Shown: positions 1 to 57,049 of the stretch, in pieces
How positions within the stretch are numbered: the first letter of the stretch is position 1
Layout: each line of letters starts with the position of its first letter
Source: a virus
Direction: 5' to 3' (one strand)
IMG/VR virus record: IMGVR_UViG_3300034120_001490
Span: 1-57,049 of that record
DNA length: 57,049 nt
Notes under the pieces: model-generated
What the model saw: the letters and a program-made list of their open reading frames with translations, nothing else
Databases searched by the model: none
Told to the model about the DNA's origin: nothing
Position numbers and translations under genes: made by a program

Positions 1-145
1 CTGCAGCCGCAAGTTCTCCATGACCGAGCTCCTGCCGGATCCCAACTATCCGGGCCTGCTGGTGTGCGACGCTGATCGCGACGACTACGACCCGTATCGC
101 CTGCCGGCGCGGCAGCCGGAGAAGATATCGCTACGCTTCGCGCGG
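1..145. repeat. Terminal direct repeat, left copy (circular closure)
   Basis: Bases 1-145 match 56905-57049 except for one base (A at 127, C at 57031). Joining them gives one uninterrupted 79-codon gene across the ends. The mismatch is synonymous (ATA versus ATC, both Ile), as expected from natural variants in a population rather than random error. The repeat is either assembly overlap of a circular or permuted genome, or a short true terminal redundancy. The sequence alone does not decide. Confidence 0.95.
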
Positions 146-181
146 CCGGACACACCCCTCGACCCCGGGGGCGCGGTATGA
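1..181 (+). CDS. Small Cys-containing tail-region protein, 3' part (5' part at 56846)
   Basis: This is the 3' portion of the gene that starts at 56846. Base 1 is the third base of codon 20 and reading continues from base 2 to the TGA at 179-181. The joined protein has 79 residues. It has a CGRC pair (residues 18-21) and a further Cys at 42 followed by an acidic DADRDDYDPYR stretch, so a small metal-binding knuckle is possible. It follows a tail-accessory gene and precedes a terminator, which fits a short structural or assembly protein. From memory, similar proteins are common beside the connector genes of environmental podoviruses. Function is unknown. Confidence 0.8.
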   Translation, partial: CSRKFSMTELLPDPNYPGLLVCDADRDDYDPYRLPARQPEKISLRFARPDTPLDPGGAV

Positions 182-223
182 AGATCCTCGAGACCTCTGG
201 CGTGCTCCCCACGTCTCGTGGAG

Positions 224-267
224 GCGCTGGCGATGGCTCGCGCGCTGTCGCCAGCGCTCTTTCTTTC
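224..267 (+). terminator. Rho-independent terminator
   Basis: A perfect 10-bp stem (GCGCTGGCGA at 224-233 with TCGCCAGCGC at 248-257) and a 14-nt loop are followed by the T-rich tract TCTTTCTTT. It lies between the gene crossing the genome join and the fibre gene at 288, so it probably ends the main late transcript or sets a lower level for the genes after it. Confidence 0.75.
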
Positions 268-287
268 CCTGATCGAGGAACTTTCTG

Positions 288-2774
288 ATGGCCCAGAGCG
301 GCTTCACACCCATTCAGCTCTACCGGGCGGTCACGCCCACTTTGGTGCCCTCGGCGGGCAACCTCGCGGCCGGCGAGCTGGCGATCAACCTCGCCGACGA
401 GAAGCTGTACTTCAAGAACGCCAGCGGCGTCGTCAAGCTGCTGGCGGACTCTGCCGTAACCGGCACCGTCACTTCAGTGGCCGCTTCAGGCGGCACGACT
501 GGCCTGAGCTTCACCGGCTCGCCGATCACCACCACCGGGACGCTGACCCTGAGCGGGACGCTTGTCGCCGTCAACGGCGGCACCGGGCAGTCTTCGTACG
601 CCGTCGGCGACATCCTCTTCGCCTCGACGACTACGGCCCTATCCAAACTGGCTGACGTTGCCACGGGCAATGCACTGATTTCGGGCGGCGTGGGCGTCGC
701 ACCGTCCTACGGCAAGATCGGTCTGACGACGCACGTCAGTGGCACTCTGGACGTGGCCAACGGCGGCACGGGGCAGACGACCTACACCAACGGCCAACTG
801 CTGATCGGCAACACCACCGGCAACACGCTGGCCAAGGCCACGCTGACTGCTGGCACGAATATCAGCATCACCAACGGTGCCGGCGCGATCACCATCAACG
901 CCACGGATCAGTTTGTCGGCACGGTCACCTCGGTGAGTGGCACTGGCACGGTCAGTGGTATCACGCTCACTGGCACCGTCACTTCGTCTGGCTCTTTGAC
1001 GCTTGGCGGAACGCTCTCGGTCACGCCGTCAAACTTCGCCTCGCAGACGGCGAATACGTTTCTCGCGGCCCCCAATGGCGCGGCGGGCACACCCACGTTC
1101 CGCGCGATTGTCGCGGCTGACGTACCGACATTGAACCAGAACACGACCGGCACGGCGGCGAACGTCACCGGCACCGTAGCCATCGCCAACGGCGGTACCG
1201 GGGCAACGACGACGGGGGCAGCACGCACCGCACTTGGCGCGACCACGCTGGGCGGTAACATCTTCGTCATCCCCAACCCCAGCGCGGTCACGTTCCCGCG
1301 CTTCAACGCCGACAACACCGTCTCCGCGCTGGATGCCGCCTCGTTCCTCACGGCTATCGGCGCAGGCTCGGGTAGCGGCACCGTCAACTCGGTGAGCGGC
1401 ACTGGCACGGTCAACGGCATCACGCTCACTGGCACCGTGACTTCGTCAGGCAGCCTGACGCTGGGCGGTACCCTTAGCAACGTATCCCTAACCTCGCAGG
1501 TTACGGGTACGCTGCCTGTAGCTAACGGCGGCACTGGGGCCACTGACGCCGGCACCGCCCGCTCCAACCTGAGCGCGGCGGCATCGGGGGCCGTCGGCTC
1601 TAGCGGTCTGACGATGAACACGGCCCGCATGCTGGGCCGCACCACGGCCAGCGCCGGGGCCATCGAAGAGATCAGCATCGGCACGGGCCTCACTCTGTCG
1701 GGCGGCACGCTGTCGTCCACGGCGTCTGGCGGCACCGTGACGAGCGTAGATGCCTCGGGTGGCACGACTGGCCTGACGTTCACCGGCGGCCCGGTTACTG
1801 GGTCGGGCACGCTGACGCTGAGCGGCACTCTGGCCGTCGCCAACGGCGGCACGGGCGGTACGACGCAGAGCACCGCGCGAGCAGGTCTGGGCGCGACCAC
1901 TGTCGGCGAAAACCTCTTCACCCTCGGTAACCCAAGTGCGATACGCTTCCTGCGCGTCAACGCCGACAACACGGTCAGCGCACTTGACGCGCCGAACTTC
2001 CGAACGGCCATCGGCGCGGGCACGGGATCCGGCACGGTCACCAGCGTTGACGCCTCGGGCGGCACGACTGGCCTGAGCTTCAGCGGCGGCCCGGTCACTG
2101 GCTCGGGAACGCTGACCCTCGCCGGCACGCTCGCCGTCACCAATGGTGGCACGGGCGGTACGACGCAGAGCACCGCGCGATCAGGTCTGGGTGCCACGGT
2201 GGTGGGGGCCAACTTCTTCACGCTGACCAACCCTAGCTCGGTGACCTTCGTCCGCATCAACTCGGACAACACAATCAGCACCCTCGACGCGCCGACTTTC
2301 CGCACGGCCATTGGCGCGGGCACCAGCTCAACCACAGGCACCGTCACCTCTGTCAGCGGCACTGGTTCGACCAACGGCCTGTCCCTCTCCGGCACGGTTA
2401 CCGGCAGCGGCAACATCACACTGAGCGGTAGCGTCACCTCGGTGGCTACGTCGGCGACCATCGACGGCGTCACCATCGGCTATCGCAGCATCCCCCGCTC
2501 GACCACGAGCGGCACCGCAGTGGTGGCCGATGTCGGCAAGTGCATCGCGGTTACTGCGGGTATCACGATCCCGAACAGCACCTTTGCCGCCGGCGACGCC
2601 GTCTCTATCTATAATGATAGCGGGTCGGCCATCACGATCACGGCGGGCGTCACGACCCTACGCCTTGCGGGGACAACCACTACAGGCAACCGCACGCTGG
2701 CCGCGCGCGGCTTGGCTACCGTCTGGTTCAACAGCGCGACTGAAGCGGTCATCTCCGGCGCGGGGGTCAGCTAA
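288..2774 (+). CDS. Repeat-rich tail fibre protein
   Basis: The gene encodes 828 residues, very rich in Gly, Thr, Ser and Val and almost free of Cys. The first ~50 residues (PIQLYRAVTP, GELAINLADEKLYF) resemble the attachment domain at the N-terminus of many environmental phage fibres. The middle repeats short beta-strand phrases such as GTVTSVxxSGGTTGL, GTLTLSGTL and VANGGTG, which suggests an elongated beta-rich shaft. Two consecutive 100-residue units are nearly identical. The C-terminal ~100 residues are non-repetitive and probably form the tip. The start has GAGGAAC 7 nt upstream and comes just after a terminator. The gene overlaps the next by one base (TAATG). A receptor-binding fibre is the likely role, inferred from composition and context. 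Confidence 0.75.
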   Translation: MAQSGFTPIQLYRAVTPTLVPSAGNLAAGELAINLADEKLYFKNASGVVKLLADSAVTGTVTSVAASGGTTGLSFTGSPITTTGTLTLSGTLVAVNGGTGQSSYAVGDILFASTTTALSKLADVATGNALISGGVGVAPSYGKIGLTTHVSGTLDVANGGTGQTTYTNGQLLIGNTTGNTLAKATLTAGTNISITNGAGAITINATDQFVGTVTSVSGTGTVSGITLTGTVTSSGSLTLGGTLSVTPSNFASQTANTFLAAPNGAAGTPTFRAIVAADVPTLNQNTTGTAANVTGTVAIANGGTGATTTGAARTALGATTLGGNIFVIPNPSAVTFPRFNADNTVSALDAASFLTAIGAGSGSGTVNSVSGTGTVNGITLTGTVTSSGSLTLGGTLSNVSLTSQVTGTLPVANGGTGATDAGTARSNLSAAASGAVGSSGLTMNTARMLGRTTASAGAIEEISIGTGLTLSGGTLSSTASGGTVTSVDASGGTTGLTFTGGPVTGSGTLTLSGTLAVANGGTGGTTQSTARAGLGATTVGENLFTLGNPSAIRFLRVNADNTVSALDAPNFRTAIGAGTGSGTVTSVDASGGTTGLSFSGGPVTGSGTLTLAGTLAVTNGGTGGTTQSTARSGLGATVVGANFFTLTNPSSVTFVRINSDNTISTLDAPTFRTAIGAGTSSTTGTVTSVSGTGSTNGLSLSGTVTGSGNITLSGSVTSVATSATIDGVTIGYRSIPRSTTSGTAVVADVGKCIAVTAGITIPNSTFAAGDAVSIYNDSGSAITITAGVTTLRLAGTTTTGNRTLAARGLATVWFNSATEAVISGAGVS
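1731..2330 (+). repeat. Two tandem 300-bp units inside the fibre gene
   Basis: Bases 1731-2030 and 2031-2330 are two head-to-tail copies of a 300-bp (100-residue) unit. Long stretches are almost identical, for example the segments starting at 1857 and 2157. Shorter, more diverged relatives lie further upstream (around 1195-1400). The unit is an exact multiple of three, so copy number can change without breaking the frame. Confidence 0.85.
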
Positions 2775-3193
2775 TGAGCGGCATCCAGATGGCGCTGCTC
2801 GGGAGCGGTGGTAGCGCGCCGACGTTCCCGTTGCCTACCCCAACCAATGTTTCGGTAACCGACACTGCTCCAGTTGAAGCGGGTTACAGCCTTCGAAGCG
2901 ACGGCGTCGTATCGAAAATCGAAAATGGTTTGGAGACCACTATCGGAAACTGGATTGTCCCAAATACAACGGCTTCTAGTTACGAGGTCAGGGCAACTCT
3001 TGTCTCTGGTTCCGTATCCACTGGAACGACGGGGAGCTATCTCAGCCTCGGAACCACTCGCACGTGGGGCGTGGCAGCGAACACCTCTGGGACAAATCAG
3101 GGCTGCACATTGACTATCGAAGTGCGTCTCACATCCGGCCCCGGCCCGGTGGTCGCAACCGCAACGGTGACTTTGTACGCGGAGTATTTCTGA
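2774..3193 (+). CDS. Small fibre-associated protein
   Basis: The gene encodes 139 residues, Thr/Ser/Gly/Val-rich and predicted to be mostly beta-strand. There is no transmembrane segment or enzyme motif. It is coupled to the fibre gene by a one-base overlap (TAATG) and to the next gene by TGATG. Base composition is slightly more AT-rich than the flanking genes. Position and composition suggest a distal fibre part, fibre cap or accessory protein. I do not recognise a named family. Confidence 0.65.
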   Translation: MSGIQMALLGSGGSAPTFPLPTPTNVSVTDTAPVEAGYSLRSDGVVSKIENGLETTIGNWIVPNTTASSYEVRATLVSGSVSTGTTGSYLSLGTTRTWGVAANTSGTNQGCTLTIEVRLTSGPGPVVATATVTLYAEYF

Positions 3194-3546
3194 TGCTTGA
3201 ACAACTCATCAGCCGGGTCTTCTACGCCCGCAACCTCGCCCACTTCGACCACTGGCGCACCAAGAGCTACGCCCAGCACAAGGCGCTGGGCACGTTCTAC
3301 GATGAGATCATTGAGGCGCTCGACGCGCTCGTTGAGGCGCATCAGGGCCTGAACGGCCTGATCGGCAATATCCCCGCGCCGGGCGACACCACCGGTGACA
3401 GCCTGAAGATCCTCAAGGCCGACGCCGCGTGGATCGAGAAGAACCACGAGGAAATCTGCGGCGGCAACCGCGCGATCGCCAACCTGATCGACACCGTCAC
3501 GGGCATCTACCTCTCCACCATCTACAAGCTGGAGAACCTGAAGTGA
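3193..3546 (+). CDS. Helical protein, DUF5856-like
   Basis: The gene encodes 117 residues, almost entirely alpha-helical. The phrase HFDHWRTKSYAQHKALG, followed by FYDEIIEALDALVE, resembles from memory the DUF5856 family found in large aquatic phages, whose members look like small ferritin/Dps-type helical bundles. No clear metal-ligand set is visible, so an iron-storage role is not claimed. The start overlaps the upstream stop (TGATG) and its own stop overlaps the GTG start of the next gene. It sits between the fibre genes and the lysis cassette. Confidence 0.65.
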   Translation: MLEQLISRVFYARNLAHFDHWRTKSYAQHKALGTFYDEIIEALDALVEAHQGLNGLIGNIPAPGDTTGDSLKILKADAAWIEKNHEEICGGNRAIANLIDTVTGIYLSTIYKLENLK

Positions 3547-3704
3547 GCGACGACGTGAACCTCCGGCTGACCACGCACGAGGCCGTCTGCGCCGAGCGCT
3601 GGCGCGAGACCATCATGCGGATCAAGCGTCTCGAGGCGGTGATGATCGGCTGCGCGGGCGGCATCATTGTTCTGCTGTCCACAATCGCGTTCAAGGTGTC
3701 CTGA
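3543..3704 (+). CDS. Small membrane protein, XhlA/holin-like
   Basis: The gene encodes 53 residues from a GTG start that overlaps the previous stop (GTGA). An amphipathic N-terminal helix containing HEAVCAERWRETIMRIKRLE precedes one hydrophobic segment (residues ~33-50). This matches the plan of XhlA-type hemolysin/holin accessory proteins: a cytoplasmic amphipathic helix followed by a single membrane anchor. It is the first gene of a four-gene run ending in the endolysin, so a role in timing or assisting membrane permeabilisation is likely. Confidence 0.65.
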   Translation: MSDDVNLRLTTHEAVCAERWRETIMRIKRLEAVMIGCAGGIIVLLSTIAFKVS

Positions 3705-3705
3705 C

Positions 3706-4149
3706 ATGAGCTTCTGGGATCGTTTCGAGAGCACCCGCGACGGCATCGAGGACACAGTTGAGTTCACGATCCGCATGGCTGTTGTCACGCTGGCCTGCGT
3801 CGTGCTGGTCGTCGTGGTCGCGCTGGTTATCGGCATGTTCGCGCCTAACAACGTGGTGGACAGCGACAAGGTCTTCGAGATCGTCGGCCCTGCCTTCAAC
3901 ATGGTCATCGGCGCGTTCGTCGGCCTGCTGGGCGGCCTGAGCCTCAACGCCAACGCGCGTGACGTGAAGCCGGAAGAGCCCGCCCCCGTTGAGCCTCTGC
4001 CTGAGCCAGAGCCGCCTGCCGCTGTGGCCGACGATGACGACGACATGGCTCCATGGGAGAAGTACCGCAACGACCTGCGCTATGACGCCAACGGCGACGG
4101 CGTGGTCGATGAGAGCGACTTTCCTGACTGGCGCAATCCGGGGGCGTAA
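3706..4149 (+). CDS. Two-helix membrane protein with C-terminal EF-hand, holin candidate
   Basis: The gene encodes 147 residues. ATG 3706 follows the previous stop by one base. Two hydrophobic segments (about 24-44 and 58-80) are followed by a Pro/Glu-rich linker (~88-105), an Asp run and a C-terminal loop DANGDGVVDESD that fits the calcium-binding EF-hand/dockerin consensus (positions 1, 3, 5, 7, 9 and 12 acidic or polar). Two membrane helices and a position before the endolysin gene fit a class II-type holin. A tail carrying an EF-hand is unusual for a holin. Calcium dependence is inference only. Confidence 0.6.
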   Translation: MSFWDRFESTRDGIEDTVEFTIRMAVVTLACVVLVVVVALVIGMFAPNNVVDSDKVFEIVGPAFNMVIGAFVGLLGGLSLNANARDVKPEEPAPVEPLPEPEPPAAVADDDDDMAPWEKYRNDLRYDANGDGVVDESDFPDWRNPGA

Positions 4150-4311
4150 GTGACTGGCAACCTCTCCACCGTTGAACTGATCGGCCAACTCTGGCCGGTC
4201 GTTCTGGCGTTTATCTCGCTGACGATCATCCTTGCCAAGATGGACGTTCGCCTCGGCGTGGCCGAGGAGAAGATCAAGGCGTTGTTCGAGTTGTGGAACA
4301 AAGGCAAATGA
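4150..4311 (+). CDS. Small single-helix membrane protein of the lysis cassette
   Basis: The gene encodes 53 residues from a GTG start directly abutting the previous TAA. A hydrophobic segment spans residues ~11-29 (WPVVLAFISLTIILA lies inside it) and is followed by a charged amphipathic helix to the C-terminus. Its last codons overlap the ATG of the endolysin gene (ATGA). Size, topology and position suggest a holin or a regulator of one. With the two preceding membrane proteins the cassette has three candidates, and sequence alone does not say which is the pore former. Confidence 0.65.
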   Translation: MTGNLSTVELIGQLWPVVLAFISLTIILAKMDVRLGVAEEKIKALFELWNKGK

Positions 4312-4922
4312 GCCTCGCAAACCTCCAGCAGAAGATCGGTGTCACCGCCGATGGCGCGTTCGGGCCCGGCACGCTCAAGGCTGCCGCCGCCTACTACAAG
4401 CTGTCGCCCAACCGCGCCGCGCACTTCTTCGCCCAGACGGCGCACGAAACCGGCGGCTTCAAGGCGTTCAGCGAGAACCTGAGCTACGGCGCGAAGGGCC
4501 TGCGCGGCATCTTCGGGAAGTATTTCCCGACCGACGCCATGGCCAAGGCCTACGAGCGCCAGCCGCAGAAGATCGCCAACCGCGTCTACGGCGGCCGCAT
4601 GGGCAACGGCGTCGAGGCGTCCGGTGACGGTTGGAAGTATCGCGGTCGCGGCGCGCTCCAGTTGACGGGCAAGGCGAACTATCAGGCGTTCTCCGACTAC
4701 ATCAACCGCCCGGACGTAATGACGAACCCCGATCTGGTCGCGAGCGAACTCTGCTTCGAGAGCGCTTTGTGGTTCTTCGACAAGAACAGGCTCTGGGGCA
4801 TCTGCGACCAAGGCATCAACGACGCCGCCATCCTCGCGCTGACCAAGCGCATCAACGGCGGCACGCACGGCCTCGATGACCGCATGGCGAAAACAAAGAA
4901 GTTCGCCGGGTGGGTGGCATGA
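4308..4922 (+). CDS. Endolysin, glycoside hydrolase family 19 (chitinase-like)
   Basis: The gene encodes 204 residues with no signal peptide, so release should depend on a holin. AHETGG at 45-50 holds the catalytic Glu47 of GH19 enzymes, and Glu56 (SENLSY) sits where a second acidic residue is expected. YRGRGALQLTG at 111-121 is the other signature block of the phage-endolysin branch. The enzyme should cut the glycan strands of peptidoglycan. The start at 4308 overlaps the upstream stop (ATGA). An in-frame ATG slightly upstream would extend into the previous gene and is rejected. The stop overlaps the Rz start. Confidence 0.92.
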   Translation: MSLANLQQKIGVTADGAFGPGTLKAAAAYYKLSPNRAAHFFAQTAHETGGFKAFSENLSYGAKGLRGIFGKYFPTDAMAKAYERQPQKIANRVYGGRMGNGVEASGDGWKYRGRGALQLTGKANYQAFSDYINRPDVMTNPDLVASELCFESALWFFDKNRLWGICDQGINDAAILALTKRINGGTHGLDDRMAKTKKFAGWVA

Positions 4923-5365
4923 TCCCCAACCCGATCATGCTTTACGCGGCGGCAGGCGCTCTCCTCGTCGGTGCCGTCGCAGGATACAAAGTCCGCGATT
5001 GGCAGTGTGACGCGGCGTACGCAAAGGCTCTGGAAAAGGCGGGAAAGCAACGTGCTAAAGCCGACATCATCCTCGACAAAAAGGCCGCAGAATATGAAGA
5101 AACACGCGCCGCTGCCGATGTGCGCTCCGTCGAGCGGACTAACACCATTCGTGAGATTTACCACACGGTGCCTGCCGCTGCTGCCAGTTGCGCTCCTCCT
5201 GACGACGCTGTCCGGGTGCTCCTCGAAGTCATCGGTAATCCAAACACTGAAGCCGCCGCCAGCCAATCTGGCGAGCCCGTGTTCCCTGTTAAACAATCCG
5301 CCGAAGCCCTTCCTCGACCCAGCCCGGCTGCTGTGGGAAAAAGACCTGATCGAGCGGAGGAATGA
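4919..5365 (+). CDS. Inner-membrane spanin subunit (Rz-like)
   Basis: The gene encodes 148 residues. An N-terminal hydrophobic anchor (residues ~6-23) is followed by a charged helical region rich in Lys, Ala, Glu and Arg to about residue 75. This is the usual i-spanin plan of one signal-anchor plus a periplasmic coiled coil. ATG 4919 overlaps the endolysin stop. A lipoprotein reading frame begins inside it (5094) and continues past its end, the standard embedded Rz/Rz1 arrangement. The pair should fuse inner and outer membranes in the last step of lysis, which also implies a Gram-negative host. Confidence 0.82.
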   Translation: MIPNPIMLYAAAGALLVGAVAGYKVRDWQCDAAYAKALEKAGKQRAKADIILDKKAAEYEETRAAADVRSVERTNTIREIYHTVPAAAASCAPPDDAVRVLLEVIGNPNTEAAASQSGEPVFPVKQSAEALPRPSPAAVGKRPDRAEE

Positions 5366-5432
5366 CTGCGCGGAGAAACACCGGCTAACCATCGAGGCGT
5401 GGCGCGAAGCTAGTCAATTGCCGCAAAAGTGA
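5094..5432 (+). CDS. Outer-membrane spanin lipoprotein (Rz1-like), embedded in Rz
   Basis: The gene encodes 112 residues in another frame, starting inside the Rz gene (ATG 5094) and ending 67 bases after it. A basic N-terminus and a hydrophobic segment (LLPVALLLTTLSGC) end in a lipobox, LSGC, whose Cys should be lipidated. The mature part contains the Pro-rich phrase TLKPPPANL, as is usual for Rz1. The mature chain is longer than that of lambda Rz1. An in-frame ATG slightly downstream (residue 9) is an alternative start. With the Rz-like protein it should form the envelope-spanning spanin complex. Confidence 0.82.
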   Translation: MKKHAPLPMCAPSSGLTPFVRFTTRCLPLLPVALLLTTLSGCSSKSSVIQTLKPPPANLASPCSLLNNPPKPFLDPARLLWEKDLIERRNDCAEKHRLTIEAWREASQLPQK

Positions 5433-5446
5433 TATAAGGACATCCC

Positions 5447-6100
5447 ATGGCCACGACGATGACCTTCACGACGCTCCAGCAGGACGTGCGGCGCTATCTT
5501 GAGCGCGGCACGACCTACGCGTCCGACCCCGTCGTCTTCGAGCAAATCCCGCGCCTGATCAATCTGGCTGAGCGGCGCATCGCGCGCGAACTCAAGGTGC
5601 AGGGCTTCATCAACGTCGTCAGCGGCACGCTGCAGAGCGGCGTGGCCGTCTACCCCAAGCCCGACCGCTGGCGCGACACGGTCAGCCTCAACATCGGCAC
5701 GGGCGCAAACAACAACACGCGCAATGTGCTCTTCTCGCGCGCCTACGAGTATCTGCTGAGCTACTGGCCCGATCGCACCGCGACTGCCCAGCCGCTCTTC
5801 TACGGCGATTACGACTACACGCACTGGCTGATCGCGCCGACGCCCAATGCGGATTACCCCTTCGAGGTGTTGTACTACGAGCTGCCGCCGCTGCTGGACG
5901 ACGTGGTGCAGACCAACTGGCTCACCGACTACGCGCCGCAGCTCCTGCTCTACGGGACGCTGCTCGAGGCCACGCCGTTCCTGAAGAACGACGAGCGCAT
6001 TCCGGTGTGGCAGAACATGTATGATCGGGCGGCGTCTATGCTCAATGGCGAGGATCTAGCCAAGATCCTCGACCGTTCGGCCGTGCGTAAGGAGGCTTGA
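5447..6100 (+). CDS. Head-tail adaptor / tail accessory protein
   Basis: The gene encodes 217 residues. The first part (TLQQDVRRYLERG, then LINLAERRIARELKVQGF) resembles, from memory, a family of phage adaptor proteins found beside connector genes of environmental podoviruses. The rest is beta-rich with aromatic pairs (YYELPP). No membrane segment or enzyme motif is visible. It has its own ribosome-binding site (AAGGACATCCC before ATG 5447) and is closely followed by other tail genes. It probably sits at the portal or tail-tube interface. The exact position is not certain. Confidence 0.6.
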   Translation: MATTMTFTTLQQDVRRYLERGTTYASDPVVFEQIPRLINLAERRIARELKVQGFINVVSGTLQSGVAVYPKPDRWRDTVSLNIGTGANNNTRNVLFSRAYEYLLSYWPDRTATAQPLFYGDYDYTHWLIAPTPNADYPFEVLYYELPPLLDDVVQTNWLTDYAPQLLLYGTLLEATPFLKNDERIPVWQNMYDRAASMLNGEDLAKILDRSAVRKEA

Positions 6101-6101
6101 G

Positions 6102-7310
6102 GTGACGAACACCTACACACAGATTTTCGGTGGCACGACGATTTACCCATCGGATGTGTCGTATCTGGCGCTTGCGCTGACGGCCGACATCACGTTGGAG
6201 TGGCCACTTGAGAGCAACGTCACGAACGCGCCGGCCGCGCGCATCATCGACGTGACGCCCACCGGCGCATACTCCATCTTCCTGCCGCCCGCCGATCAAA
6301 CGGGCACCGGCCAGACCATCCTGTTCAACAACCTCGGGCCGTCCACCATCACGGTCAAGAACAGCGTGGGCGGCACGCTCCTGTCCATCGGGCAGGGCGA
6401 GCAGTGGCAAATCTACCTGACCGCCAACACCACCGCCGCCGGCACGTGGCGCACGTTCCGCTACGGCGCGTCCACGGCGCAGGCGCAGGCCTCGACGCTG
6501 GCCGGCTTCGGTCTGACGGCTACTGGCTCGACGCTGTCGCAGTCCACGCCCGTCACGCTCTTCAACAGCAACTACACCGCCGGTGCGCCCGATCGCGCCA
6601 AGATGTTTGTCTGGACGGGCGCACTCGGCATCCTGACGCTGCCCACCGCGTCTTCGGTTGGCAGTGATTGGTTCATCGCCGTCCGCAACGGCGGAAGCGG
6701 CAATCTCACCATCGATCCGCAGGGCCTTGAGACGATCAACGGCGCGGCGTCCCTGACGCTCACGCCCGGCGACAGCGCCACGGCGGTGACGGATGGCACC
6801 AGTTGGTACACGCTGGGCCTCGGCCAGAGCGCTCTGTTCGCCTTCGACTACACGTCTATCAACCTCGCCGGTCTGAGCGGCAACTACACGCTGTCGGGTG
6901 CGGAACTGAACCGCGTCGCCTACGAGTTCACGGGCGCGCTGGCGGGCAACGTCGAGATCGTTGTGCCGCAGACGACCCAGCAGTATTGGGTGTCGAACAA
7001 CACGACGGGTGGCTCCTTCACGCTGCGCGTCAGGACGAGCCCTCAGACGCCGGGTGTCTTTGTCGCTCGCGGCAGCCGAGCCATTCTCTACTCTGACGGG
7101 AGCGTCGTGGTGAACGCCGAGACGGCAAGTCTCGCGGTGCCGATCGCCGTCAGCGACGGCGGCACAGGCGCGATAACGGCGGGCCAAGCGCTGATTAATC
7201 TGGGCGGCACGTCGGTGGGCATTGGCGTGTTCACGGCGCTCACGACCAACGATGCGTGGACGACGCTGGGCGTGGCTCCGGCGGGCACCGTCAACGGCGG
7301 CACCTTCTAA
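6102..7310 (+). CDS. Beta-rich tail fibre/structural protein
   Basis: The gene encodes 402 residues from GTG 6102, with AAGGAGG 8 nt upstream. The protein is Thr/Gly/Ser-rich with no Cys and no membrane segment. It contains a short VSDGGTGA phrase related to the VANGGTG motif of the fibres at 288 and 48739. Its C-terminus (NLGGTSVGIGVFTA, TTLGVAPAGTVNGGTF) looks like the start of a fibre shaft or an attachment tail. The first 350 residues probably form stacked beta domains. It lies between the adaptor gene and the putative tail-nozzle gene, suggesting a tail-bound fibre or tail wall component. Confidence 0.6.
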   Translation: MTNTYTQIFGGTTIYPSDVSYLALALTADITLEWPLESNVTNAPAARIIDVTPTGAYSIFLPPADQTGTGQTILFNNLGPSTITVKNSVGGTLLSIGQGEQWQIYLTANTTAAGTWRTFRYGASTAQAQASTLAGFGLTATGSTLSQSTPVTLFNSNYTAGAPDRAKMFVWTGALGILTLPTASSVGSDWFIAVRNGGSGNLTIDPQGLETINGAASLTLTPGDSATAVTDGTSWYTLGLGQSALFAFDYTSINLAGLSGNYTLSGAELNRVAYEFTGALAGNVEIVVPQTTQQYWVSNNTTGGSFTLRVRTSPQTPGVFVARGSRAILYSDGSVVVNAETASLAVPIAVSDGGTGAITAGQALINLGGTSVGIGVFTALTTNDAWTTLGVAPAGTVNGGTF

Positions 7311-8930
7311 GTGGCGGAGAAAATCGTCCAGATACGGTCGCAGCCGGGCATCAAGCGCGACGGCACCAAGTTCGAAGGCGATAACTACGTCGACGGGCAG
7401 TGGGTGCGCTTTCAGCGCGGCCTGCCGCGCAAGATCGGCGGATACCGCGCCATCAGCAAGTATCTGCGCGAGGTCAGCCGCGCGATGCACGAGTTCACGC
7501 AGAACAGCCTGACCTACGTGCATAGCGGCTCGGCCAACTTGCTTGAACGCTTCTACATCGACAACGGCTTCAACACGTCGATCATCACCAACCGGACGCC
7601 TGTAACGCTGGCGGTTGACCCGAACAATATGTGGCAGTTCGACGCCATCGCCGCGCCGGGCCTTGGCGGCATGCAGCTCGTGGCGCAGGTCGCGCCGAAC
7701 CTCGAGTGCATCTGCAACGCGGACGGCGGCCAGCTCTTCTTCGGCGACTTGTTTGGCACCGCGCCGCTGCAGCCGGTGACCAACCTGCCGACCGGCTACA
7801 GCCTGTCCGGCGGTGTGGCCGTGCTGCACCCCTACACGTTCATCTTCGGCAACAACGGCTACGTGGCGTTTTCGGTGGCGGGCGACCCCACGGACTACAC
7901 CAGCCTCGGCTCTGGCGCGGCCAACGTCGCCTCGCAGAAGATCGTGCGCGGCATCGCCCTGCGCGGCGGGCCGGGCAACTCCCCGTCCGGCCTGTTCTGG
8001 TCGGCGGACTCGCTGGTGCGCGCCTCCTTCATCGGGGGCGACGCCATCTTTCAGTTCGACACGATCAGCACGCAAAGCTCGATCCTCGGCGCGAACACGG
8101 TCATCGAGTATGACGGCATCTTCTACTGGTGCGGCACCGACCGCTTCCTGATGTTCAACGGCGTCGTGCGCGAGGTGCCGAACGACCTCAACCTGAACTA
8201 TTTCTTCGACGGCCTCAATCAGTCGCAGCGCCAGAAGGTGTTCGCGATGAAGGTGCCGCGCTATGGCGAAATCTGGTGGTGCTACCCGCGCGGCGAGGCA
8301 GTCGAGCCGTCGCACGCCGTCATCTACAACGTGCGCGAGAACACGTGGTACGACTGCGAGCTGCCCAACGGCGGGCGCAGCGCGGCCGTGTCGCCCACGG
8401 TCTTCCCCAAGCCGATCATGACCGGCGTCGTGCCGACTGCGGCGGGGGAAGAAATCCGCATCACCGAGGCCACCGACACGCGTATTACGGAAGGCAGCGA
8501 CACGCGTATTACGCAGGAAAGTGGCGCGGATCAGTACCGCCTGTGGGTGCAGGAGGTGGGCGTGGACGCCATCGACGGCATCAACATCCAGCCCGTGCTG
8601 AGCTACTTCGAGACGGGCGATCTGTCGCTGCCGGTGATGGGGCAAGAGAACAAGGCGCTGCAGGTGCTGATGGTTGAGCCCGACTTCGTGCAGAGCGGCG
8701 ACATGACCATGCAGGTGACCGGCCGCGCCAACGCGCGAGCGCCCGAGGTATCAACGGAGCCGCACACCATCTACGAGACGCCGCCGACGCCGCAGGATCA
8801 GGTTGTCTACTTCAAGACGCAGCGCCGCGAGCTCCGCTTCCGCTTCGAGAGCAACGCCATTGGCGGCGACTATCAGATGGGCTTGATACTGGGGCACCTG
8901 CAGCCCGGCGACGGCACGGTGATCGGATGA
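7311..8930 (+). CDS. Tail nozzle/hub-type structural protein
   Basis: The gene encodes 539 residues from a GTG start abutting the upstream TAA. The N-terminus (IRSQPGIKRDGTKFEG, then GQWVRFQRGLPRKIGGYR) is typical of a widespread podovirus tail family. The body is dominated by beta-strands with repeated aromatic/Gly phrases such as DGIFYWCGTDRFLMF and EIWWCYPRG, consistent with a propeller-like fold as in P22 gp10-type tail proteins. Around residues 383-402 a TDTRITEGSDTRIT repeat comes from duplicated DNA near 8475-8515. The stop overlaps the next ATG (ATGA). Family placement is from memory. Confidence 0.6.
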   Translation: MAEKIVQIRSQPGIKRDGTKFEGDNYVDGQWVRFQRGLPRKIGGYRAISKYLREVSRAMHEFTQNSLTYVHSGSANLLERFYIDNGFNTSIITNRTPVTLAVDPNNMWQFDAIAAPGLGGMQLVAQVAPNLECICNADGGQLFFGDLFGTAPLQPVTNLPTGYSLSGGVAVLHPYTFIFGNNGYVAFSVAGDPTDYTSLGSGAANVASQKIVRGIALRGGPGNSPSGLFWSADSLVRASFIGGDAIFQFDTISTQSSILGANTVIEYDGIFYWCGTDRFLMFNGVVREVPNDLNLNYFFDGLNQSQRQKVFAMKVPRYGEIWWCYPRGEAVEPSHAVIYNVRENTWYDCELPNGGRSAAVSPTVFPKPIMTGVVPTAAGEEIRITEATDTRITEGSDTRITQESGADQYRLWVQEVGVDAIDGINIQPVLSYFETGDLSLPVMGQENKALQVLMVEPDFVQSGDMTMQVTGRANARAPEVSTEPHTIYETPPTPQDQVVYFKTQRRELRFRFESNAIGGDYQMGLILGHLQPGDGTVIG

Positions 8931-9160
8931 TCGACCCGCGCGGCATGACGTTGATTGATTGGGCCGATAGCGTTATACTGTCGGTTGGTGATGCGTGGTC
9001 GTTTGGTCGGCTTGACGACGAGAACGACTGGCAAGATTGGGCGGTAGCCTTCTTGAAGGCGTCGCCCTTTTCAACACGCGCCGTGCCCGATCCGTATCAA
9101 TTCGATGACTGGCGCGAGTGGGCAATGCGGGTCTACCCGATGCTTGAGGGACAGGGCTAA
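8927..9160 (+). CDS. Small acidic tail-region protein
   Basis: The gene encodes 77 residues, rich in Trp and Asp (IDWADSVILSVGDAWSFG, FDDWREWAMRVYP). It has no membrane segment or known catalytic motif. From memory this Trp-rich small protein recurs beside tail genes of environmental podoviruses. It overlaps the genes on both sides (ATGA at its start, one base at its end), so it is translated with the tail operon. Function is unknown. An assembly or capping role is guessed only from context. Confidence 0.65.
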   Translation: MIDPRGMTLIDWADSVILSVGDAWSFGRLDDENDWQDWAVAFLKASPFSTRAVPDPYQFDDWREWAMRVYPMLEGQG

Positions 9161-11595
9161 TGCGGTACGGCGAAGACAACTACGAGAACAACTTCCTCGA
9201 CGACTTCTCCGGCTACGGCGGCTACGGCGGCTACGGCGGCTACGGCGGCCTGCCACCGGTCACGACGTACACGCCACCGGTCGCGACGTACACGCCGCCT
9301 GCCGCAACGTACACGGCTCCGATGGGCGGTCTTACGGCTGCGCCCTACAGCCCCCCGGAGTTAACGCCTGAGTTCCTCGCCGAATTGCAAGCATCCGCCG
9401 CCCTGATGAAGCAGAAGATAGAGGCGGCGTCTGACCCCAACCGCAACGCCGCCTTCGACAAGTATGTTGCCGATCAGGCCGCGAAGGGCGTTGAGGTCGC
9501 CTCGACCTATACTGGCGGCGGTGGCCCGCTTGGCAGTGGCGGCGTACTCGGCGTAACTGATTTCGCTCCGGCTTTTGATCCCGCGAACCCGGCAGGCACC
9601 ACGGGGCAGGTCGTTCGCTTTGATCCGGGGCGAATGAACGCGCCGGTCGTTTTCCAGCCCGGCCAACAGTATGTGCTGACCGATGCCTCCGGCGAGAATG
9701 TCGTGGGCCGCGCCTCTTCGGTTGAGGAACTACAGAAGCTCGCCGCCGCGCAGGGGAACATGCCCTACGGTTTCCAGTTGTATCAGGCCGATCAGCAAGG
9801 GAACTACAAACCCGGCACGCAACTTTTCGGTGAGACAGATCCGCGTACTAAAGGACTTATGGGGGCTATTGTAAATTACGGATTACCAATTGTAGCAGGT
9901 ATTGCTACTGCAGGAGCCAGTTTTCTACCTGCATTAGCGGCCTCTGCCGCCGCGTCAGGTGCCTCCAAATTAATGACAGGATACACACCAGAAGACGCAG
10001 CAAAAGCCGCAGCGATTGCGGCTGCTACAAGAGGCGTGCTAAAAGGCACTGGCCTTGAAGACAGCATTGGTGGTCTATTATCAGCAAAAGGCTCTGTTGT
10101 AGGCAACGCCGTGAACCCCGGTTTCTACGTTCCCGGAACCGTTATTCCAAAATTTGTGGCCCCCACGCTTTCCGGTCTGGGCAGCACGGTTGGTACTCTT
10201 GCGGCCGCACCTGTGGCGGGCGAAATTCTTGTTCAAGGCGCGCGCAACGCCGTCAGTCCTGCGCTGGCTTCCGCAATCACCGGCGGTTTGACCAGTCTCG
10301 CCCCCGCTGTATTCGACCCTAGCAGCATCCCGCAGTTTCAATCTCCCGACGTGAGCAACGCGGAAACCTCGCAGCAAGAAGCAGAAGCGTTGGCTGAGGC
10401 GGATCGCATTAAACGCTTTGAAGCTGAAGCAGCCGCTGCTGCTGCTGCCGCTGCTGCTGCCGCTGCCAACACTGGTGCGCTTCCTGCTACGACAGCAACT
10501 ACCGCTGAGCCAGAAGCGTTGGCTGAGGCGGATCGCATTAAACGCTTTGAAGCTGAAGCAGCCGCTGCTGCTGCTGCCGCTGCTGCTGCCGCTGCCAACA
10601 CTGGTGCGCTTCCTGCTACGACAGCAACTACCGCTGAGCCAGAAGCGTTGGCTGAGGCGGATCGTATTAAACGGTTTGAAGCTGAAGCAGCCGCTGCGGC
10701 CGCTGCTGCTGCTGCTGCTGCCGCTGCCGGAGGAGCTGGGAGCGATACCAGCAATACCAGCACCGACAAGAAGGACGGCGTACTGTCCAAGATCAACCCG
10801 GTGCGTGCGGGCCTATCGGCGTTGGCCGGCCTCGTGTCCTTGCTGGCTGGCGGCGGCGGCGGGGGCGGCAGGGGTGTAGCCACGGGCAACGCCGGTGCCG
10901 GCACGCGCGCCTCGCTCGATCCGATCTTCAGCGCGAAGCTGCCGGCGGCCAGCCCCCAGTACTCGGGCATGTCCCTCGCGCCCCGCGACATGCGCGGCGT
11001 GGACTTCGCGCGCTACGGCTACGGCCCCGGCGCGTCGTTCTTCGAGAACGTGCCGCGCAACCCGGAAGAATACAAGGCGGCTCTGGCCGCCAACACCCGC
11101 CCCGCGCGGCCTTCAGGCGCGCTGAACCTGCCGCCGATGCCAATGCCCCAAATGGAGGCTGGCACTACCGCAGACCCCACTGCCGCCGCCACCAGCCTCA
11201 TCCGCACGTACATCCCGTCCGCCACGGACGCGGAGATCACGGATTTCTTGGCGACCGAGGAGGGCCTCCAGTTCCTCGCCAATTTCGGCGTGCCCGTTCG
11301 CCGCGCACGCGGCGGTTCCATGCGCGGCACCGGCACCTCGCGCGGCAGTTACGCCGTCAAGGGAGCCGGCACCGGCCGCAGCGACGAAATCCCCGCGCTG
11401 CTGAGCGACGGGGAGTATGTCATGGACGCCGAGACGGTCGCCATGCTGGGCGACGGTTCCAGCGAGGCGGGCGCAAAGCGCCTCGATGACTTCCGCATCA
11501 ACGTCCGCAAACACAAGGGCCGCAACTTGGCCAAGGGCAAGTTTAGTGCTAATGCTAAACGGCCCGAAAAATACCTCGCTGGAGGCCGCGCATAA
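9160..11595 (+). CDS. Large low-complexity virion protein with tandem Ala repeats
   Basis: The gene encodes 811 residues. It starts with a Gly-Tyr run from a 9-bp repeat (four GGCTACGGC copies from 9211) and TTYTPP-like Pro/Thr repeats. A hydrophobic Ala/Gly-rich section follows (about 228-390; VNYGLPIVAGIATAGASFLP could contact membranes). Next come 43-residue units of EALAEADRIKRFEAEAA plus a poly-Ala run. The C-terminal ~90 residues (GRSDEIPALLSDGEYVMDAE) form a conserved module seen, from memory, at the end of many phage structural proteins. Bases ~9840-10300 are visibly more AT-rich than neighbours, suggesting acquired sequence. An internal or ejected protein is likely, but the role is inferred. 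Confidence 0.6.
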   Translation: MRYGEDNYENNFLDDFSGYGGYGGYGGYGGLPPVTTYTPPVATYTPPAATYTAPMGGLTAAPYSPPELTPEFLAELQASAALMKQKIEAASDPNRNAAFDKYVADQAAKGVEVASTYTGGGGPLGSGGVLGVTDFAPAFDPANPAGTTGQVVRFDPGRMNAPVVFQPGQQYVLTDASGENVVGRASSVEELQKLAAAQGNMPYGFQLYQADQQGNYKPGTQLFGETDPRTKGLMGAIVNYGLPIVAGIATAGASFLPALAASAAASGASKLMTGYTPEDAAKAAAIAAATRGVLKGTGLEDSIGGLLSAKGSVVGNAVNPGFYVPGTVIPKFVAPTLSGLGSTVGTLAAAPVAGEILVQGARNAVSPALASAITGGLTSLAPAVFDPSSIPQFQSPDVSNAETSQQEAEALAEADRIKRFEAEAAAAAAAAAAAAANTGALPATTATTAEPEALAEADRIKRFEAEAAAAAAAAAAAAANTGALPATTATTAEPEALAEADRIKRFEAEAAAAAAAAAAAAAAGGAGSDTSNTSTDKKDGVLSKINPVRAGLSALAGLVSLLAGGGGGGGRGVATGNAGAGTRASLDPIFSAKLPAASPQYSGMSLAPRDMRGVDFARYGYGPGASFFENVPRNPEEYKAALAANTRPARPSGALNLPPMPMPQMEAGTTADPTAAATSLIRTYIPSATDAEITDFLATEEGLQFLANFGVPVRRARGGSMRGTGTSRGSYAVKGAGTGRSDEIPALLSDGEYVMDAETVAMLGDGSSEAGAKRLDDFRINVRKHKGRNLAKGKFSANAKRPEKYLAGGRA
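10384..10730 (+). repeat. 129-bp tandem repeat, about 2.7 copies
   Basis: Units begin at 10384, 10513 and 10642, exactly 129 bp (43 codons) apart. The first two are almost identical in DNA. The third carries a few changes and ends after its Ala-coding stretch. Each unit encodes an amphipathic charged helix followed by a long poly-Ala segment made of GCT/GCC codons. Near-identity implies recent duplication or slippage, with the frame kept. Confidence 0.92.
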
Positions 11596-12467
11596 TGTCC
11601 GCTGAAACTTTTATCTCTGACGGTCGGCCGGCCAACGCCAACCCATACGCCTCGACCGAACAGACGGTGCTGCCGGACTATTACACGGACGCGGCGATGC
11701 AGACCCTCGCCAACCAGACGGCGGTGTCTGCGCGGCCGACGCCCATCTATCCGGGGCCGCGCATCGCCGACTTCACGGCCCTGCAGAACATGGCCTTCGA
11801 GCAGACGCCGGGCGCGGCGAATGCCTACCAGCCGTACTTGGCGCAGGCCGGCCGCAACACCGCCGACGTGACGCAGCAGTTCATGAACCCCTACACCAGT
11901 CAGGTCGTTGACCGGATTGGTCAGATGGGCACGCGCGCCCTCAACGAGCAAATCCTGCCCGGCATCGAAAGCTCGATGATCCGCGCCGGCCAGTTCGGCG
12001 GCACGCGGCAGGCCGAGCTGATGGGTCGCGCCGTGCGCGAGGCCACCGAGGGCATCTCGGCGCAGCAATCGCAGGCGCTGGAGCGTGGCTACGCGCAGTC
12101 GCTGGGCGCGGCCCAGCAGGAGCAAACGCGGCAGGGCGGGTTGGCCTCGCTGGCGCAGCAGCTCGGCCTGCGGGGCGTGGACGCACTGCAGACGGCGGGC
12201 GGCCTGCAGCAGGGCCAGACGCAGCGCAACCTTGACCTCGCCTTGTCCGACTTCGAGCGGCAGTTTGCTGCGCCGCAACAGAACATCGATGCCATGATCA
12301 AGACGATGCAGGGTCTCTCGGGGGCGATGCCGAAGGGCGTCCTGAAGCAGGGTTACGGCACGGAGCCCACGGACGTTCCGGCGTCGGGGCTGGAGACGGC
12401 CGGGGCAACCGCCCTCACCTTCCTCGCTTTGATGAGAGAGCTTGGTCTTTTCCCCACAAAACCCTGA
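11595..12467 (+). CDS. Gln/Ala-rich helical internal protein
   Basis: The gene encodes 290 residues. The N-terminal ~60 are extended with Tyr and Pro (TPIYPGPRIADF). The middle is Gln/Ala-rich helix (QQSQALERGYAQSL, QLGLRGVDALQTAGGLQQG) typical of ejected internal virion proteins. It begins at the last base of the preceding gene. No membrane segment or catalytic motif was seen. It is part of a five-gene run of large helical proteins (9160-16060) that probably form the inner core or are ejected with DNA. Confidence 0.6.
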   Translation: MSAETFISDGRPANANPYASTEQTVLPDYYTDAAMQTLANQTAVSARPTPIYPGPRIADFTALQNMAFEQTPGAANAYQPYLAQAGRNTADVTQQFMNPYTSQVVDRIGQMGTRALNEQILPGIESSMIRAGQFGGTRQAELMGRAVREATEGISAQQSQALERGYAQSLGAAQQEQTRQGGLASLAQQLGLRGVDALQTAGGLQQGQTQRNLDLALSDFERQFAAPQQNIDAMIKTMQGLSGAMPKGVLKQGYGTEPTDVPASGLETAGATALTFLALMRELGLFPTKP

Positions 12468-12480
12468 CGGAATTGGTCAC

Positions 12481-13122
12481 ATGGAAGACGAAGAAGACTT
12501 CACCAGCCCGCTCGACTTCGCCACCAGCCTCTCGGGGATGGCGCGGCAGGCGGACGTGGATGTTAAAACGCAGATCCAGAAGTATCGCGAAATGGTCGAG
12601 GCGGGCACGAGGCGCATGCGCGAGCAGCGCATCGGCCCGTCCAGTACCGAGCGTTTGCTCGCCCTCGCACAGGCCCTAGGCAAGCCCACGCGCACCGGCA
12701 AGTTCGGTGAGCGCATAGGCTTGATCGCCGGCACCCTCGGCGGCCAAGAGAGCGCCCGGCGCGAGGCGGAGCTGGCCCGCGCAGACACGCTGGAGAAGCT
12801 CGGCCTGAAGAGCGCGGAGTTCGATGTGGAAGCCGCGCAGACGCGTGCGAACAGGCTATCGACTTTGGCGGCGCGGCAGTTGGCGGCGGAGCAAGCAGCG
12901 GCTGCCAGAGGCGGCGTCGGCGTGGTTGTCGGGGCGGACTTCATCCCCCGCAATAAACGCACCGGCGCAATCATCAAGGAAGCGCCGGCTAACGTAGTGT
13001 ACACGCTGCAGGACTATATAAACGACCCGGAACAGACGCCCGAAGACAAGCGCGCTGCCTTGCGTAACTTCGACGGCACGTACGGCTTCGGTGCAGCTCA
13101 AATGTATCTCGGAGGTAAGTGA
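12481..13122 (+). CDS. Coiled-coil internal/structural protein
   Basis: The gene encodes 213 residues. It is highly charged and helical to about residue 145 (SARREAELARADTLEKLG), then has a compact C-terminal part (GVGVVVGADFIPRNKRTG). ATG 12481 is preferred. The upstream in-frame start would be TTG inside the previous gene with no better ribosome-binding site. The stop overlaps the next ATG (TGATG). No family recognised. A helical virion component is inferred from composition and neighbours. Confidence 0.6.
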   Translation: MEDEEDFTSPLDFATSLSGMARQADVDVKTQIQKYREMVEAGTRRMREQRIGPSSTERLLALAQALGKPTRTGKFGERIGLIAGTLGGQESARREAELARADTLEKLGLKSAEFDVEAAQTRANRLSTLAARQLAAEQAAAARGGVGVVVGADFIPRNKRTGAIIKEAPANVVYTLQDYINDPEQTPEDKRAALRNFDGTYGFGAAQMYLGGK

Positions 13123-13850
13123 TGCCCCGTCGTCCGCCACCCACCTTTGGCAACGCGCCTCAGACCGAAAGCCGTTCCGCGCAGCTCAGACAAGATCTCA
13201 GCGCTGCTGATCTGGCTGCCAAGTACGCCGCGATGGATGCCGACCGTCGTCGCCTCGCCATGGATCAAGCGCGCCTCGATCTGCAGCTTAAAGCGCCGCT
13301 GCCCGAGGCTCCCAAATCGAAGGCCCAGAAAGCCGCAGAAGCCGTAGCACTCGCAGAGGCCAACGTGTTGGGCGCGAAGTCGGCAGAACAGAGAATGGCG
13401 CTTCCGGGGTTGGAAACAACGGTTGCTGCGGCTTTCAAAGGCGCTAAAGACTTGTTGGCGCATCCCGGCTTCGAGGCGACTGTTGGCATGCCGAACCCGT
13501 TCAAGGGCGGCTTCGGCCCCCTCGGAACCGTGCGCGGCACCCCCGCCCGCGACTTCCAGACTTTGCTTAACACGTACACGTCTAAGCTCTTTCCGGCGGC
13601 GGTTGCCACCCTTCGCGGCACTGGCCCAATATCCAATGTTGAAGGTCAAAAAGCGTTGGAGTCGTTGGCCAATCTTCCGACTGATACAAGCGAGGCGGAG
13701 TTCAAGCGGCAGCTTCAAACTAGCGTGGACACTCTTGCCCGTGAGGTGGACGTTGCCCGCAAAAAGGCGAGCATGGGCGGCAGCCCTTTCACCTACGAAG
13801 AGTTGATGCGGGAGAAGCGTGCCCGTGACGCAAAGAAGGGGCAACGCTGA
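13122..13850 (+). CDS. Helical internal/structural protein
   Basis: The gene encodes 242 residues. A strong ribosome-binding site (GGAGGTAAGTG) places the start at ATG 13122 rather than the GTG one codon earlier. The N-terminal third is charged helix (SAQLRQDLSAADLAAKYAAMD). The middle is Gly/Pro-rich (GMPNPFKGGFGPLGT) and the end is helical and basic. It overlaps both neighbours. It resembles the preceding gene in size and layout but without clear sequence identity. No catalytic motif was seen. Confidence 0.58.
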   Translation: MPRRPPPTFGNAPQTESRSAQLRQDLSAADLAAKYAAMDADRRRLAMDQARLDLQLKAPLPEAPKSKAQKAAEAVALAEANVLGAKSAEQRMALPGLETTVAAAFKGAKDLLAHPGFEATVGMPNPFKGGFGPLGTVRGTPARDFQTLLNTYTSKLFPAAVATLRGTGPISNVEGQKALESLANLPTDTSEAEFKRQLQTSVDTLAREVDVARKKASMGGSPFTYEELMREKRARDAKKGQR

Positions 13851-16060
13851 TGGCTGAACCATTTCGCGTCAGCATCCCTCATCCGCGTAGCCGCGTCGAA
13901 GACCTCGATGATAAAGAACTCGACTATCTGCTCGCCGAGCGCACCAAGAGCGACAGCGAGTTGTCGCAACTATCCGACGAGGATTTGAACGCGCTGCTGA
14001 TGCCTTACGCGCGATCAGGTGCTGAAGAGCCCGAGATCGTGGTCACGGCACCGCGCATCGCGCAGCCTGCATTCGACCTCACAGCCGGCGAGATGCTGGC
14101 GGGCGGCGCGCGTGAGATGGCGGGCGGCGCTCTCTTTGAGTTTGCCGACGAGGCGGAGGCGGCTGCCCGCGCTCCCTTCTCCGACAAGAGCTATGACGAA
14201 ATCTTGCGCGAGATCCGCCAGAGCCGTGCGCGCTTCGCCGAGGCTGAGCCGGGTGCCGCGATCGCGCTGAACATGGCCGGCGGCATCGCGCCCATGCTCA
14301 TCCCCGGCGTGGGGCTGCTGGGCAAGACCGCGCAGGCTGCGACGGGCATCAGCAAGCTGGCGTCACCGCTGGCGCGTACTATGGCCACAGGCTCTCTGCA
14401 GGGCGGGATCTCGGGCATTGGTGCCGGAGAAGGCGCGGAAGAGCGCGCCACCATGGGCCTCGCAGGCGCTGGCCTTGGCGGCACACTGGGCGGCGCTATG
14501 TTCGGCGGCGGACGCGGCGCGCAGTTCCTGCGTGACGCCTATCGCGCTCGCGGCGGCGGCGACGAGGCCCGCGCGGCCGAGACGGCTGCCGACATCTTGG
14601 CCGGCCGCATCGAGGGGGCTCCGGCCGACCTGCGGACGCGCCTTGATCTGGAGCGTCGGTACGGCGTGCCCACTACGCTCGGCACCGCATCGCCGGAGCT
14701 GGCCACGCTGACTGAGACCGTCATGCGCGAGCCGTCGGCCTCTCGCGCCGCGCTCGCCACCAGTCTTGCCGAGCAGCAGGCCGGCGCACCGCGCCGCGTG
14801 CAGACGCAAATCGACATGGCCTTTCCGGGCACGCCGGACTACTTCGCCGCCGAAGAGCGCATCCTCGACACGCTGCGGCAGAACGCCAATGCCCGCTACG
14901 GTGCGGCCTATGCCGCCGCGCCGGAGGTGCGCGACCCGCTCATCTTGGGGGCGCTGAACAATCCCGCCATCCAGTCCGCCTATCAGGACGCCCTGCGTAT
15001 GTCTCGCGACGAGATGGCGGCGGCGGCACTGCGCGGCGAAGACCCGGCGCAGTACGCCATGAAGGAGTTCATGGAGCCCATACTGGACGCAGAGGGCAGC
15101 CTCGTCGGCCTCAAGGCCAGCGGCAAGATGGTGCCTGACTTGCGCTCGCTGGACGCGGTCAAGCGCGCCTTGGACGCGCGCGTGAACGGCCTGTACGCCT
15201 CCGGGCAGGGCGGCGAGGCCACCGCGCTGAAGGAACTGCGGAACGCCTTCGTTGACCGCCTCGATAAGGTCGGGCCGGCGGAGTATCGGGCTGCCCGCGC
15301 CCAGTACAAGGGCGACATCGAAATCAAGGAGGCGCTGGAGGCCGGGCGCGCGGCCAACAAACTGCGCTGGCAGGAAGTCGGCAAGCTGGCGCGCGAGTAC
15401 TCGCCGGGTGAGCTGCAGGCATTCAAGACCGGCCTCGTGCAGAACTTGATGAAGCGTTTTGAGGACACGTCGCGCAAGCGCAACTTCGCCGACGAGATCA
15501 TCAACACGCCGAACCTTCGCAAGTCGCTGCAGGCCGTCACCGATCCGGGCGAGTTTACCGTTCTGGACGCCGCGCTCAAGCGCGAGGCAGAGCTGTTCAA
15601 GGAAGGCAGCCGCGTCATGGGCGGCAGCCAGACCTTCGGGCGCGCGGCGGAGAAGCAGGCAATCGAGGAGCGCATCGCGCAGGGCGACGTTCCCGCTGCG
15701 GTTGACCTGATCCTCAATCCAACGCCGGGCAACATCTTCCGTCGCGTCATGCAGGTGACTTCCAACATGCGTAACGCCAACGTGTCGCGCGCGACGTTCA
15801 ATCAGCTCGCCAAGATGCTCAGCGCCGGCTCTCCGCAGGAAATCGATGAGGTGCTGACCGCCCTTGCGGCTGCAGCGCCCGTCCGCAAGGCGCGCGAGGA
15901 GGCGTTTGAGAGCGGCGCGACCCGTGCCGGCACGGCGGCCGCCCGTACGATCGCGCCATCGCCAGAAATGGAGAAGGAAGAGCTTGAAGATCCCGGCGAG
16001 CTTGTTATCCCCGACATCGACCTGAGCGGTCTGTCCACCATGCCCGGAGGCCCGCAGTAG
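13850..16060 (+). CDS. Large internal virion / DNA-ejection protein
   Basis: The gene encodes 736 residues. The N-terminal ~55 are charged (DDKELDYLLAERTKSD). An Ala/Gly-rich hydrophobic region at ~135-230 (GGIAPMLIPGVGLLGKTAQ, GLAGAGLGGTLGGAMFGGG) could insert in or cross a membrane. The remaining ~480 residues are long charged helices ending in an acidic tail. This plan matches podovirus internal core proteins ejected into the host to form a DNA conduit. No lytic transglycosylase motif was found. It ends where the paralogous effector-like pair begins (GTG 16060 overlaps its TAG). Confidence 0.62.
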   Translation: MAEPFRVSIPHPRSRVEDLDDKELDYLLAERTKSDSELSQLSDEDLNALLMPYARSGAEEPEIVVTAPRIAQPAFDLTAGEMLAGGAREMAGGALFEFADEAEAAARAPFSDKSYDEILREIRQSRARFAEAEPGAAIALNMAGGIAPMLIPGVGLLGKTAQAATGISKLASPLARTMATGSLQGGISGIGAGEGAEERATMGLAGAGLGGTLGGAMFGGGRGAQFLRDAYRARGGGDEARAAETAADILAGRIEGAPADLRTRLDLERRYGVPTTLGTASPELATLTETVMREPSASRAALATSLAEQQAGAPRRVQTQIDMAFPGTPDYFAAEERILDTLRQNANARYGAAYAAAPEVRDPLILGALNNPAIQSAYQDALRMSRDEMAAAALRGEDPAQYAMKEFMEPILDAEGSLVGLKASGKMVPDLRSLDAVKRALDARVNGLYASGQGGEATALKELRNAFVDRLDKVGPAEYRAARAQYKGDIEIKEALEAGRAANKLRWQEVGKLAREYSPGELQAFKTGLVQNLMKRFEDTSRKRNFADEIINTPNLRKSLQAVTDPGEFTVLDAALKREAELFKEGSRVMGGSQTFGRAAEKQAIEERIAQGDVPAAVDLILNPTPGNIFRRVMQVTSNMRNANVSRATFNQLAKMLSAGSPQEIDEVLTALAAAAPVRKAREEAFESGATRAGTAAARTIAPSPEMEKEELEDPGELVIPDIDLSGLSTMPGGPQ

Positions 16061-17493
16061 TGCGCTCCACCGACTTCCCCTTCGCCGTGACGCCGCGCCG
16101 CGAGGGGCCAGACTACACTGCGCCTAGCGCCGATGTTGCCGATCTGCTCAATCCAACGGACATCATTGGCCGTGGCCGCCTTGAGGCGCGCGAAACATCG
16201 TGGCGTGATCAGCTCCGCGACAAATTGGCGGTGCGCGTTGGGCGCAGGAACGCCGACAAGCTGATTGACTTGGCCGACTTCACGCCCGTTGGTGCCGCGT
16301 TCGTCGGCAACGAGGCAGCGCTGGCTGCCCGCGAAGGGCGTCGTGGAGCGGCTGCGGCCAATGTGGCCCTTGCCGCACTGCCGTTGCCCGGCGCAGGCAA
16401 GGCACTGAAGAAGGTGGCGAAGGCACCGCTGGCCGTCAAGCCGCAAGGCATAGTCGCCTATCACGGCAGCCCGCACCGCTTTGACCGCTTCGACATGAGC
16501 AAGATCGGAACAGGAGAAGGCGCGCAAGCGTATGGCCACGGGCTGTATTTCGCGGAGAGGGAAGCGGTGGCGAAGGCATACCGTGACGCACTCGCGGAAA
16601 TGCGCGTTGGCTTTAAGGTTAACGGCAAACGCATAACGCCCGGCGCAGGCGATCTGACGCCTGAAGAAGAGGCGGCTCGCTTCGTAATTGGTATGAGCGG
16701 TTTTGACAATCCGCAGAGCCGAGGCGCTGGCACGACGCTGTCGGCCCCCAAAGCTGTTCGTGAAGCGTTTCTCTCGGTGCCTTACAACCGATTTGAAAAC
16801 GACAAGGACAAGATTGCGCGCATATTGGCTGAGTGGCGTGCCAGCAAGGTCGCCTTCGACAAGGCGAGCAAAGGCTCCATGTATCAAGTCCGCATTGACG
16901 CCGATCCGGCTGATTTTCTGGACTACGATGCGCCGTTGAGCGGGCAGAGCGAGAAGGTGCGTGGAGCGTTGGATACTTTCCAACTAATTACACAACCGCG
17001 CGAGGGCTTATCGCTTTTCCCCGGAACAAAATTGCGAATTGAGCAAGACCCTGATTTACCGGAGTTTTCAAAATACTTCATGGAAACGGAAAACGGCACT
17101 CGCACGCGCCTGTTGCCCGGAGATTTGAAAAACATGATTGCACAGAACCTTGATGAAGTAACTGGCAAAAACGTAGTGTCTACTGTAGCCAACCAGTTTG
17201 GGGGGCAAGATGCCGCAACCCGCGCACTGCGTGAAGCCGGCATCCCCGGCATCAAATACCTTGACCAAGGCAGCCGTGGCGCTGGCGACGGCACACGCAA
17301 TTACGTCGTGTTCGATGACAAGCTGGTCTCCATCCTCAAGCGTTACGGCTGGGCTCCGGGCATGGCTATCCCCGCCGCAGCGATGGAAGAGTATGAAGCC
17401 GAGCAAGAATTCGCCCGTGGTGGTCTCGCCGTGACGCCCGACAACTACAACGAAAAAGTGCGCCTGCTGCGCGAATACGGGATGCTTGACTGA
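16060..17493 (+). CDS. Probable ejected ADP-ribosyltransferase (ART-PolyVal type)
   Basis: The gene encodes 477 residues from a GTG start overlapping the upstream stop. Residues 1-~128 form a module shared with the next gene. Residues ~131-425 form an ADP-ribosyltransferase-like domain: VAYHGSPHRFDRFD (His135), the KIGTGEGAQAYGHGLYFAE block (Tyr163) and a late NYVVFDD strand (415-421). These match, from memory, the ART-PolyVal domain of phage and plasmid polyvalent proteins, where His/Tyr bind NAD+. The likely job is to modify a host protein after delivery with the phage DNA. The domain has a large insert (~190-390). The C-terminal ~40 residues are charged. Substrate unknown. Confidence 0.78.
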   Translation: MRSTDFPFAVTPRREGPDYTAPSADVADLLNPTDIIGRGRLEARETSWRDQLRDKLAVRVGRRNADKLIDLADFTPVGAAFVGNEAALAAREGRRGAAAANVALAALPLPGAGKALKKVAKAPLAVKPQGIVAYHGSPHRFDRFDMSKIGTGEGAQAYGHGLYFAEREAVAKAYRDALAEMRVGFKVNGKRITPGAGDLTPEEEAARFVIGMSGFDNPQSRGAGTTLSAPKAVREAFLSVPYNRFENDKDKIARILAEWRASKVAFDKASKGSMYQVRIDADPADFLDYDAPLSGQSEKVRGALDTFQLITQPREGLSLFPGTKLRIEQDPDLPEFSKYFMETENGTRTRLLPGDLKNMIAQNLDEVTGKNVVSTVANQFGGQDAATRALREAGIPGIKYLDQGSRGAGDGTRNYVVFDDKLVSILKRYGWAPGMAIPAAAMEEYEAEQEFARGGLAVTPDNYNEKVRLLREYGMLD

Positions 17494-17880
17494 TGCGCTC
17501 CACCGATTTCCCCTTCGCCGTGATGCCGCAGCGTCTGCAGCGCGGCGGCGAGTTCAGTGTGGACTACAGCGCGCCTAGTGCCGATGTCGCCGATCTGCTC
17601 GATCCAACGGACATCGTCGGCCGTGGTCGCCTTGAAAGCCGCGATACGTCGTGGCGTGATCGGCTCAAGGACAAACTGGCGGTGCGCTTCGGGCGCAGGA
17701 ACGCCGAGCAGATGATGCAGGTGCTTGACTTCACGCCCGCCGGTGCCGCGTTCGTCGGCAACGAGGCGGCTCTCGCCGCTCGTGAGGGTAAGCGCGGCGA
17801 GGCGGCTGCCAACGTGGCGCTCGCCGCGCTGCCAATTCCCGGCGCGGGTAAGGCTGCGAAGAAGGTGGCGAAGGCCGCTG
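17493..17880 (+). repeat. Second copy of the 16060-16430 N-terminal coding module
   Basis: DNA from 17493 to about 17880 is clearly related to 16060 to about 16430. Identical runs of 15-20 bases are interrupted by codon-position changes, and the second copy has a short insertion near 17528-17560. Similarity stops abruptly at the Lys/Ala linker, where the two proteins diverge completely. This is the pattern of a duplicated module joined to two different cargo domains. Confidence 0.88.
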
Positions 17881-19133
17881 CTCCGGCGAAGAAAGTAGCA
17901 GCACAAGCCACCTCCTCGGCGTACTCAACGCCGCGCCAAGTTATCGCCAAAGAGTTCGGTCGCGACATCGCGCAGCGCCTCGACGGTATCGTGCCGGCAG
18001 ATGCGCCGATCACGGAATGGCGCGCAGCCGCAGAAAACTTGAGCAGCCCAGACGTAGCTATGTCGAACCGGCGCTTCACGCCGGAGTTCAAGCGGCCCGG
18101 CGAGAAACCGTTGGCGACGCAGATGGGTGAGCAGGGTCTGCCGGTGCGCGGCATGGACTTGGTGGAGGCGCAACACCCCAGCCCCTTCGGCGTTTTCTCC
18201 AAATACAAAACGCCGAAAGACCCCCTCGACACCGAGGTCGTCGCGGAACCCTACGCGGTCATGCCGACTGATAGGCGGTTTGACCCCCGCCGGCTGGAAG
18301 GCGCGCGGGTCGTGTCACTGCTCGCAGACAAGTCGCGCGCCGGTGACCGGCTTCGCAGTATAGATGGCTCGCCCGTGGACGTTTACACCCAAGGCGGCCC
18401 GATGCATGCCGCGCTGCAGGAGGCGCTTGGGGGTAGCTCTGCTTTTGCCAACACGGGAGGGGGGCTTACCTCGCTCCGCAAACAGATAGCTGCAGGACTG
18501 GAAGAAGGGCGGCCGGTATTTGGTGTCACAACTACCATGGGGCCATCGTCACTGAACCAGACTGTCGATATGGTAGATATCTTGCACCAGATGGCGCAGA
18601 CGAGCCCTATCAGCAAAAGCGATCTGGCAGACTTCAACGAAAAAGCTCGATCTCTGCTCCCCGGTTACGCCGGCCTGCTTGACGAAGATGCTGTGCGACA
18701 GCTTCAAGGGGCGACGCAGGGCCAACGAAAGGCCTTCGTCAAACTTATGGATAACGCAGATGCCCTAGCGCGCGGGTTACCGAATGTGCCGGCGGCGCGT
18801 TTTGGGCTCACCGATCCCAATCTTGTTGACGTACCGTCTGGCGTTTCTGGTTACTCCTTTGTAGAACTGGGCCCTGAAAGCCTTCAAAAACTAGACAGCA
18901 GCATCAAGAATAGATCCTATCTCGAAGACTTGACAGGTAAGTTTGGGGGACGCGGGCCGCTTGTTCCGTTCAGCACTATGTTCAGTGACTTCATTAAAGA
19001 ACGCAGGGAAGCGGGCTTGCCCGCAGGCTCTGATCTCAGGTCACTTGAGTTTCAGAAGCCGATCCAAGACATGACCCCCGAGGCCTACGATCGGCTCATG
19101 CGCTATCTGTCCAAGATCGATGACCCTTATTGA
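17493..19133 (+). CDS. Paralogue of the preceding protein with a different C-terminal domain
   Basis: The gene encodes 546 residues. The first ~125 closely match the preceding protein (MRSTDFPFAV start, SADVADLLDPTDIVGRGRLE, FTPAGAAFVGNEAALAAREG, PIPGAGKAAKKVAKA). After a Lys/Ala linker the protein switches to an unrelated ~415-residue domain with phrases such as RRLEGARVVSLLADKS, VYTQGGPMHAALQE and FGVTTTMGPSSLNQTVDM. From memory, similar domains recur in large phage-ejected proteins, but I cannot name a reaction. The gene starts with ATG overlapping the upstream TGA and its 3' end overlaps the convergent gene at 19096 by 38 bp. A host-directed effector is inferred. Confidence 0.7.
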   Translation: MRSTDFPFAVMPQRLQRGGEFSVDYSAPSADVADLLDPTDIVGRGRLESRDTSWRDRLKDKLAVRFGRRNAEQMMQVLDFTPAGAAFVGNEAALAAREGKRGEAAANVALAALPIPGAGKAAKKVAKAAAPAKKVAAQATSSAYSTPRQVIAKEFGRDIAQRLDGIVPADAPITEWRAAAENLSSPDVAMSNRRFTPEFKRPGEKPLATQMGEQGLPVRGMDLVEAQHPSPFGVFSKYKTPKDPLDTEVVAEPYAVMPTDRRFDPRRLEGARVVSLLADKSRAGDRLRSIDGSPVDVYTQGGPMHAALQEALGGSSAFANTGGGLTSLRKQIAAGLEEGRPVFGVTTTMGPSSLNQTVDMVDILHQMAQTSPISKSDLADFNEKARSLLPGYAGLLDEDAVRQLQGATQGQRKAFVKLMDNADALARGLPNVPAARFGLTDPNLVDVPSGVSGYSFVELGPESLQKLDSSIKNRSYLEDLTGKFGGRGPLVPFSTMFSDFIKERREAGLPAGSDLRSLEFQKPIQDMTPEAYDRLMRYLSKIDDPY

Positions 19134-19293
19134 GGATCGTCTCTATCTCCCACGCCAACACTTTCAGCAACGCCAGCGCTCCCGCCGCATCCCCGTTAGT
19201 GGCGGCGGCAATGGCATCGTTAGCCAGCTCATACGCATTTTCCTGCGCCTCCTCGATACCCGCCTGATTAACCTCTTGATTTTCTTCGTTCAT
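19096..19293 (-). CDS. Small acidic protein, last gene of the leftward early operon
   Basis: The gene encodes 65 residues with an acidic N-terminus (MNEENQEVNQAGIEEAQ) followed by an Ala-rich amphipathic helix. ATG 19293 overlaps the upstream stop and has GAGAGGAG nearby. A GTG one codon upstream is possible. The 3' end lies inside the convergent gene ending at 19133. No family recognised. Acidic small early phage proteins often bind host factors, but nothing here proves that. Confidence 0.6.
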   Translation of the reverse strand: MNEENQEVNQAGIEEAQENAYELANDAIAAATNGDAAGALALLKVLAWEIETILNKGHRSWTDSA

Positions 19294-19634
19294 CACTTGC
19301 TCCTCTCAATGATCCGCTGGCCGAAGAAGACGATCTTCTCGCCGTCGTAGACCGCGCTGTCCTGACCCGGCTTGCCCCGGCCCTGCCGCAGCGCCGCGAC
19401 GCGCCACGCCGCCTTGAAGGCGTTGGCCACGTCATACTCCATGTTCAGCGCCTCGATGATGTCGTTGCACTCGGCCGTGTACGGCTCGCCGCCGGACGTG
19501 GGCCGATCGACGCGCACCTTGTAGTAGTCGGTGCTACCGCCGGTCAGCTTGGCCGGCTCATGCGAATGGACGCAGGCCATGACCCCCGAGATCTTATCGT
19601 GCACTGCGAGGCATACCGAACAGGTGTAGCTCAT
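19293..19634 (-). CDS. DUF3310-like protein with N-terminal Cys motif
   Basis: The gene encodes 113 residues. The N-terminal CSVC and later Cys/His residues (CVHSH) could bind zinc. The central part (STDYYKVRVDRPTSGG, ECNDIIEALNM, NAFKAAWR) resembles, from memory, the DUF3310 family, which includes a T7 gp1.7-like nucleotide-kinase relation. Catalytic function here is not shown. It lies in an operon with the helicase, overlapping it by ATGA. Assignment to nucleotide metabolism is tentative. Confidence 0.6.
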   Translation of the reverse strand: MSYTCSVCLAVHDKISGVMACVHSHEPAKLTGGSTDYYKVRVDRPTSGGEPYTAECNDIIEALNMEYDVANAFKAAWRVAALRQGRGKPGQDSAVYDGEKIVFFGQRIIERSK

Positions 19635-20989
19635 TTCTTCCTCCGCTTCATTGCTTCCAGCAGGATCTCCTGCGTGCTCTTCTTCGACGTGAGACGATCC
19701 ATGACGAGGTCATCCACCGTGTCGCGGGCGAGGATCGGGTAGACGAACACCGGCCGATCGTAGCCGGCCTGCGCCTGCCGCATCGGCCCGATGCGCTCGA
19801 TGATCTGCATGTGCTCCTCGAGGTTCCAGTTGACCCCGTAGAAGGCGAGGATGTTGCCCCCGTCCGCGAGGTTCAGGCCGTGGCCCGCCGATGCAGGGTG
19901 AGCGAAAAGTAGTTCGATTTCCCCCCGGTTCCACTGTTTGATCGTATCAGGGTCAGCGTCCAGCACCCGGCCTTTAGGGTAGCGCTTGCGTAGCCGGGCC
20001 AAGTCGTGTTTGAAATTGTAGGCCACCAAGACGGGCGCGCCATTGGCCTCCTCAATGACGCTGTCCAGCGCCTCCAGCTTGGCATCGTGCACCGCCTCCC
20101 AGTTGCCGTACTCATCGGTGTACAGCGCCCCGTTGGCGAGCTGCAAGCACTTCTGCGTCCGCACCGCCGCGTTGGCTGCCTCGACGCCCTCGCTGTTGAG
20201 GATCGTGTACATCTCCTCCTCCATCTCGTCATACGCGCGGCGCGCCGCCGGCGGCAGGTCGATGTAGATCGGGCTGGTGATGGGCTCATCGACGGGCAGG
20301 CCGCGCACGGTCAGGCAGATGTCCTTGAGCCGCTCCTGCACCTCCTCCTGCGTGTGGTCGTAGGGCACGAGGCTGTAGCCGTCGTAGCCCTTGCGGAACC
20401 AGCGCTCGCTGAAGGCGCTGAACGTGCGGCCTAGCCGCTCTCCCTGATCAAGGAACCAGCTCTGCCCCCAAAGGTCTTTAACGCCATTGGGCGCAGGGGT
20501 GCCTGTCAGGCCGATGAAGCGCGTGACGTGCGTGTGGGCCACCTGACCCAGCGCACGCGCCCGTGAGCCGCCCTGACGCAGCCTGAAGCTCTTCAGCCGG
20601 GTGAACTCGTCGGCGACCACGGTGATGAACGGCCACGCGTCGCCGAGCGCCTCGCGCAGCCAGACGAGGTTGTCGTAGTTGGTCGTGTAGATGTCGGCCG
20701 GCGTGTCAAGCGCCGCCTGACGCTGCTTCGGCGTGCCGGTGATGACGCTGACGCGCAGGTGCGACAGGTGCGGCCACTTCTTGACCTCGTCCGGCCACGT
20801 GGAGCGCGCCACGCGCAGCGGTGCCAGCACCAGCACTGGGTACACGTCCTCGACCACGGAGAGCGCCTCCAGCGCCGTCAGGGTGGTGACGGTCTTGCCG
20901 CCGCCCATGGGCATCCACAGGGCGGCCCTGCGCTCCTTGTACAGGTGCGCGAGGGCCTCCCTCTGGTAGTCGTGCGGCTTGAAGGTCAC
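19631..20989 (-). CDS. SNF2/SF2-family DNA helicase or translocase
   Basis: The gene encodes 452 residues. GTG 20989 is chosen because it overlaps the upstream TGA (GTGA). A longer frame would run through the upstream gene. Motifs: Walker A PMGGGKT (27-33), DEF replacing DEAH (127-129), SF2 motif III LTGTPAPNG (161-169), motif V HPASAGHGLNL (~354-364) and a motif VI-like IIERIGPMRQ (~386-395). This is the phage SNF2-like group usually encoded near PolA, DUF2800 and DUF2815 genes. It should use ATP to move along or remodel duplex DNA during replication or recombination. Confidence 0.88.
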   Translation of the reverse strand: MTFKPHDYQREALAHLYKERRAALWMPMGGGKTVTTLTALEALSVVEDVYPVLVLAPLRVARSTWPDEVKKWPHLSHLRVSVITGTPKQRQAALDTPADIYTTNYDNLVWLREALGDAWPFITVVADEFTRLKSFRLRQGGSRARALGQVAHTHVTRFIGLTGTPAPNGVKDLWGQSWFLDQGERLGRTFSAFSERWFRKGYDGYSLVPYDHTQEEVQERLKDICLTVRGLPVDEPITSPIYIDLPPAARRAYDEMEEEMYTILNSEGVEAANAAVRTQKCLQLANGALYTDEYGNWEAVHDAKLEALDSVIEEANGAPVLVAYNFKHDLARLRKRYPKGRVLDADPDTIKQWNRGEIELLFAHPASAGHGLNLADGGNILAFYGVNWNLEEHMQIIERIGPMRQAQAGYDRPVFVYPILARDTVDDLVMDRLTSKKSTQEILLEAMKRRKK

Positions 20990-21195
20990 AGTGCTTCCCA
21001 AGGCTGCGGCCGGTGGAGCGGGCCACCTTCGCCTGCGAGCCACTCGGCGGTGTGTTCAGACGGAGCGCCCTTCCAGTACAGGCGGCCGCCGACATACCAG
21101 CGAAGCTGACGGCCACCGCGCGAGGTCTGGACGACGCGGGCGACGCGCTTGCCGGCGGGGGTCAGGTCGTAGTTGGTGTTGATGACGATCTGCAT
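20986..21195 (-). CDS. Small basic early protein
   Basis: The gene encodes 69 residues (MQIVINTNYDLTPAGKR at the start, WYVGGRLYWKG in the middle). ATG 21195 is chosen because a GGAGAC ribosome-binding site and the shared ATCAGCAAC leader lie immediately upstream. A frame running further upstream would cross the operator. It is the first gene of the operator-F transcription unit and is coupled to the helicase by GTGA. Basic and Arg-rich, it may bind nucleic acid. No family recognised. Confidence 0.7.
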   Translation of the reverse strand: MQIVINTNYDLTPAGKRVARVVQTSRGGRQLRWYVGGRLYWKGAPSEHTAEWLAGEGGPLHRPQPWEAL

Positions 21196-21250
21196 GTCAG
21201 GGTCTCCGTTGCTGATGTACTCTATTCGCACGTGCAACGTATGATTGCAA
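21196..21250 (-). promoter_or_regulatory. Operator/leader element F
   Basis: The palindrome at 21233-21249 (arms TGCAA/TTGCA, 17 bp overall) lies upstream of ATCAGCAAC and GGAGACC, ahead of ATG 21195. The left TTGCAA could serve as a -35 box; 17 bp later comes GAATAG, a weak -10. The leader ATCAGCAAC begins 34 bases after the start of TTGCAA, the same spacing as elements A and B. It heads the helicase operon. Confidence 0.7.
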
Positions 21251-21261
21251 CCCCCAAATGC

Positions 21262-21293
21262 AAAAAAGTTTGGGGCGACCCGAAGGCCGCCCC
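21262..21293 (-). terminator. Rho-independent terminator with UUCG loop
   Basis: On the minus strand a 9-bp stem (GGGGCGGCC with GGTCGCCCC, one G-T pair) closed by a TTCG tetraloop is followed by AAAC and six T (262-267 as A on the plus strand). It ends the transcript of the gene at 21298-21660. Operator F immediately downstream restarts transcription for the helicase operon, so the two units are insulated from one another. Confidence 0.85.
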
Positions 21294-21297
21294 GATG

Positions 21298-21660
21298 TCA
21301 GAAGAAGCGCAGAATGTGCAGCTCGCCCTCGTCCTCGAACCGCCGCACCATGGCGCTCCCAGTGCCCCATTGGGTTGAGCAAAATGCCGCGACGTTGCTC
21401 TGCAGAATGTTTACGTCGAAGTCGGCGTAGGGGATCTGCGCGGACTGGCCGGGCTCCAGCTCCCCGATGTAAGGCAGGAAGTGCGCGCGCGTCGCGCCGC
21501 GCGGGTAGGGGCCGGGGCCCCTGCGCCTGACCTTGGGCGGCGGTGCCAGTTCCAGAGTGCCGTACGTCTCGCCGTTGTACACGATGGCGTACTGAGCGCC
21601 GGCCGCGTCGAGCATACGCAGGGCGCGCTCGAAGGCCATGTCTTGGATAGTCTGTGTCAT
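21298..21660 (-). CDS. Hypothetical early protein, single-gene unit
   Basis: The gene encodes 120 residues. It has a helical N-terminus (MTQTIQDMAFERALRMLDAAG), a beta phrase AIVYNGETYGTLEL, a basic Pro-rich turn and a mixed C-terminal half ending with FEDEGELHILRFF. A strong AAAAAGGAGA site precedes ATG 21660. It has its own operator (D) upstream and its own terminator downstream, so it is a monocistronic unit, suggesting separate dosage control. I recognise no family or catalytic motif. Confidence 0.68.
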   Translation of the reverse strand: MTQTIQDMAFERALRMLDAAGAQYAIVYNGETYGTLELAPPPKVRRRGPGPYPRGATRAHFLPYIGELEPGQSAQIPYADFDVNILQSNVAAFCSTQWGTGSAMVRRFEDEGELHILRFF

Positions 21661-21703
21661 GTCAGGATCTCCTTTTTGTTACTGACATTCGACACATAAG
21701 TTG

Positions 21704-21720
21704 CACAACTCTAAGTTGCA
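21704..21720 (-). promoter_or_regulatory. Operator/leader element D
   Basis: The palindromic element TGCAAC-N5-GTTGTG reads on the minus strand, with a second overlapping GTTGTGCAAC palindrome beside it. A TATGTG hexamer lies 17 bp after TTGCAA as a possible -10. A leader variant (TCAGTAAC) and AAGGAGATCC lead to ATG 21660. The element overlaps the last codons of the upstream VRR-NUC gene. Confidence 0.65.
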
Positions 21721-22004
21721 ATCCCCTCCCGAACTTTTTTTACGATCTCGTCGATGTTCTCAATTGACCGGGCGATGAACACCGGCACGCCGTCGCCGCG
21801 CATGCGCTCGATCTCGCGCTGCTGGTGGCCGCTGAGCCGGTCGTCGTCGGCCTTGATCTCGATGAAGGCGGCGCGCGGCCACTCCCACCAGATGAAGCAG
21901 TCAGGGCAGCCCCGGCGGCCTTCCCAGCGCGCCTTGCGGTACTGGCCGCCGCTCTTCTGCACGACGCGCTTCAGGTGCTCCTGCAGCTTGCCGGCGGGCG
22001 TCAC
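21711..22004 (-). CDS. VRR-NUC domain nuclease
   Basis: The gene encodes 97 residues from GTG 22004, overlapping the upstream stop. GCPDCFIWW (32-40, Asp35) and FIEIKADDDRLSGHQ (47-61, Glu49 and Lys51) give the D...ExK catalytic set of the PD-(D/E)XK superfamily. The length is typical of stand-alone phage VRR-NUC proteins. They are thought to act on branched or flapped DNA during replication and recombination. It is the last gene after the polymerase in the C-to-D transcription unit. Confidence 0.88.
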   Translation of the reverse strand: MTPAGKLQEHLKRVVQKSGGQYRKARWEGRRGCPDCFIWWEWPRAAFIEIKADDDRLSGHQQREIERMRGDGVPVFIARSIENIDEIVKKVREGIAT

Positions 22005-22198
22005 TCCGGCTGCCTTCCGGCCGACCAGTTCGGCGTCACGCGCGCGTCGCTGTTAGGGACGCACCAAATCTCGCCGGATGTGTTCAAAGTCACAACCCAC
22101 AGCAGGTTGTGCTCCTGCCCGTAGTCGATCACGGCCAGCGCCAGACCGCGACCCTTGGGCGTGTCCATTGGGATCGAGGGGTTGAGCTGCGTAAACAT
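22001..22198 (-). CDS. Small protein coupled to the DNA polymerase gene
   Basis: The gene encodes 65 residues (FTQLNPSIPMDTPKGRG, AVIDYGQEHNLLWVVTL, GEIWCVPN). ATG 22198 overlaps the polymerase TGA and its own stop overlaps the VRR-NUC GTG, so all three genes are translationally coupled. From memory, a similar small beta-rich protein recurs next to polymerase genes of many phages. Function is unknown. A replication accessory role is suggested by position only. Confidence 0.7.
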   Translation of the reverse strand: MFTQLNPSIPMDTPKGRGLALAVIDYGQEHNLLWVVTLNTSGEIWCVPNSDARVTPNWSAGRQPE

Positions 22199-24162
22199 CA
22201 GTCCTTGCGGTAACGATACGCCTCGAAGCCGGCGGCGGCAAGCGGCAGGCCGGCCGACCAGCTCGGGTTGGTGGACATGATCGCCGCCAGCCCCTCGCTG
22301 GTGTAGGCCGGCTCGTCCGGCGTCTCGCAGACCAGCTCGTCGTGCACGCGGATGCAGACGCTGTAGCCGGCCTCCTCGGCGCGCAGCATGCCGGACATGA
22401 ACACGTCGCGGGCGATGGCCTGCACGGCGTTCTCGACCAGCTTGCCGCCGTACGTGTCGAGGCGCTCCCACTTGCGGGTGAATTGGTTCATGCCCTCGTA
22501 GGACAGGCTGCCGCTGGCCGACGCCTCCGGGCGCGGGTAGCACAGGTAGCGGCCGCTCGGCAGCTTCATCCGCAGCCACGCGATGCCCTGCCCGTCCGGC
22601 TTCACGTCGAACGTGATCAGGTCGCGCACGGCGAAGCTCTCGCCCATCTTGTTGATGGCTGACCGCGCGGCCGCCTCCATGTCGTACCACAGGTTGCGCG
22701 TGCACGGGTGGGCCTTGCGCCACGCCGAGACGATCTCTTGGATGGCCTCGTCCGTCATCGCGTCGAACACCTTGCCGCCCATCTTGCGGTACGCGCCGAC
22801 GCCGCCCTGATAGCCTCCCGCCAGCTCGGGCACCTTGCCCTGCAGTTGGCGCTCGGCCTTGGTGATGAGGCCCGGATCTTTGCCGAGGATGCGGCCGGCG
22901 GTCACCTTATACAGGTCGTGCCCGTCGCCCCGGTCGTAGGCCTTGAACGCCGTGACCTTCCAGTCCTCGCCGGCCAGCCACGCCAGCACGCGGCCCTCGA
23001 TGTTGGACAGGTCGGCGATGACCAGCTTGGTGCCCTCGGGGGCGACCAGCGCCCCGCGCACGGCGAAGGCGCAGCGCTCGCTGACGTTGTCCCAGATCAG
23101 GTGCTCGCAGTCCGCCTTCATGGCGGCCACGGTCGTCGCCTGCACGTCGTCATCGAACCAGTCGGGGCTGCGCGGCAGGTTCTGCGGCTGGAACAGGCGG
23201 CCGGCGTCACGCCCGGTGCGCGCCGCGCCGCAGAACTGGATCAGGCCGCGCAGGCGGCCGTCCTTGTTCGTGGCGTTGAGCAGCACACTGTACTTAGCCG
23301 GGCTCGTCGCGGCCGCCTGCTGGCGGATCTCCAGCAGCTCGCGCACCTGCGGGTCGAGGTCTCCGTCGAGCAGGTTGCCGAGCGTGGCGCGCGTCAGATC
23401 CTCGGTCTCGAAGCCGTGGGCGTCCTTGAGGTGGTCGAGCAGGCGCTGGCGCTGCGTGGCGGACGTGACGCTGCCGCCGGTCAGATCGGCTGCACGAGTG
23501 GCCAGAGATCGTCCAGCTCGATCGAAAGCTCGTAGAGCTGCTCGTGCAAACTCTCGGTCAACGGCGACACCACGGTCATTAATTCTTTGATCACACTGCC
23601 ACAGGAGCCGCTCACGATCACAATCGTTCCATGATGGCAGTCGTCCAAGTACGCTTCGCATTGCGTCCACATCCAGCCGGGCGTACTCGACGAAGGCGAC
23701 CCACTCGGCGGGATGTGTGTCACGGGTGGCTCTCCGTATCTTGACGTTGCTGGGCCTCGGCTTCGTCAGCAAGTGTATCAGCTTTTTGCCTGCCTTGTCT
23801 TTGGCTTTGTCCTGCGGCACGTGCAGCACGTCGCAGAGCTGGCCCAGAGAGCCGGGCAGGCTGTGCTGCAGGGCCAGCACCATCGTGTCGATGACCTTCT
23901 CCACGGGGATGTGGACGCCCTGCTCGCGCAGGACGGTGCGGTCGAAGTTGCTGTTGTGGATCACGACGCGATCAGACTTGTCGATGATGTTCTGCAGCGC
24001 GTGACGCCAATGCACGAGATCCTGCGTGTCCCAGACCGCAACAGGATCGCTGTCCATCGCCCACGCCACCAGCATCACCTCGGCGTCCTCCGCGTAGCGG
24101 TACGCGCCGTAGGTGATCTTGGTTTCGCAGAATGTTTCGAGATCGAGGTACAGTGTGCTCAT
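22198..24162 (-). CDS. DNA polymerase, family A, with 3'-5' exonuclease domain
   Basis: The gene encodes 654 residues. The N-terminal exonuclease has DLET (Asp7, Glu9), the HNSNFDR block (69-75) and YARLDVDAM with Asp164. The polymerase half has motif A DLSNIEGRVLAW (384-395), a motif B-like region KVPELAGGYQGGVGAY (443-458) and motif C VHDEL (606-610). Both activities should be intact. It is the replicative polymerase of the phage and lies with VRR-NUC, DUF2312, DUF2815 and DUF2800 genes, a familiar replication set. Its AGAGGA ribosome-binding site is 5 nt before ATG 24162 and is buried in a long upstream hairpin, so translation may be controlled. Confidence 0.95.
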   Translation of the reverse strand: MSTLYLDLETFCETKITYGAYRYAEDAEVMLVAWAMDSDPVAVWDTQDLVHWRHALQNIIDKSDRVVIHNSNFDRTVLREQGVHIPVEKVIDTMVLALQHSLPGSLGQLCDVLHVPQDKAKDKAGKKLIHLLTKPRPSNVKIRRATRDTHPAEWVAFVEYARLDVDAMRSVLGRLPSWNDCDRERLLWQCDQRINDRGVAVDREFARAALRAFDRAGRSLATRAADLTGGSVTSATQRQRLLDHLKDAHGFETEDLTRATLGNLLDGDLDPQVRELLEIRQQAAATSPAKYSVLLNATNKDGRLRGLIQFCGAARTGRDAGRLFQPQNLPRSPDWFDDDVQATTVAAMKADCEHLIWDNVSERCAFAVRGALVAPEGTKLVIADLSNIEGRVLAWLAGEDWKVTAFKAYDRGDGHDLYKVTAGRILGKDPGLITKAERQLQGKVPELAGGYQGGVGAYRKMGGKVFDAMTDEAIQEIVSAWRKAHPCTRNLWYDMEAAARSAINKMGESFAVRDLITFDVKPDGQGIAWLRMKLPSGRYLCYPRPEASASGSLSYEGMNQFTRKWERLDTYGGKLVENAVQAIARDVFMSGMLRAEEAGYSVCIRVHDELVCETPDEPAYTSEGLAAIMSTNPSWSAGLPLAAAGFEAYRYRKD

Positions 24163-24167
24163 GATGT

Positions 24168-24249
24168 CCTCTGTTCGGGAGAGCCGCGCGCTTCGTGTAT
24201 CAGCAACGCAGGAGACCCCGCACCCACGCGCGGCTCACCAGAACAGAGG
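24168..24249 (-). promoter_or_regulatory. Long hairpin sequestering the polymerase ribosome-binding site
   Basis: In the minus-strand transcript CCTCTGTTC (24249-24241) pairs perfectly with GAACAGAGG (24176-24168), and inside it GAGCCGCGCG (24236-24227) pairs perfectly with CGCGCGGCTC (24190-24181), separated by a 4x4 internal loop. The AGAGGA ribosome-binding site of the polymerase gene (24173-24168) lies in the outer arm, so the folded RNA would hide it. The 36-nt apical loop is large enough to bind a protein. The antisense of the loop carries an ATCAGCAACGCAGGAGACC phrase like the early leaders. Confidence 0.72.
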
Positions 24250-24290
24250 CGCGCCTGCCCCGCCAAGGGGGAGAAACAGGGCAGGCGCGC
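24249..24290 (-). promoter_or_regulatory. Second GC-rich hairpin in the polymerase leader
   Basis: Perfect 12-bp arms GCGCGCCTGCCC (24249-24260) and GGGCAGGCGCGC (24279-24290) enclose an 18-nt loop. It directly adjoins the ribosome-binding-site hairpin and follows the DUF2312 gene by 13 bases. There is no T tract on the minus side, so it is not a standard terminator. It may stabilise the mRNA end, pause polymerase or insulate the next hairpin. Confidence 0.65.
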
Positions 24291-24303
24291 TGGTTCTATA
24301 GAC

Positions 24304-24558
24304 CTACAGGAGATCCATGCCAATAGCCTTTGCGTAGGTCTCGAGCAGGGCGAAGTGCTCGTTCCTATCGTCATTGGCCATCTTGCGGAGACGGACGACC
24401 TCGCGGAGGATCTTGGCATCATACCCACGGGCCTTGGCCTCGGTGTAGATGTCCTTGATGTCGTCCGCGATGCCCTTCTTCTCCGCCTCAAGCGTCTCAA
24501 TGCGCTCGATCAGGAGGCGCAGTTGTTCGCCTGCGCTGTTGTGTCCCTCCTCGCTCAC
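24304..24558 (-). CDS. DUF2312 / GapR-like DNA-binding protein
   Basis: The gene encodes 84 residues from GTG 24558, overlapping the upstream stop (GTGA). The order EQLRLLIERIETLEAEKKGI, DDIKDIYTEAKARGYD, LREVVRLRKM and LLETYAKAIGM matches the DUF2312 family nearly end to end. The family includes the alphaproteobacterial nucleoid protein GapR, which clamps overtwisted DNA ahead of forks. The family is largely alphaproteobacterial, which supports such a host. Placed directly before the polymerase gene, it could manage DNA topology at phage forks or displace the host GapR. That is inference. Confidence 0.85.
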   Translation of the reverse strand: MSEEGHNSAGEQLRLLIERIETLEAEKKGIADDIKDIYTEAKARGYDAKILREVVRLRKMANDDRNEHFALLETYAKAIGMDLL

Positions 24559-25139
24559 AGGAAGTCGGCCGCGTCGGGAGCGACCTTGGTCAGCGACGCG
24601 AACTCGTCCGCAGACGCCGGAGCCGAGCCACCGCCGAGGTTCTCGCCCTCGCCGGTCAGCATGACGCCGCGCAGCGAGCAGTTGATGCGGCGGCCCCACT
24701 TGTTGTCCTGCGCCCACACCTCGACCGAGGCGTTGACGACGGCACCGCTGTGGGCCTGCCGCTCAATCGGGCCCTTACCCATCACCTCTTTGCCGTACTG
24801 ATCAAACACGGTCGGCTGGGTCTTGGCGTTGCGGGTGGACAGGTAGTGCTGCCCGTCAAAGCCCTGATAGGCCTCGCCGGTCTTCTTCGAGCGGTAGACC
24901 TTCTTGACGAAGGCGACCTTGCCGTCCTCTTCCAGCATCTTCAGGACGCTCTCGGCCTTGTCCTTCCACGCCTCGTCGGCCTCGGCGGCGATGGCAGCCT
25001 CAAGCGCCTTGTGCTGTTCGCTGCCCGGCTTGATGGCGAACTTTGCGCCGTAGGCCGGGTCGCCTTCGCCAAACGCCTGCGGTTCGGCAATCGCCGGGAA
25101 CGACAGAGTGACGCCCTTGAGCATGATACGTGTAGCCAT
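24555..25139 (-). CDS. DUF2815 protein, probable single-strand DNA-binding protein
   Basis: The gene encodes 194 residues. MATRIMLKGVTLSFPAIAEP at the start, YGAKFAIKPGSEQHKALEAA and the WGRRINCSLRGVMLTGEGEN block are typical of DUF2815, a phage family with an OB-like fold found next to DUF2800 and PolA genes and often considered a single-strand-binding protein. ATG 25139 is preferred to a GTG three codons earlier. The C-terminus ends in acidic/hydrophobic DAADFL, reminiscent of the acidic tips by which SSB proteins recruit partners. Confidence 0.85.
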   Translation of the reverse strand: MATRIMLKGVTLSFPAIAEPQAFGEGDPAYGAKFAIKPGSEQHKALEAAIAAEADEAWKDKAESVLKMLEEDGKVAFVKKVYRSKKTGEAYQGFDGQHYLSTRNAKTQPTVFDQYGKEVMGKGPIERQAHSGAVVNASVEVWAQDNKWGRRINCSLRGVMLTGEGENLGGGSAPASADEFASLTKVAPDAADFL

Positions 25140-25150
25140 TTTGTTCACTT

Positions 25151-26323
25151 TCAGTTTGCAGTTAAATCGCGGAAGTCGTCCGCGACCGATTGAACGGCCA
25201 GTGCTGGCCGCTTATCCGTGGCGGGTGCCACAGATGGCTTGCCCTCGGCGCGGGAGATCAGGGCCTGTGCCCGCTCCCAGCGCTTGGGGGTGTCTTTGAG
25301 CAGCTTCTCCGCCTTGGTCGGCGAGATCAGGCTGTAGTCGTACATCTCATCCTGCCGCAGCCGGAAGCTCTTGAACAGGGCCTCGACCTCGGCGTCGCTG
25401 TTCCACTTGCGGTTGCCCCGCTTGCCCTCGACCAGTTTGAAGCCGTCAACCGACTGGCCGGCCAGCAGGCGGCGCGCGACCTCGGCGCGGACGGCCGAGC
25501 ACCAGTGCTCGACCAGCTCGACCTTGGACATGGCCATCGACAGGTAGTTGTCGCCCGTCGTCATGTCCGGCGTGACGAACTCATCAAGCGTGGCGGATCC
25601 GCTGACGATCTCGCTCACCTCGGCGGCAAGCGCCGGGCACGTGGACTTCGCCTTGCAGAAGCGGCACTGCTTCTCGCCCGGCACGAGCGGTGCGTCAGGC
25701 TGGCGCGCGGCTTCAGCCGCCTCGGCGGCTTGCTGTTTGAAGGCCCGCAGGTCAGCGACCGGCAGCCAGTGCTCGGAGACGTGGTTGAGCCGTGGCTGGT
25801 GGATGACCATGCAAGCATCGTCAAACTCGCCGAGCTGGTCGCACTGCTCCAGTGCGCCCAGAGCGTACATCTTCAACTGCTCGCTATCGGCATCGATCTT
25901 GACGCCCATGCCGTACTTGAGATCGATCACGGTCAGCACGCGGTTGGCCGTGTCCACGACGATGGCGTCGCTGGTGCCGGTGGCACCCTGCTCGCCCGTG
26001 AGGTGGCCGATCGGCACGCGCTGCTCGATAAGCAGCAGGCCGCGCTCGCCGTAGTCGCGCACGAGGCGGATGTAGTCGTCCACGTAGTCGGCCATGGTCT
26101 GGTCAACGGTGAAGATGTAGCCGTCCACGTCGTGCTGCTCGCCGACGCGCTGCGACGGGTGCTTGCCGGTGCCGTCGAGGTACTCACTGGCGAGCGTGTG
26201 CGCCAGCGTGCCCTCGGCGGCGTAGGAGCTGCTCTGGTCGGGGAATGCCGCCTCAAGGGCGACGCTGCCGGGGCAGCGCATCCAGCGATGCGCTCCCGAC
26301 GGGCTGAGTTTTGCGTGTGCCAT
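25151..26323 (-). CDS. DUF2800 PD-(D/E)XK nuclease
   Basis: The gene encodes 390 residues. AEGTLAH (36-42), GTSDA (116-120) and VIDLKYG (132-138, Asp134 and Lys136) give the RecB-like nuclease core. EQLKMYALG (148-156) is the usual following helix. [10 protein letters not shown] (220-229) supplies three Cys that could, with another, hold an iron-sulphur cluster as in AddB/Cas4-type nucleases. DUF2800 genes regularly adjoin DUF2815 and PolA in phages, as here. The likely role is end processing in recombination-coupled replication. Confidence 0.87.
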
Positions 26324-26709
26324 CAGAAGGGGCTCTCCAGACGGTCGATCAGTTCGGCCCAGCGCGATGCGTCCAGTTGCGAGGCGCGTGCCACGCCGAA
26401 CTCGGTCATGACGCCCTCGACGAATGCTTTGCTCTTCGTGGCCACGGCGCGCAGCACCACGGGTGCCACGTCCTGCTCGAAGCTGAGCGCAGGTGCGTCG
26501 GCCACGGGTGCAGGAGCCTCGACCACAGGCGCAGGAGCCTCGACCACAGGCGCAGGTGCTGCGGGCGCAACCGGGTTGATCTCAACGGGCTCGGCCGGCG
26601 GCGCGTAGGCGCGTTCGACATCTGCAATGGGGTGCAGCTTGACGGCCAGCGACATGACCTTACCGGCCAGTTCAGCGAGCGTGTCGGCGGTGATCTCGAT
26701 CTTATACAT
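26323..26709 (-). CDS. Pro/Ala/Val-repeat protein with two small domains
   Basis: The gene encodes 128 residues. The N-terminal ~30 ([20 protein letters not shown]) form a small alpha/beta unit. The middle is a Pro/Ala/Val linker with a repeated APAPVVE phrase from a duplicated 21-base unit (near 26512-26553). The C-terminal ~50 ([28 protein letters not shown]) are helical. This two-domain tether plan resembles early phage proteins that sit beside DUF2800, but I cannot name a family. The start overlaps the end of the coiled-coil gene. Confidence 0.65.
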
Positions 26710-26983
26710 TCTTCAGCTCCTCAATGATGCGATCGCGTTCGGCGATCATCAGTTCCAGTTTCTCGATTTCGGCGCGCAGTTCGTAGACCTTGTCGTCGAG
26801 CTGGGTGCAGTCGATCTGCAAGTCCTCGGCGCGCTGCCTCCAGTCGGCCAGTGCCTCCTGCGCCTCGGTATCCATGTCTTCCAGACGCTCAGCCAGCACG
26901 ATGGCCAGCTCGTTGTCGCTCTCGAAGGCGGCCTCGATCAGGTCAAACATCTCGCAGGTGCGCCAGTAGTTCCGGTCGTTCAT
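26702..26983 (-). CDS. Coiled-coil early protein
   Basis: The gene encodes 93 residues, strongly acidic and helical throughout. Heptad-like Leu/Ile/Val spacing over residues ~55-92 (LDDKVYELRAEIEKLELMI) predicts a coiled coil. A GGGGAGAC ribosome-binding site fixes ATG 26983. The frame extends further upstream but lacks support there. No catalytic motif was seen. Probably a small oligomeric accessory protein of the replication operon. Confidence 0.68.
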   Translation of the reverse strand: MNDRNYWRTCEMFDLIEAAFESDNELAIVLAERLEDMDTEAQEALADWRQRAEDLQIDCTQLDDKVYELRAEIEKLELMIAERDRIIEELKNV

Positions 26984-26996
26984 CTTTCGTCTCCCC

Positions 26997-27164
26997 TCAA
27001 AAGTTCCATGGTTCAGCGTTGTACTGGGCGGCAACGAGGCGAGCCTCGCGCTTGCCCTCGACGGCGTGTTCACACAGGTGGGTGCGGCGGCCCGCATCGA
27101 TGATCTCAATTTGAACCACCGCGCGGCCCTTGCCGAGCTTGTAATAGTTTGCTGCCTTGATCAT
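26997..27164 (-). CDS. Small early protein
   Basis: The gene encodes 55 residues (IKAANYYKLGKGRAVVQIEI, AGRRTHLCEHAVEGKREARL). ATG 27164 lies 4 bases after the stop of the upstream gene, as expected for an operon member. The ribosome-binding site is weak, so coupling to the upstream gene is likely. The protein is basic with a single Cys. No family recognised. Support is spacing and a translation with protein-like composition. Confidence 0.6.
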   Translation of the reverse strand: MIKAANYYKLGKGRAVVQIEIIDAGRRTHLCEHAVEGKREARLVAAQYNAEPWNF

Positions 27165-27168
27165 CGGA

Positions 27169-27483
27169 TCAGGCCTTGCGCGCCACGACCTTGACGGTCG
27201 TGTAGCCCTTGCTGACCTTCTGGTTCTTGCTGAACCAACGGCCGTCCACGCCCAACTCACGCAGCTTGACTTCGGCGGCCTTGGCGTCGAGCGACTGGCG
27301 CTCGGCCACTTCCGACACCGTGGCGCGGAACAGGCTGCCGTCAATGGCGGTGTCGCCGGTGTTGACGATGAGCGCGATCAGGTTGGCCTCGACCGCCTTC
27401 AGTTCGGCGATCTGGGCCTTGATGCTGCCGAGGCGGTCGACGACCGAAGCGGCGAGGTCGATGGTGTTGGGCTGGGTAGCCAT
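27169..27483 (-). CDS. First gene of the operator-C operon; helical/basic early protein
   Basis: The gene encodes 104 residues. The N-terminal helix (TIDLAASVVDRLGSIKAQIA) could dimerise. A second half contains GSLFRATVSEVAERQSLDAK and a basic C-terminus (WFSKNQKVSKGYTTVKVVAR). ATG 27483 is chosen because AAGGAGAGACCCAC and the shared leader precede it. The longer frame would start inside the leader. Being first after the operator, it should be made early and abundantly. Family uncertain. Confidence 0.7.
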   Translation of the reverse strand: MATQPNTIDLAASVVDRLGSIKAQIAELKAVEANLIALIVNTGDTAIDGSLFRATVSEVAERQSLDAKAAEVKLRELGVDGRWFSKNQKVSKGYTTVKVVARKA

Positions 27484-27527
27484 GTGGGTCTCTCCTTGGG
27501 GTTGCTGATACATACCCATATGAACTT

Positions 27528-27544
27528 ATCAATCTCGCATTGCA
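27528..27544 (-). promoter_or_regulatory. Operator/leader element C
   Basis: The imperfect palindrome TGCAAT-N5-ATTGAT on the minus strand is followed by CATATG at 17 bp from TTGCAA (possible -10), the leader ATCAGCAAC and AAGGAGAGACCC before ATG 27483. It heads the operon that runs through DUF2800, DUF2815 and DUF2312 to the polymerase. Confidence 0.68.
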
Positions 27545-27549
27545 AGCCC

Positions 27550-29592
27550 TTATTCGTAAAAAATTACAATCCCGTTTTCCATCCGCAGTGGGCCGTCCTT
27601 CTCCTTGCTAAGTGCCTGAATTGCCCGGACAACAGATTGGCGACGGATGTCACGCTTGCCCGGTTCGGGCGGTGGTAAAGTATCGCAAGCCTTGCGGATC
27701 AGATCCTCCGCGCGAATAACTGCATCCGCCGGGAACAGGGTCATCACCTCCAGCAGGTGGGTCTCAAGGCGGCCGCGACGCTTCACGCCCTTCTTGTCTT
27801 CGGGGGCCGCCGCCGGTCGGATATCGACCTCGACCGCGACGCAGCTCGTGATGTCGTCACCATCGTCGTCGAGGCCCAGCAGGACGGTCTCCAGCTTGAA
27901 GCCCCAGCGCAAGCCGTCCTCGCCGTCCTTCATCTTCTCGATCACAATCTCCCGGTCGCCGTTATCGTGGCGCAGCACCTCGATCTGCACGTCGGCGGCC
28001 GCCTTGAGACCCGACCAGCCGCGCGAGCCTTTGCTGAGATCCTTGCCGGCGTGGTGGACGACGAGGTTCATGGCACCGGTGGCGTCGTGCAGCAGGTTGA
28101 TGTTGCCCAGCGCCCGGCCCATGTCTTCGCTGGTGTTTTCGTTCGCGCCCGGCGTCACCTGCGCCAGCGTGTCGGTGATGATCAGATCGACCGGGCCGAG
28201 GTTCTTGATCTCGGCAATCACTTCGGAGATGTCGTCCCCGTCCAGAAAGTTCGGCGCGGCCGTGATGACGTGCAAGCCGTGCAGGCCGTGCAGGTCGAAG
28301 TTGTGGTGCTGGGCGTAGGCCTGAGCGCGCTTGCCCAGACCGGAGCCGCCTTCGGCGGCGATGATCACCACCCGCGCCTTGACCGTGCGCCGGGTGCGCC
28401 ACGCGTTGCCGCGCGCGATCGCGAAGGCGAGGTCGAGGGCGACGAATGTCTTGCCGCTGCCCGACGCACCGAACAGGATGCCCAGCTCGGCCTTGGGCAG
28501 CACGCCCTTGATCAGCCAGCCCATGGGCTCGCGCTGGGTCAGGTCGTAGATCGGCACCGGGCCGAAGCGGCCGAGGCTCTTCGTCGGCAGATCAGCCATG
28601 ATCGCCTCGGCCTTGGCCAGCACCTCCTCGCGGCTGGGTGGCTCGGCTGCGCGGTTGGCCTCCTTGGCCATCTTCATCACCGAGGCCATTGTGACTTGCC
28701 GCCGGTTCGATCCCTTGCGCCGCTCAAAGCTGTCCCACTGGCCGCGCATGGCCTCGGTGCTGACATAGGTGTAGCCGTCCTGCGACCATTCGTCCCACAG
28801 CTCGAAGCCGGTGTCGTCGCCGTCGCACTCGTGGTGCAGGGCCATCCCGACCTTGATCCAGTCGTCCCTCCCCATGTTCGGGTCGAGGCTGTTGACCAGC
28901 TCGGCCATGCGCTCGGGCGTCAGGCCCAGTCGCGGTTCGCGGCCGGCCATGAAGTCGTCGGGGTCAACGACGTTGTTGATGAGGGAGCCGCCGAAGCGGC
29001 GTTCGCACAGGTCGATGACGTGCTGGTCAACCCCAGCCACCGTGTTCCCAAGGCCGATCAGCTCACAGCCGGCCACGATGTTGCCGGTGAAGGTCACAAA
29101 GCCACTGGAGCTGAAGGTCTCAAAGCCGTAGCGGTCGGGCGCTACTTTGCTCTTGTGATTGCCCAGATTGCCCTTCAGGGCGGCGCGAATGCCCTTACCG
29201 CTCGGGCTGAACTCGGCATATGTCCGGGCAATGATGCGCTCGATCTCAGTCGGTATTTCACCGTCCGCCCCGACGCAGTTGTCGAAGTCAAGGAAGGTAT
29301 AGCCAAAATCGGGCAGCGGCGCGAAGCCGACGCCCTCGTAGTTCATGCGCGCGGCCGCGTCGCGCGCTGCGGCAAACGTCGTCAGTCGCTCGCGGTCGAT
29401 CGGCGAGCCCTGTTGGCCGTGCCGGATCGTGCCGTTTGTCCAGTATGGCACTTTGCGGGGCTTGATCTCGTCGGGGTACTGCTCGAAGCGCCAGATAAGC
29501 CAGCCGGGGATCAGCCGCAGCTCCGCCGGCACCTCAACGGCGCGGATTTTGGGCGCAATTGCCCTGACGCTGGCCATGTCGTCCTCGCTCAC
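27550..29592 (-). CDS. Primase-helicase: prim-pol-like domain plus RecA-type ATPase
   Basis: The gene encodes 680 residues from GTG 29592, overlapping the upstream stop. The N-terminal domain has LDFDNC (101-106; Asp102/Asp104), FSPSGKGIRAAL (128-139) and FVTFTG (165-170), matching archaeo-eukaryotic primase/polymerase cores. A PriCT-like helical unit follows (about 230-290; MGRDDWIKVGMALHH). The C-terminal AAA/RepA-like ATPase has Walker A GASGSGKT (375-382) and Walker B LIITDTL (470-476, Asp474). The last ~100 residues resemble a winged-helix tail. It should prime and unwind DNA at the phage fork. Confidence 0.85.
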   Translation of the reverse strand: MSEDDMASVRAIAPKIRAVEVPAELRLIPGWLIWRFEQYPDEIKPRKVPYWTNGTIRHGQQGSPIDRERLTTFAAARDAAARMNYEGVGFAPLPDFGYTFLDFDNCVGADGEIPTEIERIIARTYAEFSPSGKGIRAALKGNLGNHKSKVAPDRYGFETFSSSGFVTFTGNIVAGCELIGLGNTVAGVDQHVIDLCERRFGGSLINNVVDPDDFMAGREPRLGLTPERMAELVNSLDPNMGRDDWIKVGMALHHECDGDDTGFELWDEWSQDGYTYVSTEAMRGQWDSFERRKGSNRRQVTMASVMKMAKEANRAAEPPSREEVLAKAEAIMADLPTKSLGRFGPVPIYDLTQREPMGWLIKGVLPKAELGILFGASGSGKTFVALDLAFAIARGNAWRTRRTVKARVVIIAAEGGSGLGKRAQAYAQHHNFDLHGLHGLHVITAAPNFLDGDDISEVIAEIKNLGPVDLIITDTLAQVTPGANENTSEDMGRALGNINLLHDATGAMNLVVHHAGKDLSKGSRGWSGLKAAADVQIEVLRHDNGDREIVIEKMKDGEDGLRWGFKLETVLLGLDDDGDDITSCVAVEVDIRPAAAPEDKKGVKRRGRLETHLLEVMTLFPADAVIRAEDLIRKACDTLPPPEPGKRDIRRQSVVRAIQALSKEKDGPLRMENGIVIFYE

Positions 29593-31199
29593 AGCAGTGA
29601 AATTAAATCGTCGACGATCTGGATGCGCTCGCCTATCCAGCGCATCACCGGCACCGCCATGCTGTTGCCCAGCGCCTTGTAGCGCGGGCCGTCAGGACAA
29701 TGCTCTGGCCCTTTCTTCTTCCACGGGATGCCGGTGAAGTTGTCGGGGAAGCCCTGAAGCCGTTCGCACTCCACCGGGGTCAGGCGGCGGACGGCGGATG
29801 CAATCGCTACAGATGCGTGATGCCGACGCGTTAAAGTTGGATTGACGCCGCTTGTGTCTGGAGTTGCAAAAGACATATTAGCTTCAAACGCCACCGCAGG
29901 TGGATGCGCGCCCGCCGCCAGTGGGTGGCACGGATCGCCGGATTGCGGGTTGCTGTAGTTGTGCGGGCTGCTGATCTGGGTGGTGTCAAACGGCGTGACA
30001 ACGAAGTCGCCGCCCTGATTGCCACTCACTGGGCCTCCCGCCATGATCGGCTGCGCCACCTCAGTCTCGCGGGCCTTGTAGTCCTTGCCGCTGTTCATCG
30101 GCATGATGGAGTAGGCCACGGCTGGCATATTGCCGCCGCCGTCTCCACCCTTGCGGATAGTCGGGCAGATGTTGTCGCCTGCGTCAGCTCCGTGGTCGCC
30201 TTTGCTGAAGGCAATGTAACTCGTCTGCTTCATTTCCGGCTGCGCGGCCAGCGCGCCAACGATCTGCCCATCGCCGCCGACCAGACGCACTTCATCGCGT
30301 GTGTTCTGGGCAAAGGCCACGTACGCCTTTGTGTCCGGCGCGTGATGCGATTCGCTCTGCGTGTTCAAAGCAGGGCTGACCACCGGCACAATGTGGTCGA
30401 AGTCGCCTTGCACACCGCCCTCGCCGGGGCGCTTGGTGCGGAGTGTGCCAACGCTGTCAGGCACGAATAGCGGGCAGCCTGCGTTGACGTGCTGGTTGTT
30501 CTGTCCCCACTTGCTGGCGAAGTCAGTGTCAAGGGTGCAGGCTAAGTTTGCGGGCCAGTCTACAGTAGGTCGCTCCCCTCCGGCATCGCCACGCTCTCCA
30601 GCGCCCGCTGCAGCGCCGCTGGCAGCGTCTTGCCGCGCTTCTCGGCTCGGCGCAGGATGCCCTGACATGCTGTGGCGCTCAAAAAGAACCGCTGCGGCAG
30701 GTCGCCAGTCTCCAAGGTATCCGACAACGAACACACGACGGCGGCGCTGGGCCACTCCGAAGTACTGAGCGTCAAGCACTCGGTACGCGAGGCCATACCC
30801 GAGCTCTTCCAGCGCCCCGAGGATGGAACCAAAGTCCCGTCCTCCTCCCGATGACAGGACGCCGGGGACATTTTCCCAGACAATCCAACGAGGCTGCTCA
30901 CGCTGAGCAAGTCTACAAAACTCGAGGGCGAGGTTACCACGCTGATCGTCCAATCCACCTCGGAGACCGGCGACACTGAAGGATTGGCAGGGTGTGCCGC
31001 CAACAAGGAGGTCGATTTTGCCATACTGGTTCTTCTCAATTGTCGTGAAGTCGCCGTGCAGCGGGACTTCAGGATAGTGATGGGACAGCACTGCACGGGG
31101 GAACGCCTCAATCTCCGAAAAGAAGGCGGGTTCCCAAGCCATGTGGTGCCACGCGGCTGTCGCGGCCTCAATGCCGCTGCAAACGGATCCGTAACGCAT
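29589..31199 (-). CDS. C5-cytosine DNA methyltransferase with long target-recognition region
   Basis: The gene encodes 536 residues. Motif I SVCSGIEAA (5-13), motif IV GGTPCQSFSVAG with catalytic Cys71, motif VI ENVPG (109-113), motif VIII QRRRRVFVV (151-159) and motif X GNSMAVPV (511-518) are all present, so it should be active. The region between motifs VIII and X is about 350 residues, long for the family, and contains phrases such as VGTLRTKRPG, CPTIRKGGDG and NPTLTRRHHASVA. No partner endonuclease was recognised, so it is a solitary enzyme, likely protecting phage DNA from host restriction. Target sequence unknown. Confidence 0.93.
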   Translation of the reverse strand: MRYGSVCSGIEAATAAWHHMAWEPAFFSEIEAFPRAVLSHHYPEVPLHGDFTTIEKNQYGKIDLLVGGTPCQSFSVAGLRGGLDDQRGNLALEFCRLAQREQPRWIVWENVPGVLSSGGGRDFGSILGALEELGYGLAYRVLDAQYFGVAQRRRRVFVVGYLGDWRPAAAVLFERHSMSGHPAPSREARQDAASGAAAGAGERGDAGGERPTVDWPANLACTLDTDFASKWGQNNQHVNAGCPLFVPDSVGTLRTKRPGEGGVQGDFDHIVPVVSPALNTQSESHHAPDTKAYVAFAQNTRDEVRLVGGDGQIVGALAAQPEMKQTSYIAFSKGDHGADAGDNICPTIRKGGDGGGNMPAVAYSIMPMNSGKDYKARETEVAQPIMAGGPVSGNQGGDFVVTPFDTTQISSPHNYSNPQSGDPCHPLAAGAHPPAVAFEANMSFATPDTSGVNPTLTRRHHASVAIASAVRRLTPVECERLQGFPDNFTGIPWKKKGPEHCPDGPRYKALGNSMAVPVMRWIGERIQIVDDLISLL

Positions 31200-31213
31200 G
31201 TGGTGTGTTCCTG

Positions 31214-31453
31214 TTACAGCAGGTCGGCGCTGGCACTCGGGGCAGCAAGCGCGCGGACGAGGTCGGGGCTCATCAGGTCATCGCGCGGGACGCCGTAGGC
31301 GGCCTCGATCACGACGGCCTTCTCCACCGGCACCCAGCCTCTGCGCTTCCACGCGTAGACCGCCTGATGCGACACGCCCATGCTTTTTGCGAAGCGGACG
31401 ATGCCGCCGCCCTTGGCGATGGCGAGATTGATGGCGTCAATTCGGTTTGTCAT
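31214..31453 (-). CDS. YdaS/Cro-like helix-turn-helix regulator
   Basis: The gene encodes 79 residues. AIAKGGGIVRFAKSMGVSHQ followed by AVYAWKRRGWVPVEKAVVIE is the helix-turn-helix of YdaS-type Cro proteins. The rest (AYGVPRDDLMSPDLVRAL) also fits that family. It is the only stand-alone early transcription factor recognised and is therefore the best candidate to bind the six palindromic operators. It sits in the operator-E operon, so it would be under its own control. No cI-type repressor with a cleavage domain was seen. Confidence 0.85.
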   Translation of the reverse strand: MTNRIDAINLAIAKGGGIVRFAKSMGVSHQAVYAWKRRGWVPVEKAVVIEAAYGVPRDDLMSPDLVRALAAPSASADLL

Positions 31454-31623
31454 GCGTCTTCCAGTTTGTTGATCTCGTGACGGAAGCGCTCATCCCGGAT
31501 GCCCCAGATGTGCGTCTCCTGCATGTATTGCGACTTGAGCTTGACCAGCCGGTCGTTGACGGCGTCCAGCTCGGCCTGCAGCCGATCGCGCTGGGCGAAG
31601 GCCTCGCGTGCCTCGGCGATCAT
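31450..31623 (-). CDS. Small coiled-coil protein
   Basis: The gene encodes 57 residues, charged and helical, with a coiled-coil-like first half (AQRDRLQAELDAVNDRLVKL) and an aromatic patch (QYMQETHIWGIRDERF). ATG 31623 overlaps the upstream stop (ATGA) and has a GGGAGTGCGG site. Its own stop overlaps the HTH gene start. No family recognised. Its tight coupling to the HTH gene might indicate a regulatory partner. Confidence 0.65.
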   Translation of the reverse strand: MIAEAREAFAQRDRLQAELDAVNDRLVKLKSQYMQETHIWGIRDERFRHEINKLEDA

Positions 31624-31877
31624 TTCCGCACTCCCTTCGGGCCGAGGCGGCCGGTCTTCGGGTCGCGGAAGTGCGCCTGCTTGAGGGTGTCCTCCAGACG
31701 CTCGATCTTGGAGCGCAGGACGCGGATGACGAGGCCGTCCGTTGCGGAGTTGGACGCCTTGCGCTCGGTCTCGCCGAGCTTGACGTACAGGGCCTCGATC
31801 TCGCGCTTCTGACTGGCTACGAGCCAGCGGGCCTCGCGCAGCGCGCCCCAAGGGTTGAGGATATCGCAGATGCTCAT
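31620..31877 (-). CDS. First gene of the operator-E operon; helical early protein
   Basis: The gene encodes 85 residues (SICDILNPWGALREARWLV at the start, then a charged helix and a basic C-terminus RDPKTGRLGPKGVRK). ATG 31877 is chosen because GGAGAGACCGAC and the ATCAGCAAAC leader precede it. A longer frame runs through the operator and is rejected. From memory, a similar protein occurs in early regions of other phages, without known function. Confidence 0.68.
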   Translation of the reverse strand: MSICDILNPWGALREARWLVASQKREIEALYVKLGETERKASNSATDGLVIRVLRSKIERLEDTLKQAHFRDPKTGRLGPKGVRK

Positions 31878-31919
31878 GTCGGTCTCTCCGTTTGCTGATG
31901 GGCCTGTTGTTGTGGCAGA

Positions 31920-31936
31920 TGCAATCGCCGATTGCA
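31920..31936 (-). promoter_or_regulatory. Operator/leader element E (perfect 8-bp arms)
   Basis: TGCAATCG-C-CGATTGCA is a perfect palindrome, the best of the six sites, between the divergent genes at 31877 (-) and 32003 (+). On the minus strand it is followed by ATCAGCAAAC and GGAGAGACC. The plus side is AT-rich (ATTTTTAAGTAACAATTTTT) and may hold a second promoter for the phosphoesterase gene, so one site could control both directions. Confidence 0.72.
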
Positions 31937-32002
31937 ATAGACATTTTTAAGTAACAATTTTTGTGCTAAGGGCGCGAGCGAGCCTTTTTCAAAGGGATGT
32001 TT

Positions 32003-33019
32003 ATGGCCGCGCGCAAAGACACGATCCCCGACGAAGTTTTGATAGACGCGTGGGAGCGATGTAACTTCTCCCCGGCCGCCGTCGCTCGAGAGCTCGGCAC
32101 CTCCGAGCGCAACATCTACGCCCGGCGCAACGCCCTGACCGCCAAGGGCATCGATCTGCCCACCGTCAAGGCGTCCACGTCCCCTATAACCCGTTCAACG
32201 TACAAAAAGGTGATCAACTGCGAGATGCGCGACGGCGTCGTCGTGGTCGGATCCGACGCGCATATCTGGCCCGGCCCCGACACCACCGCCATGAAGGCCC
32301 TGCTGTTGGTGACCGCCGACCTCGGCAAGGCCGTGCGTATGCTGATCGCCAACGGCGACTGGCTGGACGGCGCGAGCACCAACCGGCACGACCCGTTCGG
32401 CTGGCAGCACCGGCCGACAGTCAAGGAGGAGCTGGACTGCGTCACTGACGCACTGCACCGCTGGCGCATGGCGGCCAAGCCGGCGCGCACGGGCGTGCGG
32501 TCGATATACACGGTCGGCAACCACGAGATGAACTTCGAGCGCCGCCTCGCGACGCAGGTGCCGATGTTCGAGGGGGTGCCGGGAATGCGCCTCGCCGAGC
32601 ACTTCCCAGAATGGGACTTGACGTGGTCGTGCTGGCTCAATCGCGCCAGCAGCCACCCGGTCATGGTCAAGCACCGGCAGGCGAACGGCGTGCATAGCGC
32701 CTACAACAACACGCTGAAGAGCGGCGTCAGCATGCTGACCGGCCACACGCACATCCTTGAGGTCAAGCCTTGGGGCGACTATCGCGGCCGCCGGTGGGGC
32801 GTGCAGACCGGCTGTCTGGCCGAGCCCACCGGGCCCCAGTTCGAGTACGCCGAGAACGGCTACAGCCCGGCCTGCGCCGGCTTCGCCGTGCTCACCTTCA
32901 AGGACGGGCGGCTGCTGCCGCCAGAGATCTGCGAGGTGATCGAGGGTCGCGCGATGTGGCGCGGGCAGGTGGTCGTGGACGACCACGCAGACTATCTGGC
33001 TGAGCAGGAGGTGTCATGA
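32003..33019 (+). CDS. Calcineurin-type phosphoesterase with N-terminal HTH
   Basis: The gene encodes 338 residues. Residues ~8-45 (CNFSPAAVARELGTSERNIY) form a helix-turn-helix. The catalytic domain carries the full metal set: DAH (85-87), NGDWLDG (117-123), GNHE (162-165), KH (His214) and GHTH (237-240). It should hydrolyse phosphodiesters, perhaps DNA ends or cyclic nucleotides, but the substrate is not visible. ATG 32003 is preferred over ATG 31997 for better spacing to AAAGGG. It runs opposite to the surrounding early genes and shares a divergent control region with operator E. Confidence 0.85.
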   Translation: MAARKDTIPDEVLIDAWERCNFSPAAVARELGTSERNIYARRNALTAKGIDLPTVKASTSPITRSTYKKVINCEMRDGVVVVGSDAHIWPGPDTTAMKALLLVTADLGKAVRMLIANGDWLDGASTNRHDPFGWQHRPTVKEELDCVTDALHRWRMAAKPARTGVRSIYTVGNHEMNFERRLATQVPMFEGVPGMRLAEHFPEWDLTWSCWLNRASSHPVMVKHRQANGVHSAYNNTLKSGVSMLTGHTHILEVKPWGDYRGRRWGVQTGCLAEPTGPQFEYAENGYSPACAGFAVLTFKDGRLLPPEICEVIEGRAMWRGQVVVDDHADYLAEQEVS

Positions 33020-33183
33020 AGAAGGCGCAAGAGGCGTTGGAGAAGCTGCACGTCGCGCTGGAGGCGCGGGACGTGGCCGTGGGCCGGGCCGTCGAGGCCG
33101 TCTACGCCCAGTTCGCGTCGATCATCGCCCGGCGCGAGCGGGAGTATGATGACGCCCTGCGCGCCGCTAAGGCACCGGAATAA
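33016..33183 (+). CDS. Small helical protein coupled to the phosphoesterase gene
   Basis: The gene encodes 55 residues, almost all charged helix (KKAQEALEKLHVALEARD, then REREYDDALRAAKAPE). ATG 33016 overlaps the upstream stop, with GGAGGTGTC immediately before it. The 3' end overlaps the convergent gene at 33167 by 17 bp. It could be a partner of the phosphoesterase. No family recognised. Confidence 0.65.
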   Translation: MKKAQEALEKLHVALEARDVAVGRAVEAVYAQFASIIARREREYDDALRAAKAPE

Positions 33184-33574
33184 ACGCCTCGATCGGGATC
33201 AGCACCACGCGCTCGATGTCGCGGCTGTCGCCCCGGTCTGAGCGGCCGCCGGTGGTGACGGTGTGCTCGACGGGGAGCTGCACGACGCCCAGTTGATCCG
33301 TCCACTGCACCGCCAGTAGGGCGTTGGCGTCCACCTCGCAGAGCGCGTTGTACTTGCCCGCGCTCAGCATGTACGTGTCGTACTTGGCACGCGCGTTGCG
33401 GCGCACCTTGATCTCCACGACGCAGGGCCGGTGCGTGAAGCGGAAGACGGCGTCGTACGGCGCGAAGCGGTCTTGGGGCGCAGTGGCCGTCAGACCGAAG
33501 GCGCGCTCCAGCTTGGCCACGACGCTGGCCTGATTGCTGCGATCGGCGTCGCTCTCGTAGATGGGTCTAGTCAC
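33167..33574 (-). CDS. Putative PD-(D/E)XK nuclease
   Basis: The gene encodes 135 residues from GTG 33574, overlapping the upstream stop. YDAVFRF (Asp41) followed by CVVEIKVRRN (Glu54, Lys56) gives the D...ExK set of restriction-endonuclease-like folds. QASVVAKLERAFGL at 15-28 provides the usual preceding helix. This plan is like small phage resolvase or end-processing nucleases. The C-terminal half (GVVQLPVEHTVTTGGRSD) is less typical. It is the last gene of the operator-B operon. Activity is inferred. Confidence 0.68.
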   Translation of the reverse strand: MTRPIYESDADRSNQASVVAKLERAFGLTATAPQDRFAPYDAVFRFTHRPCVVEIKVRRNARAKYDTYMLSAGKYNALCEVDANALLAVQWTDQLGVVQLPVEHTVTTGGRSDRGDSRDIERVVLIPIEAFIPVP

Positions 33575-33801
33575 GGCTGCACCCTCCCGGCGGTGGCCAT
33601 CAGGTGCAAGATCCTATTGCCGCCGCCCCTGTCCTCGTACACCTCGACGCGCGCCTTGCCGTCTTGAGCATAGATGCGGTGGTAGTGGCCAGCCTCGCGC
33701 ATGGCGTCGTCGAAGTTGACGCATTGGCCGCCCGCGACCGGCGGCTGCTGGCCCGGTGGCTGCGTCACCTCAAAGGTGTAGCGTCCTGCGACTGTGGTCA
33801 T
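33571..33801 (-). CDS. Small early protein
   Basis: The gene encodes 76 residues: a beta phrase (AGRYTFEVTQPPGQQP), then CVNFDDAMREAGHYHRIYAQ and KARVEVYEDRGGG. ATGA and GTGA overlaps on both sides place it firmly in the operator-B operon. It looks like a compact alpha/beta domain. No family recognised and no catalytic motif seen. Confidence 0.62.
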   Translation of the reverse strand: MTTVAGRYTFEVTQPPGQQPPVAGGQCVNFDDAMREAGHYHRIYAQDGKARVEVYEDRGGGNRILHLMATAGRVQP

Positions 33802-34196
33802 GCCGGTTGCCCTTGTCTCAGGTTGGCGTAGGCCCGCGCCTTGCCGTTGGCGCGGGCAGCCTCGTAGACGGTCGGCCGGTGCGCCTTGAGCGCCGCCGTG
33901 CAGCGCGCCACTGAGCCCCAGCCGAGGTCGTGGGCCAACTCGCTGATCGTCCGGTTGCCGATGTCGTAACCGTTCTGCGGCAGCGTCGGCATGGTGCCGG
34001 GTGGCCGGGGCGGGTTGGTGCTGCGGGGTGGCGCTTCAGCCTCCTGCGCGGCGCGCTGGGCGGCTTGCACCTGCGTCTGGTAGGACGCCTGCCGCACCTG
34101 CGCCAGCAGCCGCTCAGTGACCTGCACAGGCTCGCGTCGGCCGTCGGCAAAGAGCCAGTAGAAGCGACGATTGTGGATGATGGGTCTGCGTGTCAT
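33798..34196 (-). CDS. Basic early protein, possible DNA-binding
   Basis: The gene encodes 132 residues. The N-terminal part (RRPIIHNRRFYWLFADGRRE) is basic and aromatic. A Gln/Ala helix and Pro-rich linker follow. The C-terminal ~55 (GNRTISELAHDLGWGSVARC) look like a helix-turn-helix of the replication-initiator or resolvase type, with a basic tail. It overlaps both neighbours. A DNA-binding early regulator is possible; confidence is low because the HTH is judged by eye. Confidence 0.6.
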   Translation of the reverse strand: MTRRPIIHNRRFYWLFADGRREPVQVTERLLAQVRQASYQTQVQAAQRAAQEAEAPPRSTNPPRPPGTMPTLPQNGYDIGNRTISELAHDLGWGSVARCTAALKAHRPTVYEAARANGKARAYANLRQGQPA

Positions 34197-34522
34197 GCGT
34201 CATCCTCTTCGGGATCGTGGCCGTACCGCTCGCGATAGACCTTCAGACCGAACAGCAGAAACTGCGTGAGGTCGGGCGGCTCTTCATTGCGCTCATCAAA
34301 GAACTCGGCGTAGGGAATGCGATAGGTGTAATGTTCGCCGTCTTCGGCGAAGGCGTCCTCAAGGAAGACGACGATGTGGCCGTCCATGAGATAGATTTCG
34401 AGGCGCTGCTTACGCAGCCACCGCGAGACGGCTTTGTTGATGAGCGTCTCAACACTATCGAGATCAAAGTGGAAATCGATGTCGCCCTTAGTCGTCTTGG
34501 GATCGGGATTAACGTATGTCAT
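34193..34522 (-). CDS. Acidic hypothetical early protein
   Basis: The gene encodes 109 residues, acidic. It contains DIDFHFDLDSVETLINKAVS, LEIYLMDGHIVVFLEDAF and an acidic C-terminus (YGHDPEEDDA). A good AAGGAGCACTGAG site precedes ATG 34522, and the stop overlaps the next gene. It is a compact alpha/beta protein of unknown role. Acidic early proteins can mimic DNA, but nothing specific supports that here. Confidence 0.62.
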   Translation of the reverse strand: MTYVNPDPKTTKGDIDFHFDLDSVETLINKAVSRWLRKQRLEIYLMDGHIVVFLEDAFAEDGEHYTYRIPYAEFFDERNEEPPDLTQFLLFGLKVYRERYGHDPEEDDA

Positions 34523-34536
34523 AGCTCAGTGCTCCT

Positions 34537-34653
34537 TTACCAGTCGATGTCCTCGAGATCTTGCGGGGTGGTGGGCGGCCGCCGGACGATGATCCAGACG
34601 GCCGTGGCCATGAGGGCGAGGATGGCTATAGCCAACCAGTTGTCGCCCGTCAC
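34537..34653 (-). CDS. Very small single-pass membrane protein
   Basis: The gene encodes 38 residues from GTG 34653, which overlaps the upstream stop (GTGA). One hydrophobic segment (WLAIAILALMATAVWIIV) is followed by RRPPTTPQDLEDIDW, so the positive-inside rule predicts a cytoplasmic tail. It follows another small membrane protein and may act with it at the host inner membrane early in infection. The call rests on the coupled start and clean topology. Confidence 0.55.
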   Translation of the reverse strand: MTGDNWLAIAILALMATAVWIIVRRPPTTPQDLEDIDW

Positions 34654-34847
34654 CGGCTTGCTGGCTCCAGTGCCCAGACGTGCGCGCAGCGCTCGCCTGC
34701 GGGCGTGTCCACCAGCAGCATCTGGCGCTCCTGACAGTATGCCTCGGCGCGCTGGTGGGCCTTCTCCTCCCATGCGGATGCCCACAGCAGCAGGCCGACG
34801 CAGGTGAGGAGGAGGCAGGTTAAGCCGATCAGTGTGCGGTCAGTCAT
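34650..34847 (-). CDS. Small membrane protein
   Basis: The gene encodes 65 residues. An N-terminal hydrophobic segment (~6-24; IGLTCLLLTCVGLLLWASAW) is followed by a charged domain with two Cys (Cys38, Cys53) that could form a disulphide if periplasmic. ATG 34847 has CAGGAGAACACC and overlaps the upstream stop. It resembles early phage envelope proteins linked to superinfection exclusion, but no family match is claimed. Confidence 0.62.
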   Translation of the reverse strand: MTDRTLIGLTCLLLTCVGLLLWASAWEEKAHQRAEAYCQERQMLLVDTPAGERCAHVWALEPASR

Positions 34848-35167
34848 TGGTGTTCTCCTGTTGCAGAGGCGATGAGATCGGTCACGGCCGTCAGCAGCCA
34901 CATGGCCTCGTTCGCCTCGGGCTGGCCGTCGTCGCCGTCGATCACGTCGGCGTAGCAGTCGAGGTAGTCGGCGACCTCCTGCAGCATGGCGAGCATGTCG
35001 GGGGCGGCGGCGATCAGGCGGGCGTTGGCCTGCTGCTCCTCGATCGGGGGCGCACGGTGCCCCTGCTCGAACAGGTCAGGGTTGGTGCTGCAGATGTCAG
35101 CGTGGTCGTCGTCGTCCACCTCTACCATGCGGCAGACGGCGAACCATGGGCCGGGTGTGTGCTTCAT
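34844..35167 (-). CDS. Hypothetical early phage protein (KHTPGPW type)
   Basis: The gene encodes 107 residues. It begins MKHTPGPWFAVCRMVEVDDD and contains ANARLIAAAPDMLAMLQEVA, the two hallmark phrases of a very common phage protein group of unknown function. The middle is acidic. ATG 35167 overlaps the upstream stop. Many phages carry one such protein in their early operons, as here. Confidence 0.75.
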   Translation of the reverse strand: MKHTPGPWFAVCRMVEVDDDDHADICSTNPDLFEQGHRAPPIEEQQANARLIAAAPDMLAMLQEVADYLDCYADVIDGDDGQPEANEAMWLLTAVTDLIASATGEHQ

Positions 35168-35418
35168 TTGATCTGCTCCTTGATGTTGACGGCCTCGGCG
35201 ACAAGCTCGGCCGCGATGGTGTGGATCGCCTTGAGGCGGGTGTAGTGCGCGTCCCGATCGGCCACGCACTGGTCGTTGTCGCCGGGGTAGTCCCGGCCGT
35301 TGGGCGTCACCTGCTGCAGCGCCTTGATGGCGGCCTGCAGGGCGTCGTAGGCGGCGATGCGCGGGTGGGTGAGGTCGGTCAGGCTGCTGCCGTTGATGTT
35401 GAGCGTGGGGCGGATCAT
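35164..35418 (-). CDS. Hypothetical early protein
   Basis: The gene encodes 84 residues (IRPTLNINGSSLTDLTHP, AAYDALQAAIKALQQVTP, ending LKAIHTIAAELVAEAVNIKE). The C-terminal half is helical. ATG 35418 abuts the end of the upstream gene, with the upstream coding sequence supplying the ribosome-binding region. No recognised family. It is probably a small helical accessory protein. Confidence 0.62.
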   Translation of the reverse strand: MIRPTLNINGSSLTDLTHPRIAAYDALQAAIKALQQVTPNGRDYPGDNDQCVADRDAHYTRLKAIHTIAAELVAEAVNIKEQIK

Positions 35419-35419
35419 G

Positions 35420-35650
35420 TCAGTAGCCCTCCGCCTGCAGCTCACGCTTCACAGCGTTGAGGGCGTAGACCTCGGACAGGCTGCGGAGCAGCAGGGTCTT
35501 GTCGCCGGAGTGATCGAAGAAGGCGCGGGCGGTCATGACGCGGTCAACGGCCGCGAGCAGGTGGCGCTGCAGGATACGCACCTGCCGGCCCTTGAGGCGC
35601 TTGAAGCTGCGGTGGGCCTTGTCGGCGTCGATGTTGCGGTAGGCGGTCAC
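35420..35650 (-). CDS. Basic helical early protein
   Basis: The gene encodes 76 residues with a very basic N-terminal half (DADKAHRSFKRLKGRQVRIL) and a helical C-terminal half. GTG 35650 is chosen because AAGGAGACACCCA and the ATCAGCAACC leader phrase precede it. The frame continues upstream only into the leader. It could bind nucleic acid. The leader phrase occurs here without the palindrome, which belongs to the gene upstream. Confidence 0.65.
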   Translation of the reverse strand: MTAYRNIDADKAHRSFKRLKGRQVRILQRHLLAAVDRVMTARAFFDHSGDKTLLLRSLSEVYALNAVKRELQAEGY

Positions 35651-35672
35651 TGGGTGTCTCCTTGGTTGCTGA

Positions 35673-35900
35673 TTAGGCTTCGATGTGGTTGCCGTTGATG
35701 TAAGCACCGTCGGTGTAGATGGCGGCGACGGGCGTGCCGTTACGCGAGCGCAGCAGCCACGCGCTCTCGTCTTCGTCCCAGTGCACGTCGACCGCGCCAG
35801 CGGCGACAGCCACCGCGACGAAGTCCGCGTCGAAGATGCACTCGCGGCCGCAGGTGACTTCGGCGATGTGGCTTTCGATGTCGGCGATCAGTTTGGTCAT
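35673..35900 (-). CDS. First gene of the operator-B operon; small acidic protein
   Basis: The gene encodes 75 residues, acidic (TKLIADIESHIAEVTCGREC, DVHWDEDESAWLLRSRNG, TDGAYINGNHIEA). CGGAGACACCCA precedes ATG 35900, matching the leader of the divergent gene at 36304 almost base for base. As first gene after the operator it should be expressed very early. No known family. Confidence 0.68.
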   Translation of the reverse strand: MTKLIADIESHIAEVTCGRECIFDADFVAVAVAAGAVDVHWDEDESAWLLRSRNGTPVAAIYTDGAYINGNHIEA

Positions 35901-35944
35901 TGGGTGTCTCCGGTTGGTCGTTGCTGATGACCTCTTCTCTCATA

Positions 35945-35961
35945 ACCAACGTGAGGTTGCA
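35945..35961 (-). promoter_or_regulatory. Operator/leader element B
   Basis: TGCAAC-N5-GTTGGT on the minus strand is followed by TATGAGAGAAG, ATCAGCAAC and CGGAGACACCC before ATG 35900. Element A, on the opposite strand 300 bp away, shares TGAGAGAAG, the ATCAGCAA leader and the ribosome-binding site, so A and B form an inverted pair around the presumed origin. Confidence 0.7.
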
Positions 35962-35973
35962 ATAGCCTAATTT

Positions 35974-36231
35974 GCAGCATTTGCACTTTTTTACATCCCT
36001 CTGCAGCATGCAGCATTAGCAGCATGCTGCGTCGTGCTGCAAATGGTGCAGGTCGGGTAATGCAGCATTTATGCAGCAGCAAGGGGAGACACCCCCTTAG
36101 GGGTGGCCCCCACTGCTGCAAATGCTGCACCGAGCAGATGCTGTGCTGCGCTGCAGATTTCCATGCTGTGCCGGAAGCTGAAGATGCAGCATGATGCGTC
36201 GTGCTGCAGATGCTGCAGCGCCTCGTGCTGC
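35974..36231. repeat. TGCTGC/GCAGCA iteron field, candidate replication origin
   Basis: Eight GCAGCA hexamers (35974, 36003, 36010, 36019, 36062, 36073, 36076, 36186) and eight TGCTGC hexamers (36025, 36035, 36114, 36123, 36144, 36202, 36211, 36226) lie in 258 bp. Many extend to TGCTGCA or ATGCAGCAT, and several CTGCAG palindromes occur. A short T-rich stretch (35987-35993) and a CCCCCTTAGGGG hairpin (36092-36103) lie inside. No supported gene is present. Position between divergent early units and iteron-like structure suggest an origin or a regulator-binding array. Confidence 0.7.
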
Positions 36232-36249
36232 ACCTCGTAAAATATCGCT

Positions 36250-36266
36250 TGCAACGGTGCGTTGCA
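36250..36266 (+). promoter_or_regulatory. Operator/leader element A (perfect 7-bp arms)
   Basis: TGCAACG-GTG-CGTTGCA is a perfect palindrome on the plus strand, followed by TGAGAGAAG, ATCAGCAA and CGGAGACACCCA, then ATG 36304. It is the only rightward member of the set and controls a short unit ended by the terminator at 36608. Confidence 0.72.
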
Positions 36267-36303
36267 TGTGAGAGAAGCAATTATCAGCAAACGGAGACAC
36301 CCA

Positions 36304-36600
36304 ATGACCGACCTCGACGCCCTCCTCGCCGAATTCGCCGCCGCCACCAAGATCGTGACGCTCGCGGATCTCACTCCTGCTCAACGCGAAGCTGCCGAGC
36401 GCATCATCGCCAAGACCGCCGGCAATCGCAAAGAGATCAAGACGCTCAAGATCAGCCGCTACAACGGCAACAGCTATGTCACGCTGTACGTCGAAGCTGG
36501 CCTGCCAAACGACGAAAAAACGCTGGCGTCCATCTTCTGCCGCGACACCGCCCACGTTCAGGTCGGCCCTCGCGGCGGCATCACCAACATCGGCCGCTGA
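36304..36600 (+). CDS. Rightward early protein next to the putative origin
   Basis: The gene encodes 98 residues. The N-terminal half is helical (LDALLAEFAAATKIVTLADL, REAAERIIAKTAG). The C-terminal half is beta-rich and basic (IKTLKISRYNGNSYVTLYVE, VQVGPRGGITNIG). The GGAGACACCCA site fixes ATG 36304. A longer frame would include the operator. It has its own operator and terminator, so it is a single-gene unit. Its place beside the iterons makes an origin-binding or regulatory role possible, but no family was recognised. Confidence 0.7.
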   Translation: MTDLDALLAEFAAATKIVTLADLTPAQREAAERIIAKTAGNRKEIKTLKISRYNGNSYVTLYVEAGLPNDEKTLASIFCRDTAHVQVGPRGGITNIGR

Positions 36601-36607
36601 GCCGATC

Positions 36608-36637
36608 GGGGCGGCCACAGTGCCGCCCCTTGTCGTT
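36608..36637 (+). terminator. Rho-independent terminator
   Basis: An 8-bp perfect stem (GGGGCGGC 36608-36615 with GCCGCCCC 36622-36629) and a 6-nt loop are followed by TTGTCGTT, a short imperfect T tract. It separates the rightward early gene from the terminase operon. Confidence 0.65.
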
Positions 36638-36658
36638 CGGCCGGCTGGGTGTTATCTG
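36630..36658 (+). promoter_or_regulatory. Possible late promoter before the terminase genes
   Basis: TTGTCG (36630-36635) and TATCTG (36653-36658) are spaced by 17 bp, a fair sigma70-type arrangement, 40 bases before the terminase small-subunit start. It overlaps the tail of the terminator. Only the hexamer match and position support it. Confidence 0.4.
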
Positions 36659-36697
36659 TGGGTGGCTGGTAGTCCTGCCACGAAGCGGAGCATGCAG

Positions 36698-37111
36698 ATG
36701 GCCAATGACATTGTCGGTAGTAAAAAAATGGGTCGGCCGCCATACGAGGCGACGGACGAGCTTCGCGCCAAGGTGCGGACGTGGGCCGCTGTCGGCACGA
36801 CACAGGAAGTGATCGCCGCAGAGCTTGGCATCTGCATCGACACCCTCGCCAAATACTATCGGGACGAACTCGACGAGGCGTCCGCTCGCGGCGTGGCGAA
36901 CATCGCCAGCAACCTGTACGCGAAGGCCATGTCGGGCGATGTGACATCCATGATCTTCTACCTGAAGACGCGCGGACGCTGGCGCGAGAAGGCGTCGGCG
37001 GGCGATGACGAGAACCCGTTGGTCATGCGGATCGAGGGCAGCCTTGACCCCCTCGATCAGGCGATGGAGATCGCGAAGCGGGCAGCACGAGCAAAACAGC
37101 CCGATGAGTGA
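36698..37111 (+). CDS. terS: Terminase small subunit
   Basis: The gene encodes 137 residues. GRPPYEATDELRAKVRTWAA followed by GTTQEVIAAELGICIDTLAK forms an N-terminal helix-turn-helix for packaging-site recognition. A helical oligomerisation part (ASARGVANIASNLYAKAMSG) follows, with a basic C-terminus that may contact the large subunit. ATG 36698 has GCGGAG at good spacing. ATG 36692 is too close to it. It is directly followed by the large subunit, sharing the TGATG junction. Confidence 0.85.
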   Translation: MANDIVGSKKMGRPPYEATDELRAKVRTWAAVGTTQEVIAAELGICIDTLAKYYRDELDEASARGVANIASNLYAKAMSGDVTSMIFYLKTRGRWREKASAGDDENPLVMRIEGSLDPLDQAMEIAKRAARAKQPDE

Positions 37112-38601
37112 TGGGGCCTGCCTTGCTGGCTGAGAGCCACGAGATCGAAGCGACGTTCGCCGCTGCCCGCCAGCGCCGGGCGCAGTTGCCCGCCGTCGAA
37201 CGATTGGCCTACGACAAACATATGGCGTGGCTGGCGCAGGCGCACGCGCACCAGATCGAGCCGGAGGGGAACTGGCGCACGTGGCTGCTGCTTGCCGGCC
37301 GTGGCGCTGGCAAGACCAAATGCGCGGCGGAGTGGGCTTGGTGGGAAGGCTGGCGCGATCCGGGGTCGCGAACGCTGGTCACGGCCCCGACGCTGGGCGA
37401 CATCCGCGACACCTGCTTCGAGGGCGAGAGCGGCTTGCTGAACTGCATACCGCACCAGTTGATCAAGGATCACAACCGCTCGCTGTCCGAGATTGTGCTG
37501 GTCAACGGTTCGCTGATCAAGGGCATTCCCGCGTCAGAGCCTGAGCGCTTTCGCGGCGGCCAGTGGCACCGCGTGTGGGCCGACGAGCTGGCGGCGTGGA
37601 CGTATGACGAGGACGCTTGGCAGATGATCATGTTCGCCCTGCGCCTCGGCAAGAACCCGCGCATAGTCGCGACCACAACGCCTAAGCCCAAGCAATTGAT
37701 CCGGCAGTTGGTCGCCAGAGACGGCAAGGATGTGACTGTCACCCGCGCCACCAGTATGGCGAACATGGCCAACCTCGCGCCAACCTTCCGTGACCAGATC
37801 ATGGCGATGGAAGGCACAGTCATCTATCGTCAAGAGGCGTTGGGAGAATTGGTGGATCCTGAGGAGGCCGGAATTGTTAAGCGATCGCAGTTCCGCCTGT
37901 GGCCGCACGACAAGCCGCTGCCCCGCTTCGACCTCGTCGTCATGTCGCTCGACACGGCCTTCACCGAGAAGACCATGGACAAACGGAGCGGCGACCCAGA
38001 CCCGACGGCGTGCAGCGTCTGGGGCGTGTTCTTCCACGAGAAGCGCAACAACGTGATGTTGTTGGACTGCTGGGAGGAGCACTTGGGGCTCCCGGATCTT
38101 ATCCGCAAGGTTCGTCGGGAGCTGAACGTTTCATACGGGGACGATGACGACACGGCGCTGATCAAGCCGCTGTTCGGCAGCGGAAAGCCCACCACGTCCG
38201 GCCGCAAGCCGGACATCTTGCTGATCGAAGACAAGGGCTCAGGCATCAGCCTGCGCCAGATGCTGGAGCGTGAGGGCATCGAGGCCTACGCCTACAACCC
38301 CGGCCGCGCCGACAAGCTCACCCGCCTGCACATCGTCTCGCCGATCTTCGCACGCAAGATGGTCTGGCTGCCCGAGAGCAGCAAACACCCCGGCCGGCCG
38401 CGCAACTGGGTCGATCCGCTGCTGCACCAACTGTGCTCGTACACCGGGCCGGGCAGCATCAAGCACGACGACTACGTGGACAGTACTTCGCAGGCGCTCA
38501 GGCTGATGATGGACAAACGCCTACTGGATGCTGTACAAGCCAAAAAAGATGAACCTGTTGGGCCTCCGCCCAAGCCGGTTAGCAATCCGTACGCTGTCTA
38601 A
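37111..38601 (+). CDS. terL: Terminase large subunit
   Basis: The gene encodes 496 residues. Walker A LAGRGAGKT (61-69), Walker B RVWADEL (154-160) with catalytic Glu159, and ATTTPKP (187-193) in motif III make the packaging ATPase. The C-terminal RNase H-like nuclease has VVMSLDTAF (Asp281) and LLIEDKGSG further on. It cuts concatemers and pumps DNA into the prohead through the portal. ATG 37111 and GTG 37108 are both possible. Type of DNA end (headful or cohesive) is not evident from sequence. Confidence 0.95.
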   Translation: MGPALLAESHEIEATFAAARQRRAQLPAVERLAYDKHMAWLAQAHAHQIEPEGNWRTWLLLAGRGAGKTKCAAEWAWWEGWRDPGSRTLVTAPTLGDIRDTCFEGESGLLNCIPHQLIKDHNRSLSEIVLVNGSLIKGIPASEPERFRGGQWHRVWADELAAWTYDEDAWQMIMFALRLGKNPRIVATTTPKPKQLIRQLVARDGKDVTVTRATSMANMANLAPTFRDQIMAMEGTVIYRQEALGELVDPEEAGIVKRSQFRLWPHDKPLPRFDLVVMSLDTAFTEKTMDKRSGDPDPTACSVWGVFFHEKRNNVMLLDCWEEHLGLPDLIRKVRRELNVSYGDDDDTALIKPLFGSGKPTTSGRKPDILLIEDKGSGISLRQMLEREGIEAYAYNPGRADKLTRLHIVSPIFARKMVWLPESSKHPGRPRNWVDPLLHQLCSYTGPGSIKHDDYVDSTSQALRLMMDKRLLDAVQAKKDEPVGPPPKPVSNPYAV

Positions 38602-38610
38602 GGAGCGGGC

Positions 38611-41211
38611 ATGGAAGACGATGACGATCTGCCCGAGACCGAAGTGGTCGATCTGGGCGAGGCCGACGACGAGGACGTGATCGACACGCCCGACGGCGGT
38701 GCCATCGTCCGGCTGGATGACGATGACGACATGGAGCCCCGCTCCGATGACTTCCTCGCCAACCTCGCCGAGGAGATGCCCGAGAGCGAGCTGCAGACGC
38801 TGGCGCAGTCGTACCTCGACCTGATCGGCAAAGACAAGGAAGCGCGCAAGAAGCGCGACGAGCAGTACGAGGAGGGCCTGCGCCGCACCGGTCTGGGCGA
38901 CGACGCGCCCGGCGGCGCGCAGTTCAACGGCGCGACCAAGGTCGTCCACCCGATGCTGACCGAGGCGTGCGTGGACTTCGCCGCCCGCGCCATCAAGGAG
39001 CTGTTCCCGCCGCAGGGGCCGGTCAAGGACATGATCCCCGGCGAGGTGACGGCCGACAAGGTCAAGAAGGCCAAGCGCAAGACCACCTTCATGAACTGGC
39101 AGCTCACCGTCCAGTCCAGCGAGTTCCGCGCCGAGCTGGAGCAGCTCCTGACGCAGGTGCCGCTGGGCGGCGCGCAGTACATGAAGGTGACGTGGAAGGA
39201 AGACCGCAACCGGCCTGAGTTCCTGTTCGTCGCGATCGACGACCTGTACCTGCCGTTTGCTGCAACCAACTTCTACACGGCGCAGCGCAAGACGCACGTG
39301 CAATATCTTACGGCCGTGGACTACCAGCGCCGCGTCAAGAGCGGCATGTACCGCGACGTGGATCTCGGCCCGGTCAGTATGGAGCCCGACTACAGCGTCG
39401 CCGAGAAGGCGAACAACAAGATCGAGGGCCGCGAGGAGACCAGCTACAACGAGGACGGCCTCCGCACCGTCTACGAGGTGTACACCATCGCCGCGATTGA
39501 GGGCGACGAGGCGCTGCCGTACATCATCAGCATCGACAAGCCGAGCGGCAAGGTGCTCAGCATCTACCGCAACTGGGACGAGCTGGACGAGGCGCAGGAA
39601 GAGCTGCAGTGGTTCGTCGAGTTCCCCTTCGTGCCGTGGCGCGGCGCGTACCCGATCGGCCTGCCGCACATGGTCGGCGGTCTGGCGGCCGCCGCGACGG
39701 GCGCACTGCGCGCCCTGCTCGACAGCGCGCACATCAGCAACAGCCAGACCATGCTCAAGCTCAAGGGCGGCAGCAAGGGCGGGCAGAGCCTCGAGATCCA
39801 GCCGACGCAGGTGATGGAGATCGAGGGCGGCATGGCGGCGGACGACATCCGCAAGCTGATCATGCCGCTGCCCTACAACCAGCCGTCGCCGGTGCTGTTC
39901 TCGCTGCTGGGCTTCTTGGTCGATGCGGGCAAGGGCGTCATCCGCACCAGCATGGAGGACATCGCCGACGGCAACGCCAACGCGCCGGTCGGCACGACGC
40001 TCGCCAAGATCGAGCAGGGCATGGTCGTGTTCAGCGCCATCCACGCCCGCCTGCACAACTCGATGCAGAAGCTGCTGTCGATCCTGCACCGCCTCAACGC
40101 CATGTACCTCGACGACGAGGAGACGGACGCCGAGCTGGGCGAGGAGCTGGCCACGCGCGCCGACTTCGAAGGCCCGCTCGACGTGGTGCCGGTCAGCGAC
40201 CCGAACATCTTCAGCGAGGCGCAGCGCTTCGCGCAGGTGCAGGCGGTGGCACAGCGCGCGGCCGCGCTGCCGCAGTTGTACAACCTGCGGAAGGTCGAGG
40301 AGCGCATCCTTGACACGCTCAAGATCCCCAACGCCAAGGAGCTGTTGAACCCGGCGGTGGAGCCCAAGGAGCGCAACGCGGTCAACGAGAACGTGGCGGC
40401 GACCATGGGCCAGCCGATCGTGGTCTTCCCCGAGCAGGATCACATCGCCCACCTCAAGACGCACTTGGCGTACATGCTCTCGCCCGCGCTGGGCATGAAC
40501 CCGCTGATCGCGCCGACGTACCTGCCGATGATCCTGAACCACATCCGGGATCACCTCGCGTCGTGGTACGCCTACAGCGTGTTCGAGCTGGGCACCGAGG
40601 CGACGGGCGAGGACATCGGCGACGTGCTGAAGGCGATCAAGGATCCCGACGACAAGCGCGCATTCGACGCCATGCTGGCCGAGGCTTCGCAGACGGTGGT
40701 GCAGCAGGCCGGCAACGTGTTCGCGTCGCTGCCGCCCGTCATCCAGCAGGCGCAGCAGGTCATGCAGTCTCTCGCGCCGCAGCCGCCCATGGATCCGAAC
40801 ACGCAGGCGGCCATGGAGCAGCTCAAGCTGCAGGCGCAGCAGATCCAGCAGCGCGCCCAGTCCGACGCGCAGCGCATGCAGCTCGATGCAGCGAAGACGC
40901 AGCAGCAGGCCCAGACTGATCAGGCCAAGCTGCAGCTCGACGCGGCCAAGACGCAGCAGCAGGCCCAGAACGATCAGGCCAAGCTGCAGATGGAGCAGGC
41001 CAAGCTGCAGCTCGACGCGCAGCAGGCGCAGGCACGCCTCGCCTCCGCCCAGCAGATCGAGCAGATCGAGAACCAGCGCAAGCTGTCCGAGATGCAGGTG
41101 CGTCAGGCGATGAACACGCAGGACAACCTGACGGCCATGGAGCTGGCCAAGCTCGAAGTCGAGACGGGTGAGCGCTTCGGCGTCAGCACCGGCACCGGCA
41201 TCAACCCGTAA
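38611..41211 (+). CDS. Portal protein (large podovirus type)
   Basis: The gene encodes 866 residues. A highly acidic N-terminus is followed by TKVVHPMLTEACVDFAARAI and ELFPPQGPVKDM, hallmark phrases of a large podovirus portal family. The central part has stem/wing features (TFMNWQLTVQSSEFRAEL, AIDDLYLPFAATNFY). The C-terminal ~120 residues form a Gln/Ala-rich helical repeat (LQLDAAKTQQQAQ recurring), probably the barrel or an interaction tail. A clear AAGGAGCGGGC site precedes ATG 38611. It forms the dodecameric DNA gate and the tail attachment point. Confidence 0.9.
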   Translation: MEDDDDLPETEVVDLGEADDEDVIDTPDGGAIVRLDDDDDMEPRSDDFLANLAEEMPESELQTLAQSYLDLIGKDKEARKKRDEQYEEGLRRTGLGDDAPGGAQFNGATKVVHPMLTEACVDFAARAIKELFPPQGPVKDMIPGEVTADKVKKAKRKTTFMNWQLTVQSSEFRAELEQLLTQVPLGGAQYMKVTWKEDRNRPEFLFVAIDDLYLPFAATNFYTAQRKTHVQYLTAVDYQRRVKSGMYRDVDLGPVSMEPDYSVAEKANNKIEGREETSYNEDGLRTVYEVYTIAAIEGDEALPYIISIDKPSGKVLSIYRNWDELDEAQEELQWFVEFPFVPWRGAYPIGLPHMVGGLAAAATGALRALLDSAHISNSQTMLKLKGGSKGGQSLEIQPTQVMEIEGGMAADDIRKLIMPLPYNQPSPVLFSLLGFLVDAGKGVIRTSMEDIADGNANAPVGTTLAKIEQGMVVFSAIHARLHNSMQKLLSILHRLNAMYLDDEETDAELGEELATRADFEGPLDVVPVSDPNIFSEAQRFAQVQAVAQRAAALPQLYNLRKVEERILDTLKIPNAKELLNPAVEPKERNAVNENVAATMGQPIVVFPEQDHIAHLKTHLAYMLSPALGMNPLIAPTYLPMILNHIRDHLASWYAYSVFELGTEATGEDIGDVLKAIKDPDDKRAFDAMLAEASQTVVQQAGNVFASLPPVIQQAQQVMQSLAPQPPMDPNTQAAMEQLKLQAQQIQQRAQSDAQRMQLDAAKTQQQAQTDQAKLQLDAAKTQQQAQNDQAKLQMEQAKLQLDAQQAQARLASAQQIEQIENQRKLSEMQVRQAMNTQDNLTAMELAKLEVETGERFGVSTGTGINP

Positions 41212-41224
41212 CGAGGAGACTGAA

Positions 41225-41362
41225 ATGAACGACACCAAGGGCAAGCCGGTCGGTAAGGACGGCGTCAAGATGCACAAGCGTCTGGCAATGGGCGAAGCCG
41301 TCGAGACCGGTGCCGGCAAGGGCGCGATGGGCGGCAAGAACTCGCCGAAGACGCCTGCATGA
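41225..41362 (+). CDS. Small basic Gly/Lys-rich protein
   Basis: The gene encodes 45 residues (MNDTKGKPVGKDGVKMHKRL, GKGAMGGKNSPKTPA). ATG 41225 has GAGGAGAC 3-4 nt upstream and the stop overlaps the next ATG. It is basic and probably disordered. Similar short basic genes lie at 51004 and 51182 in this phage. A DNA- or capsid-lining role is possible but unproven. Confidence 0.62.
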   Translation: MNDTKGKPVGKDGVKMHKRLAMGEAVETGAGKGAMGGKNSPKTPA

Positions 41363-41553
41363 GAATTGAGGTTCTGCTGCAGCGTCTGGAGCAATCGCAG
41401 GCCGATCTGGCACGCGATGCGCTGGAGCAGCCTCAAGGCCGCGACCTCTTCGAGTACGGAAAGGTTGTCGGCATTTACGCTGGTCTCGAGCTGGCCAAGA
41501 CCGTGTTGATCGACATGGTCGCGGAGAAAGAGCGAAAAGACCGTAATCTCTAA
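41359..41553 (+). CDS. Small helical protein between portal and GroES-like genes
   Basis: The gene encodes 64 residues, helical throughout (LLQRLEQSQADLARDALEQP, GKVVGIYAGLELAKTVLIDM). It is amphipathic rather than membrane-spanning. ATG 41359 overlaps the previous stop (ATGA). It is in the head-morphogenesis cluster. No family recognised. Confidence 0.68.
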   Translation: MRIEVLLQRLEQSQADLARDALEQPQGRDLFEYGKVVGIYAGLELAKTVLIDMVAEKERKDRNL

Positions 41554-41575
41554 CCACTTGAGCGGAGGAGCACCC

Positions 41576-42004
41576 GTGCAAGAATATGTTCTGAACAAGG
41601 TACAGTTTGCGTATGGCAGCATCGACGAGGCCTTCCCGGCCGTCGATCCGGGCGTGAAGCCCTTTGGCAGCCGCGTGCTGTGCCAGATCCGTCTGGCTAA
41701 GAAGAAGACGAAGGGCGGCATCATCCTCACCGGCGACACCAAGGACACCGAAACGTGGAACACGCAGGTGGCCCGCGTCGTGGCCGTCGGTGATCTCGCC
41801 TTCAAGAACCGCAACACGCAAGAGCCGTGGCCAGAGGGCTCGTGGGCTACGCCGGGGGACTTCGTCCGCGTCCCCAAATACGGCGGTGACAAGTGGACGG
41901 TCAAAATCGACGACGATCAGGAAGTGATCTTCGTTATCCTCAACGATCTGGATCTGATCGGCTTAGTCACGGGCGACCCGCTCGCGATGAAGGCGTTCGT
42001 CTGA
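41576..42004 (+). CDS. GroES-like co-chaperonin
   Basis: The gene encodes 142 residues from GTG 41576, chosen because GGAGGAG lies 5 nt upstream. The only longer start is a TTG before that site. FGSRVLCQIRLAKKKTKGGI, VARVVAVGDLAF, PGDFVRVPKYGGDKWTVKID and IFVILNDLDLIGLV follow the GroES/Cpn10 order: beta strand, mobile loop, GD turn, closing strands. Placed between portal and scaffold genes, it probably replaces or modulates the host co-chaperonin to fold the capsid protein, as T4 gp31 does. Confidence 0.8.
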   Translation: MQEYVLNKVQFAYGSIDEAFPAVDPGVKPFGSRVLCQIRLAKKKTKGGIILTGDTKDTETWNTQVARVVAVGDLAFKNRNTQEPWPEGSWATPGDFVRVPKYGGDKWTVKIDDDQEVIFVILNDLDLIGLVTGDPLAMKAFV

Positions 42005-42029
42005 TCCATAAGGCTGAAAGGAGCCGATC

Positions 42030-42956
42030 ATGGCTGATACAGTAGACGAAAAGGACGACGAGATCGTCGTCATCGAGACCGACGGCACCGAACAGGTTGA
42101 GCAGCCCGAGGTGCAGGACGACGAGGACGATGATGACGACGACAGTCGCATGGGCACGTCCGAGGACGACTCCGAGGACGAGATCGTCGACAAGACGAAG
42201 AAGAACCGCGATAGCCGCGTCAAGCGGCGCCAACTGCAGAAGGTGGCCAAGGAGCGCTCGCAGCAGGAGCTGGCCTATCTGCGCGAGCAGAACGCCGAAC
42301 TCATGCGCCGCATGGCTGCGGTCGAGGGCAACACGCTGACGCAGAACGCGGCCGGCGTGCAGCAGCAACTGCAGCAGGCACTGGCGGAGGCCCGGCAGGC
42401 CGAGCAGATCATGGCCCGCGCGATCGAGGCCGGCAACGGTGAGGACGCCGCGACCGCGCTCCGCATCCGCGACGAGGCCAAGGAGCGCGCCGCGCAGCTT
42501 TCCGCGTACAAGGATCGCTTCGAGGCCGCCGCCAAGGAGGCGACCACGCCGCGCGCCGACCCGCGCGTGACGAACTACGCGCAGCAGTGGCTGTCAGCCA
42601 ACTCGTGGTACGACCCGCAGGGCCGCGACGAGGACAGCGCCATCACCAAGGCGATCGACAACGCTCTGGCGCGCGAGGGTTGGAACCCCGCGAGCGAGGA
42701 GTATTGGCACGAGCTGACGCGCCGCGTGGCCAACCGCATCGGTGATGGGGACGAGGCACCTGCGCGCACCGCCAAACGCAAGGCTCCGCCGACCGGCAGC
42801 GGCCGCGAATACGCACCGCCGAGCACCAAGAACGAAGTAGTAGTGACACCCGAGCGCAAACAGGCTATGTTAGACGCTGGTGTTTGGGACGACCCTGTCG
42901 CTCGCAAGCGCTACCTGAAGGCGTATCAGGACTACGACCGCAACACAGCTCGCTGA
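42030..42956 (+). CDS. Scaffolding protein
   Basis: The gene encodes 308 residues. A very acidic N-terminal ~55 residues (Asp/Glu runs) lead to a long coiled coil (~60-175; ELAYLREQNAELMRRMAAVE, QQALAEARQAEQIMARAIEA). A helical C-terminal end follows (VTPERKQAMLDAGVWDDP, YLKAYQDYDRN). This plan, with position just before the capsid gene cluster, is typical of scaffolds that bind the coat protein through the C-terminus. GAAAGGAGCC precedes ATG 42030. Confidence 0.78.
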   Translation: MADTVDEKDDEIVVIETDGTEQVEQPEVQDDEDDDDDDSRMGTSEDDSEDEIVDKTKKNRDSRVKRRQLQKVAKERSQQELAYLREQNAELMRRMAAVEGNTLTQNAAGVQQQLQQALAEARQAEQIMARAIEAGNGEDAATALRIRDEAKERAAQLSAYKDRFEAAAKEATTPRADPRVTNYAQQWLSANSWYDPQGRDEDSAITKAIDNALAREGWNPASEEYWHELTRRVANRIGDGDEAPARTAKRKAPPTGSGREYAPPSTKNEVVVTPERKQAMLDAGVWDDPVARKRYLKAYQDYDRNTAR

Positions 42957-42971
42957 AAAGGAGAGAGCTAA

Positions 42972-43517
42972 ATGTCTGAAGAACGTATGGATGATCGCCT
43001 GAAGAAGGAACTGGGTGTTAGTCGGCAACCCCGAGAGACGCAGGATCGGCGCACGACGCAGAACCGCGAAATCTCGGAAGATGACCGGCTCGCGATGTTC
43101 CGAATGCAGTTGTACAACGATGCTCTACCCAACATTCCAGATATCCCCGGATATCATGTGTGCTGGCTGACGACGACGAACAATGGCGACACGATCCAAC
43201 ACCGCCTGCGTCTGGGCTACGAACTCATCCGTGCCGAGGACGTTCCGGGGATGGAACTGGTCACCATGAAGACCGGCGAATATGTCGGCTGCGTCGCCGT
43301 CAAGGAAATGATCGCGGCTAAGCTGCCCTTGTCCCTGTATTACAGGTACATGCAGGAAGCTCACCACGACGCACCCATGCGGGAGGAGAACAAGCTCGAG
43401 GAAACCGCGCAGATGATGCGCGAGCAAGCCGAGCGTTCTGGCGGTCGTCTCGTCGTGGACGAGGACGACATGCGGGGAGGGTATGGTTCAAACCCGGCAA
43501 AGGGCCTTTTCGCCTGA
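42972..43517 (+). CDS. Structural protein of the head cluster
   Basis: The gene encodes 181 residues. A charged disordered N-terminus (~1-38) precedes an alpha/beta core (LYNDALPNIPDIPGYHVCWL, RLGYELIRAEDVPGMELVTM, GCVAVKEMIAAKLPLSLYYR) and an acidic helical tail. From memory this is a conserved protein between scaffold and capsid genes in environmental podoviruses. It may be a head-completion or minor capsid protein. AAAGGAGAGAG precedes ATG 42972. Confidence 0.65.
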   Translation: MSEERMDDRLKKELGVSRQPRETQDRRTTQNREISEDDRLAMFRMQLYNDALPNIPDIPGYHVCWLTTTNNGDTIQHRLRLGYELIRAEDVPGMELVTMKTGEYVGCVAVKEMIAAKLPLSLYYRYMQEAHHDAPMREENKLEETAQMMREQAERSGGRLVVDEDDMRGGYGSNPAKGLFA

Positions 43518-43552
43518 TGCCAACCGAAACCCTTTTGTAAGGAAACAGGCTC

Positions 43553-44128
43553 ATGTCTGCCACGGTTAACGCACCGTTCGGTCTGCGCCCGTCGTACTCG
43601 CCCAGTGGTGTGATCCGTCCCACCGCCTTCACGATTGCGTCGGGTTATGCCCAGAACCTCTTCCAGAACCAGCCCGTACGTATCGCCCCCACCACCACCG
43701 GTGGCGAAACTGAAGGCAACCTTGTCGCCGCCGCTGTTGGTGCCGCCTTCATCGGCGTCTTTCAGGGCGTCGAGTTCACCGATGGCGAAGGTCGCCGCCG
43801 CGTGTCCAACCGCTGGTTGGCCTCGACGGTTGCCACCGAGATCACGGCGTACGCCACGCTTGACCCGACCATCTTCTACGAAATCCAGAGCAACGCCGCT
43901 CTGACCGTGGCAGATATCGGCAAGCAGTACGACCTGTCTGCCATCTCGGGCAACACCACTACCGGCCTGAGCACTCAGGCTCTGGACGTTGCCTCCGCCG
44001 CCGCCAATGCTTCTGTCCGTCTCGTCGGCATCACGCCCGGCCCGGACAACGCCTTCGGCGACACCTATGTCATCGCGCAGGTTCAGATCAGCGAACATCA
44101 GTTCGTTGCTGACAAAGCTGCCATCTAA
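43553..44128 (+). CDS. Head decoration/stabilisation-type protein
   Basis: The gene encodes 191 residues, Ala/Thr/Gly-rich with mostly beta phrases (NAPFGLRPSYSPSGVIRPT, YDLSAISGNTTTGLSTQALD, YVIAQVQISEHQFVADKAAI). TTAPFGLRP-like starts are usual for small capsid-associated proteins lying just before the major capsid gene. No Cys and no membrane segment. TAAGGAAACAGG precedes ATG 43553. Likely binds the capsid surface. Confidence 0.68.
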   Translation: MSATVNAPFGLRPSYSPSGVIRPTAFTIASGYAQNLFQNQPVRIAPTTTGGETEGNLVAAAVGAAFIGVFQGVEFTDGEGRRRVSNRWLASTVATEITAYATLDPTIFYEIQSNAALTVADIGKQYDLSAISGNTTTGLSTQALDVASAAANASVRLVGITPGPDNAFGDTYVIAQVQISEHQFVADKAAI

Positions 44129-44145
44129 TTAGGAGGGCTTGAACA

Positions 44146-45060
44146 ATGGCTACGCCTATGCGTTCAACCGACTTTCGTTCAATCGTCGAACCGATCCTGA
44201 ACGAAGAGTTCAATGGCATCTATGACCAGCGCGCGGACGAGTGGTCACAGGTCTTCAAGGAGTTCAAGGGCATCCCCCGGAACTACCATGAAGAGCCTGT
44301 CCTGTACGGCTTCGGGGCTGCCCCGGAACTGCCGGACGGCATGCCGGTCACCTACCAGTCGGGCGGCGTGCTGTTCATCCAGCGCTACGTCTATCGCGTC
44401 TACGGTCTGGCCTTCGCCCTGACCAAGGTGCTGGTGGAAGACGGCGACCACATCCGTATCGGTCAGACCTATGCGCGTCACCTCGCGCAGTCGCTGATCG
44501 AGACGAAGGAAACGCTGGGTGCCAACGTCCTGAACCGCGCCTTCAACGGCTCGTATCCGGGCGGCGACGGCGTGTCGCTGGTGGCCAACAACCACCCGAC
44601 CGCCAATGGCACGTTCAGCAACCAGCTCAACGTGGCTGCGGCTCTGTCGCAGACCTCGCTGGAGCAGTTGCTGATCCAAATCCGCAACGCTGTTGACAAC
44701 AACGGCAAGCGTATCCGCCTGACGCCGAAGAAGATCGTCACTGGGCCGTCCAACGTGTTCCAAGCCGAAGTGCTGCTGAAGAGCGTACTGCGTGCCGGCA
44801 CTGCGGATAATGATATTAACCCAGTGAAATCTTTGGGTCTTTTGACCGAAGGTCAGGCCAACCTGTCGCGTATCACCTCCAACACGGCCTTCTGGGTCGA
44901 GACCGACGCGCCGGAAGGCCTCAAGCTCGCGATGCGTCGCGGCCTTGAGAAGTCGATGGAAGGTGACTTCGAAACCGACAGCATGCGCTACAAGGCCACC
45001 GAGCGTTATGCGTTCGGGTGGACGGACCCCCGTGGCGTTTTTGGAACTCCGGGTATCTGA
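44146..45060 (+). CDS. Major capsid protein
   Basis: The gene encodes 304 residues. GFGAAPELPDGMPVTYQSGG, VYRVYGLAFALTKVLVEDGD and AQSLIETKETLGANVLNRAF are typical of the Mu gpT-like HK97-fold coat family. RRGLEKSMEGDFETDSMRYK, then YAFGWTDPRGVFG, are its usual closing strands. Length fits. It has its own strong site (TAGGAGGGC) and is followed by a powerful terminator, expected for the most abundant virion protein. The N-terminal start is fixed by spacing to that site. Confidence 0.88.
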   Translation: MATPMRSTDFRSIVEPILNEEFNGIYDQRADEWSQVFKEFKGIPRNYHEEPVLYGFGAAPELPDGMPVTYQSGGVLFIQRYVYRVYGLAFALTKVLVEDGDHIRIGQTYARHLAQSLIETKETLGANVLNRAFNGSYPGGDGVSLVANNHPTANGTFSNQLNVAAALSQTSLEQLLIQIRNAVDNNGKRIRLTPKKIVTGPSNVFQAEVLLKSVLRAGTADNDINPVKSLGLLTEGQANLSRITSNTAFWVETDAPEGLKLAMRRGLEKSMEGDFETDSMRYKATERYAFGWTDPRGVFGTPGI

Positions 45061-45102
45061 TAAGCACTTAAAAAGCAACGCTTTTTAGGCACTTGCAAAA
45101 CG

Positions 45103-45153
45103 TCTCCTCCGGTATTAGGCCACAAACCTAACTACCGGAGGAGATTTTTTTTT
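45103..45153 (+). terminator. Strong terminator whose stem contains the next gene's ribosome-binding site
   Basis: Arms 45103-45119 (TCTCCTCCGGTATTAGG) and 45127-45144 (CCTAACTACCGGAGGAGA) pair over 17 bp with one bulged base and a 7-nt loop. Nine T (45145-45153) follow, then the ATG of the HNH gene. The ribosome-binding site GGAGGAG (45137-45143) is wholly within the right arm, paired with CTCCTCC (45104-45110). The element can thus both end capsid transcription and block translation of read-through RNA. Confidence 0.92.
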
Positions 45154-45819
45154 ATGCCTTGCCAGATTGACGGCTGCACCCGCCCGCACAAGGCGCGCGG
45201 TCTTTGCCAGACGCACTATGCCCAGCGCCTGCGGGGCTCAGACTTTTCACCCATCCGCAGCCGCGTCCGCGAAAAGCCGGTCGAATGTACGGAGGAAGAC
45301 TGCGCCGAACCCGTGAAGTCCAAGGGGTTGTGCAAGATGCACTACCAGCGGTTTTTGCGACACGGTCACACCATGTATCGCAACCGCAAGAAGCCCGCGA
45401 AACAGTGCGGGATCGACGGCTGTGACAGCGTTCTGTACGCCAAAGACCTGTGCCACGCCCACTACATCAAGCAGCGCAAGTGGCAGGCGGCTGGCGTTGA
45501 CGCCACCCGGTATCAGGAGATGCTGCGCGAGCAGGGCGGCGTCTGCGCCATCTGCGCCCAGCCTGAGCGCGCACCAGACAAGGCGTCAGGCAAGACGAAG
45601 GATCTCGCCATCGACCACGACCACGTCACAGGCGCGATCCGCGCCCTGCTTTGCTCGAACTGCAATCGTGGTCTGGGCCTCTTTAACGATGACGAGGGGC
45701 TACTAGCCAAGGCACAAACGTATGTGCTATATCATAGACAATCTGGGCAAACCCCAGCTTGTCAGACCGGCCCAGCGGACGATGCACAGACTGACAGGCG
45801 ACTTGTGCATAAGGACTGA
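45154..45819 (+). CDS. HNH (endonuclease VII-like) nuclease with three N-terminal zinc repeats
   Basis: The gene encodes 221 residues. Three repeats of C-x4-C-x9-C-x2-H occur at ~3-21, 45-63 and 85-103 (GLCQTHY, GLCKMHY, DLCHAHY as closing phrases). The C-terminal His-Me finger has CAIC (121-124), IDHDHVTG (153-160) and CSNCNRGLG (167-175), matching the T4 endonuclease VII/HNH group. It stands alone right after the capsid gene, which is typical of a freestanding homing-type endonuclease; a junction resolvase is the alternative. Its ribosome-binding site is buried in the terminator before it. The last ~30 residues look unstructured. Confidence 0.87.
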   Translation: MPCQIDGCTRPHKARGLCQTHYAQRLRGSDFSPIRSRVREKPVECTEEDCAEPVKSKGLCKMHYQRFLRHGHTMYRNRKKPAKQCGIDGCDSVLYAKDLCHAHYIKQRKWQAAGVDATRYQEMLREQGGVCAICAQPERAPDKASGKTKDLAIDHDHVTGAIRALLCSNCNRGLGLFNDDEGLLAKAQTYVLYHRQSGQTPACQTGPADDAQTDRRLVHKD

Positions 45820-45821
45820 TC

Positions 45822-46229
45822 ATGGCTTCGACCACATTCTCCGGGCCGGTCACCTCGACCAACGGCTTCATCGGCAATTTCACCGGCAACATCACCGGCG
45901 ACGTCACCGGCGACGTTACTGGCGACCTGACCGGCCGCGTATTTGGCACTGTCGGCACCCGCTCGGGCGCTGGCGCGGTGCCGATCACCTCGGGCACCGT
46001 CCGCCTGACCACCACCGCCGCCGACGCCCTGACGCTGGCCAACGGCGCGAACGGCCAGCTCCTGACCATCGTGATGGTCGTTGACGGTGGCGACGGCACC
46101 CTGACGCCGACCACGAAGACCGGCTACACCACGATCACCTTTGGTGATGTGGGCGACAGCGTGACGCTCCAGTATTTCACCACGCTGGGCTGGATGATCG
46201 TCAGCAACTACGGCGCAACAATCGCGTAA
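45822..46229 (+). CDS. Small repeat-containing structural protein
   Basis: The gene encodes 135 residues. The N-terminus has a repeated GNxTGDVTG phrase (FIGNFTGNITGDVTGDVTGD) of the type found at the base of fibre shafts. The rest is beta-rich (TLANGANGQLLTIVMVVDGG, YTTITFGDVGDSVTLQYF). AAGGACTGATC precedes ATG 45822. It may be a capsid or fibre-attachment protein. Its N-terminal repeats come from a short DNA repeat (GGCGACGTCACC-like). Confidence 0.65.
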   Translation: MASTTFSGPVTSTNGFIGNFTGNITGDVTGDVTGDLTGRVFGTVGTRSGAGAVPITSGTVRLTTTAADALTLANGANGQLLTIVMVVDGGDGTLTPTTKTGYTTITFGDVGDSVTLQYFTTLGWMIVSNYGATIA

Positions 46230-46236
46230 TTGGCAC

Positions 46237-46278
46237 GAGAGCAGGCCGGGCGAATGGAAGTGCGCTCGGCCTGCTCTC
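46237..46278 (+). other. Long hairpin without T tract between structural genes
   Basis: Perfect 12-bp arms GAGAGCAGGCCG (46237-46248) and CGGCCTGCTCTC (46267-46278) enclose an 18-nt loop and fill most of the gap between 46229 and 46299. No T run follows, so it is not a normal intrinsic terminator. It may stabilise the upstream mRNA end or be a processing site. Confidence 0.6.
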
Positions 46279-46298
46279 TAGCATAGAAGGACACGCCC

Positions 46299-46616
46299 AT
46301 GCGCCAGATCGTTCTGACCCAGACGGGAGCCGGCAACGGCACGACCGCGCCCCTCGACATCCACGGCCGGCCGGACATTTCACTGCAGGTCGTCGTCACC
46401 GGCACCGTGAACTGGACGGTGCAGCAGACCCTCGACAACCCGCAGACCGTCACCTCTCCGACGTGGTTTAGCCACCCGGACGCCAACATGGTCTCCCAGA
46501 CCGTGAACCGGCAGGGCAACTACGCCTACGTGCCGGCGGCTGTCCGCGTTGTCGTCAACAGCGGCGCAGGCAGCGCCACGCTGACCATCATCCAGTCCGG
46601 CGACAACAGGGCGTAA
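46299..46616 (+). CDS. Small beta-rich structural protein
   Basis: The gene encodes 105 residues, all beta-like (RQIVLTQTGAGNGTTAPLDI, VNWTVQQTLDNPQTVTSPTW, YVPAAVRVVVNSGAGSATLT). GAAGGACACGCCC precedes ATG 46299. It looks like a single jelly-roll or Ig-like domain, a common type of small capsid or tail decoration protein. No catalytic motif was seen. Confidence 0.66.
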   Translation: MRQIVLTQTGAGNGTTAPLDIHGRPDISLQVVVTGTVNWTVQQTLDNPQTVTSPTWFSHPDANMVSQTVNRQGNYAYVPAAVRVVVNSGAGSATLTIIQSGDNRA

Positions 46617-46618
46617 GG

Positions 46619-48490
46619 GTGAGCACCGGCCTCTACAGCGGCGTCTCCGGCCTCGCGCTCGGCACCGGCCTGTACAAGGGCGCGCAGGGGCTGTGGGGCG
46701 GATCGAGTGGCCTGATCGATCAGTTCGGCGCGTCGCTGTCGCTGAACTTCCTAGCCGGCGCGCCGCTGGACAGCCGCATCACGTTCAGCCGCACGACGAA
46801 CGCCACGCTGGTCGATAGCACCGGGCGGGTGACCTACGCGCCGAACAATCTGGTGCTGCGGTCGGAAGAGTTCGATAACGCGGCGTGGACGAAGACGCGC
46901 TCCAGCATCACGGCTAACGCTACAACCTCGCCCGATGGTACAGCGAACGCGGATAGATTTGTCATAGACACTACGGCGGCAACCAACCATGCAGTTGGTC
47001 AGTCTGCTTCAGTAACCAGCGGGACAACTTACGCGCTCACCGTGTTTGCTAAAGCCGATCAGTTTAGCCAAATCAATTTGCGATTTTCGGCTCAATTTCC
47101 AGCCGGAAACGTTTATTACGACCTAAATAACGGAACTATTTCTTCCGCAGGGTCTGTTGTTTCGGCTTCTATGACCTCGTTTGGCAACGGCTGGTGGCGG
47201 TGCGTACTTGTGATGACTGCCAACGCAACCGGCGCGGCGGCAGGCCAAATCTTTCTTGCTCAAGGCAATTCGATCACCATAGCGACGGCTGACGGCACCA
47301 GCGGCCTGTTCATCTGGGGCGCGCAACTTGAAGCCGTCACCTACCAGACGCTGCCCTCGACGTATGTGCAGACGGTCGCCTCGGCCTACTACGGCCCGCG
47401 CTTTGACTACGATCCCGTCACGCTGGCTCCGCGCGGCCTGCTGATTGAGGAGCAGCGGGTGAACTTGGCTCTGTATTCGGCGGAATTTGATAACGCGGGT
47501 TGGGCTAAAGATAATGCCACGATAACAGCCAATGCCGCCGTGGCACCTGACGGCACGACCACCGCAGATAAAGCTATACCAAGCAATGGTGTAGATTTGA
47601 CGTCTATTGCTAATGGTACAGTTCGACAAGCTGTGACTTATTCTGCTGGGGCAACTTTAACATTCAGTGTATTTGCAAAAGAAGCAGAGTTTGACCGTAT
47701 TGAGTTGTATTTCTCAGAAGCAACTGGAACGGCTAACCGCGCAACTGTTACGTATTCATTGGTTGATGGTTCTGTTGTTACGGCTGCGGCTGTTGCAGGT
47801 ACGTTTACAAGCGTATCCTCGACATCAACTTCTTTTGGCAATGGCTGGTATAGATTTACGCTGACATTTACCACTGGAAGTGGCACAACGGCACGAGCAA
47901 GGTTTGCCGTCAGGGACTCAGGAACCACAATAGGAGATGGAACGTCTGGCATCCTGATCTGGGGCGCGCAACTTGAAGCTGGCGCGTTCGCCACCAGCTA
48001 CATCCCCACCGTGGCCTCCACGGTCACACGCGCGTCTGACACACCCACAATAACCGGCGCAAACTTTGCAAGTTGGTACAACGCCAGTGAGGGATCTATT
48101 GTCGTTAGCGCCGATAGCTTTCGTGGAACGGCGGGAACTGCCCGTACTTTCCAATTTGATGATAGCACCGCCGACAACAACATCCGCGCCGCAGGGCAAA
48201 GCACCCTTCAAGTTGTTGACGCCACAGTTACTCAAGCCAGCCTTAGCCCGACACCTTTGATTTCCTTTGATGGCACGGTGTTTAAGTTTGCATCAGCCTA
48301 TAAGGCAAACGATTTTGCCAGTGTCACAACAGGCGCTGTCGCAACGGATACCAGCGGAACCGTTCCTACGGTAACGCAACTAGCCCTTGGTCGTGGGGTC
48401 GGCGGAACAATTCTTAACGGACACCTTCGCACGTTCACCTACTACCCGCAGCGCCTCGCCAACGAGCAGCTACAGGCGCTCTCAGCATGA
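46619..48490 (+). CDS. Fibre/spike protein with two carbohydrate-binding-like modules
   Basis: The gene encodes 623 residues from a GTG start. After an attachment-like N-terminus (~1-75; FLAGAPLDSRITFSRTTNAT) two homologous ~180-residue modules follow. Each begins NLVLRSEEFDNAAW or NLALYSAEFDNAGW and ends with LFIWGAQLEA or ILIWGAQLEA, with SFGNGWWR or SFGNGWYR inside. These resemble CBM-type phage head-spike domains. The last ~150 residues form another beta domain. Parts (about 46900-47280, 47560-47940 and 48040-48430) are distinctly more AT-rich than neighbouring genes, suggesting imported domains. Host-surface glycan binding is likely. Confidence 0.72.
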   Translation: MSTGLYSGVSGLALGTGLYKGAQGLWGGSSGLIDQFGASLSLNFLAGAPLDSRITFSRTTNATLVDSTGRVTYAPNNLVLRSEEFDNAAWTKTRSSITANATTSPDGTANADRFVIDTTAATNHAVGQSASVTSGTTYALTVFAKADQFSQINLRFSAQFPAGNVYYDLNNGTISSAGSVVSASMTSFGNGWWRCVLVMTANATGAAAGQIFLAQGNSITIATADGTSGLFIWGAQLEAVTYQTLPSTYVQTVASAYYGPRFDYDPVTLAPRGLLIEEQRVNLALYSAEFDNAGWAKDNATITANAAVAPDGTTTADKAIPSNGVDLTSIANGTVRQAVTYSAGATLTFSVFAKEAEFDRIELYFSEATGTANRATVTYSLVDGSVVTAAAVAGTFTSVSSTSTSFGNGWYRFTLTFTTGSGTTARARFAVRDSGTTIGDGTSGILIWGAQLEAGAFATSYIPTVASTVTRASDTPTITGANFASWYNASEGSIVVSADSFRGTAGTARTFQFDDSTADNNIRAAGQSTLQVVDATVTQASLSPTPLISFDGTVFKFASAYKANDFASVTTGAVATDTSGTVPTVTQLALGRGVGGTILNGHLRTFTYYPQRLANEQLQALSA

Positions 48491-48726
48491 TCGACCTCTA
48501 CCTCTGCGCACCGACCGAAGCCGACATGACCGCCGCGCTGCTGGCGGCTGGCGTTATCAACGACGAGGGCCTCCCTGTGGCCGGCGTCACCCTCGATCAC
48601 ATTGGCGAGATCGAGGGCGCTACTGGCTGGCACACCAACCTGCGTCTGGTGGAAGATATCGACACCTCGGCGCTTCTCGGCTACATCATAGACACCCCGG
48701 CCACGCCGTACCGGGTCTGGGCATAA
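48487..48726 (+). CDS. Small protein coupled to the spike gene
   Basis: The gene encodes 79 residues (IDLYLCAPTEADMTAALLAA, GLPVAGVTLDHIGEIEGATG, LGYIIDTPATPYRVWA). ATG 48487 overlaps the spike TGA (ATGA). From memory, short proteins of this kind (often starting with LYL-type strands) recur beside phage fibre genes. A fibre-assembly or tip role is possible but not shown. Confidence 0.66.
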   Translation: MIDLYLCAPTEADMTAALLAAGVINDEGLPVAGVTLDHIGEIEGATGWHTNLRLVEDIDTSALLGYIIDTPATPYRVWA

Positions 48727-48738
48727 GGGCAGGCGCGC

Positions 48739-50319
48739 ATGGCTAACGTCAAGATTACCGATCTTCTCGCCGCTACTGTTCCGCTGGCCGGCACCGAGCT
48801 GTTCGAGACGGTACAGACCAGCGCCAGCAAGAAGGTGACGGCGGCCCAGATCGCCGCCACCTACTCCACCAGCGCGAGCAACGTGCTGCCCGTGGCCAAC
48901 GGCGGCACCGGCCGTACGGTCGGAAGCTACTCGGTCTTCTCGCTGGAAATCCACGTCAGCAAGGACGGGAACGACACGACGGGTGACGGCACGCTGATCA
49001 ACCCGGTTCTGACGATCGTCAAGGCGTTGACCTTGGTGAGCGCGGGCCGGAACACGGTGCTTGTGCACCCCGGCACGTACACCGAGAGCCCGACGGTGAG
49101 CTCGGCCAACGTGACGATCGCCACGACCGAGCTGACGGGCGCGAACACCCAGATCAACGGGACGCTTACCCTGTCCGCAGCGGCCCGCGTGTCCGGCCTG
49201 AAGATGAACAACCTGACCATCACGGGCAGCGGCAACACGTACATCTCGAACTGCACCGTTGACACGCGGGTCATCAAGTCCGGCTCGAACTACGTCGAGA
49301 TCATCGACAGCGAGCTGCAGTGCACCTTGGGCGTGCAGATTTCGGGCACCGGAACGGTCTCCATCGTCGGGAACAAGTGCTGGGCGGTGGCCGTGTCCAA
49401 CGCCGGCGCTACCGTCTTGGTCAAGGACTGCTTCCAAGTCATCAACCCCAGCGTCACCGCCGGGACTTTGAACTTCGACGGCTGCGCCATCTTCGCGGCG
49501 AGTCCGGCGACCAACGCCGTGACATCGAGCGTCGGCACCTTCGTCACGCTGGCGAACAGCTTCGTCCTGAACTCCGCCGCGAATAACCCGGAGCGCGTGA
49601 GCTTGGGCGGGGCGTACAGCATTCTGAACCTCGTCTACGACAAGACCAACTCGACCTTCACCGGCACCAACCTGAACGCCGTTGACTATTTCAGCGTCGT
49701 CAATGCCGACACGGTGGTGTCAACGGCGGCGACCGTGGGCACCCTGACGCTGACGAACGACCTGACCGTGGCCAATGGCGGCACGGGCGCGTCCACGCTC
49801 ACGGGCTACGTCAAGGGCACGGGCACGACGCCAATGACGGCGGCCGCCACGATCCCATTCGCGGACATGGACGGGCGCGCGTACATTTCGTCGTTCAGCA
49901 CCGCAGACCAAACCGGCAGCGTGTCTGCCGCCACGGCCGTTACATTCACCGACGGTTTGACCGGCACCGGGATCACCATCGCCGGCAGTCAGATCACGTT
50001 TGCGGCGGCGGGCACGTACATGCTCGCGCCGAGTTTCCAGTTCAAAAACACAGATACCAACAATCACGACGCGACGTTCTGGTTCAGGAAGAGCGGCACC
50101 AACATCGCCAATTCTGCCAGCATCGTGAACATTCCCAAGGCCGCCGATGGCGGCGCGACATTCGCTCAGATCGTCTTCTTTGAGACCGTGACGGCAGGCC
50201 AGAATATCGAGATCATGTGGCTGCCTGAGAACGCGGCGGTGACAATCGATGCCCTCCCGGCGGGCGCGATTGCTCCGGCGGTTCCGTCCGTCATCCTTGT
50301 AGCGCAGAGGATTGCCTGA
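48739..50319 (+). CDS. Tail fibre/spike with beta-helix and C-terminal jelly-roll
   Basis: The gene encodes 526 residues. The N-terminal ~50 (VKITDLLAATVPLAGTELFE) are a typical fibre attachment domain, then VLPVANGGTG. Residues ~75-310 look like a right-handed parallel beta-helix (NTVLVHPGTYTESPTVSS, KMNNLTITGSGNTYISNCTV). After a second VANGGTG hinge, residues ~380-526 (QTGSVSAATAVTFTDGL, APSFQFKNTDTNNHDATFWF, PSVILVAQRI) match a C1q/TNF-like tip found on many phage fibres. Probable receptor binding; whether it degrades polysaccharide is unknown. Confidence 0.72.
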   Translation: MANVKITDLLAATVPLAGTELFETVQTSASKKVTAAQIAATYSTSASNVLPVANGGTGRTVGSYSVFSLEIHVSKDGNDTTGDGTLINPVLTIVKALTLVSAGRNTVLVHPGTYTESPTVSSANVTIATTELTGANTQINGTLTLSAAARVSGLKMNNLTITGSGNTYISNCTVDTRVIKSGSNYVEIIDSELQCTLGVQISGTGTVSIVGNKCWAVAVSNAGATVLVKDCFQVINPSVTAGTLNFDGCAIFAASPATNAVTSSVGTFVTLANSFVLNSAANNPERVSLGGAYSILNLVYDKTNSTFTGTNLNAVDYFSVVNADTVVSTAATVGTLTLTNDLTVANGGTGASTLTGYVKGTGTTPMTAAATIPFADMDGRAYISSFSTADQTGSVSAATAVTFTDGLTGTGITIAGSQITFAAAGTYMLAPSFQFKNTDTNNHDATFWFRKSGTNIANSASIVNIPKAADGGATFAQIVFFETVTAGQNIEIMWLPENAAVTIDALPAGAIAPAVPSVILVAQRIA

Positions 50320-51002
50320 TGCCCGGCGGCTTCGCCTTCGATCTCAACGCAATGCGGGCGCGGGACGAGATCAACGACGCCCTGAGCGTGTCTCAGCGGC
50401 CGAATGTGGGCCAGATGCCGGCGGATCCGAGCCTTCTGCAGCGCTTGTCACAGCGCGTGAACGTGCAGGCCACGCCGCAGATGCAGCAAATGAACGTAAA
50501 TGCGCCTCTGGGCGGCGGTTTTAGCGCCAATCTGGGCGTCAATCGCATGGGGGCGCAGCCAAACATGCCCGCGATGCGGCCGCAGGTGACAAATATGGGC
50601 GTCGGGTACCAATCTCCCGGCTTTTCGGCCGATGTCGGCTACAATCCGGCGCAGCGCGGCATCAGCGCGGGTGTTCGACTGCCTTTCAAGAAGGGCGGAC
50701 ACGTCAAAAGTGACGATTTCGCCGTAAAACGCGACGAATACGCCTCCGGGGGCGGCGCGTGGACGCGGAAAGAGGGCAAGAACCCCGAGGGCGGCCTCAA
50801 TGCCAAGGGCCGCGCCTCGCTGAAGGCGCAGGGGCAGGACATCAAGCCGCCCGTGAGCGCGAAACAGGCCAAGAAGTCACCCAAGGCGGCCGCGCGGCGC
50901 AAGAGCTTCTGCGCCCGGATGGGTGGCATGGAAGGCCCGATGAAGGACGACAACGGCAAGCCGACGCGCAAGGCGCTGGCGCTGCGGAAGTGGGACTGCT
51001 GA
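50319..51002 (+). CDS. Protein with C-terminal DUF6321-like basic domain
   Basis: The gene encodes 227 residues. The first ~125 are Gln/Met/Asn/Gly-rich and probably flexible. The C-terminal ~90 (GGGAWTRKEGKNPEGGLNAK, KSFCARMGGMEGPMKDDN, PTRKALALRKWDC) are the conserved basic domain that I recall as DUF6321 in environmental phages. The domain is Lys/Arg-rich with two Cys, suggesting nucleic-acid contact. It overlaps the fibre gene by one base and sits in the late operon, so it is likely a virion or DNA-condensing protein. Confidence 0.72.
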   Translation: MPGGFAFDLNAMRARDEINDALSVSQRPNVGQMPADPSLLQRLSQRVNVQATPQMQQMNVNAPLGGGFSANLGVNRMGAQPNMPAMRPQVTNMGVGYQSPGFSADVGYNPAQRGISAGVRLPFKKGGHVKSDDFAVKRDEYASGGGAWTRKEGKNPEGGLNAKGRASLKAQGQDIKPPVSAKQAKKSPKAAARRKSFCARMGGMEGPMKDDNGKPTRKALALRKWDC

Positions 51003-51003
51003 C

Positions 51004-51180
51004 ATGAGCGATTTTGCGGTGAAGCCCGTGTGGGACAAAAAGCGGCCCAAGGATCTGGGCGAGCCGAAGAGCCTGTCGGTCAAGAAGAAGAAGTCCGCGA
51101 AGGCGCGAGCGGCTGCGGCCGGCCGTCCCTACCCCAACCTCGTCGACAACATGGCAGCAGCTCGCAAGAAAGGTAAGTGA
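51004..51180 (+). CDS. Small Lys-rich protein
   Basis: The gene encodes 58 residues (MSDFAVKPVWDKKRPKDLGE, SLSVKKKKSAKARAAAAGRP, NMAAARKKGK). ATG 51004 lies one base after the preceding TGA. The protein is very basic and lacks hydrophobic segments, like a DNA-binding or histone-tail-like peptide. Together with the flanking genes it forms a cluster of three small basic late proteins. Confidence 0.65.
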   Translation: MSDFAVKPVWDKKRPKDLGEPKSLSVKKKKSAKARAAAAGRPYPNLVDNMAAARKKGK

Positions 51181-51181
51181 C

Positions 51182-51703
51182 ATGAAGGGCTTCAAAGACA
51201 GCACCAAAGTGCAGTACATGGGCGGCGGCATGGTCGGCGGCTACGCCAAGGGCGGCATGGCCAAGGGCGAAGCCAAAGTCGGCAAAGTCATGGGCGAGTT
51301 CAAAAAGGGCGAGCTGCACAGCGGCTCGAAGGAAGGCCCGAAGGTCAAGAACCCGAAGCAGGCTGTCGCCATCGCCATGAGCGAGGCGCGCAAGGCCGGC
51401 ATGAAGGCCCCGATGAAGAAGGGCAACGGCGGTGACGTGAAGATGCCGTCACCCGCCGAGAGCGCAGCCAGCAGCGAACGCATCAGAATGCAGGAGGAGG
51501 CCGCCATGGCCGCGCAGGAAGCCCGTAAGATGCGCGAGATGAAGAAGCGCGTGCCGGCCACGCGCCGCGAGCCGATGCTGCCCTCGCCCGCCGAGAGCGA
51601 AGCCAGTGCCCGCCGTTTGCCGCCAGAACTGACGCCGGCTCAAATGCGCGAGATGCTGCGCCGCAAACAGGGCGGCCTCGCCGCCATGCCGAAATGTAAG
51701 TGA
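51182..51703 (+). CDS. Basic Gly/Lys/Met-rich protein, DUF6496-like
   Basis: The gene encodes 173 residues. The central block KVMGEFKKGELHSGSKEGPK then VKNPKQAVAIAMSEARKAGM matches, from memory, DUF6496, a short domain of environmental phages. N-terminal GGGMVGGYAKGGMAKGE and two copies of a PSPAESxAS phrase (about 89-97 and 137-145) flank it. The protein is basic and likely disordered. Late-operon position suggests a packaged nucleic-acid-binding protein. Confidence 0.7.
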   Translation: MKGFKDSTKVQYMGGGMVGGYAKGGMAKGEAKVGKVMGEFKKGELHSGSKEGPKVKNPKQAVAIAMSEARKAGMKAPMKKGNGGDVKMPSPAESAASSERIRMQEEAAMAAQEARKMREMKKRVPATRREPMLPSPAESEASARRLPPELTPAQMREMLRRKQGGLAAMPKCK

Positions 51704-51753
51704 ACGCCGCCCGGTTTCGTGGTAGGGCAGTGATCAGGACAGGAGTGTAGACC

Positions 51754-52155
51754 ATGGCAAACGCATTGTACCCGAAGTGGAAGGAGCAACTGCTCCAGTT
51801 CACTGCCAACAACAACCTGAGCGCAGGGACGGTGAAGGTCGCCTTGGTCACGGCCGGCTACACCTACTCGTCGGCGAACCAGTTCTACAGCAGCGTCAGC
51901 GCCTCGGTGGTTGGCACTCCGCAGACGATCGGCTCGAAGACGTTCACCGACGGCGTGTTCGACGGCGGCAATGTCACCTTCACGGCCGTCACGGGCTCGC
52001 AGGTGGTGTCTCTGGTGCTCTACATCGACACGGGCAGCGCGGCCACGTCTCCGCTGGTGGCCTTCCTCGACACGGGCGTGACCAACCTGCCCGTGACCCC
52101 GAACGGCGGCGACATCACCATCACGTGGAACGCCTCGGGCATTTTCGCTCTCTAA
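51754..52155 (+). CDS. Small structural protein
   Basis: The gene encodes 133 residues. LYPKWKEQLLQFTANNNLSA, VKVALVTAGYTYSSANQFYS, VVSLVLYIDTGSAATSPLVA and DITITWNASGIFAL are mostly beta strands with no Cys. From memory this is a widely found tail/fibre-region protein in aquatic phages. It is separated from the basic-protein cluster by 50 bases and has GGAGTGTAG before ATG 51754. Function unknown; probably a virion part. Confidence 0.68.
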   Translation: MANALYPKWKEQLLQFTANNNLSAGTVKVALVTAGYTYSSANQFYSSVSASVVGTPQTIGSKTFTDGVFDGGNVTFTAVTGSQVVSLVLYIDTGSAATSPLVAFLDTGVTNLPVTPNGGDITITWNASGIFAL

Positions 52156-52174
52156 CTGAGGGGGCGCACGGCCC

Positions 52175-54745
52175 GTGCCTACACTCTACCTCGACCAAGA
52201 CGGCGGCAATGACAACCACGGGGGCACTAGCTTCGCGGTGTTGGCTTCGGCTGCGGACGGCGCGCTTACCACTCTCGGCGCGTTTACGAGCGCAAGTGCC
52301 TCGTTCCCCAACGACGGGTCGCTTATCGGCCAGTATCTGACGATCTTTAACGGCACGATTTACGCCGCGTACCGTATCACCGCGTGGGTCTCCGCGACTG
52401 CCCTGACGGTTGCTGTAATTGGCCTCGGCACCCCACTGTCAACGCAGGCAGCGCGACAGTACTTCATCGGAGGTCGGTGGCAGACGATCAGCAATGGCGC
52501 GTCGTCTCTGCGTGTTTTGGCGGGTGATACCATCAGGATCATGGCCTCGCCTGATCCGACAAGCATTGGCAATGCAACTTGGACGGGTGGCGGGCGTCCT
52601 GCTAGCCCCGCAGGGTCTCCGTCGTCTACAAATACCACACCCATCGTCGTTACGTTCGCCGCGCACGGATTGGTGACAGGCGACTATGTGTCGTTGACGG
52701 GTCAAGCTGGCAACACCAACGCCATCGGCGTCTGGATGGTCGGCACCACGACAGCTAACACATTTCAAATTCTTAACATGGACGGCAGTAACACCACGGG
52801 TAACGCCGTTGGCCCCGCAAGTGGCGGTATTACCAAAGTCAACAACTGCATGGTCAAGACAGCAACGCCGCTAGTGAAGAACATCGCTCTGTGCGGCGGG
52901 CGTGGCGAAAAACCTGCGTGGACGGCGAGTGCAAACGTCACGGCACAGCAGACTACAGCAGGCTGGAAAGAGGGCAATTCCTGCGCCAGCATCAATCTCG
53001 CGACCGCGTTCACCACAGGCAAAGCCGCATACTACACACTGCCGGCTACGCTCGACCTTTCTGCCTACCAACAAGTGACGTTTTGGGTGCAGCAGGGTAT
53101 CGGAACAACCGCCACCGCTGGACAAGTTTATGTGGCGCTTTGCACCGACACCATTGGCGATACGGTGGCGCATCAGTGCAACATTCCTGCACTTGGCGCA
53201 AACAACGTATGGGTGCCGGTGACGGTAAATCTTGGCACTAACTTAAACGCGGCTATCCGTTCGGTGGCGTTTTACGTTGTTACTGACGTTGGCACGCAAC
53301 AATTTTCACTGGACAACATCGTGGCCTGCAAAGCCGCATCATCCGCCGACAGCGTGACGCTTAACTCGCTGATCTCCAAATCTGACGGTACGGGCGATGA
53401 GGCGTGGTACGCCATTCAGAGCATCAACAACGATGTCATCATGTTGGCCAACGCCAATGGTAATACTAGTCAAACCACCAACATACGGGGCTACAACGGC
53501 ACCTCTGAGACGGTGACGACCTACAAGCGCGAGACGACAAAAACCACGCCCGCTGCTAGTGTTGGCGCAATTGCGGCGGTTGTCAACAATAACGGCACCA
53601 GCGGCAACCTCATCACTTACAGTGGCGGTTGGGATCGCACCAACATGTCCACGCAGACCGGCGTAACGTGGTATGACGGCATCAACGGCAACGGTATTGG
53701 TATCCAATTTGGCAACCGCTCATTCAATCAGATCGACCGATTGAACTTCTGCCGGTACAATAATGGTATTCAGTTTACTTCAGTTACAGCCGATATAACT
53801 ATCGGCTCTACTTACCTGACGGCTTGTTCCAGTCAAGGTATTGAGTTTGGAACGGCGAGTCGCACCAATTCCTCGGTGGCATCCATATGGGCAAATAACA
53901 ACGGGGGTACAGGTATACTTCTTTCCGGCACAGGATCAGTTATTACTACCGCTAAGCTGGTGTCTAATAACACAAGTAACGGCGTGAGTTTTGACGGCTC
54001 GCGATATAACACAATCGGTTCTTTAATCAGCGGTAACAACGGCACCGGATCAACTAATGGCGGTATAATTTTTAGCAGTTGCTTTAATAGCACCGTTGGA
54101 ACAGCGACATTGGCCAATAACGTCGGAAGTGGAATTGTTTCGGGGATATCTGCATTTAGTAATTCAGTAAACGGCGGCAGCAGTTCTGGGCATACTCAAG
54201 GCGTATTTGCTTTTTCCGTAAGCGAATTGTATTTGAACAACTTCACCATTAACGAGGTTAGCGAAGTCGCCCAGCCCTCGACGCCTACGGGCTTTGTCTA
54301 TGCCAACCGCCTTGACGACACCGACAACAATAGCTGGGTGTTCCAAGTCAGCATGGGAACCGTGAACCAGCAGACCGCCGTCGTGGACAGCCCAGCGACG
54401 ACATCGTGGCGGATGCGCCCGACGACGGTTACTACCACCGCAAACAGCCCGCTTTTACTCAAACTGGGTACGGTGGTCTGCGCCGCCAGCAGTGCCGTGA
54501 CCGTCACTGCCCGGATGCGGCGCGACAACACCGGCTTGACCATGCGTCTTGTCTGCCCCGGCGGTCAGATCACTGGCGTTTCTACGAACGTGAGCAGCGA
54601 CATGACCGCAGCAGCAAATACGTGGGAAACGGTGACGATCACGTTCACCCCCACCAAGGCAGGCGCGGTGGACATCTACGCCTATGCGTTCGGCGGTACG
54701 ACGTTTAACGGCTACGTCAGCAACCTCACAGCGACACAGGTCTGA
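52175..54745 (+). CDS. Large tailspike-like protein with parallel beta-helix
   Basis: The gene encodes 856 residues from GTG 52175. The N-terminal ~100 carry a fibre-type start (PTLYLDQDGGNDNHGGTSFA). A jelly-roll-like insert lies at ~260-390 (ATLDLSAYQQVTFWVQQGIG). Residues ~420-690 have the Asn/Gly/Ser-rich rungs of a right-handed beta-helix (GTGILLSGTGSVITTAKLVS, YNTIGSLISGNNGTG). The last ~170 residues form a beta-sandwich, probably the trimer tip. Bases ~53700-54260 are more AT-rich than the rest. Glycan binding or cleavage is likely, with no catalytic residues identified. Confidence 0.72.
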   Translation: MPTLYLDQDGGNDNHGGTSFAVLASAADGALTTLGAFTSASASFPNDGSLIGQYLTIFNGTIYAAYRITAWVSATALTVAVIGLGTPLSTQAARQYFIGGRWQTISNGASSLRVLAGDTIRIMASPDPTSIGNATWTGGGRPASPAGSPSSTNTTPIVVTFAAHGLVTGDYVSLTGQAGNTNAIGVWMVGTTTANTFQILNMDGSNTTGNAVGPASGGITKVNNCMVKTATPLVKNIALCGGRGEKPAWTASANVTAQQTTAGWKEGNSCASINLATAFTTGKAAYYTLPATLDLSAYQQVTFWVQQGIGTTATAGQVYVALCTDTIGDTVAHQCNIPALGANNVWVPVTVNLGTNLNAAIRSVAFYVVTDVGTQQFSLDNIVACKAASSADSVTLNSLISKSDGTGDEAWYAIQSINNDVIMLANANGNTSQTTNIRGYNGTSETVTTYKRETTKTTPAASVGAIAAVVNNNGTSGNLITYSGGWDRTNMSTQTGVTWYDGINGNGIGIQFGNRSFNQIDRLNFCRYNNGIQFTSVTADITIGSTYLTACSSQGIEFGTASRTNSSVASIWANNNGGTGILLSGTGSVITTAKLVSNNTSNGVSFDGSRYNTIGSLISGNNGTGSTNGGIIFSSCFNSTVGTATLANNVGSGIVSGISAFSNSVNGGSSSGHTQGVFAFSVSELYLNNFTINEVSEVAQPSTPTGFVYANRLDDTDNNSWVFQVSMGTVNQQTAVVDSPATTSWRMRPTTVTTTANSPLLLKLGTVVCAASSAVTVTARMRRDNTGLTMRLVCPGGQITGVSTNVSSDMTAAANTWETVTITFTPTKAGAVDIYAYAFGGTTFNGYVSNLTATQV

Positions 54746-54746
54746 C

Positions 54747-54932
54747 ATGTACGAGATTATCGACAGGGAAGAAGATGTCGCCGGCAAGTGGCGCATCCGC
54801 GTGGCCATCAACGGCGCGACCGTGGCGTTTAAGTTTGCGTCAGACCCCACAGACGAGGAAGTGCAGGCCGAGGCTGCGCGTTACGACGCGATGATGCAGG
54901 AGCAGTCAGATGCCGCTCCCAACACGGACTGA
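54747..54932 (+). CDS. Small protein following the tailspike gene
   Basis: The gene encodes 61 residues (YEIIDREEDVAGKWRIRVAI, GATVAFKFASDPTDEEVQAE), an alpha/beta mini-domain with an acidic tail. ATG 54747 lies one base after the tailspike stop and the 3' end overlaps the next gene by 23 bases. From memory, short proteins of this type accompany fibre genes. The role is unknown. Confidence 0.65.
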   Translation: MYEIIDREEDVAGKWRIRVAINGATVAFKFASDPTDEEVQAEAARYDAMMQEQSDAAPNTD

Positions 54933-55761
54933 TGTCCTCACCCTAGACTTTACCGGCTACGGGCAACCCGCTGCCTACATCGAAGCCAAGACGCTCAGCC
55001 CGTCTTCGGCAACGCTCGACTACACTCTGGCGGGGCAACCTGCTTTTGGCCTGTCCCCCGGCACGCCAACGCAGAACCTCTCACCTGCGCTCTTCACCAA
55101 CACGAACACGTTCTACACGGCCACGATCAGCCCCGCCAACCTCGCGCCTGCGCTATTCACCAATACGAACACGTTTTATGCAGCCACGATCAGCAGCGCG
55201 GTTACGCTGCTGCCTGCGCGCTTCGACAACATCAACACGTTCTACGCGGCGTCAATCAGCACGGGCGCGGTCAACCTCTCGCCTGCGCTCTTCACCAACA
55301 CCAACACATTCTACACGGCAACGCTCAACAGCACGTATGCACTGCTGCCGGCGCTGTACACCAACACGAACACGTTCTACGCGGCCACGATCACCGTCGG
55401 CCCGGCCAACCTCTCGCCGCAGCTCTACGTCAACGCGAACACGTTCTACGCGGCCGCCATTGTTCCGGGCGCGATCAACCTCTCTCCGGCCCTGTTCACC
55501 AACACGAATACGGTCTTCCCGCCTTCCGCCCGGTCGGTCAACCCGCTGCAGCCGCCGCTGCTGGTCAACCTCTCGATCTTCTACTCGGCGACGATCAGCG
55601 GCGGCAGCCCGGTGCCAATCCCGTTCAACCCATTCGACCGTCGCCAGAACATGATCGTTGAGGAGCTGCCGCGCCAGTCCATGACCGTGCAGGAGCTGCC
55701 GCGCCGGTCTATGATCGTGCAGGAACTGCCCCGAAAGAACATGGAGCCCAACGGCGTATAG
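54910..55761 (+). CDS. Repeat protein: eight or more NTFYxATI units
   Basis: The gene encodes 283 residues. Units of about 20-26 residues, with consensus NLSPALFTNTNTFYTATIS, recur at least seven times over residues ~56-215, followed by a diverged unit (LLVNLSIFYSATIS). A second short repeat, MIVEELPRQS / MTVQELPRRS / MIVQELPRKN, forms the C-terminus. The DNA repeats are obvious (AACACGTTCTACGCGGCC-like). No other domain is visible. Repeat number could vary. A beta-structured fibre or surface protein is inferred from position between tailspike and tail-accessory genes. Confidence 0.72.
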   Translation: MPLPTRTDVLTLDFTGYGQPAAYIEAKTLSPSSATLDYTLAGQPAFGLSPGTPTQNLSPALFTNTNTFYTATISPANLAPALFTNTNTFYAATISSAVTLLPARFDNINTFYAASISTGAVNLSPALFTNTNTFYTATLNSTYALLPALYTNTNTFYAATITVGPANLSPQLYVNANTFYAAAIVPGAINLSPALFTNTNTVFPPSARSVNPLQPPLLVNLSIFYSATISGGSPVPIPFNPFDRRQNMIVEELPRQSMTVQELPRRSMIVQELPRKNMEPNGV

Positions 55762-55854
55762 TTTACACCAGCGCCTCTGTTTGGTATAACCGAGAGGCCA
55801 GAGATGCTCGCCCCACGTGGCGAGCTGCTGCCCTGAACCAGCGAGCACCCTCTT

Positions 55855-56841
55855 ATGGCCTATTCCGGCACAGTATCGCAGACGACCTTCGACACGCGCC
55901 GCGTGATCGAGAACGCCACGCGTCGCTGCAAGCTGCCCGCGCAGTCCCTCACCGCCGAGCACGTGAGCATCGCGAACGACGTGCTGTACCTGCTGCTCTC
56001 GGATCTCGCCAACCAAGGCGTGCCGCTCTGGTGCGTGCAGGAGACGCTGTACCCGCTCTATGAGGGCGTGCCGATCATCGTCACCGAGAAGGGCACCGTT
56101 GACATTCTCAACACCAACCTGCGCTCGCTGCAGGAGGTGACTGGCACCAACATCGACACGTCCACGACCCGCATCACGCAGTTCACCAGCACCACGCCCG
56201 TCACGACCGTCGGCATCCGCTGGTCGGCACCGGCCGTGCCGATCGAGTTTTCGCGCTCCAATGACGGGGTGACGTGGACTATACTCCAAGCCGAAGTGCC
56301 CCAAGCGTCAGCCGGAGAGTGGACTTGGTACGATCTGTCCAGCGTAGTTGCAGCCACATACTTCCGCGTGCGGGCCACCAGCGGCACCCTCGGCTTCAGT
56401 CAGGTGTACCTCGGCAACACGCCGACGGAAATCCCGCTGGCCCGCCTGAACCGCGACGACTACACCAACCTGCCCAACAAGCAGTTCCAGAGCAATCGCC
56501 CGCTGCAGTATTGGCTCGATCGGCAATCCCTCTCCCCCGTGATGAACCTGTGGCCGGTGCCGAATATCGCCGCCACCGTCATGCAGGTCGTGGTCTGGTC
56601 GCACCGGCACATCATGGACGTTGGGACGATGACGCAGGAACTTGAGGTGCCGCAGCGCTGGTACGAGGCAATCGTATCCATGCTCGCCGCCAAACTGGCG
56701 ATGGAGTACGTCGAGGTCGATGCCAGCATGATCCCGCTGCTCGACCAGAAGGCGCAGCAGGCGCTCTACATCGCGCAGGCCGAGGAGCGCGACAACAGCC
56801 CGATGATGATCGCGCCCAACATCGCCGTGTACACGAGGTAA
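55855..56841 (+). CDS. Tail accessory protein with inserted discoidin-like domain
   Basis: The gene encodes 328 residues. The N-terminal helical part (TRRVIENATRRCKLPAQSLT, VLYLLLSDLANQGVPLW) resembles the P22 gp4-like connector accessory family. Residues ~100-185 look like an F5/8-type (discoidin) sandwich (ITQFTSTTPVTTVGIRW, GEWTWYDLSSVVAATYFRVR). The C-terminal third (FQSNRPLQYWLDRQSLSP, VVVWSHRHIMDVGTM) returns to the connector family. It sits just before the small gene crossing the genome join. Probably stabilises packaged DNA at the portal-tail joint. Confidence 0.66.
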   Translation: MAYSGTVSQTTFDTRRVIENATRRCKLPAQSLTAEHVSIANDVLYLLLSDLANQGVPLWCVQETLYPLYEGVPIIVTEKGTVDILNTNLRSLQEVTGTNIDTSTTRITQFTSTTPVTTVGIRWSAPAVPIEFSRSNDGVTWTILQAEVPQASAGEWTWYDLSSVVAATYFRVRATSGTLGFSQVYLGNTPTEIPLARLNRDDYTNLPNKQFQSNRPLQYWLDRQSLSPVMNLWPVPNIAATVMQVVVWSHRHIMDVGTMTQELEVPQRWYEAIVSMLAAKLAMEYVEVDASMIPLLDQKAQQALYIAQAEERDNSPMMIAPNIAVYTR

Positions 56842-56845
56842 GCGC

Positions 56846-57049
56846 ATGCCGATCTTCCTCGACACTCGTGGCAAGAGCACGCTGGCAATCGGCATCTGCG
56901 GACGCTGCAGCCGCAAGTTCTCCATGACCGAGCTCCTGCCGGATCCCAACTATCCGGGCCTGCTGGTGTGCGACGCTGATCGCGACGACTACGACCCGTA
57001 TCGCCTGCCGGCGCGGCAGCCGGAGAAGATCTCGCTACGCTTCGCGCGG
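56846..57049 (+). CDS. Small Cys-containing tail-region protein, 5' part (continues at base 1)
   Basis: ATG 56846 lies 5 bases after the previous stop, with GAGGTAAGC as ribosome-binding site. The frame is open to the window end (68 codons) and continues at bases 146-181 after joining the repeat, giving 79 residues. The first residues (PIFLDTRGKSTLAIGICGRC) are followed by the conserved CSRKFSMTELLPDPNYPGLL block. See the entry at base 1 for the rest. Confidence 0.82.
   Translation, partial: MPIFLDTRGKSTLAIGICGRCSRKFSMTELLPDPNYPGLLVCDADRDDYDPYRLPARQPEKISLRFAR
56905..57049. repeat. Terminal direct repeat, right copy
   Basis: This is the partner of 1-145. The two copies differ only at 57031 (C) versus 127 (A), a silent third-position change in an Ile codon of the gene that crosses the join. 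Confidence 0.95.

What the first reader, a model, noticed from the sequence alone, without database searches (positions are those of the whole stretch)
16060..19133. Duplicated delivery-type N-terminal module carrying two different C-terminal domains
Seen: two adjacent genes share ~125 N-terminal residues (and related DNA), then diverge fully at a Lys/Ala linker. One continues into an ART-PolyVal-like ADP-ribosyltransferase, the other into an unrelated ~415-residue domain. They follow a run of large internal-type virion proteins. Inference: a phage analogue of polymorphic effectors, in which a common packaging or ejection module carries exchangeable cargo that acts in the host right after DNA entry.
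Basis: partly seen in the sequence, partly recalled or inferred. Interest (0 to 1): 0.85.

Follow-up and report, generated by a model that had tools for sequence, protein, structure and literature searches.

The report
Phage tagged, swappable effector protein cassette
At one fixed spot just behind its DNA-injection genes, this virus carries two proteins with the same front end and different back ends, and in related viruses the same front end carries many other enzymes, which looks like a loading tag that lets a virus swap the proteins it probably injects into bacteria.

Summary
Confirmed: ORFs 16060-17493 and 17493-19133 share ~125 N-terminal residues (77% identity) and then diverge completely; both are intact. 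These genes lie at one locus, directly behind the podovirus-type ejection genes. Conversely, the same ART rides on three different N-termini. The constant part can shrink to a 19-residue leader (MRSTDFPFAV...). A short motif, [FLM]AV[KTNR], recurs at the N-terminus, at module/cargo linkers and at C-terminal GG tails, with varied codons. The distal half of the module belongs to a widespread phage pre-cargo module. In other phages ART and the second domain sit in one ~1,340-residue polyvalent protein, so this locus looks like a polyvalent protein split into separately tagged units. Most likely these are virion-packaged, co-ejected effectors on an exchangeable loading module: they work like T4 internal proteins but use polyvalent-protein domains and a different leader. 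Packaging, ejection and enzymatic activity are inferred, not shown. The ART's third catalytic position is Asn.

The parts
16060..17493 (+). Cargo gene 1: N-module A + ART-PolyVal ADP-ribosyltransferase-like domain (477 aa)
   Evidence: 40/40 aligned relatives match PF18760
16060..16425 (+). N-terminal module A of gene 1: leader MRSTDFPFAVTPRR, disordered to ~residue 42, then helices 48-121
   Evidence: AlphaFold2 model
16060..16101 (+). Leader tag (V/M)RSTDFPFAVTPRR, kept when the rest of the protein is unrelated
16426..16449 (+). Module/cargo linker carrying the motif PLAVKPQG
16450..17349 (+). ART-PolyVal domain; invariant H135, Y163 and N414 (N where PARP-type ARTs have E)
17413..17493 (+). 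C-terminal tail ARGGLAVTPDNY..., a GG tail of the type also seen in ejection proteins
17493..19133 (+). Cargo gene 2: N-module A + phage-specific domain 'C2' (546 aa)
17493..17876 (+). N-terminal module A of gene 2
17895..18100 (+). Short segment (TPRQVIAKEFGRDIAQRLDG...EWRAAAENL) shared with cargo in L005 and L016
18180..19130 (+). C2 domain; found in small phage proteins and in 1,000-1,700-residue polyvalent proteins; pLDDT 90.5
9160..16060 (+). Ejection/internal virion protein block (811, 290, 226, 243 and 736 aa genes) directly upstream, with overlapping genes
19631..21043 (-). Conserved convergent helicase gene that bounds the variable cassette on the other side in relatives

Best explanation
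The two genes are the current occupants of a variable 'cargo cassette' at the end of the ejection-protein operon of a podovirus-type phage. Each product is a leader plus a small helical module, then a lysine/alanine linker, then an exchangeable effector domain. In the most likely scheme the leader and module, helped by the recurring [FLM]AV[KTNR] motif and the GG tail, recruit the protein into the assembling head with the ejection proteins. It then leaves the virion with them and the DNA. In the host the ART would modify host proteins, and the C2 domain would do a second, unknown early job. Recombination within module, linker and flanking genes swaps the cargo while leader and locus stay constant. 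Shown: the module, its repeated reuse, the fixed locus, the reciprocal cargo/leader swaps, and fusion of the same domains in one polypeptide elsewhere. Inferred: packaging, ejection, the role of the motif, and activity.
For: Module A or its leader occurs in 18 further distinct proteins from about 20 other IMG/VR contigs, with ART, DUF7178 (9.8e-15), PcfJ (9.6e-8), GNAT-like, ParB-like and C2-type cargo. The locus is the same between ejection genes and helicase, e.g. L006 (ejection gene 91%, helicase 92% identical) and L017 (91%, 96%) with entirely different cargo. Swaps are reciprocal: the same ART on module A, module B (L030) and an MSRAS leader (L015); C2-type cargo on module A and on an MGIVSKLAVKG leader. 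Module B is homologous to internal virion proteins phrog_5880/phrog_342. Fusion evidence: L062 carries ART and C2 in one ~1,340-residue protein; MW202675 fuses two domains that are separately led adjacent genes in L017. The distal half of module A matches a widespread phage pre-cargo module (hhalign 96.8%, 2.3e-10) that carries ART, LPD23, exoenzyme-type ART and ParB-like cargo. The motif survives redundancy removal: 12 seen against 1.4 expected, 0/1000 shuffles, and its codons vary. GG tail: 16/24 cargo proteins, 7/20 ejection proteins, 0/20 other window proteins.
Against: No virion proteomics for this phage or a close relative could be read. The motif and tail were noticed before being counted, and the proteins are related, so the enrichment figures are descriptive. 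The leader DNA is also highly conserved, so a recombination patch or translation-start role is not excluded for the leader itself. The ART's third catalytic position is Asn in 40/40 aligned sequences, whereas the published clade is described as H-Y-D, so activity is uncertain. The full-length ART model has no significant PDB match.
Confidence: 0.7

Rival explanations
1. The proteins are made late and act inside the infected cell (for instance against superinfecting phages or on late host functions); the N-module anchors or localises them and they are not packaged. The shared front end is for localisation, not delivery.
For: They are encoded at the end of the late virion block; the N-module is helical and partly hydrophobic; there are no proteomic data.
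Against: They directly follow ejection genes in the relatives; module B is homologous to internal virion proteins; the GG tail is shared with ejection proteins; relatives of the domains lie in polyvalent proteins proposed to be packaged (PMC5512222).
Confidence: 0.13
2. Plain mosaicism: a tandem duplication followed by recombination at a conserved linker gave two unrelated proteins a common front end, with no delivery or loading function for it.
For: Phages are mosaic; leader DNA is nearly identical across contigs; module A itself shows internal recombinants such as L008 gene 2.
Against: The two copies are old (dS 0.56) yet dN/dS is ~0.27. The same leader is kept on three different N-modules and the same cargo on several leaders, at one locus. 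The motif recurs with different codons.
Confidence: 0.07
3. Structural or ejection-conduit role: these are further internal virion proteins whose C-terminal domains help form the ejection channel or scaffold rather than act as enzymes in the host.
For: Position in the ejection block; the shared GG tail; a C2-fold protein is annotated 'structural protein' in Flavobacterium phage elemoC; Asn at the ART catalytic position.
Against: Cargo changes completely between close relatives while the ejection proteins persist; cargo includes enzyme-type domains (GNAT-like, exoenzyme-type ART) and conflict-associated domains (LPD23, PcfJ).
Confidence: 0.1

Closest known systems
T4 internal proteins IpI-III with the capsid targeting sequence (PMC3012670, PMC12373910)
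   Same: Otherwise unrelated, variable proteins share only an N-terminal leader and are encoded at variable loci; in T4 they are packaged, injected and block host defences (shown there, inferred here).
   Different: Different phage type. The constant part here is a leader plus a ~100-residue module; the motif recurs in linkers and C-terminal tails; cargo is polyvalent-type domains. Homology to the T4 leader and protease cleavage were not tested.
Polyvalent proteins of phages and conjugative elements (Iyer et al. 2017, PMC5512222)
   Same: Overlapping domain repertoire (ART-PolyVal, ParB-like, LPD23), encoded next to virion genes.
   Different: Polyvalent proteins hold 2-15 domains in one polypeptide; here each unit is a separate gene with its own copy of the leader, and the same domains are fused elsewhere (L062, MW202675).
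MuF polymorphic toxins of temperate phages (Jamet et al. 2017, PMC5576092)
   Same: Constant head-associated N-terminal module and variable C-terminal effector.
   Different: No MuF domain; not beside the portal; no obvious immunity gene downstream; podovirus-type ejection context.
Phage T4 Alt, virion-packaged ART
   Same: An ART proposed to enter with the DNA.
   Different: Alt has an R-S-E active site (PMC5512222); this is an H-Y-type ART-PolyVal family member.

Membership tests
ART-PolyVal (PF18760, Tox-ART-HYD2 clade) | Profile match to the family | tested here: met
   Window protein 6.6e-6 but below the curated cut-off; 40/40 aligned relatives match, best 5.1e-8; L013 2.9e-13, L160 and L063 above cut-off
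ART-PolyVal (PF18760, Tox-ART-HYD2 clade) | Catalytic H (strand 1), Y (strand 2), D (strand 5) | tested here: inconclusive
   H135 and Y163 invariant; the third position, judged by eye against the PARP motif, is N414, invariant N in A10; the published description says D
ART-PolyVal (PF18760, Tox-ART-HYD2 clade) | ART fold by structure comparison | tested here: inconclusive
   Full-length model pLDDT 73.5, no significant PDB match
T4-type internal proteins | Shared N-terminal leader on otherwise unrelated proteins | tested here: met
T4-type internal proteins | Homology to the T4 capsid targeting sequence and cleavage by the prohead protease | not tested
   No T4 internal-protein family appeared in the Pfam or PHROG results for the two window proteins; the leader was not compared directly and cleavage needs mass spectrometry
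T4-type internal proteins | Present in virions and injected | not testable with these tools
   needs virion proteomics
Polyvalent proteins (Iyer 2017) | Two or more functional domains in one polypeptide | tested here: not met
   Each window protein has a single recognised cargo domain; relative L062 meets it
Polyvalent proteins (Iyer 2017) | Domains from the polyvalent repertoire | tested here: met
   ART-PolyVal and LPD23 in the family
MuF polymorphic toxins | MuF domain at the N-terminus | tested here: not met
   No MuF match in Pfam or PHROG scans
Polymorphic toxin systems | Constant delivery module with variable C-terminus | tested here: met
   Constant module with variable C-terminus; that the module delivers is inferred
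Polymorphic toxin systems | Cognate immunity gene directly downstream | tested here: not met
   Gene 2 follows gene 1 with overlap; after 19133 only convergent genes follow

The most novel reading that the evidence does not exclude
The recurring short motif ([FLM]AV[KTNR] here; PVDHDPF[AE] and RALxxA...GG in other lineages) is a lineage-specific address or processing signal placed at the ends of each cargo unit, used by many phages to load, and perhaps cut, diverse co-ejected effectors. Polyvalent proteins and tagged single-domain proteins would be two interchangeable outputs of that one system.
Probability: 0.35. Interest if true: 0.82.

Novelty: new variant of a known kind. Interest (0 to 1): 0.64.

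Why it matters
If packaging is confirmed, the leader or module can be used as a search key to list phage proteins that enter the cell before any phage gene is expressed, including new early counter-defence or host-modifying enzymes. It also links two ideas: giant polyvalent proteins and T4-style tagged internal proteins would be two arrangements of the same cargo.

Tried and rejected
PDB sequence search with the C2 profile: only chance hits at E 0.26-0.67; with the ART protein: none. PDB fold search with the C2 model: the best hits are many YTH domains, but at E~0.5 and TM-score 0.31-0.34 by query length, so a modified-base reader is not claimed. PDB fold search with the full ART model: nothing significant. 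Host search: no relative of the N-module or of TerL in the species-genome collection; the host remains unknown. Module A has no match in 50,697 annotated phage records, so it is known only from metagenomic phages. Defence-system library: no matches. Profile scans with the broad C2 and module alignments failed for lack of conserved stretches and were repeated with closer subsets. Promoter/terminator scan: no excess over chance, so nothing is claimed beyond the gene overlaps. Elemo phage proteomics: no paper describing it was found. The synonymous/non-synonymous test on the leader alone was discarded because the leader search pattern limits amino-acid change.

Full report
WHAT IS THERE. The window is a whole IMG/VR record of 57,049 bases, a phage with TerL, portal and capsid genes at 37-45 kb, tail/virion genes through 46-57 kb and 0-9 kb, and a convergent replication block on the minus strand. 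From 9160 to 16060 lie five closely packed genes of internal/ejection type: 811, 290 (PHROG 'DNA ejection protein'), 226, 243 (PHROG 'released from the phage upon host infection') and 736 aa (phrog_5880). The two genes of the finding follow with one-base stop/start overlaps and end the block; the next genes run the other way. The shared N-terminal module is about 122-128 residues at 77% identity, and the homology ends abruptly. The copies are old and constrained: dS 0.56, dN 0.15.

THE KEY TEST. Two scans of 2.9 million viral contigs, one with the module and one with the ten-residue leader, gave 20 distinct leader-bearing proteins including the window's two. Module A carries: ART (window, L005, L008); C2-type domains (window, L009, L016); a ParB-like domain plus C2 (L029); a GNAT-like domain plus a C2-like domain (L005); DUF7178 (L006 strongly, L008 and its relative L010 more weakly); PcfJ (L007, and its close relative L011). 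L003 and L004 are near-identical to the window and are not counted as independent. The leader alone, with the rest unrelated, also heads module B (L012, L015, L026, L030) and a 170-residue protein (L013, L017, L024).

FIXED LOCUS, SWAPPED CONTENT. In the contigs that reach far enough, the leader gene follows the last ejection gene, and where the contig reaches on, a conserved convergent helicase gene lies beyond the cassette in most of them. In L006 and L017 the flanking genes are 91-96% identical to the window's while the cargo is different. Further leaders appear in the same cassette, MG[IV][VL]SKLAVK and MSRAS, again each with several cargoes. The swap works both ways: the same ART is found behind module A, module B and the MSRAS leader.

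SPLIT POLYVALENT PROTEINS. Relatives of the second gene's C-terminal domain were collected by profile. Some are small proteins; many are parts of 1,000-1,700-residue proteins. L062 has ART and C2 in one polypeptide. In MW202675 a further domain and C2 are fused, whereas L017 and L024 encode the same two domains as neighbouring, separately led genes. A structure search of viral models finds the C2 fold in a PcfJ-like protein of 1,403 residues, a GNAT-type protein of 1,489 residues and a 'structural protein' of a Flavobacterium phage. The window's pair therefore looks like the separated form of a polyvalent protein.

THE MODULE IS PART OF SOMETHING WIDER. Its distal half matches the N-terminal region of other ART-bearing phage proteins, a module of the form AYxPTWRDRxA..LMGD....ERR..VEGL.GS.GLG.TGM...DFTP.G. 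A scan with that module shows it in front of ART, LPD23 with and without ART, an exoenzyme-type ART and a ParB-like domain (the ParB-like call for L162 is by eye). The AlphaFold2 model shows a disordered first 42 residues, then helices to residue 121, a linker, and the ART region.

A RECURRING SHORT MOTIF. [FLM]AV followed by K/T/N/R appears in the leader, at module/cargo linkers and in C-terminal tails of cargo proteins. After masking related stretches there are 12 instances against 1.4 expected (0 of 1,000 shuffles). It is not enriched in ejection proteins, and close to chance in other window proteins. Codons differ between instances, which argues against a mere DNA patch. L053, found independently through the C2 search, has it again. 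C-terminal GG tails occur in 16/24 cargo and 7/20 ejection proteins but 0/20 other window proteins. These patterns were noticed before they were counted and the proteins are related, so the numbers are descriptive. In other phages some ART proteins carry a different repeated motif at both ends, PVDHDPF.

MECHANISM. I take the constant part as a loading/ejection module and the variable part as cargo acting in the host. Packaging rests on context: operon position, homology of module B to internal virion proteins, shared tails, and published proposals that such domains are packaged (PMC5512222, PMC9503650). It is not shown. Catalysis is also not shown: H135 and Y163 are invariant, but the third position is Asn in all 40 aligned sequences, while the clade is described as H-Y-D.

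COMPARISON. [quoted passage not shown] It is not shown to be one. It uses polyvalent-protein domains without meeting that class's multidomain definition. It resembles MuF toxins in layout but has no MuF domain. I rate it a new variant of a known kind.

Noticed in passing
L079, L081, L083, L105, L155: ART-bearing proteins of other phages carry a PV[DE][HYNG][DN]PF motif at the N-terminus and in several again at the C-terminus; it may be the equivalent tag of another lineage.
   Followed up: partly
L054-L069 (large C2-containing proteins): Polyvalent proteins often start with (V/I)xRAL/KAxxxA and repeat a similar stretch after a C-terminal GG (e.g. GGAVRKALMIAKGVKKK), another repeated terminal signature.
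   Followed up: no
window 9160-16060 and homologous blocks in L005-L030: C-terminal GG tails (YLAGGRA, YMRGGRI, MYNGGLMELARKYR) recur in ejection proteins and cargo proteins but not in other window proteins.
   Followed up: partly
ejection block of L009, L013, L026, L008: The last ejection gene itself comes in several different alleles (736, 711, 893 and 946 aa types) at the same position; the ejection block is mosaic too.
   Followed up: no
window 18180-19130: Many of the top PDB fold matches of the C2 model are YTH domains (modified-base readers), though not significant (E about 0.5).
   Followed up: partly
L008:11275-12930: One leader copy reads MRSTDSPFAV (F6S) and its module is a recombinant of the two module A subtypes.
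   Followed up: no
L013:10519-11604: A cassette protein with an SKLAVK leader joins a ParB-like region (by eye) to an ART-PolyVal domain (2.9e-13).
   Followed up: no

Follow-up and report, generated by a model that had tools for sequence, protein, structure and literature searches.

A ribosome-binding-site hairpin in a viral DNA polymerase leader carries a loop antisense to the start signals of other genes

Several small antisense RNAs act on phage messages, among them the CI RNA of P4, sar of P22, and OOP of lambda. The c4 RNA is encoded in the leader of the operon under its control. In P1 and P7, translation of a phage mRNA is blocked when loops of c4, itself a phage RNA, pair with the ribosome-binding site (RBS) region of that mRNA (PMC12197685). 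Start regions of phage mRNAs are also covered by proteins. The gene 43 operator of T4 and RB69 is a 16–18-nt hairpin with a UAAC-type loop that is bound by protein and lies in the polymerase leader near the RBS, and the T4 RegA protein occludes the start regions of ~30 early mRNAs (PMC3014915).

The leader described here lies ahead of the DNA polymerase gene in a virus record of 57,049 bases, which was analyzed whole and is denoted the window; positions count from its first letter. The closest known system is c4 of P1/P7, which shares with the window leader an antisense loop directed at an RBS region, seen here as complementarity. c4 acts on one message (ant) in immunity, whereas the window loop matches at least six start signals distributed over both strands, and its leader belongs to replication genes. 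No Rfam family matches the window leader, and at the gathering threshold no sequence or structure match to a described RNA family of the c4 kind was found. The P4 CI RNA, P22 sar, and lambda OOP differ in having a single target or very few, in not being polymerase leaders, and in lacking an address shared by mRNA 5′ ends. The gene 43 operator resembles the window leader as a hairpin near or over the RBS in a polymerase leader. However, the window leader carries a 36-nt antisense loop and not the 16–18-nt hairpin with a UAAC-type loop, and the T4/RB69 operator has no antisense relation to other genes. The polymerases also differ, with the window enzyme belonging to family A and that of T4 to family B. 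The likeness to the RegA regulon is in the many early start regions involved, although RegA is a protein and the partner in the window is an RNA loop. By analogy, the leader would work as c4 does with a reach like that of RegA, and is assigned to neither system.

Among named phages, the nearest polymerase is that of Caulobacter phage RW, with 58% identity to the window polymerase. The RW leader likewise has two adjoining hairpins with an RBS (CGGAG) in the second stem, but its predicted fold has a loop of only 3 nt and no antisense loop, and no AUCAGCAAC-type start signals are found in the 14.9-kb stretch of RW examined. The alignment of the RW polymerase (L108:6001-8883) is split in two, with ~290 additional residues close to its C-terminal part that are possibly an intein or another insert. 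A similar alignment gap is seen in the polymerases of APSE phages, in some records with an annotated HNH endonuclease.

The genes and RNA elements of the locus, all on the minus strand, are as follows.

22198 to 24162, minus strand: family A DNA polymerase gene, 654 aa, with Pfam DNA_pol_A and 3′-5′ exonuclease matches, downstream of the leader
24163 to 24303, minus strand: polymerase leader RNA, 141 nt, intercistronic between the GapR-like gene and the polymerase gene
24304 to 24717, minus strand: gene for a GapR-like DNA-binding protein (PF10073, E 2.7e-30), directly upstream of the leader
24249 to 24290, minus strand: hairpin 1, a perfect 12-bp stem (24290-24279 with 24260-24249) abutting hairpin 2
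24168 to 24249, minus strand: hairpin 2, with outer stem 24241-24249/24168-24176 and inner stem 24227-24236/24181-24190
24249-24241 with 24176-24168, minus (mRNA) strand: outer stem of hairpin 2, CCUCUGUUC/GAACAGAGG, 9 bp
24236-24227 with 24190-24181, minus (mRNA) strand: inner stem of hairpin 2, GAGCCGCGCG/CGCGCGGCUC, 10 bp
24191 to 24226, minus strand: loop of hairpin 2, 36 nt, antisense to a start signal shared by early genes
24167 to 24172, minus strand: polymerase RBS, AGAGGA, with AGAGG paired within the outer stem

The perfect 12-bp hairpin heads the list of short-range inverted repeats in the 57-kb window. A sequence-only reading had described 9-bp and 10-bp stems around a 36-nt loop with a perfect 12-bp hairpin adjoining, and both lie on the minus strand as described, at 24168-24249 and at 24290-24279 with 24260-24249; a 4x4 internal loop separates the two stems of hairpin 2. 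The same reading had placed AGAGGA inside the outer stem, 5 nt from the polymerase ATG. AGAGG is indeed in the stem while the last A falls just outside, and the distance is 4 nt (CAUC) before the AUG. RNA folding predicts that the RBS is paired. A 181-nt stretch containing the leader folds with −86.1 kcal/mol, compared with −66.6 ± 4.8 kcal/mol for shuffled sequences (z −4.0, reached by 0/200 shuffles). The leader hairpins are confirmed, and their structure is far beyond chance because compensatory changes keep it in relatives. Rfam at gathering and relaxed thresholds returned nothing credible; the weak matches at the relaxed threshold belong to other families and cover hairpin 1. Hairpin 1 was also considered as an intrinsic terminator and rejected, as a terminator scan found none there and it has no T run. 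Neither a promoter nor a terminator that would indicate how a free small RNA is produced was found beside the leader. Elsewhere in the replication region, a C-5 cytosine methylase gene (29589-31199) sits beside the primase/helicase gene, and its best Pfam stretch covers the N-terminal part only.

Relatives were collected by three kinds of search, with the polymerase protein, with DNA patterns, and with a polymerase profile that included no leader sequence. All relatives that bear the leader are IMG/VR contigs of environmental viruses. Against named phages, the leader region had no match by megablast or blastn, and a pattern scan of genome contigs gave 8 matches (Streptomyces, myxobacterial, and other genomes) that were judged to be chance from their hosts.

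Stem covariation was assessed in 30 distinct leaders with 500 shuffles as control. The outer stem is paired in 98.5% of cells and has compensatory changes at three pairs (C-G/U-A, U-A/C-G, and G-C/A-U/U-A). Both sides are changed in 26 cells, a value as high as which occurred in 0/500 shuffles. The remaining departures that still pair are mostly G-U on the mRNA strand, a pattern that points to RNA of this strand and away from a DNA cruciform. Among the 30 leaders no double change is seen in the inner stem, which in more distant phages is recoded (GAGGGCCGC, GGGCCGTGC, GAGGGCTGT, GGACCGCGC, and others) with pairing kept. The sequence-only reading had made its hairpin depend on compensatory changes in relatives; these were found, as is characteristic of a cis-regulatory RNA that sequesters an RBS, and the hairpin stands. 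Hairpin 1 behaves differently. In the folds of relatives its sequences are unrelated between phages, yet a long stem nearly always abuts hairpin 2, at a constant position (24249-24290 in the window) despite full sequence turnover. At a junction with upstream sequence in L033:6473-6627 and L059, the 5′ arm of hairpin 1 has been lost and hairpin 2 remains intact; these leaders offer a natural test of the need for hairpin 1.

The 36-nt loop is the reverse complement of a start signal, AUCAGCAAC-n-GGAGACCC, composed of a motif and a Shine-Dalgarno (SD) sequence, a relation that the sequence-only reading missed. Within the window the signal stands ahead of six further genes, of which five share the strand of the polymerase and the sixth is on the opposite strand. 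The two antisense elements of the loop and the six targets are listed below.

24199 to 24207, minus strand: antisense core GUUGCUGAU, reverse complement of AUCAGCAAC, covarying in trans
24211 to 24218, minus strand: anti-SD GGGUCUCC, reverse complement of GGAGACCC
21193 to 21216, minus strand: target start signal AUCAGCAAC-GGAGACCC..AUG of a 69-aa gene (20986-21195)
27481 to 27509, minus strand: target start signal of a 104-aa gene (27169-27483), upstream of the DUF2800, SSB, GapR, and polymerase genes on the same strand
31875 to 31899, minus strand: target start signal (AUCAGCAAA) of an 85-aa gene (31620-31877)
35648 to 35673, minus strand: target start signal of a 76-aa gene (35420-35650), overlapping the stop codon of the previous gene, with no promoter
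35898 to 35928, minus strand: target start signal of a 75-aa gene (35673-35900)
36283 to 36306, plus strand: target start signal (AUCAGCAAA) of a 98-aa gene on the other strand (36304-36600)

The start signal occurs at 65 distinct sites in a first set of relatives and at 124 in a larger set, the latter including a few chance matches in coding sequence. Pfam and PHROGs searches of the target genes gave no clear function. Duplexes between the window loop and its six targets have a mean energy of −31.9 kcal/mol, compared with −15.2 ± 2.2 kcal/mol for shuffled loops, and the pairing net of opening costs is −13.6 to −24.2 kcal/mol. The anti-SD lies on the 5′ side of the core in every representative loop (53/53, with 18 expected). 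The antisense motif was also considered as the start signal of a gene on the opposite strand, which is ruled out by the lack of a start codon at a usable distance in the window and in the relatives read.

The loop and its targets change together in trans. The window-type pair is loop GUUGCUGAU with target AUCAGCAAC. In L112/L169 (one contig), loop GUUGCUGAC accompanies three promoter-linked targets GUCAGCAAC; in L123, loop GUUGUUGAU accompanies three targets AUCAACAAC; and in the L176-L195 clade and L173, loop GUUGUUGGU accompanies targets ACCAACAAC/A. L161 pairs loop GUUGCUGAG with its one target CUCAGCAAC. L185 has a matched insertion of one base, with loop UUGCUUGAU, whose antisense reads AUCAAGCAA, and one target that reads AUCAAGCAA. 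Imperfectly pairing target variants, CTCAGCAAC or ATCAACAAC, stand beside loop GUUGCUGAU in some genomes. On the polymerase tree, at least six changes of the loop core are counted, with the placement of L173 unsure; these independent changes are few, and two of them (L161 and L185) rest on a single target each.

Across 41 representative genomes with 75 promoter-linked targets, address positions 2 and 5 match the genome's own loop in 75/75 targets and address position 1 in 67/75. When loops were permuted among genomes 5,000 times, a procedure that ignores phylogeny, the observed 217/225 matches were never reached and the maximum was 204. The result holds when a single member of the ACC clade is kept. 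L123 is not in the permutation table, most likely since an overlapping register was matched first, and was read directly. Whole-loop duplex energies differ only slightly between own and other genomes (−32.6 and −30.4) because most genomes share one core, and the informative comparison is the one made position by position on divergent cores. A loop and several unlinked targets that change together, the pattern of a multi-target trans-acting antisense RNA, are thus found in these phages.

On this sequence evidence, the leader is probably, with somewhat better than even confidence, an antisense RNA borne on the polymerase mRNA. Its partners would be the SDs and 5′ ends of early mRNAs, and the hairpin that hides the RBS would serve as its scaffold. 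The outer stem would hold the RBS of the downstream gene, the polymerase in the window, so that translation is poor unless the hairpin opens. The hairpin would present the 36-nt loop, anti-SD first and then GUUGCUGAU, for pairing in trans with the 5′-terminal address AUCAGCAAC and the SD of other early mRNAs. Such pairing would cover the target SDs, a rising polymerase message would lower early-gene translation, and leader and targets would titrate each other. Pairing in the cell, repression by that pairing, and an mRNA-borne form as opposed to a processed small RNA are what we infer from the sequences. The direction and timing of control are likewise presumed, and the term "early" itself is deduced from gene content and position.

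The motif could instead be a DNA operator, with a phage regulator binding ATCAGCAAC downstream of early promoters and the inverted leader copy serving as an extra site. The motif lies 34–38 nt after a −35-like TTGCA/TTGAC in 112/124 targets, near the probable transcription start, and a DNA-binding factor could therefore in principle recognize it. This near-fixed distance in most targets favors the operator, and genome-wide co-change is likewise expected of a DNA-binding protein, since all sites would change together when its specificity changes. Three observations make the operator unlikely. The leader copy is always antisense, within a covarying RNA hairpin loop, with the SD complement alongside (53/53). 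The spacing between motif and SD is not constant, with 0–9 nt across targets. At least six targets have no promoter and come straight after a stop codon or an RNA hairpin, among them 35673 in the window and a site of the co-changed form in L123; at these promoterless sites between genes the motif therefore works at the RNA level. The early promoters upstream of 21216, 27509, 31899, 35928 (−), and 36283 (+) are alike, also in relatives. They carry TTGCAA, often with a second TTGCAYGTG ~13 nt on, and the AUCAGC motif 34–38 nt past the first. A regulator may bind at the double TTGCA.

The loop might also function only in cis, as a switch in which it pairs with GUAUCAGC by the downstream start codon as an alternative to the outer stem, with its likeness to other genes' signals secondary. 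Many relatives have GUAUCAGC or GUUAUCAGC between RBS and AUG, matching their own loop and varying with it, and 34/53 representatives (about two thirds) have a perfect loop complement of at least 7 nt within 28 nt downstream. Loop and cis element vary as matched pairs (GCUGAUAACC with GUUAUCAGC, GCUGAUACAC with GUGUAUCAGC, and GCUGAUCCU with AGGAUCAGC). However, the window and its close relatives have lost the element (ACAUCAUG, AUGCCAUG), which is also absent from many distant relatives, while the loop core and the trans targets persist. The trans relation is therefore the constant one, and a cis-only switch is quite unlikely. A pseudoknot of loop and GUAUCAGC simultaneous with the outer stem is rejected on geometric grounds, with ~20 bp to cross and 0–2 nt available, and the pairing would therefore be possible only as an alternative state. 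Under the antisense reading, the loop in about two thirds of relatives could also pair with an address copy beside its own downstream start codon.

The sequence-only reading suggested autogenous control of the T4/RB69 kind, by the polymerase or another early protein. The protein (the polymerase, SSB, or GapR) would bind the leader hairpin as T4 gp43 does and repress its own synthesis. The leader precedes the polymerase gene with an RBS in its stem, and T4/RB69 offers a precedent (PMC3014915). Yet such repression predicts neither an antisense loop nor co-change with the start signals of other genes, and the T4-type loop is absent. In many relatives, moreover, a different gene is inserted between the leader and the polymerase gene. 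The inserted genes encode a 97-aa protein that weakly matches a transcriptional repressor or a 214-aa resolvase/endonuclease-like (nuclease-like) protein. Different genes occupy the slot, and the leader therefore controls the slot and not strictly the polymerase. Occupied slots are seen at L006:3708-3998, L011:339-980, and L079 after 392, and the window slot is empty. Of the earlier interpretation, the conserved RBS-occluding hairpin is borne out by covariation and predicted RBS pairing, whereas autoregulation by the polymerase is not supported and can be regarded as very unlikely. Least probable of all, and hardly to be expected, is that the very stable stems merely slow polymerase translation, protect the RNA, or sense temperature (the last an alternative raised in the sequence-only reading) around a partnerless loop, as this accounts neither for the conservation of the loop core amid free change in hairpin 1 and the outer stem nor for the covariation of loop and targets.

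The wider form of the antisense reading is that the polymerase-mRNA leader is a multi-target antisense RNA coordinating the whole early regulon, with loop and addresses rewritten together into a private code for each lineage; our confidence in this is evenly balanced. No earlier description of such a system was found in an incomplete literature search, which speaks only weakly for novelty. With the matched sequence changes at hand, the pairing can be tested by simple swaps, and similar systems may be found by seeking a leader loop whose reverse complement recurs as a start signal in the same genome. If the reading is true, the early-gene program of these phages would be run by RNA-RNA pairing, in which one loop addresses many start signals in place of a RegA-type protein. 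Expression of the polymerase would then be tied directly to the shut-down or balance of the other early genes.
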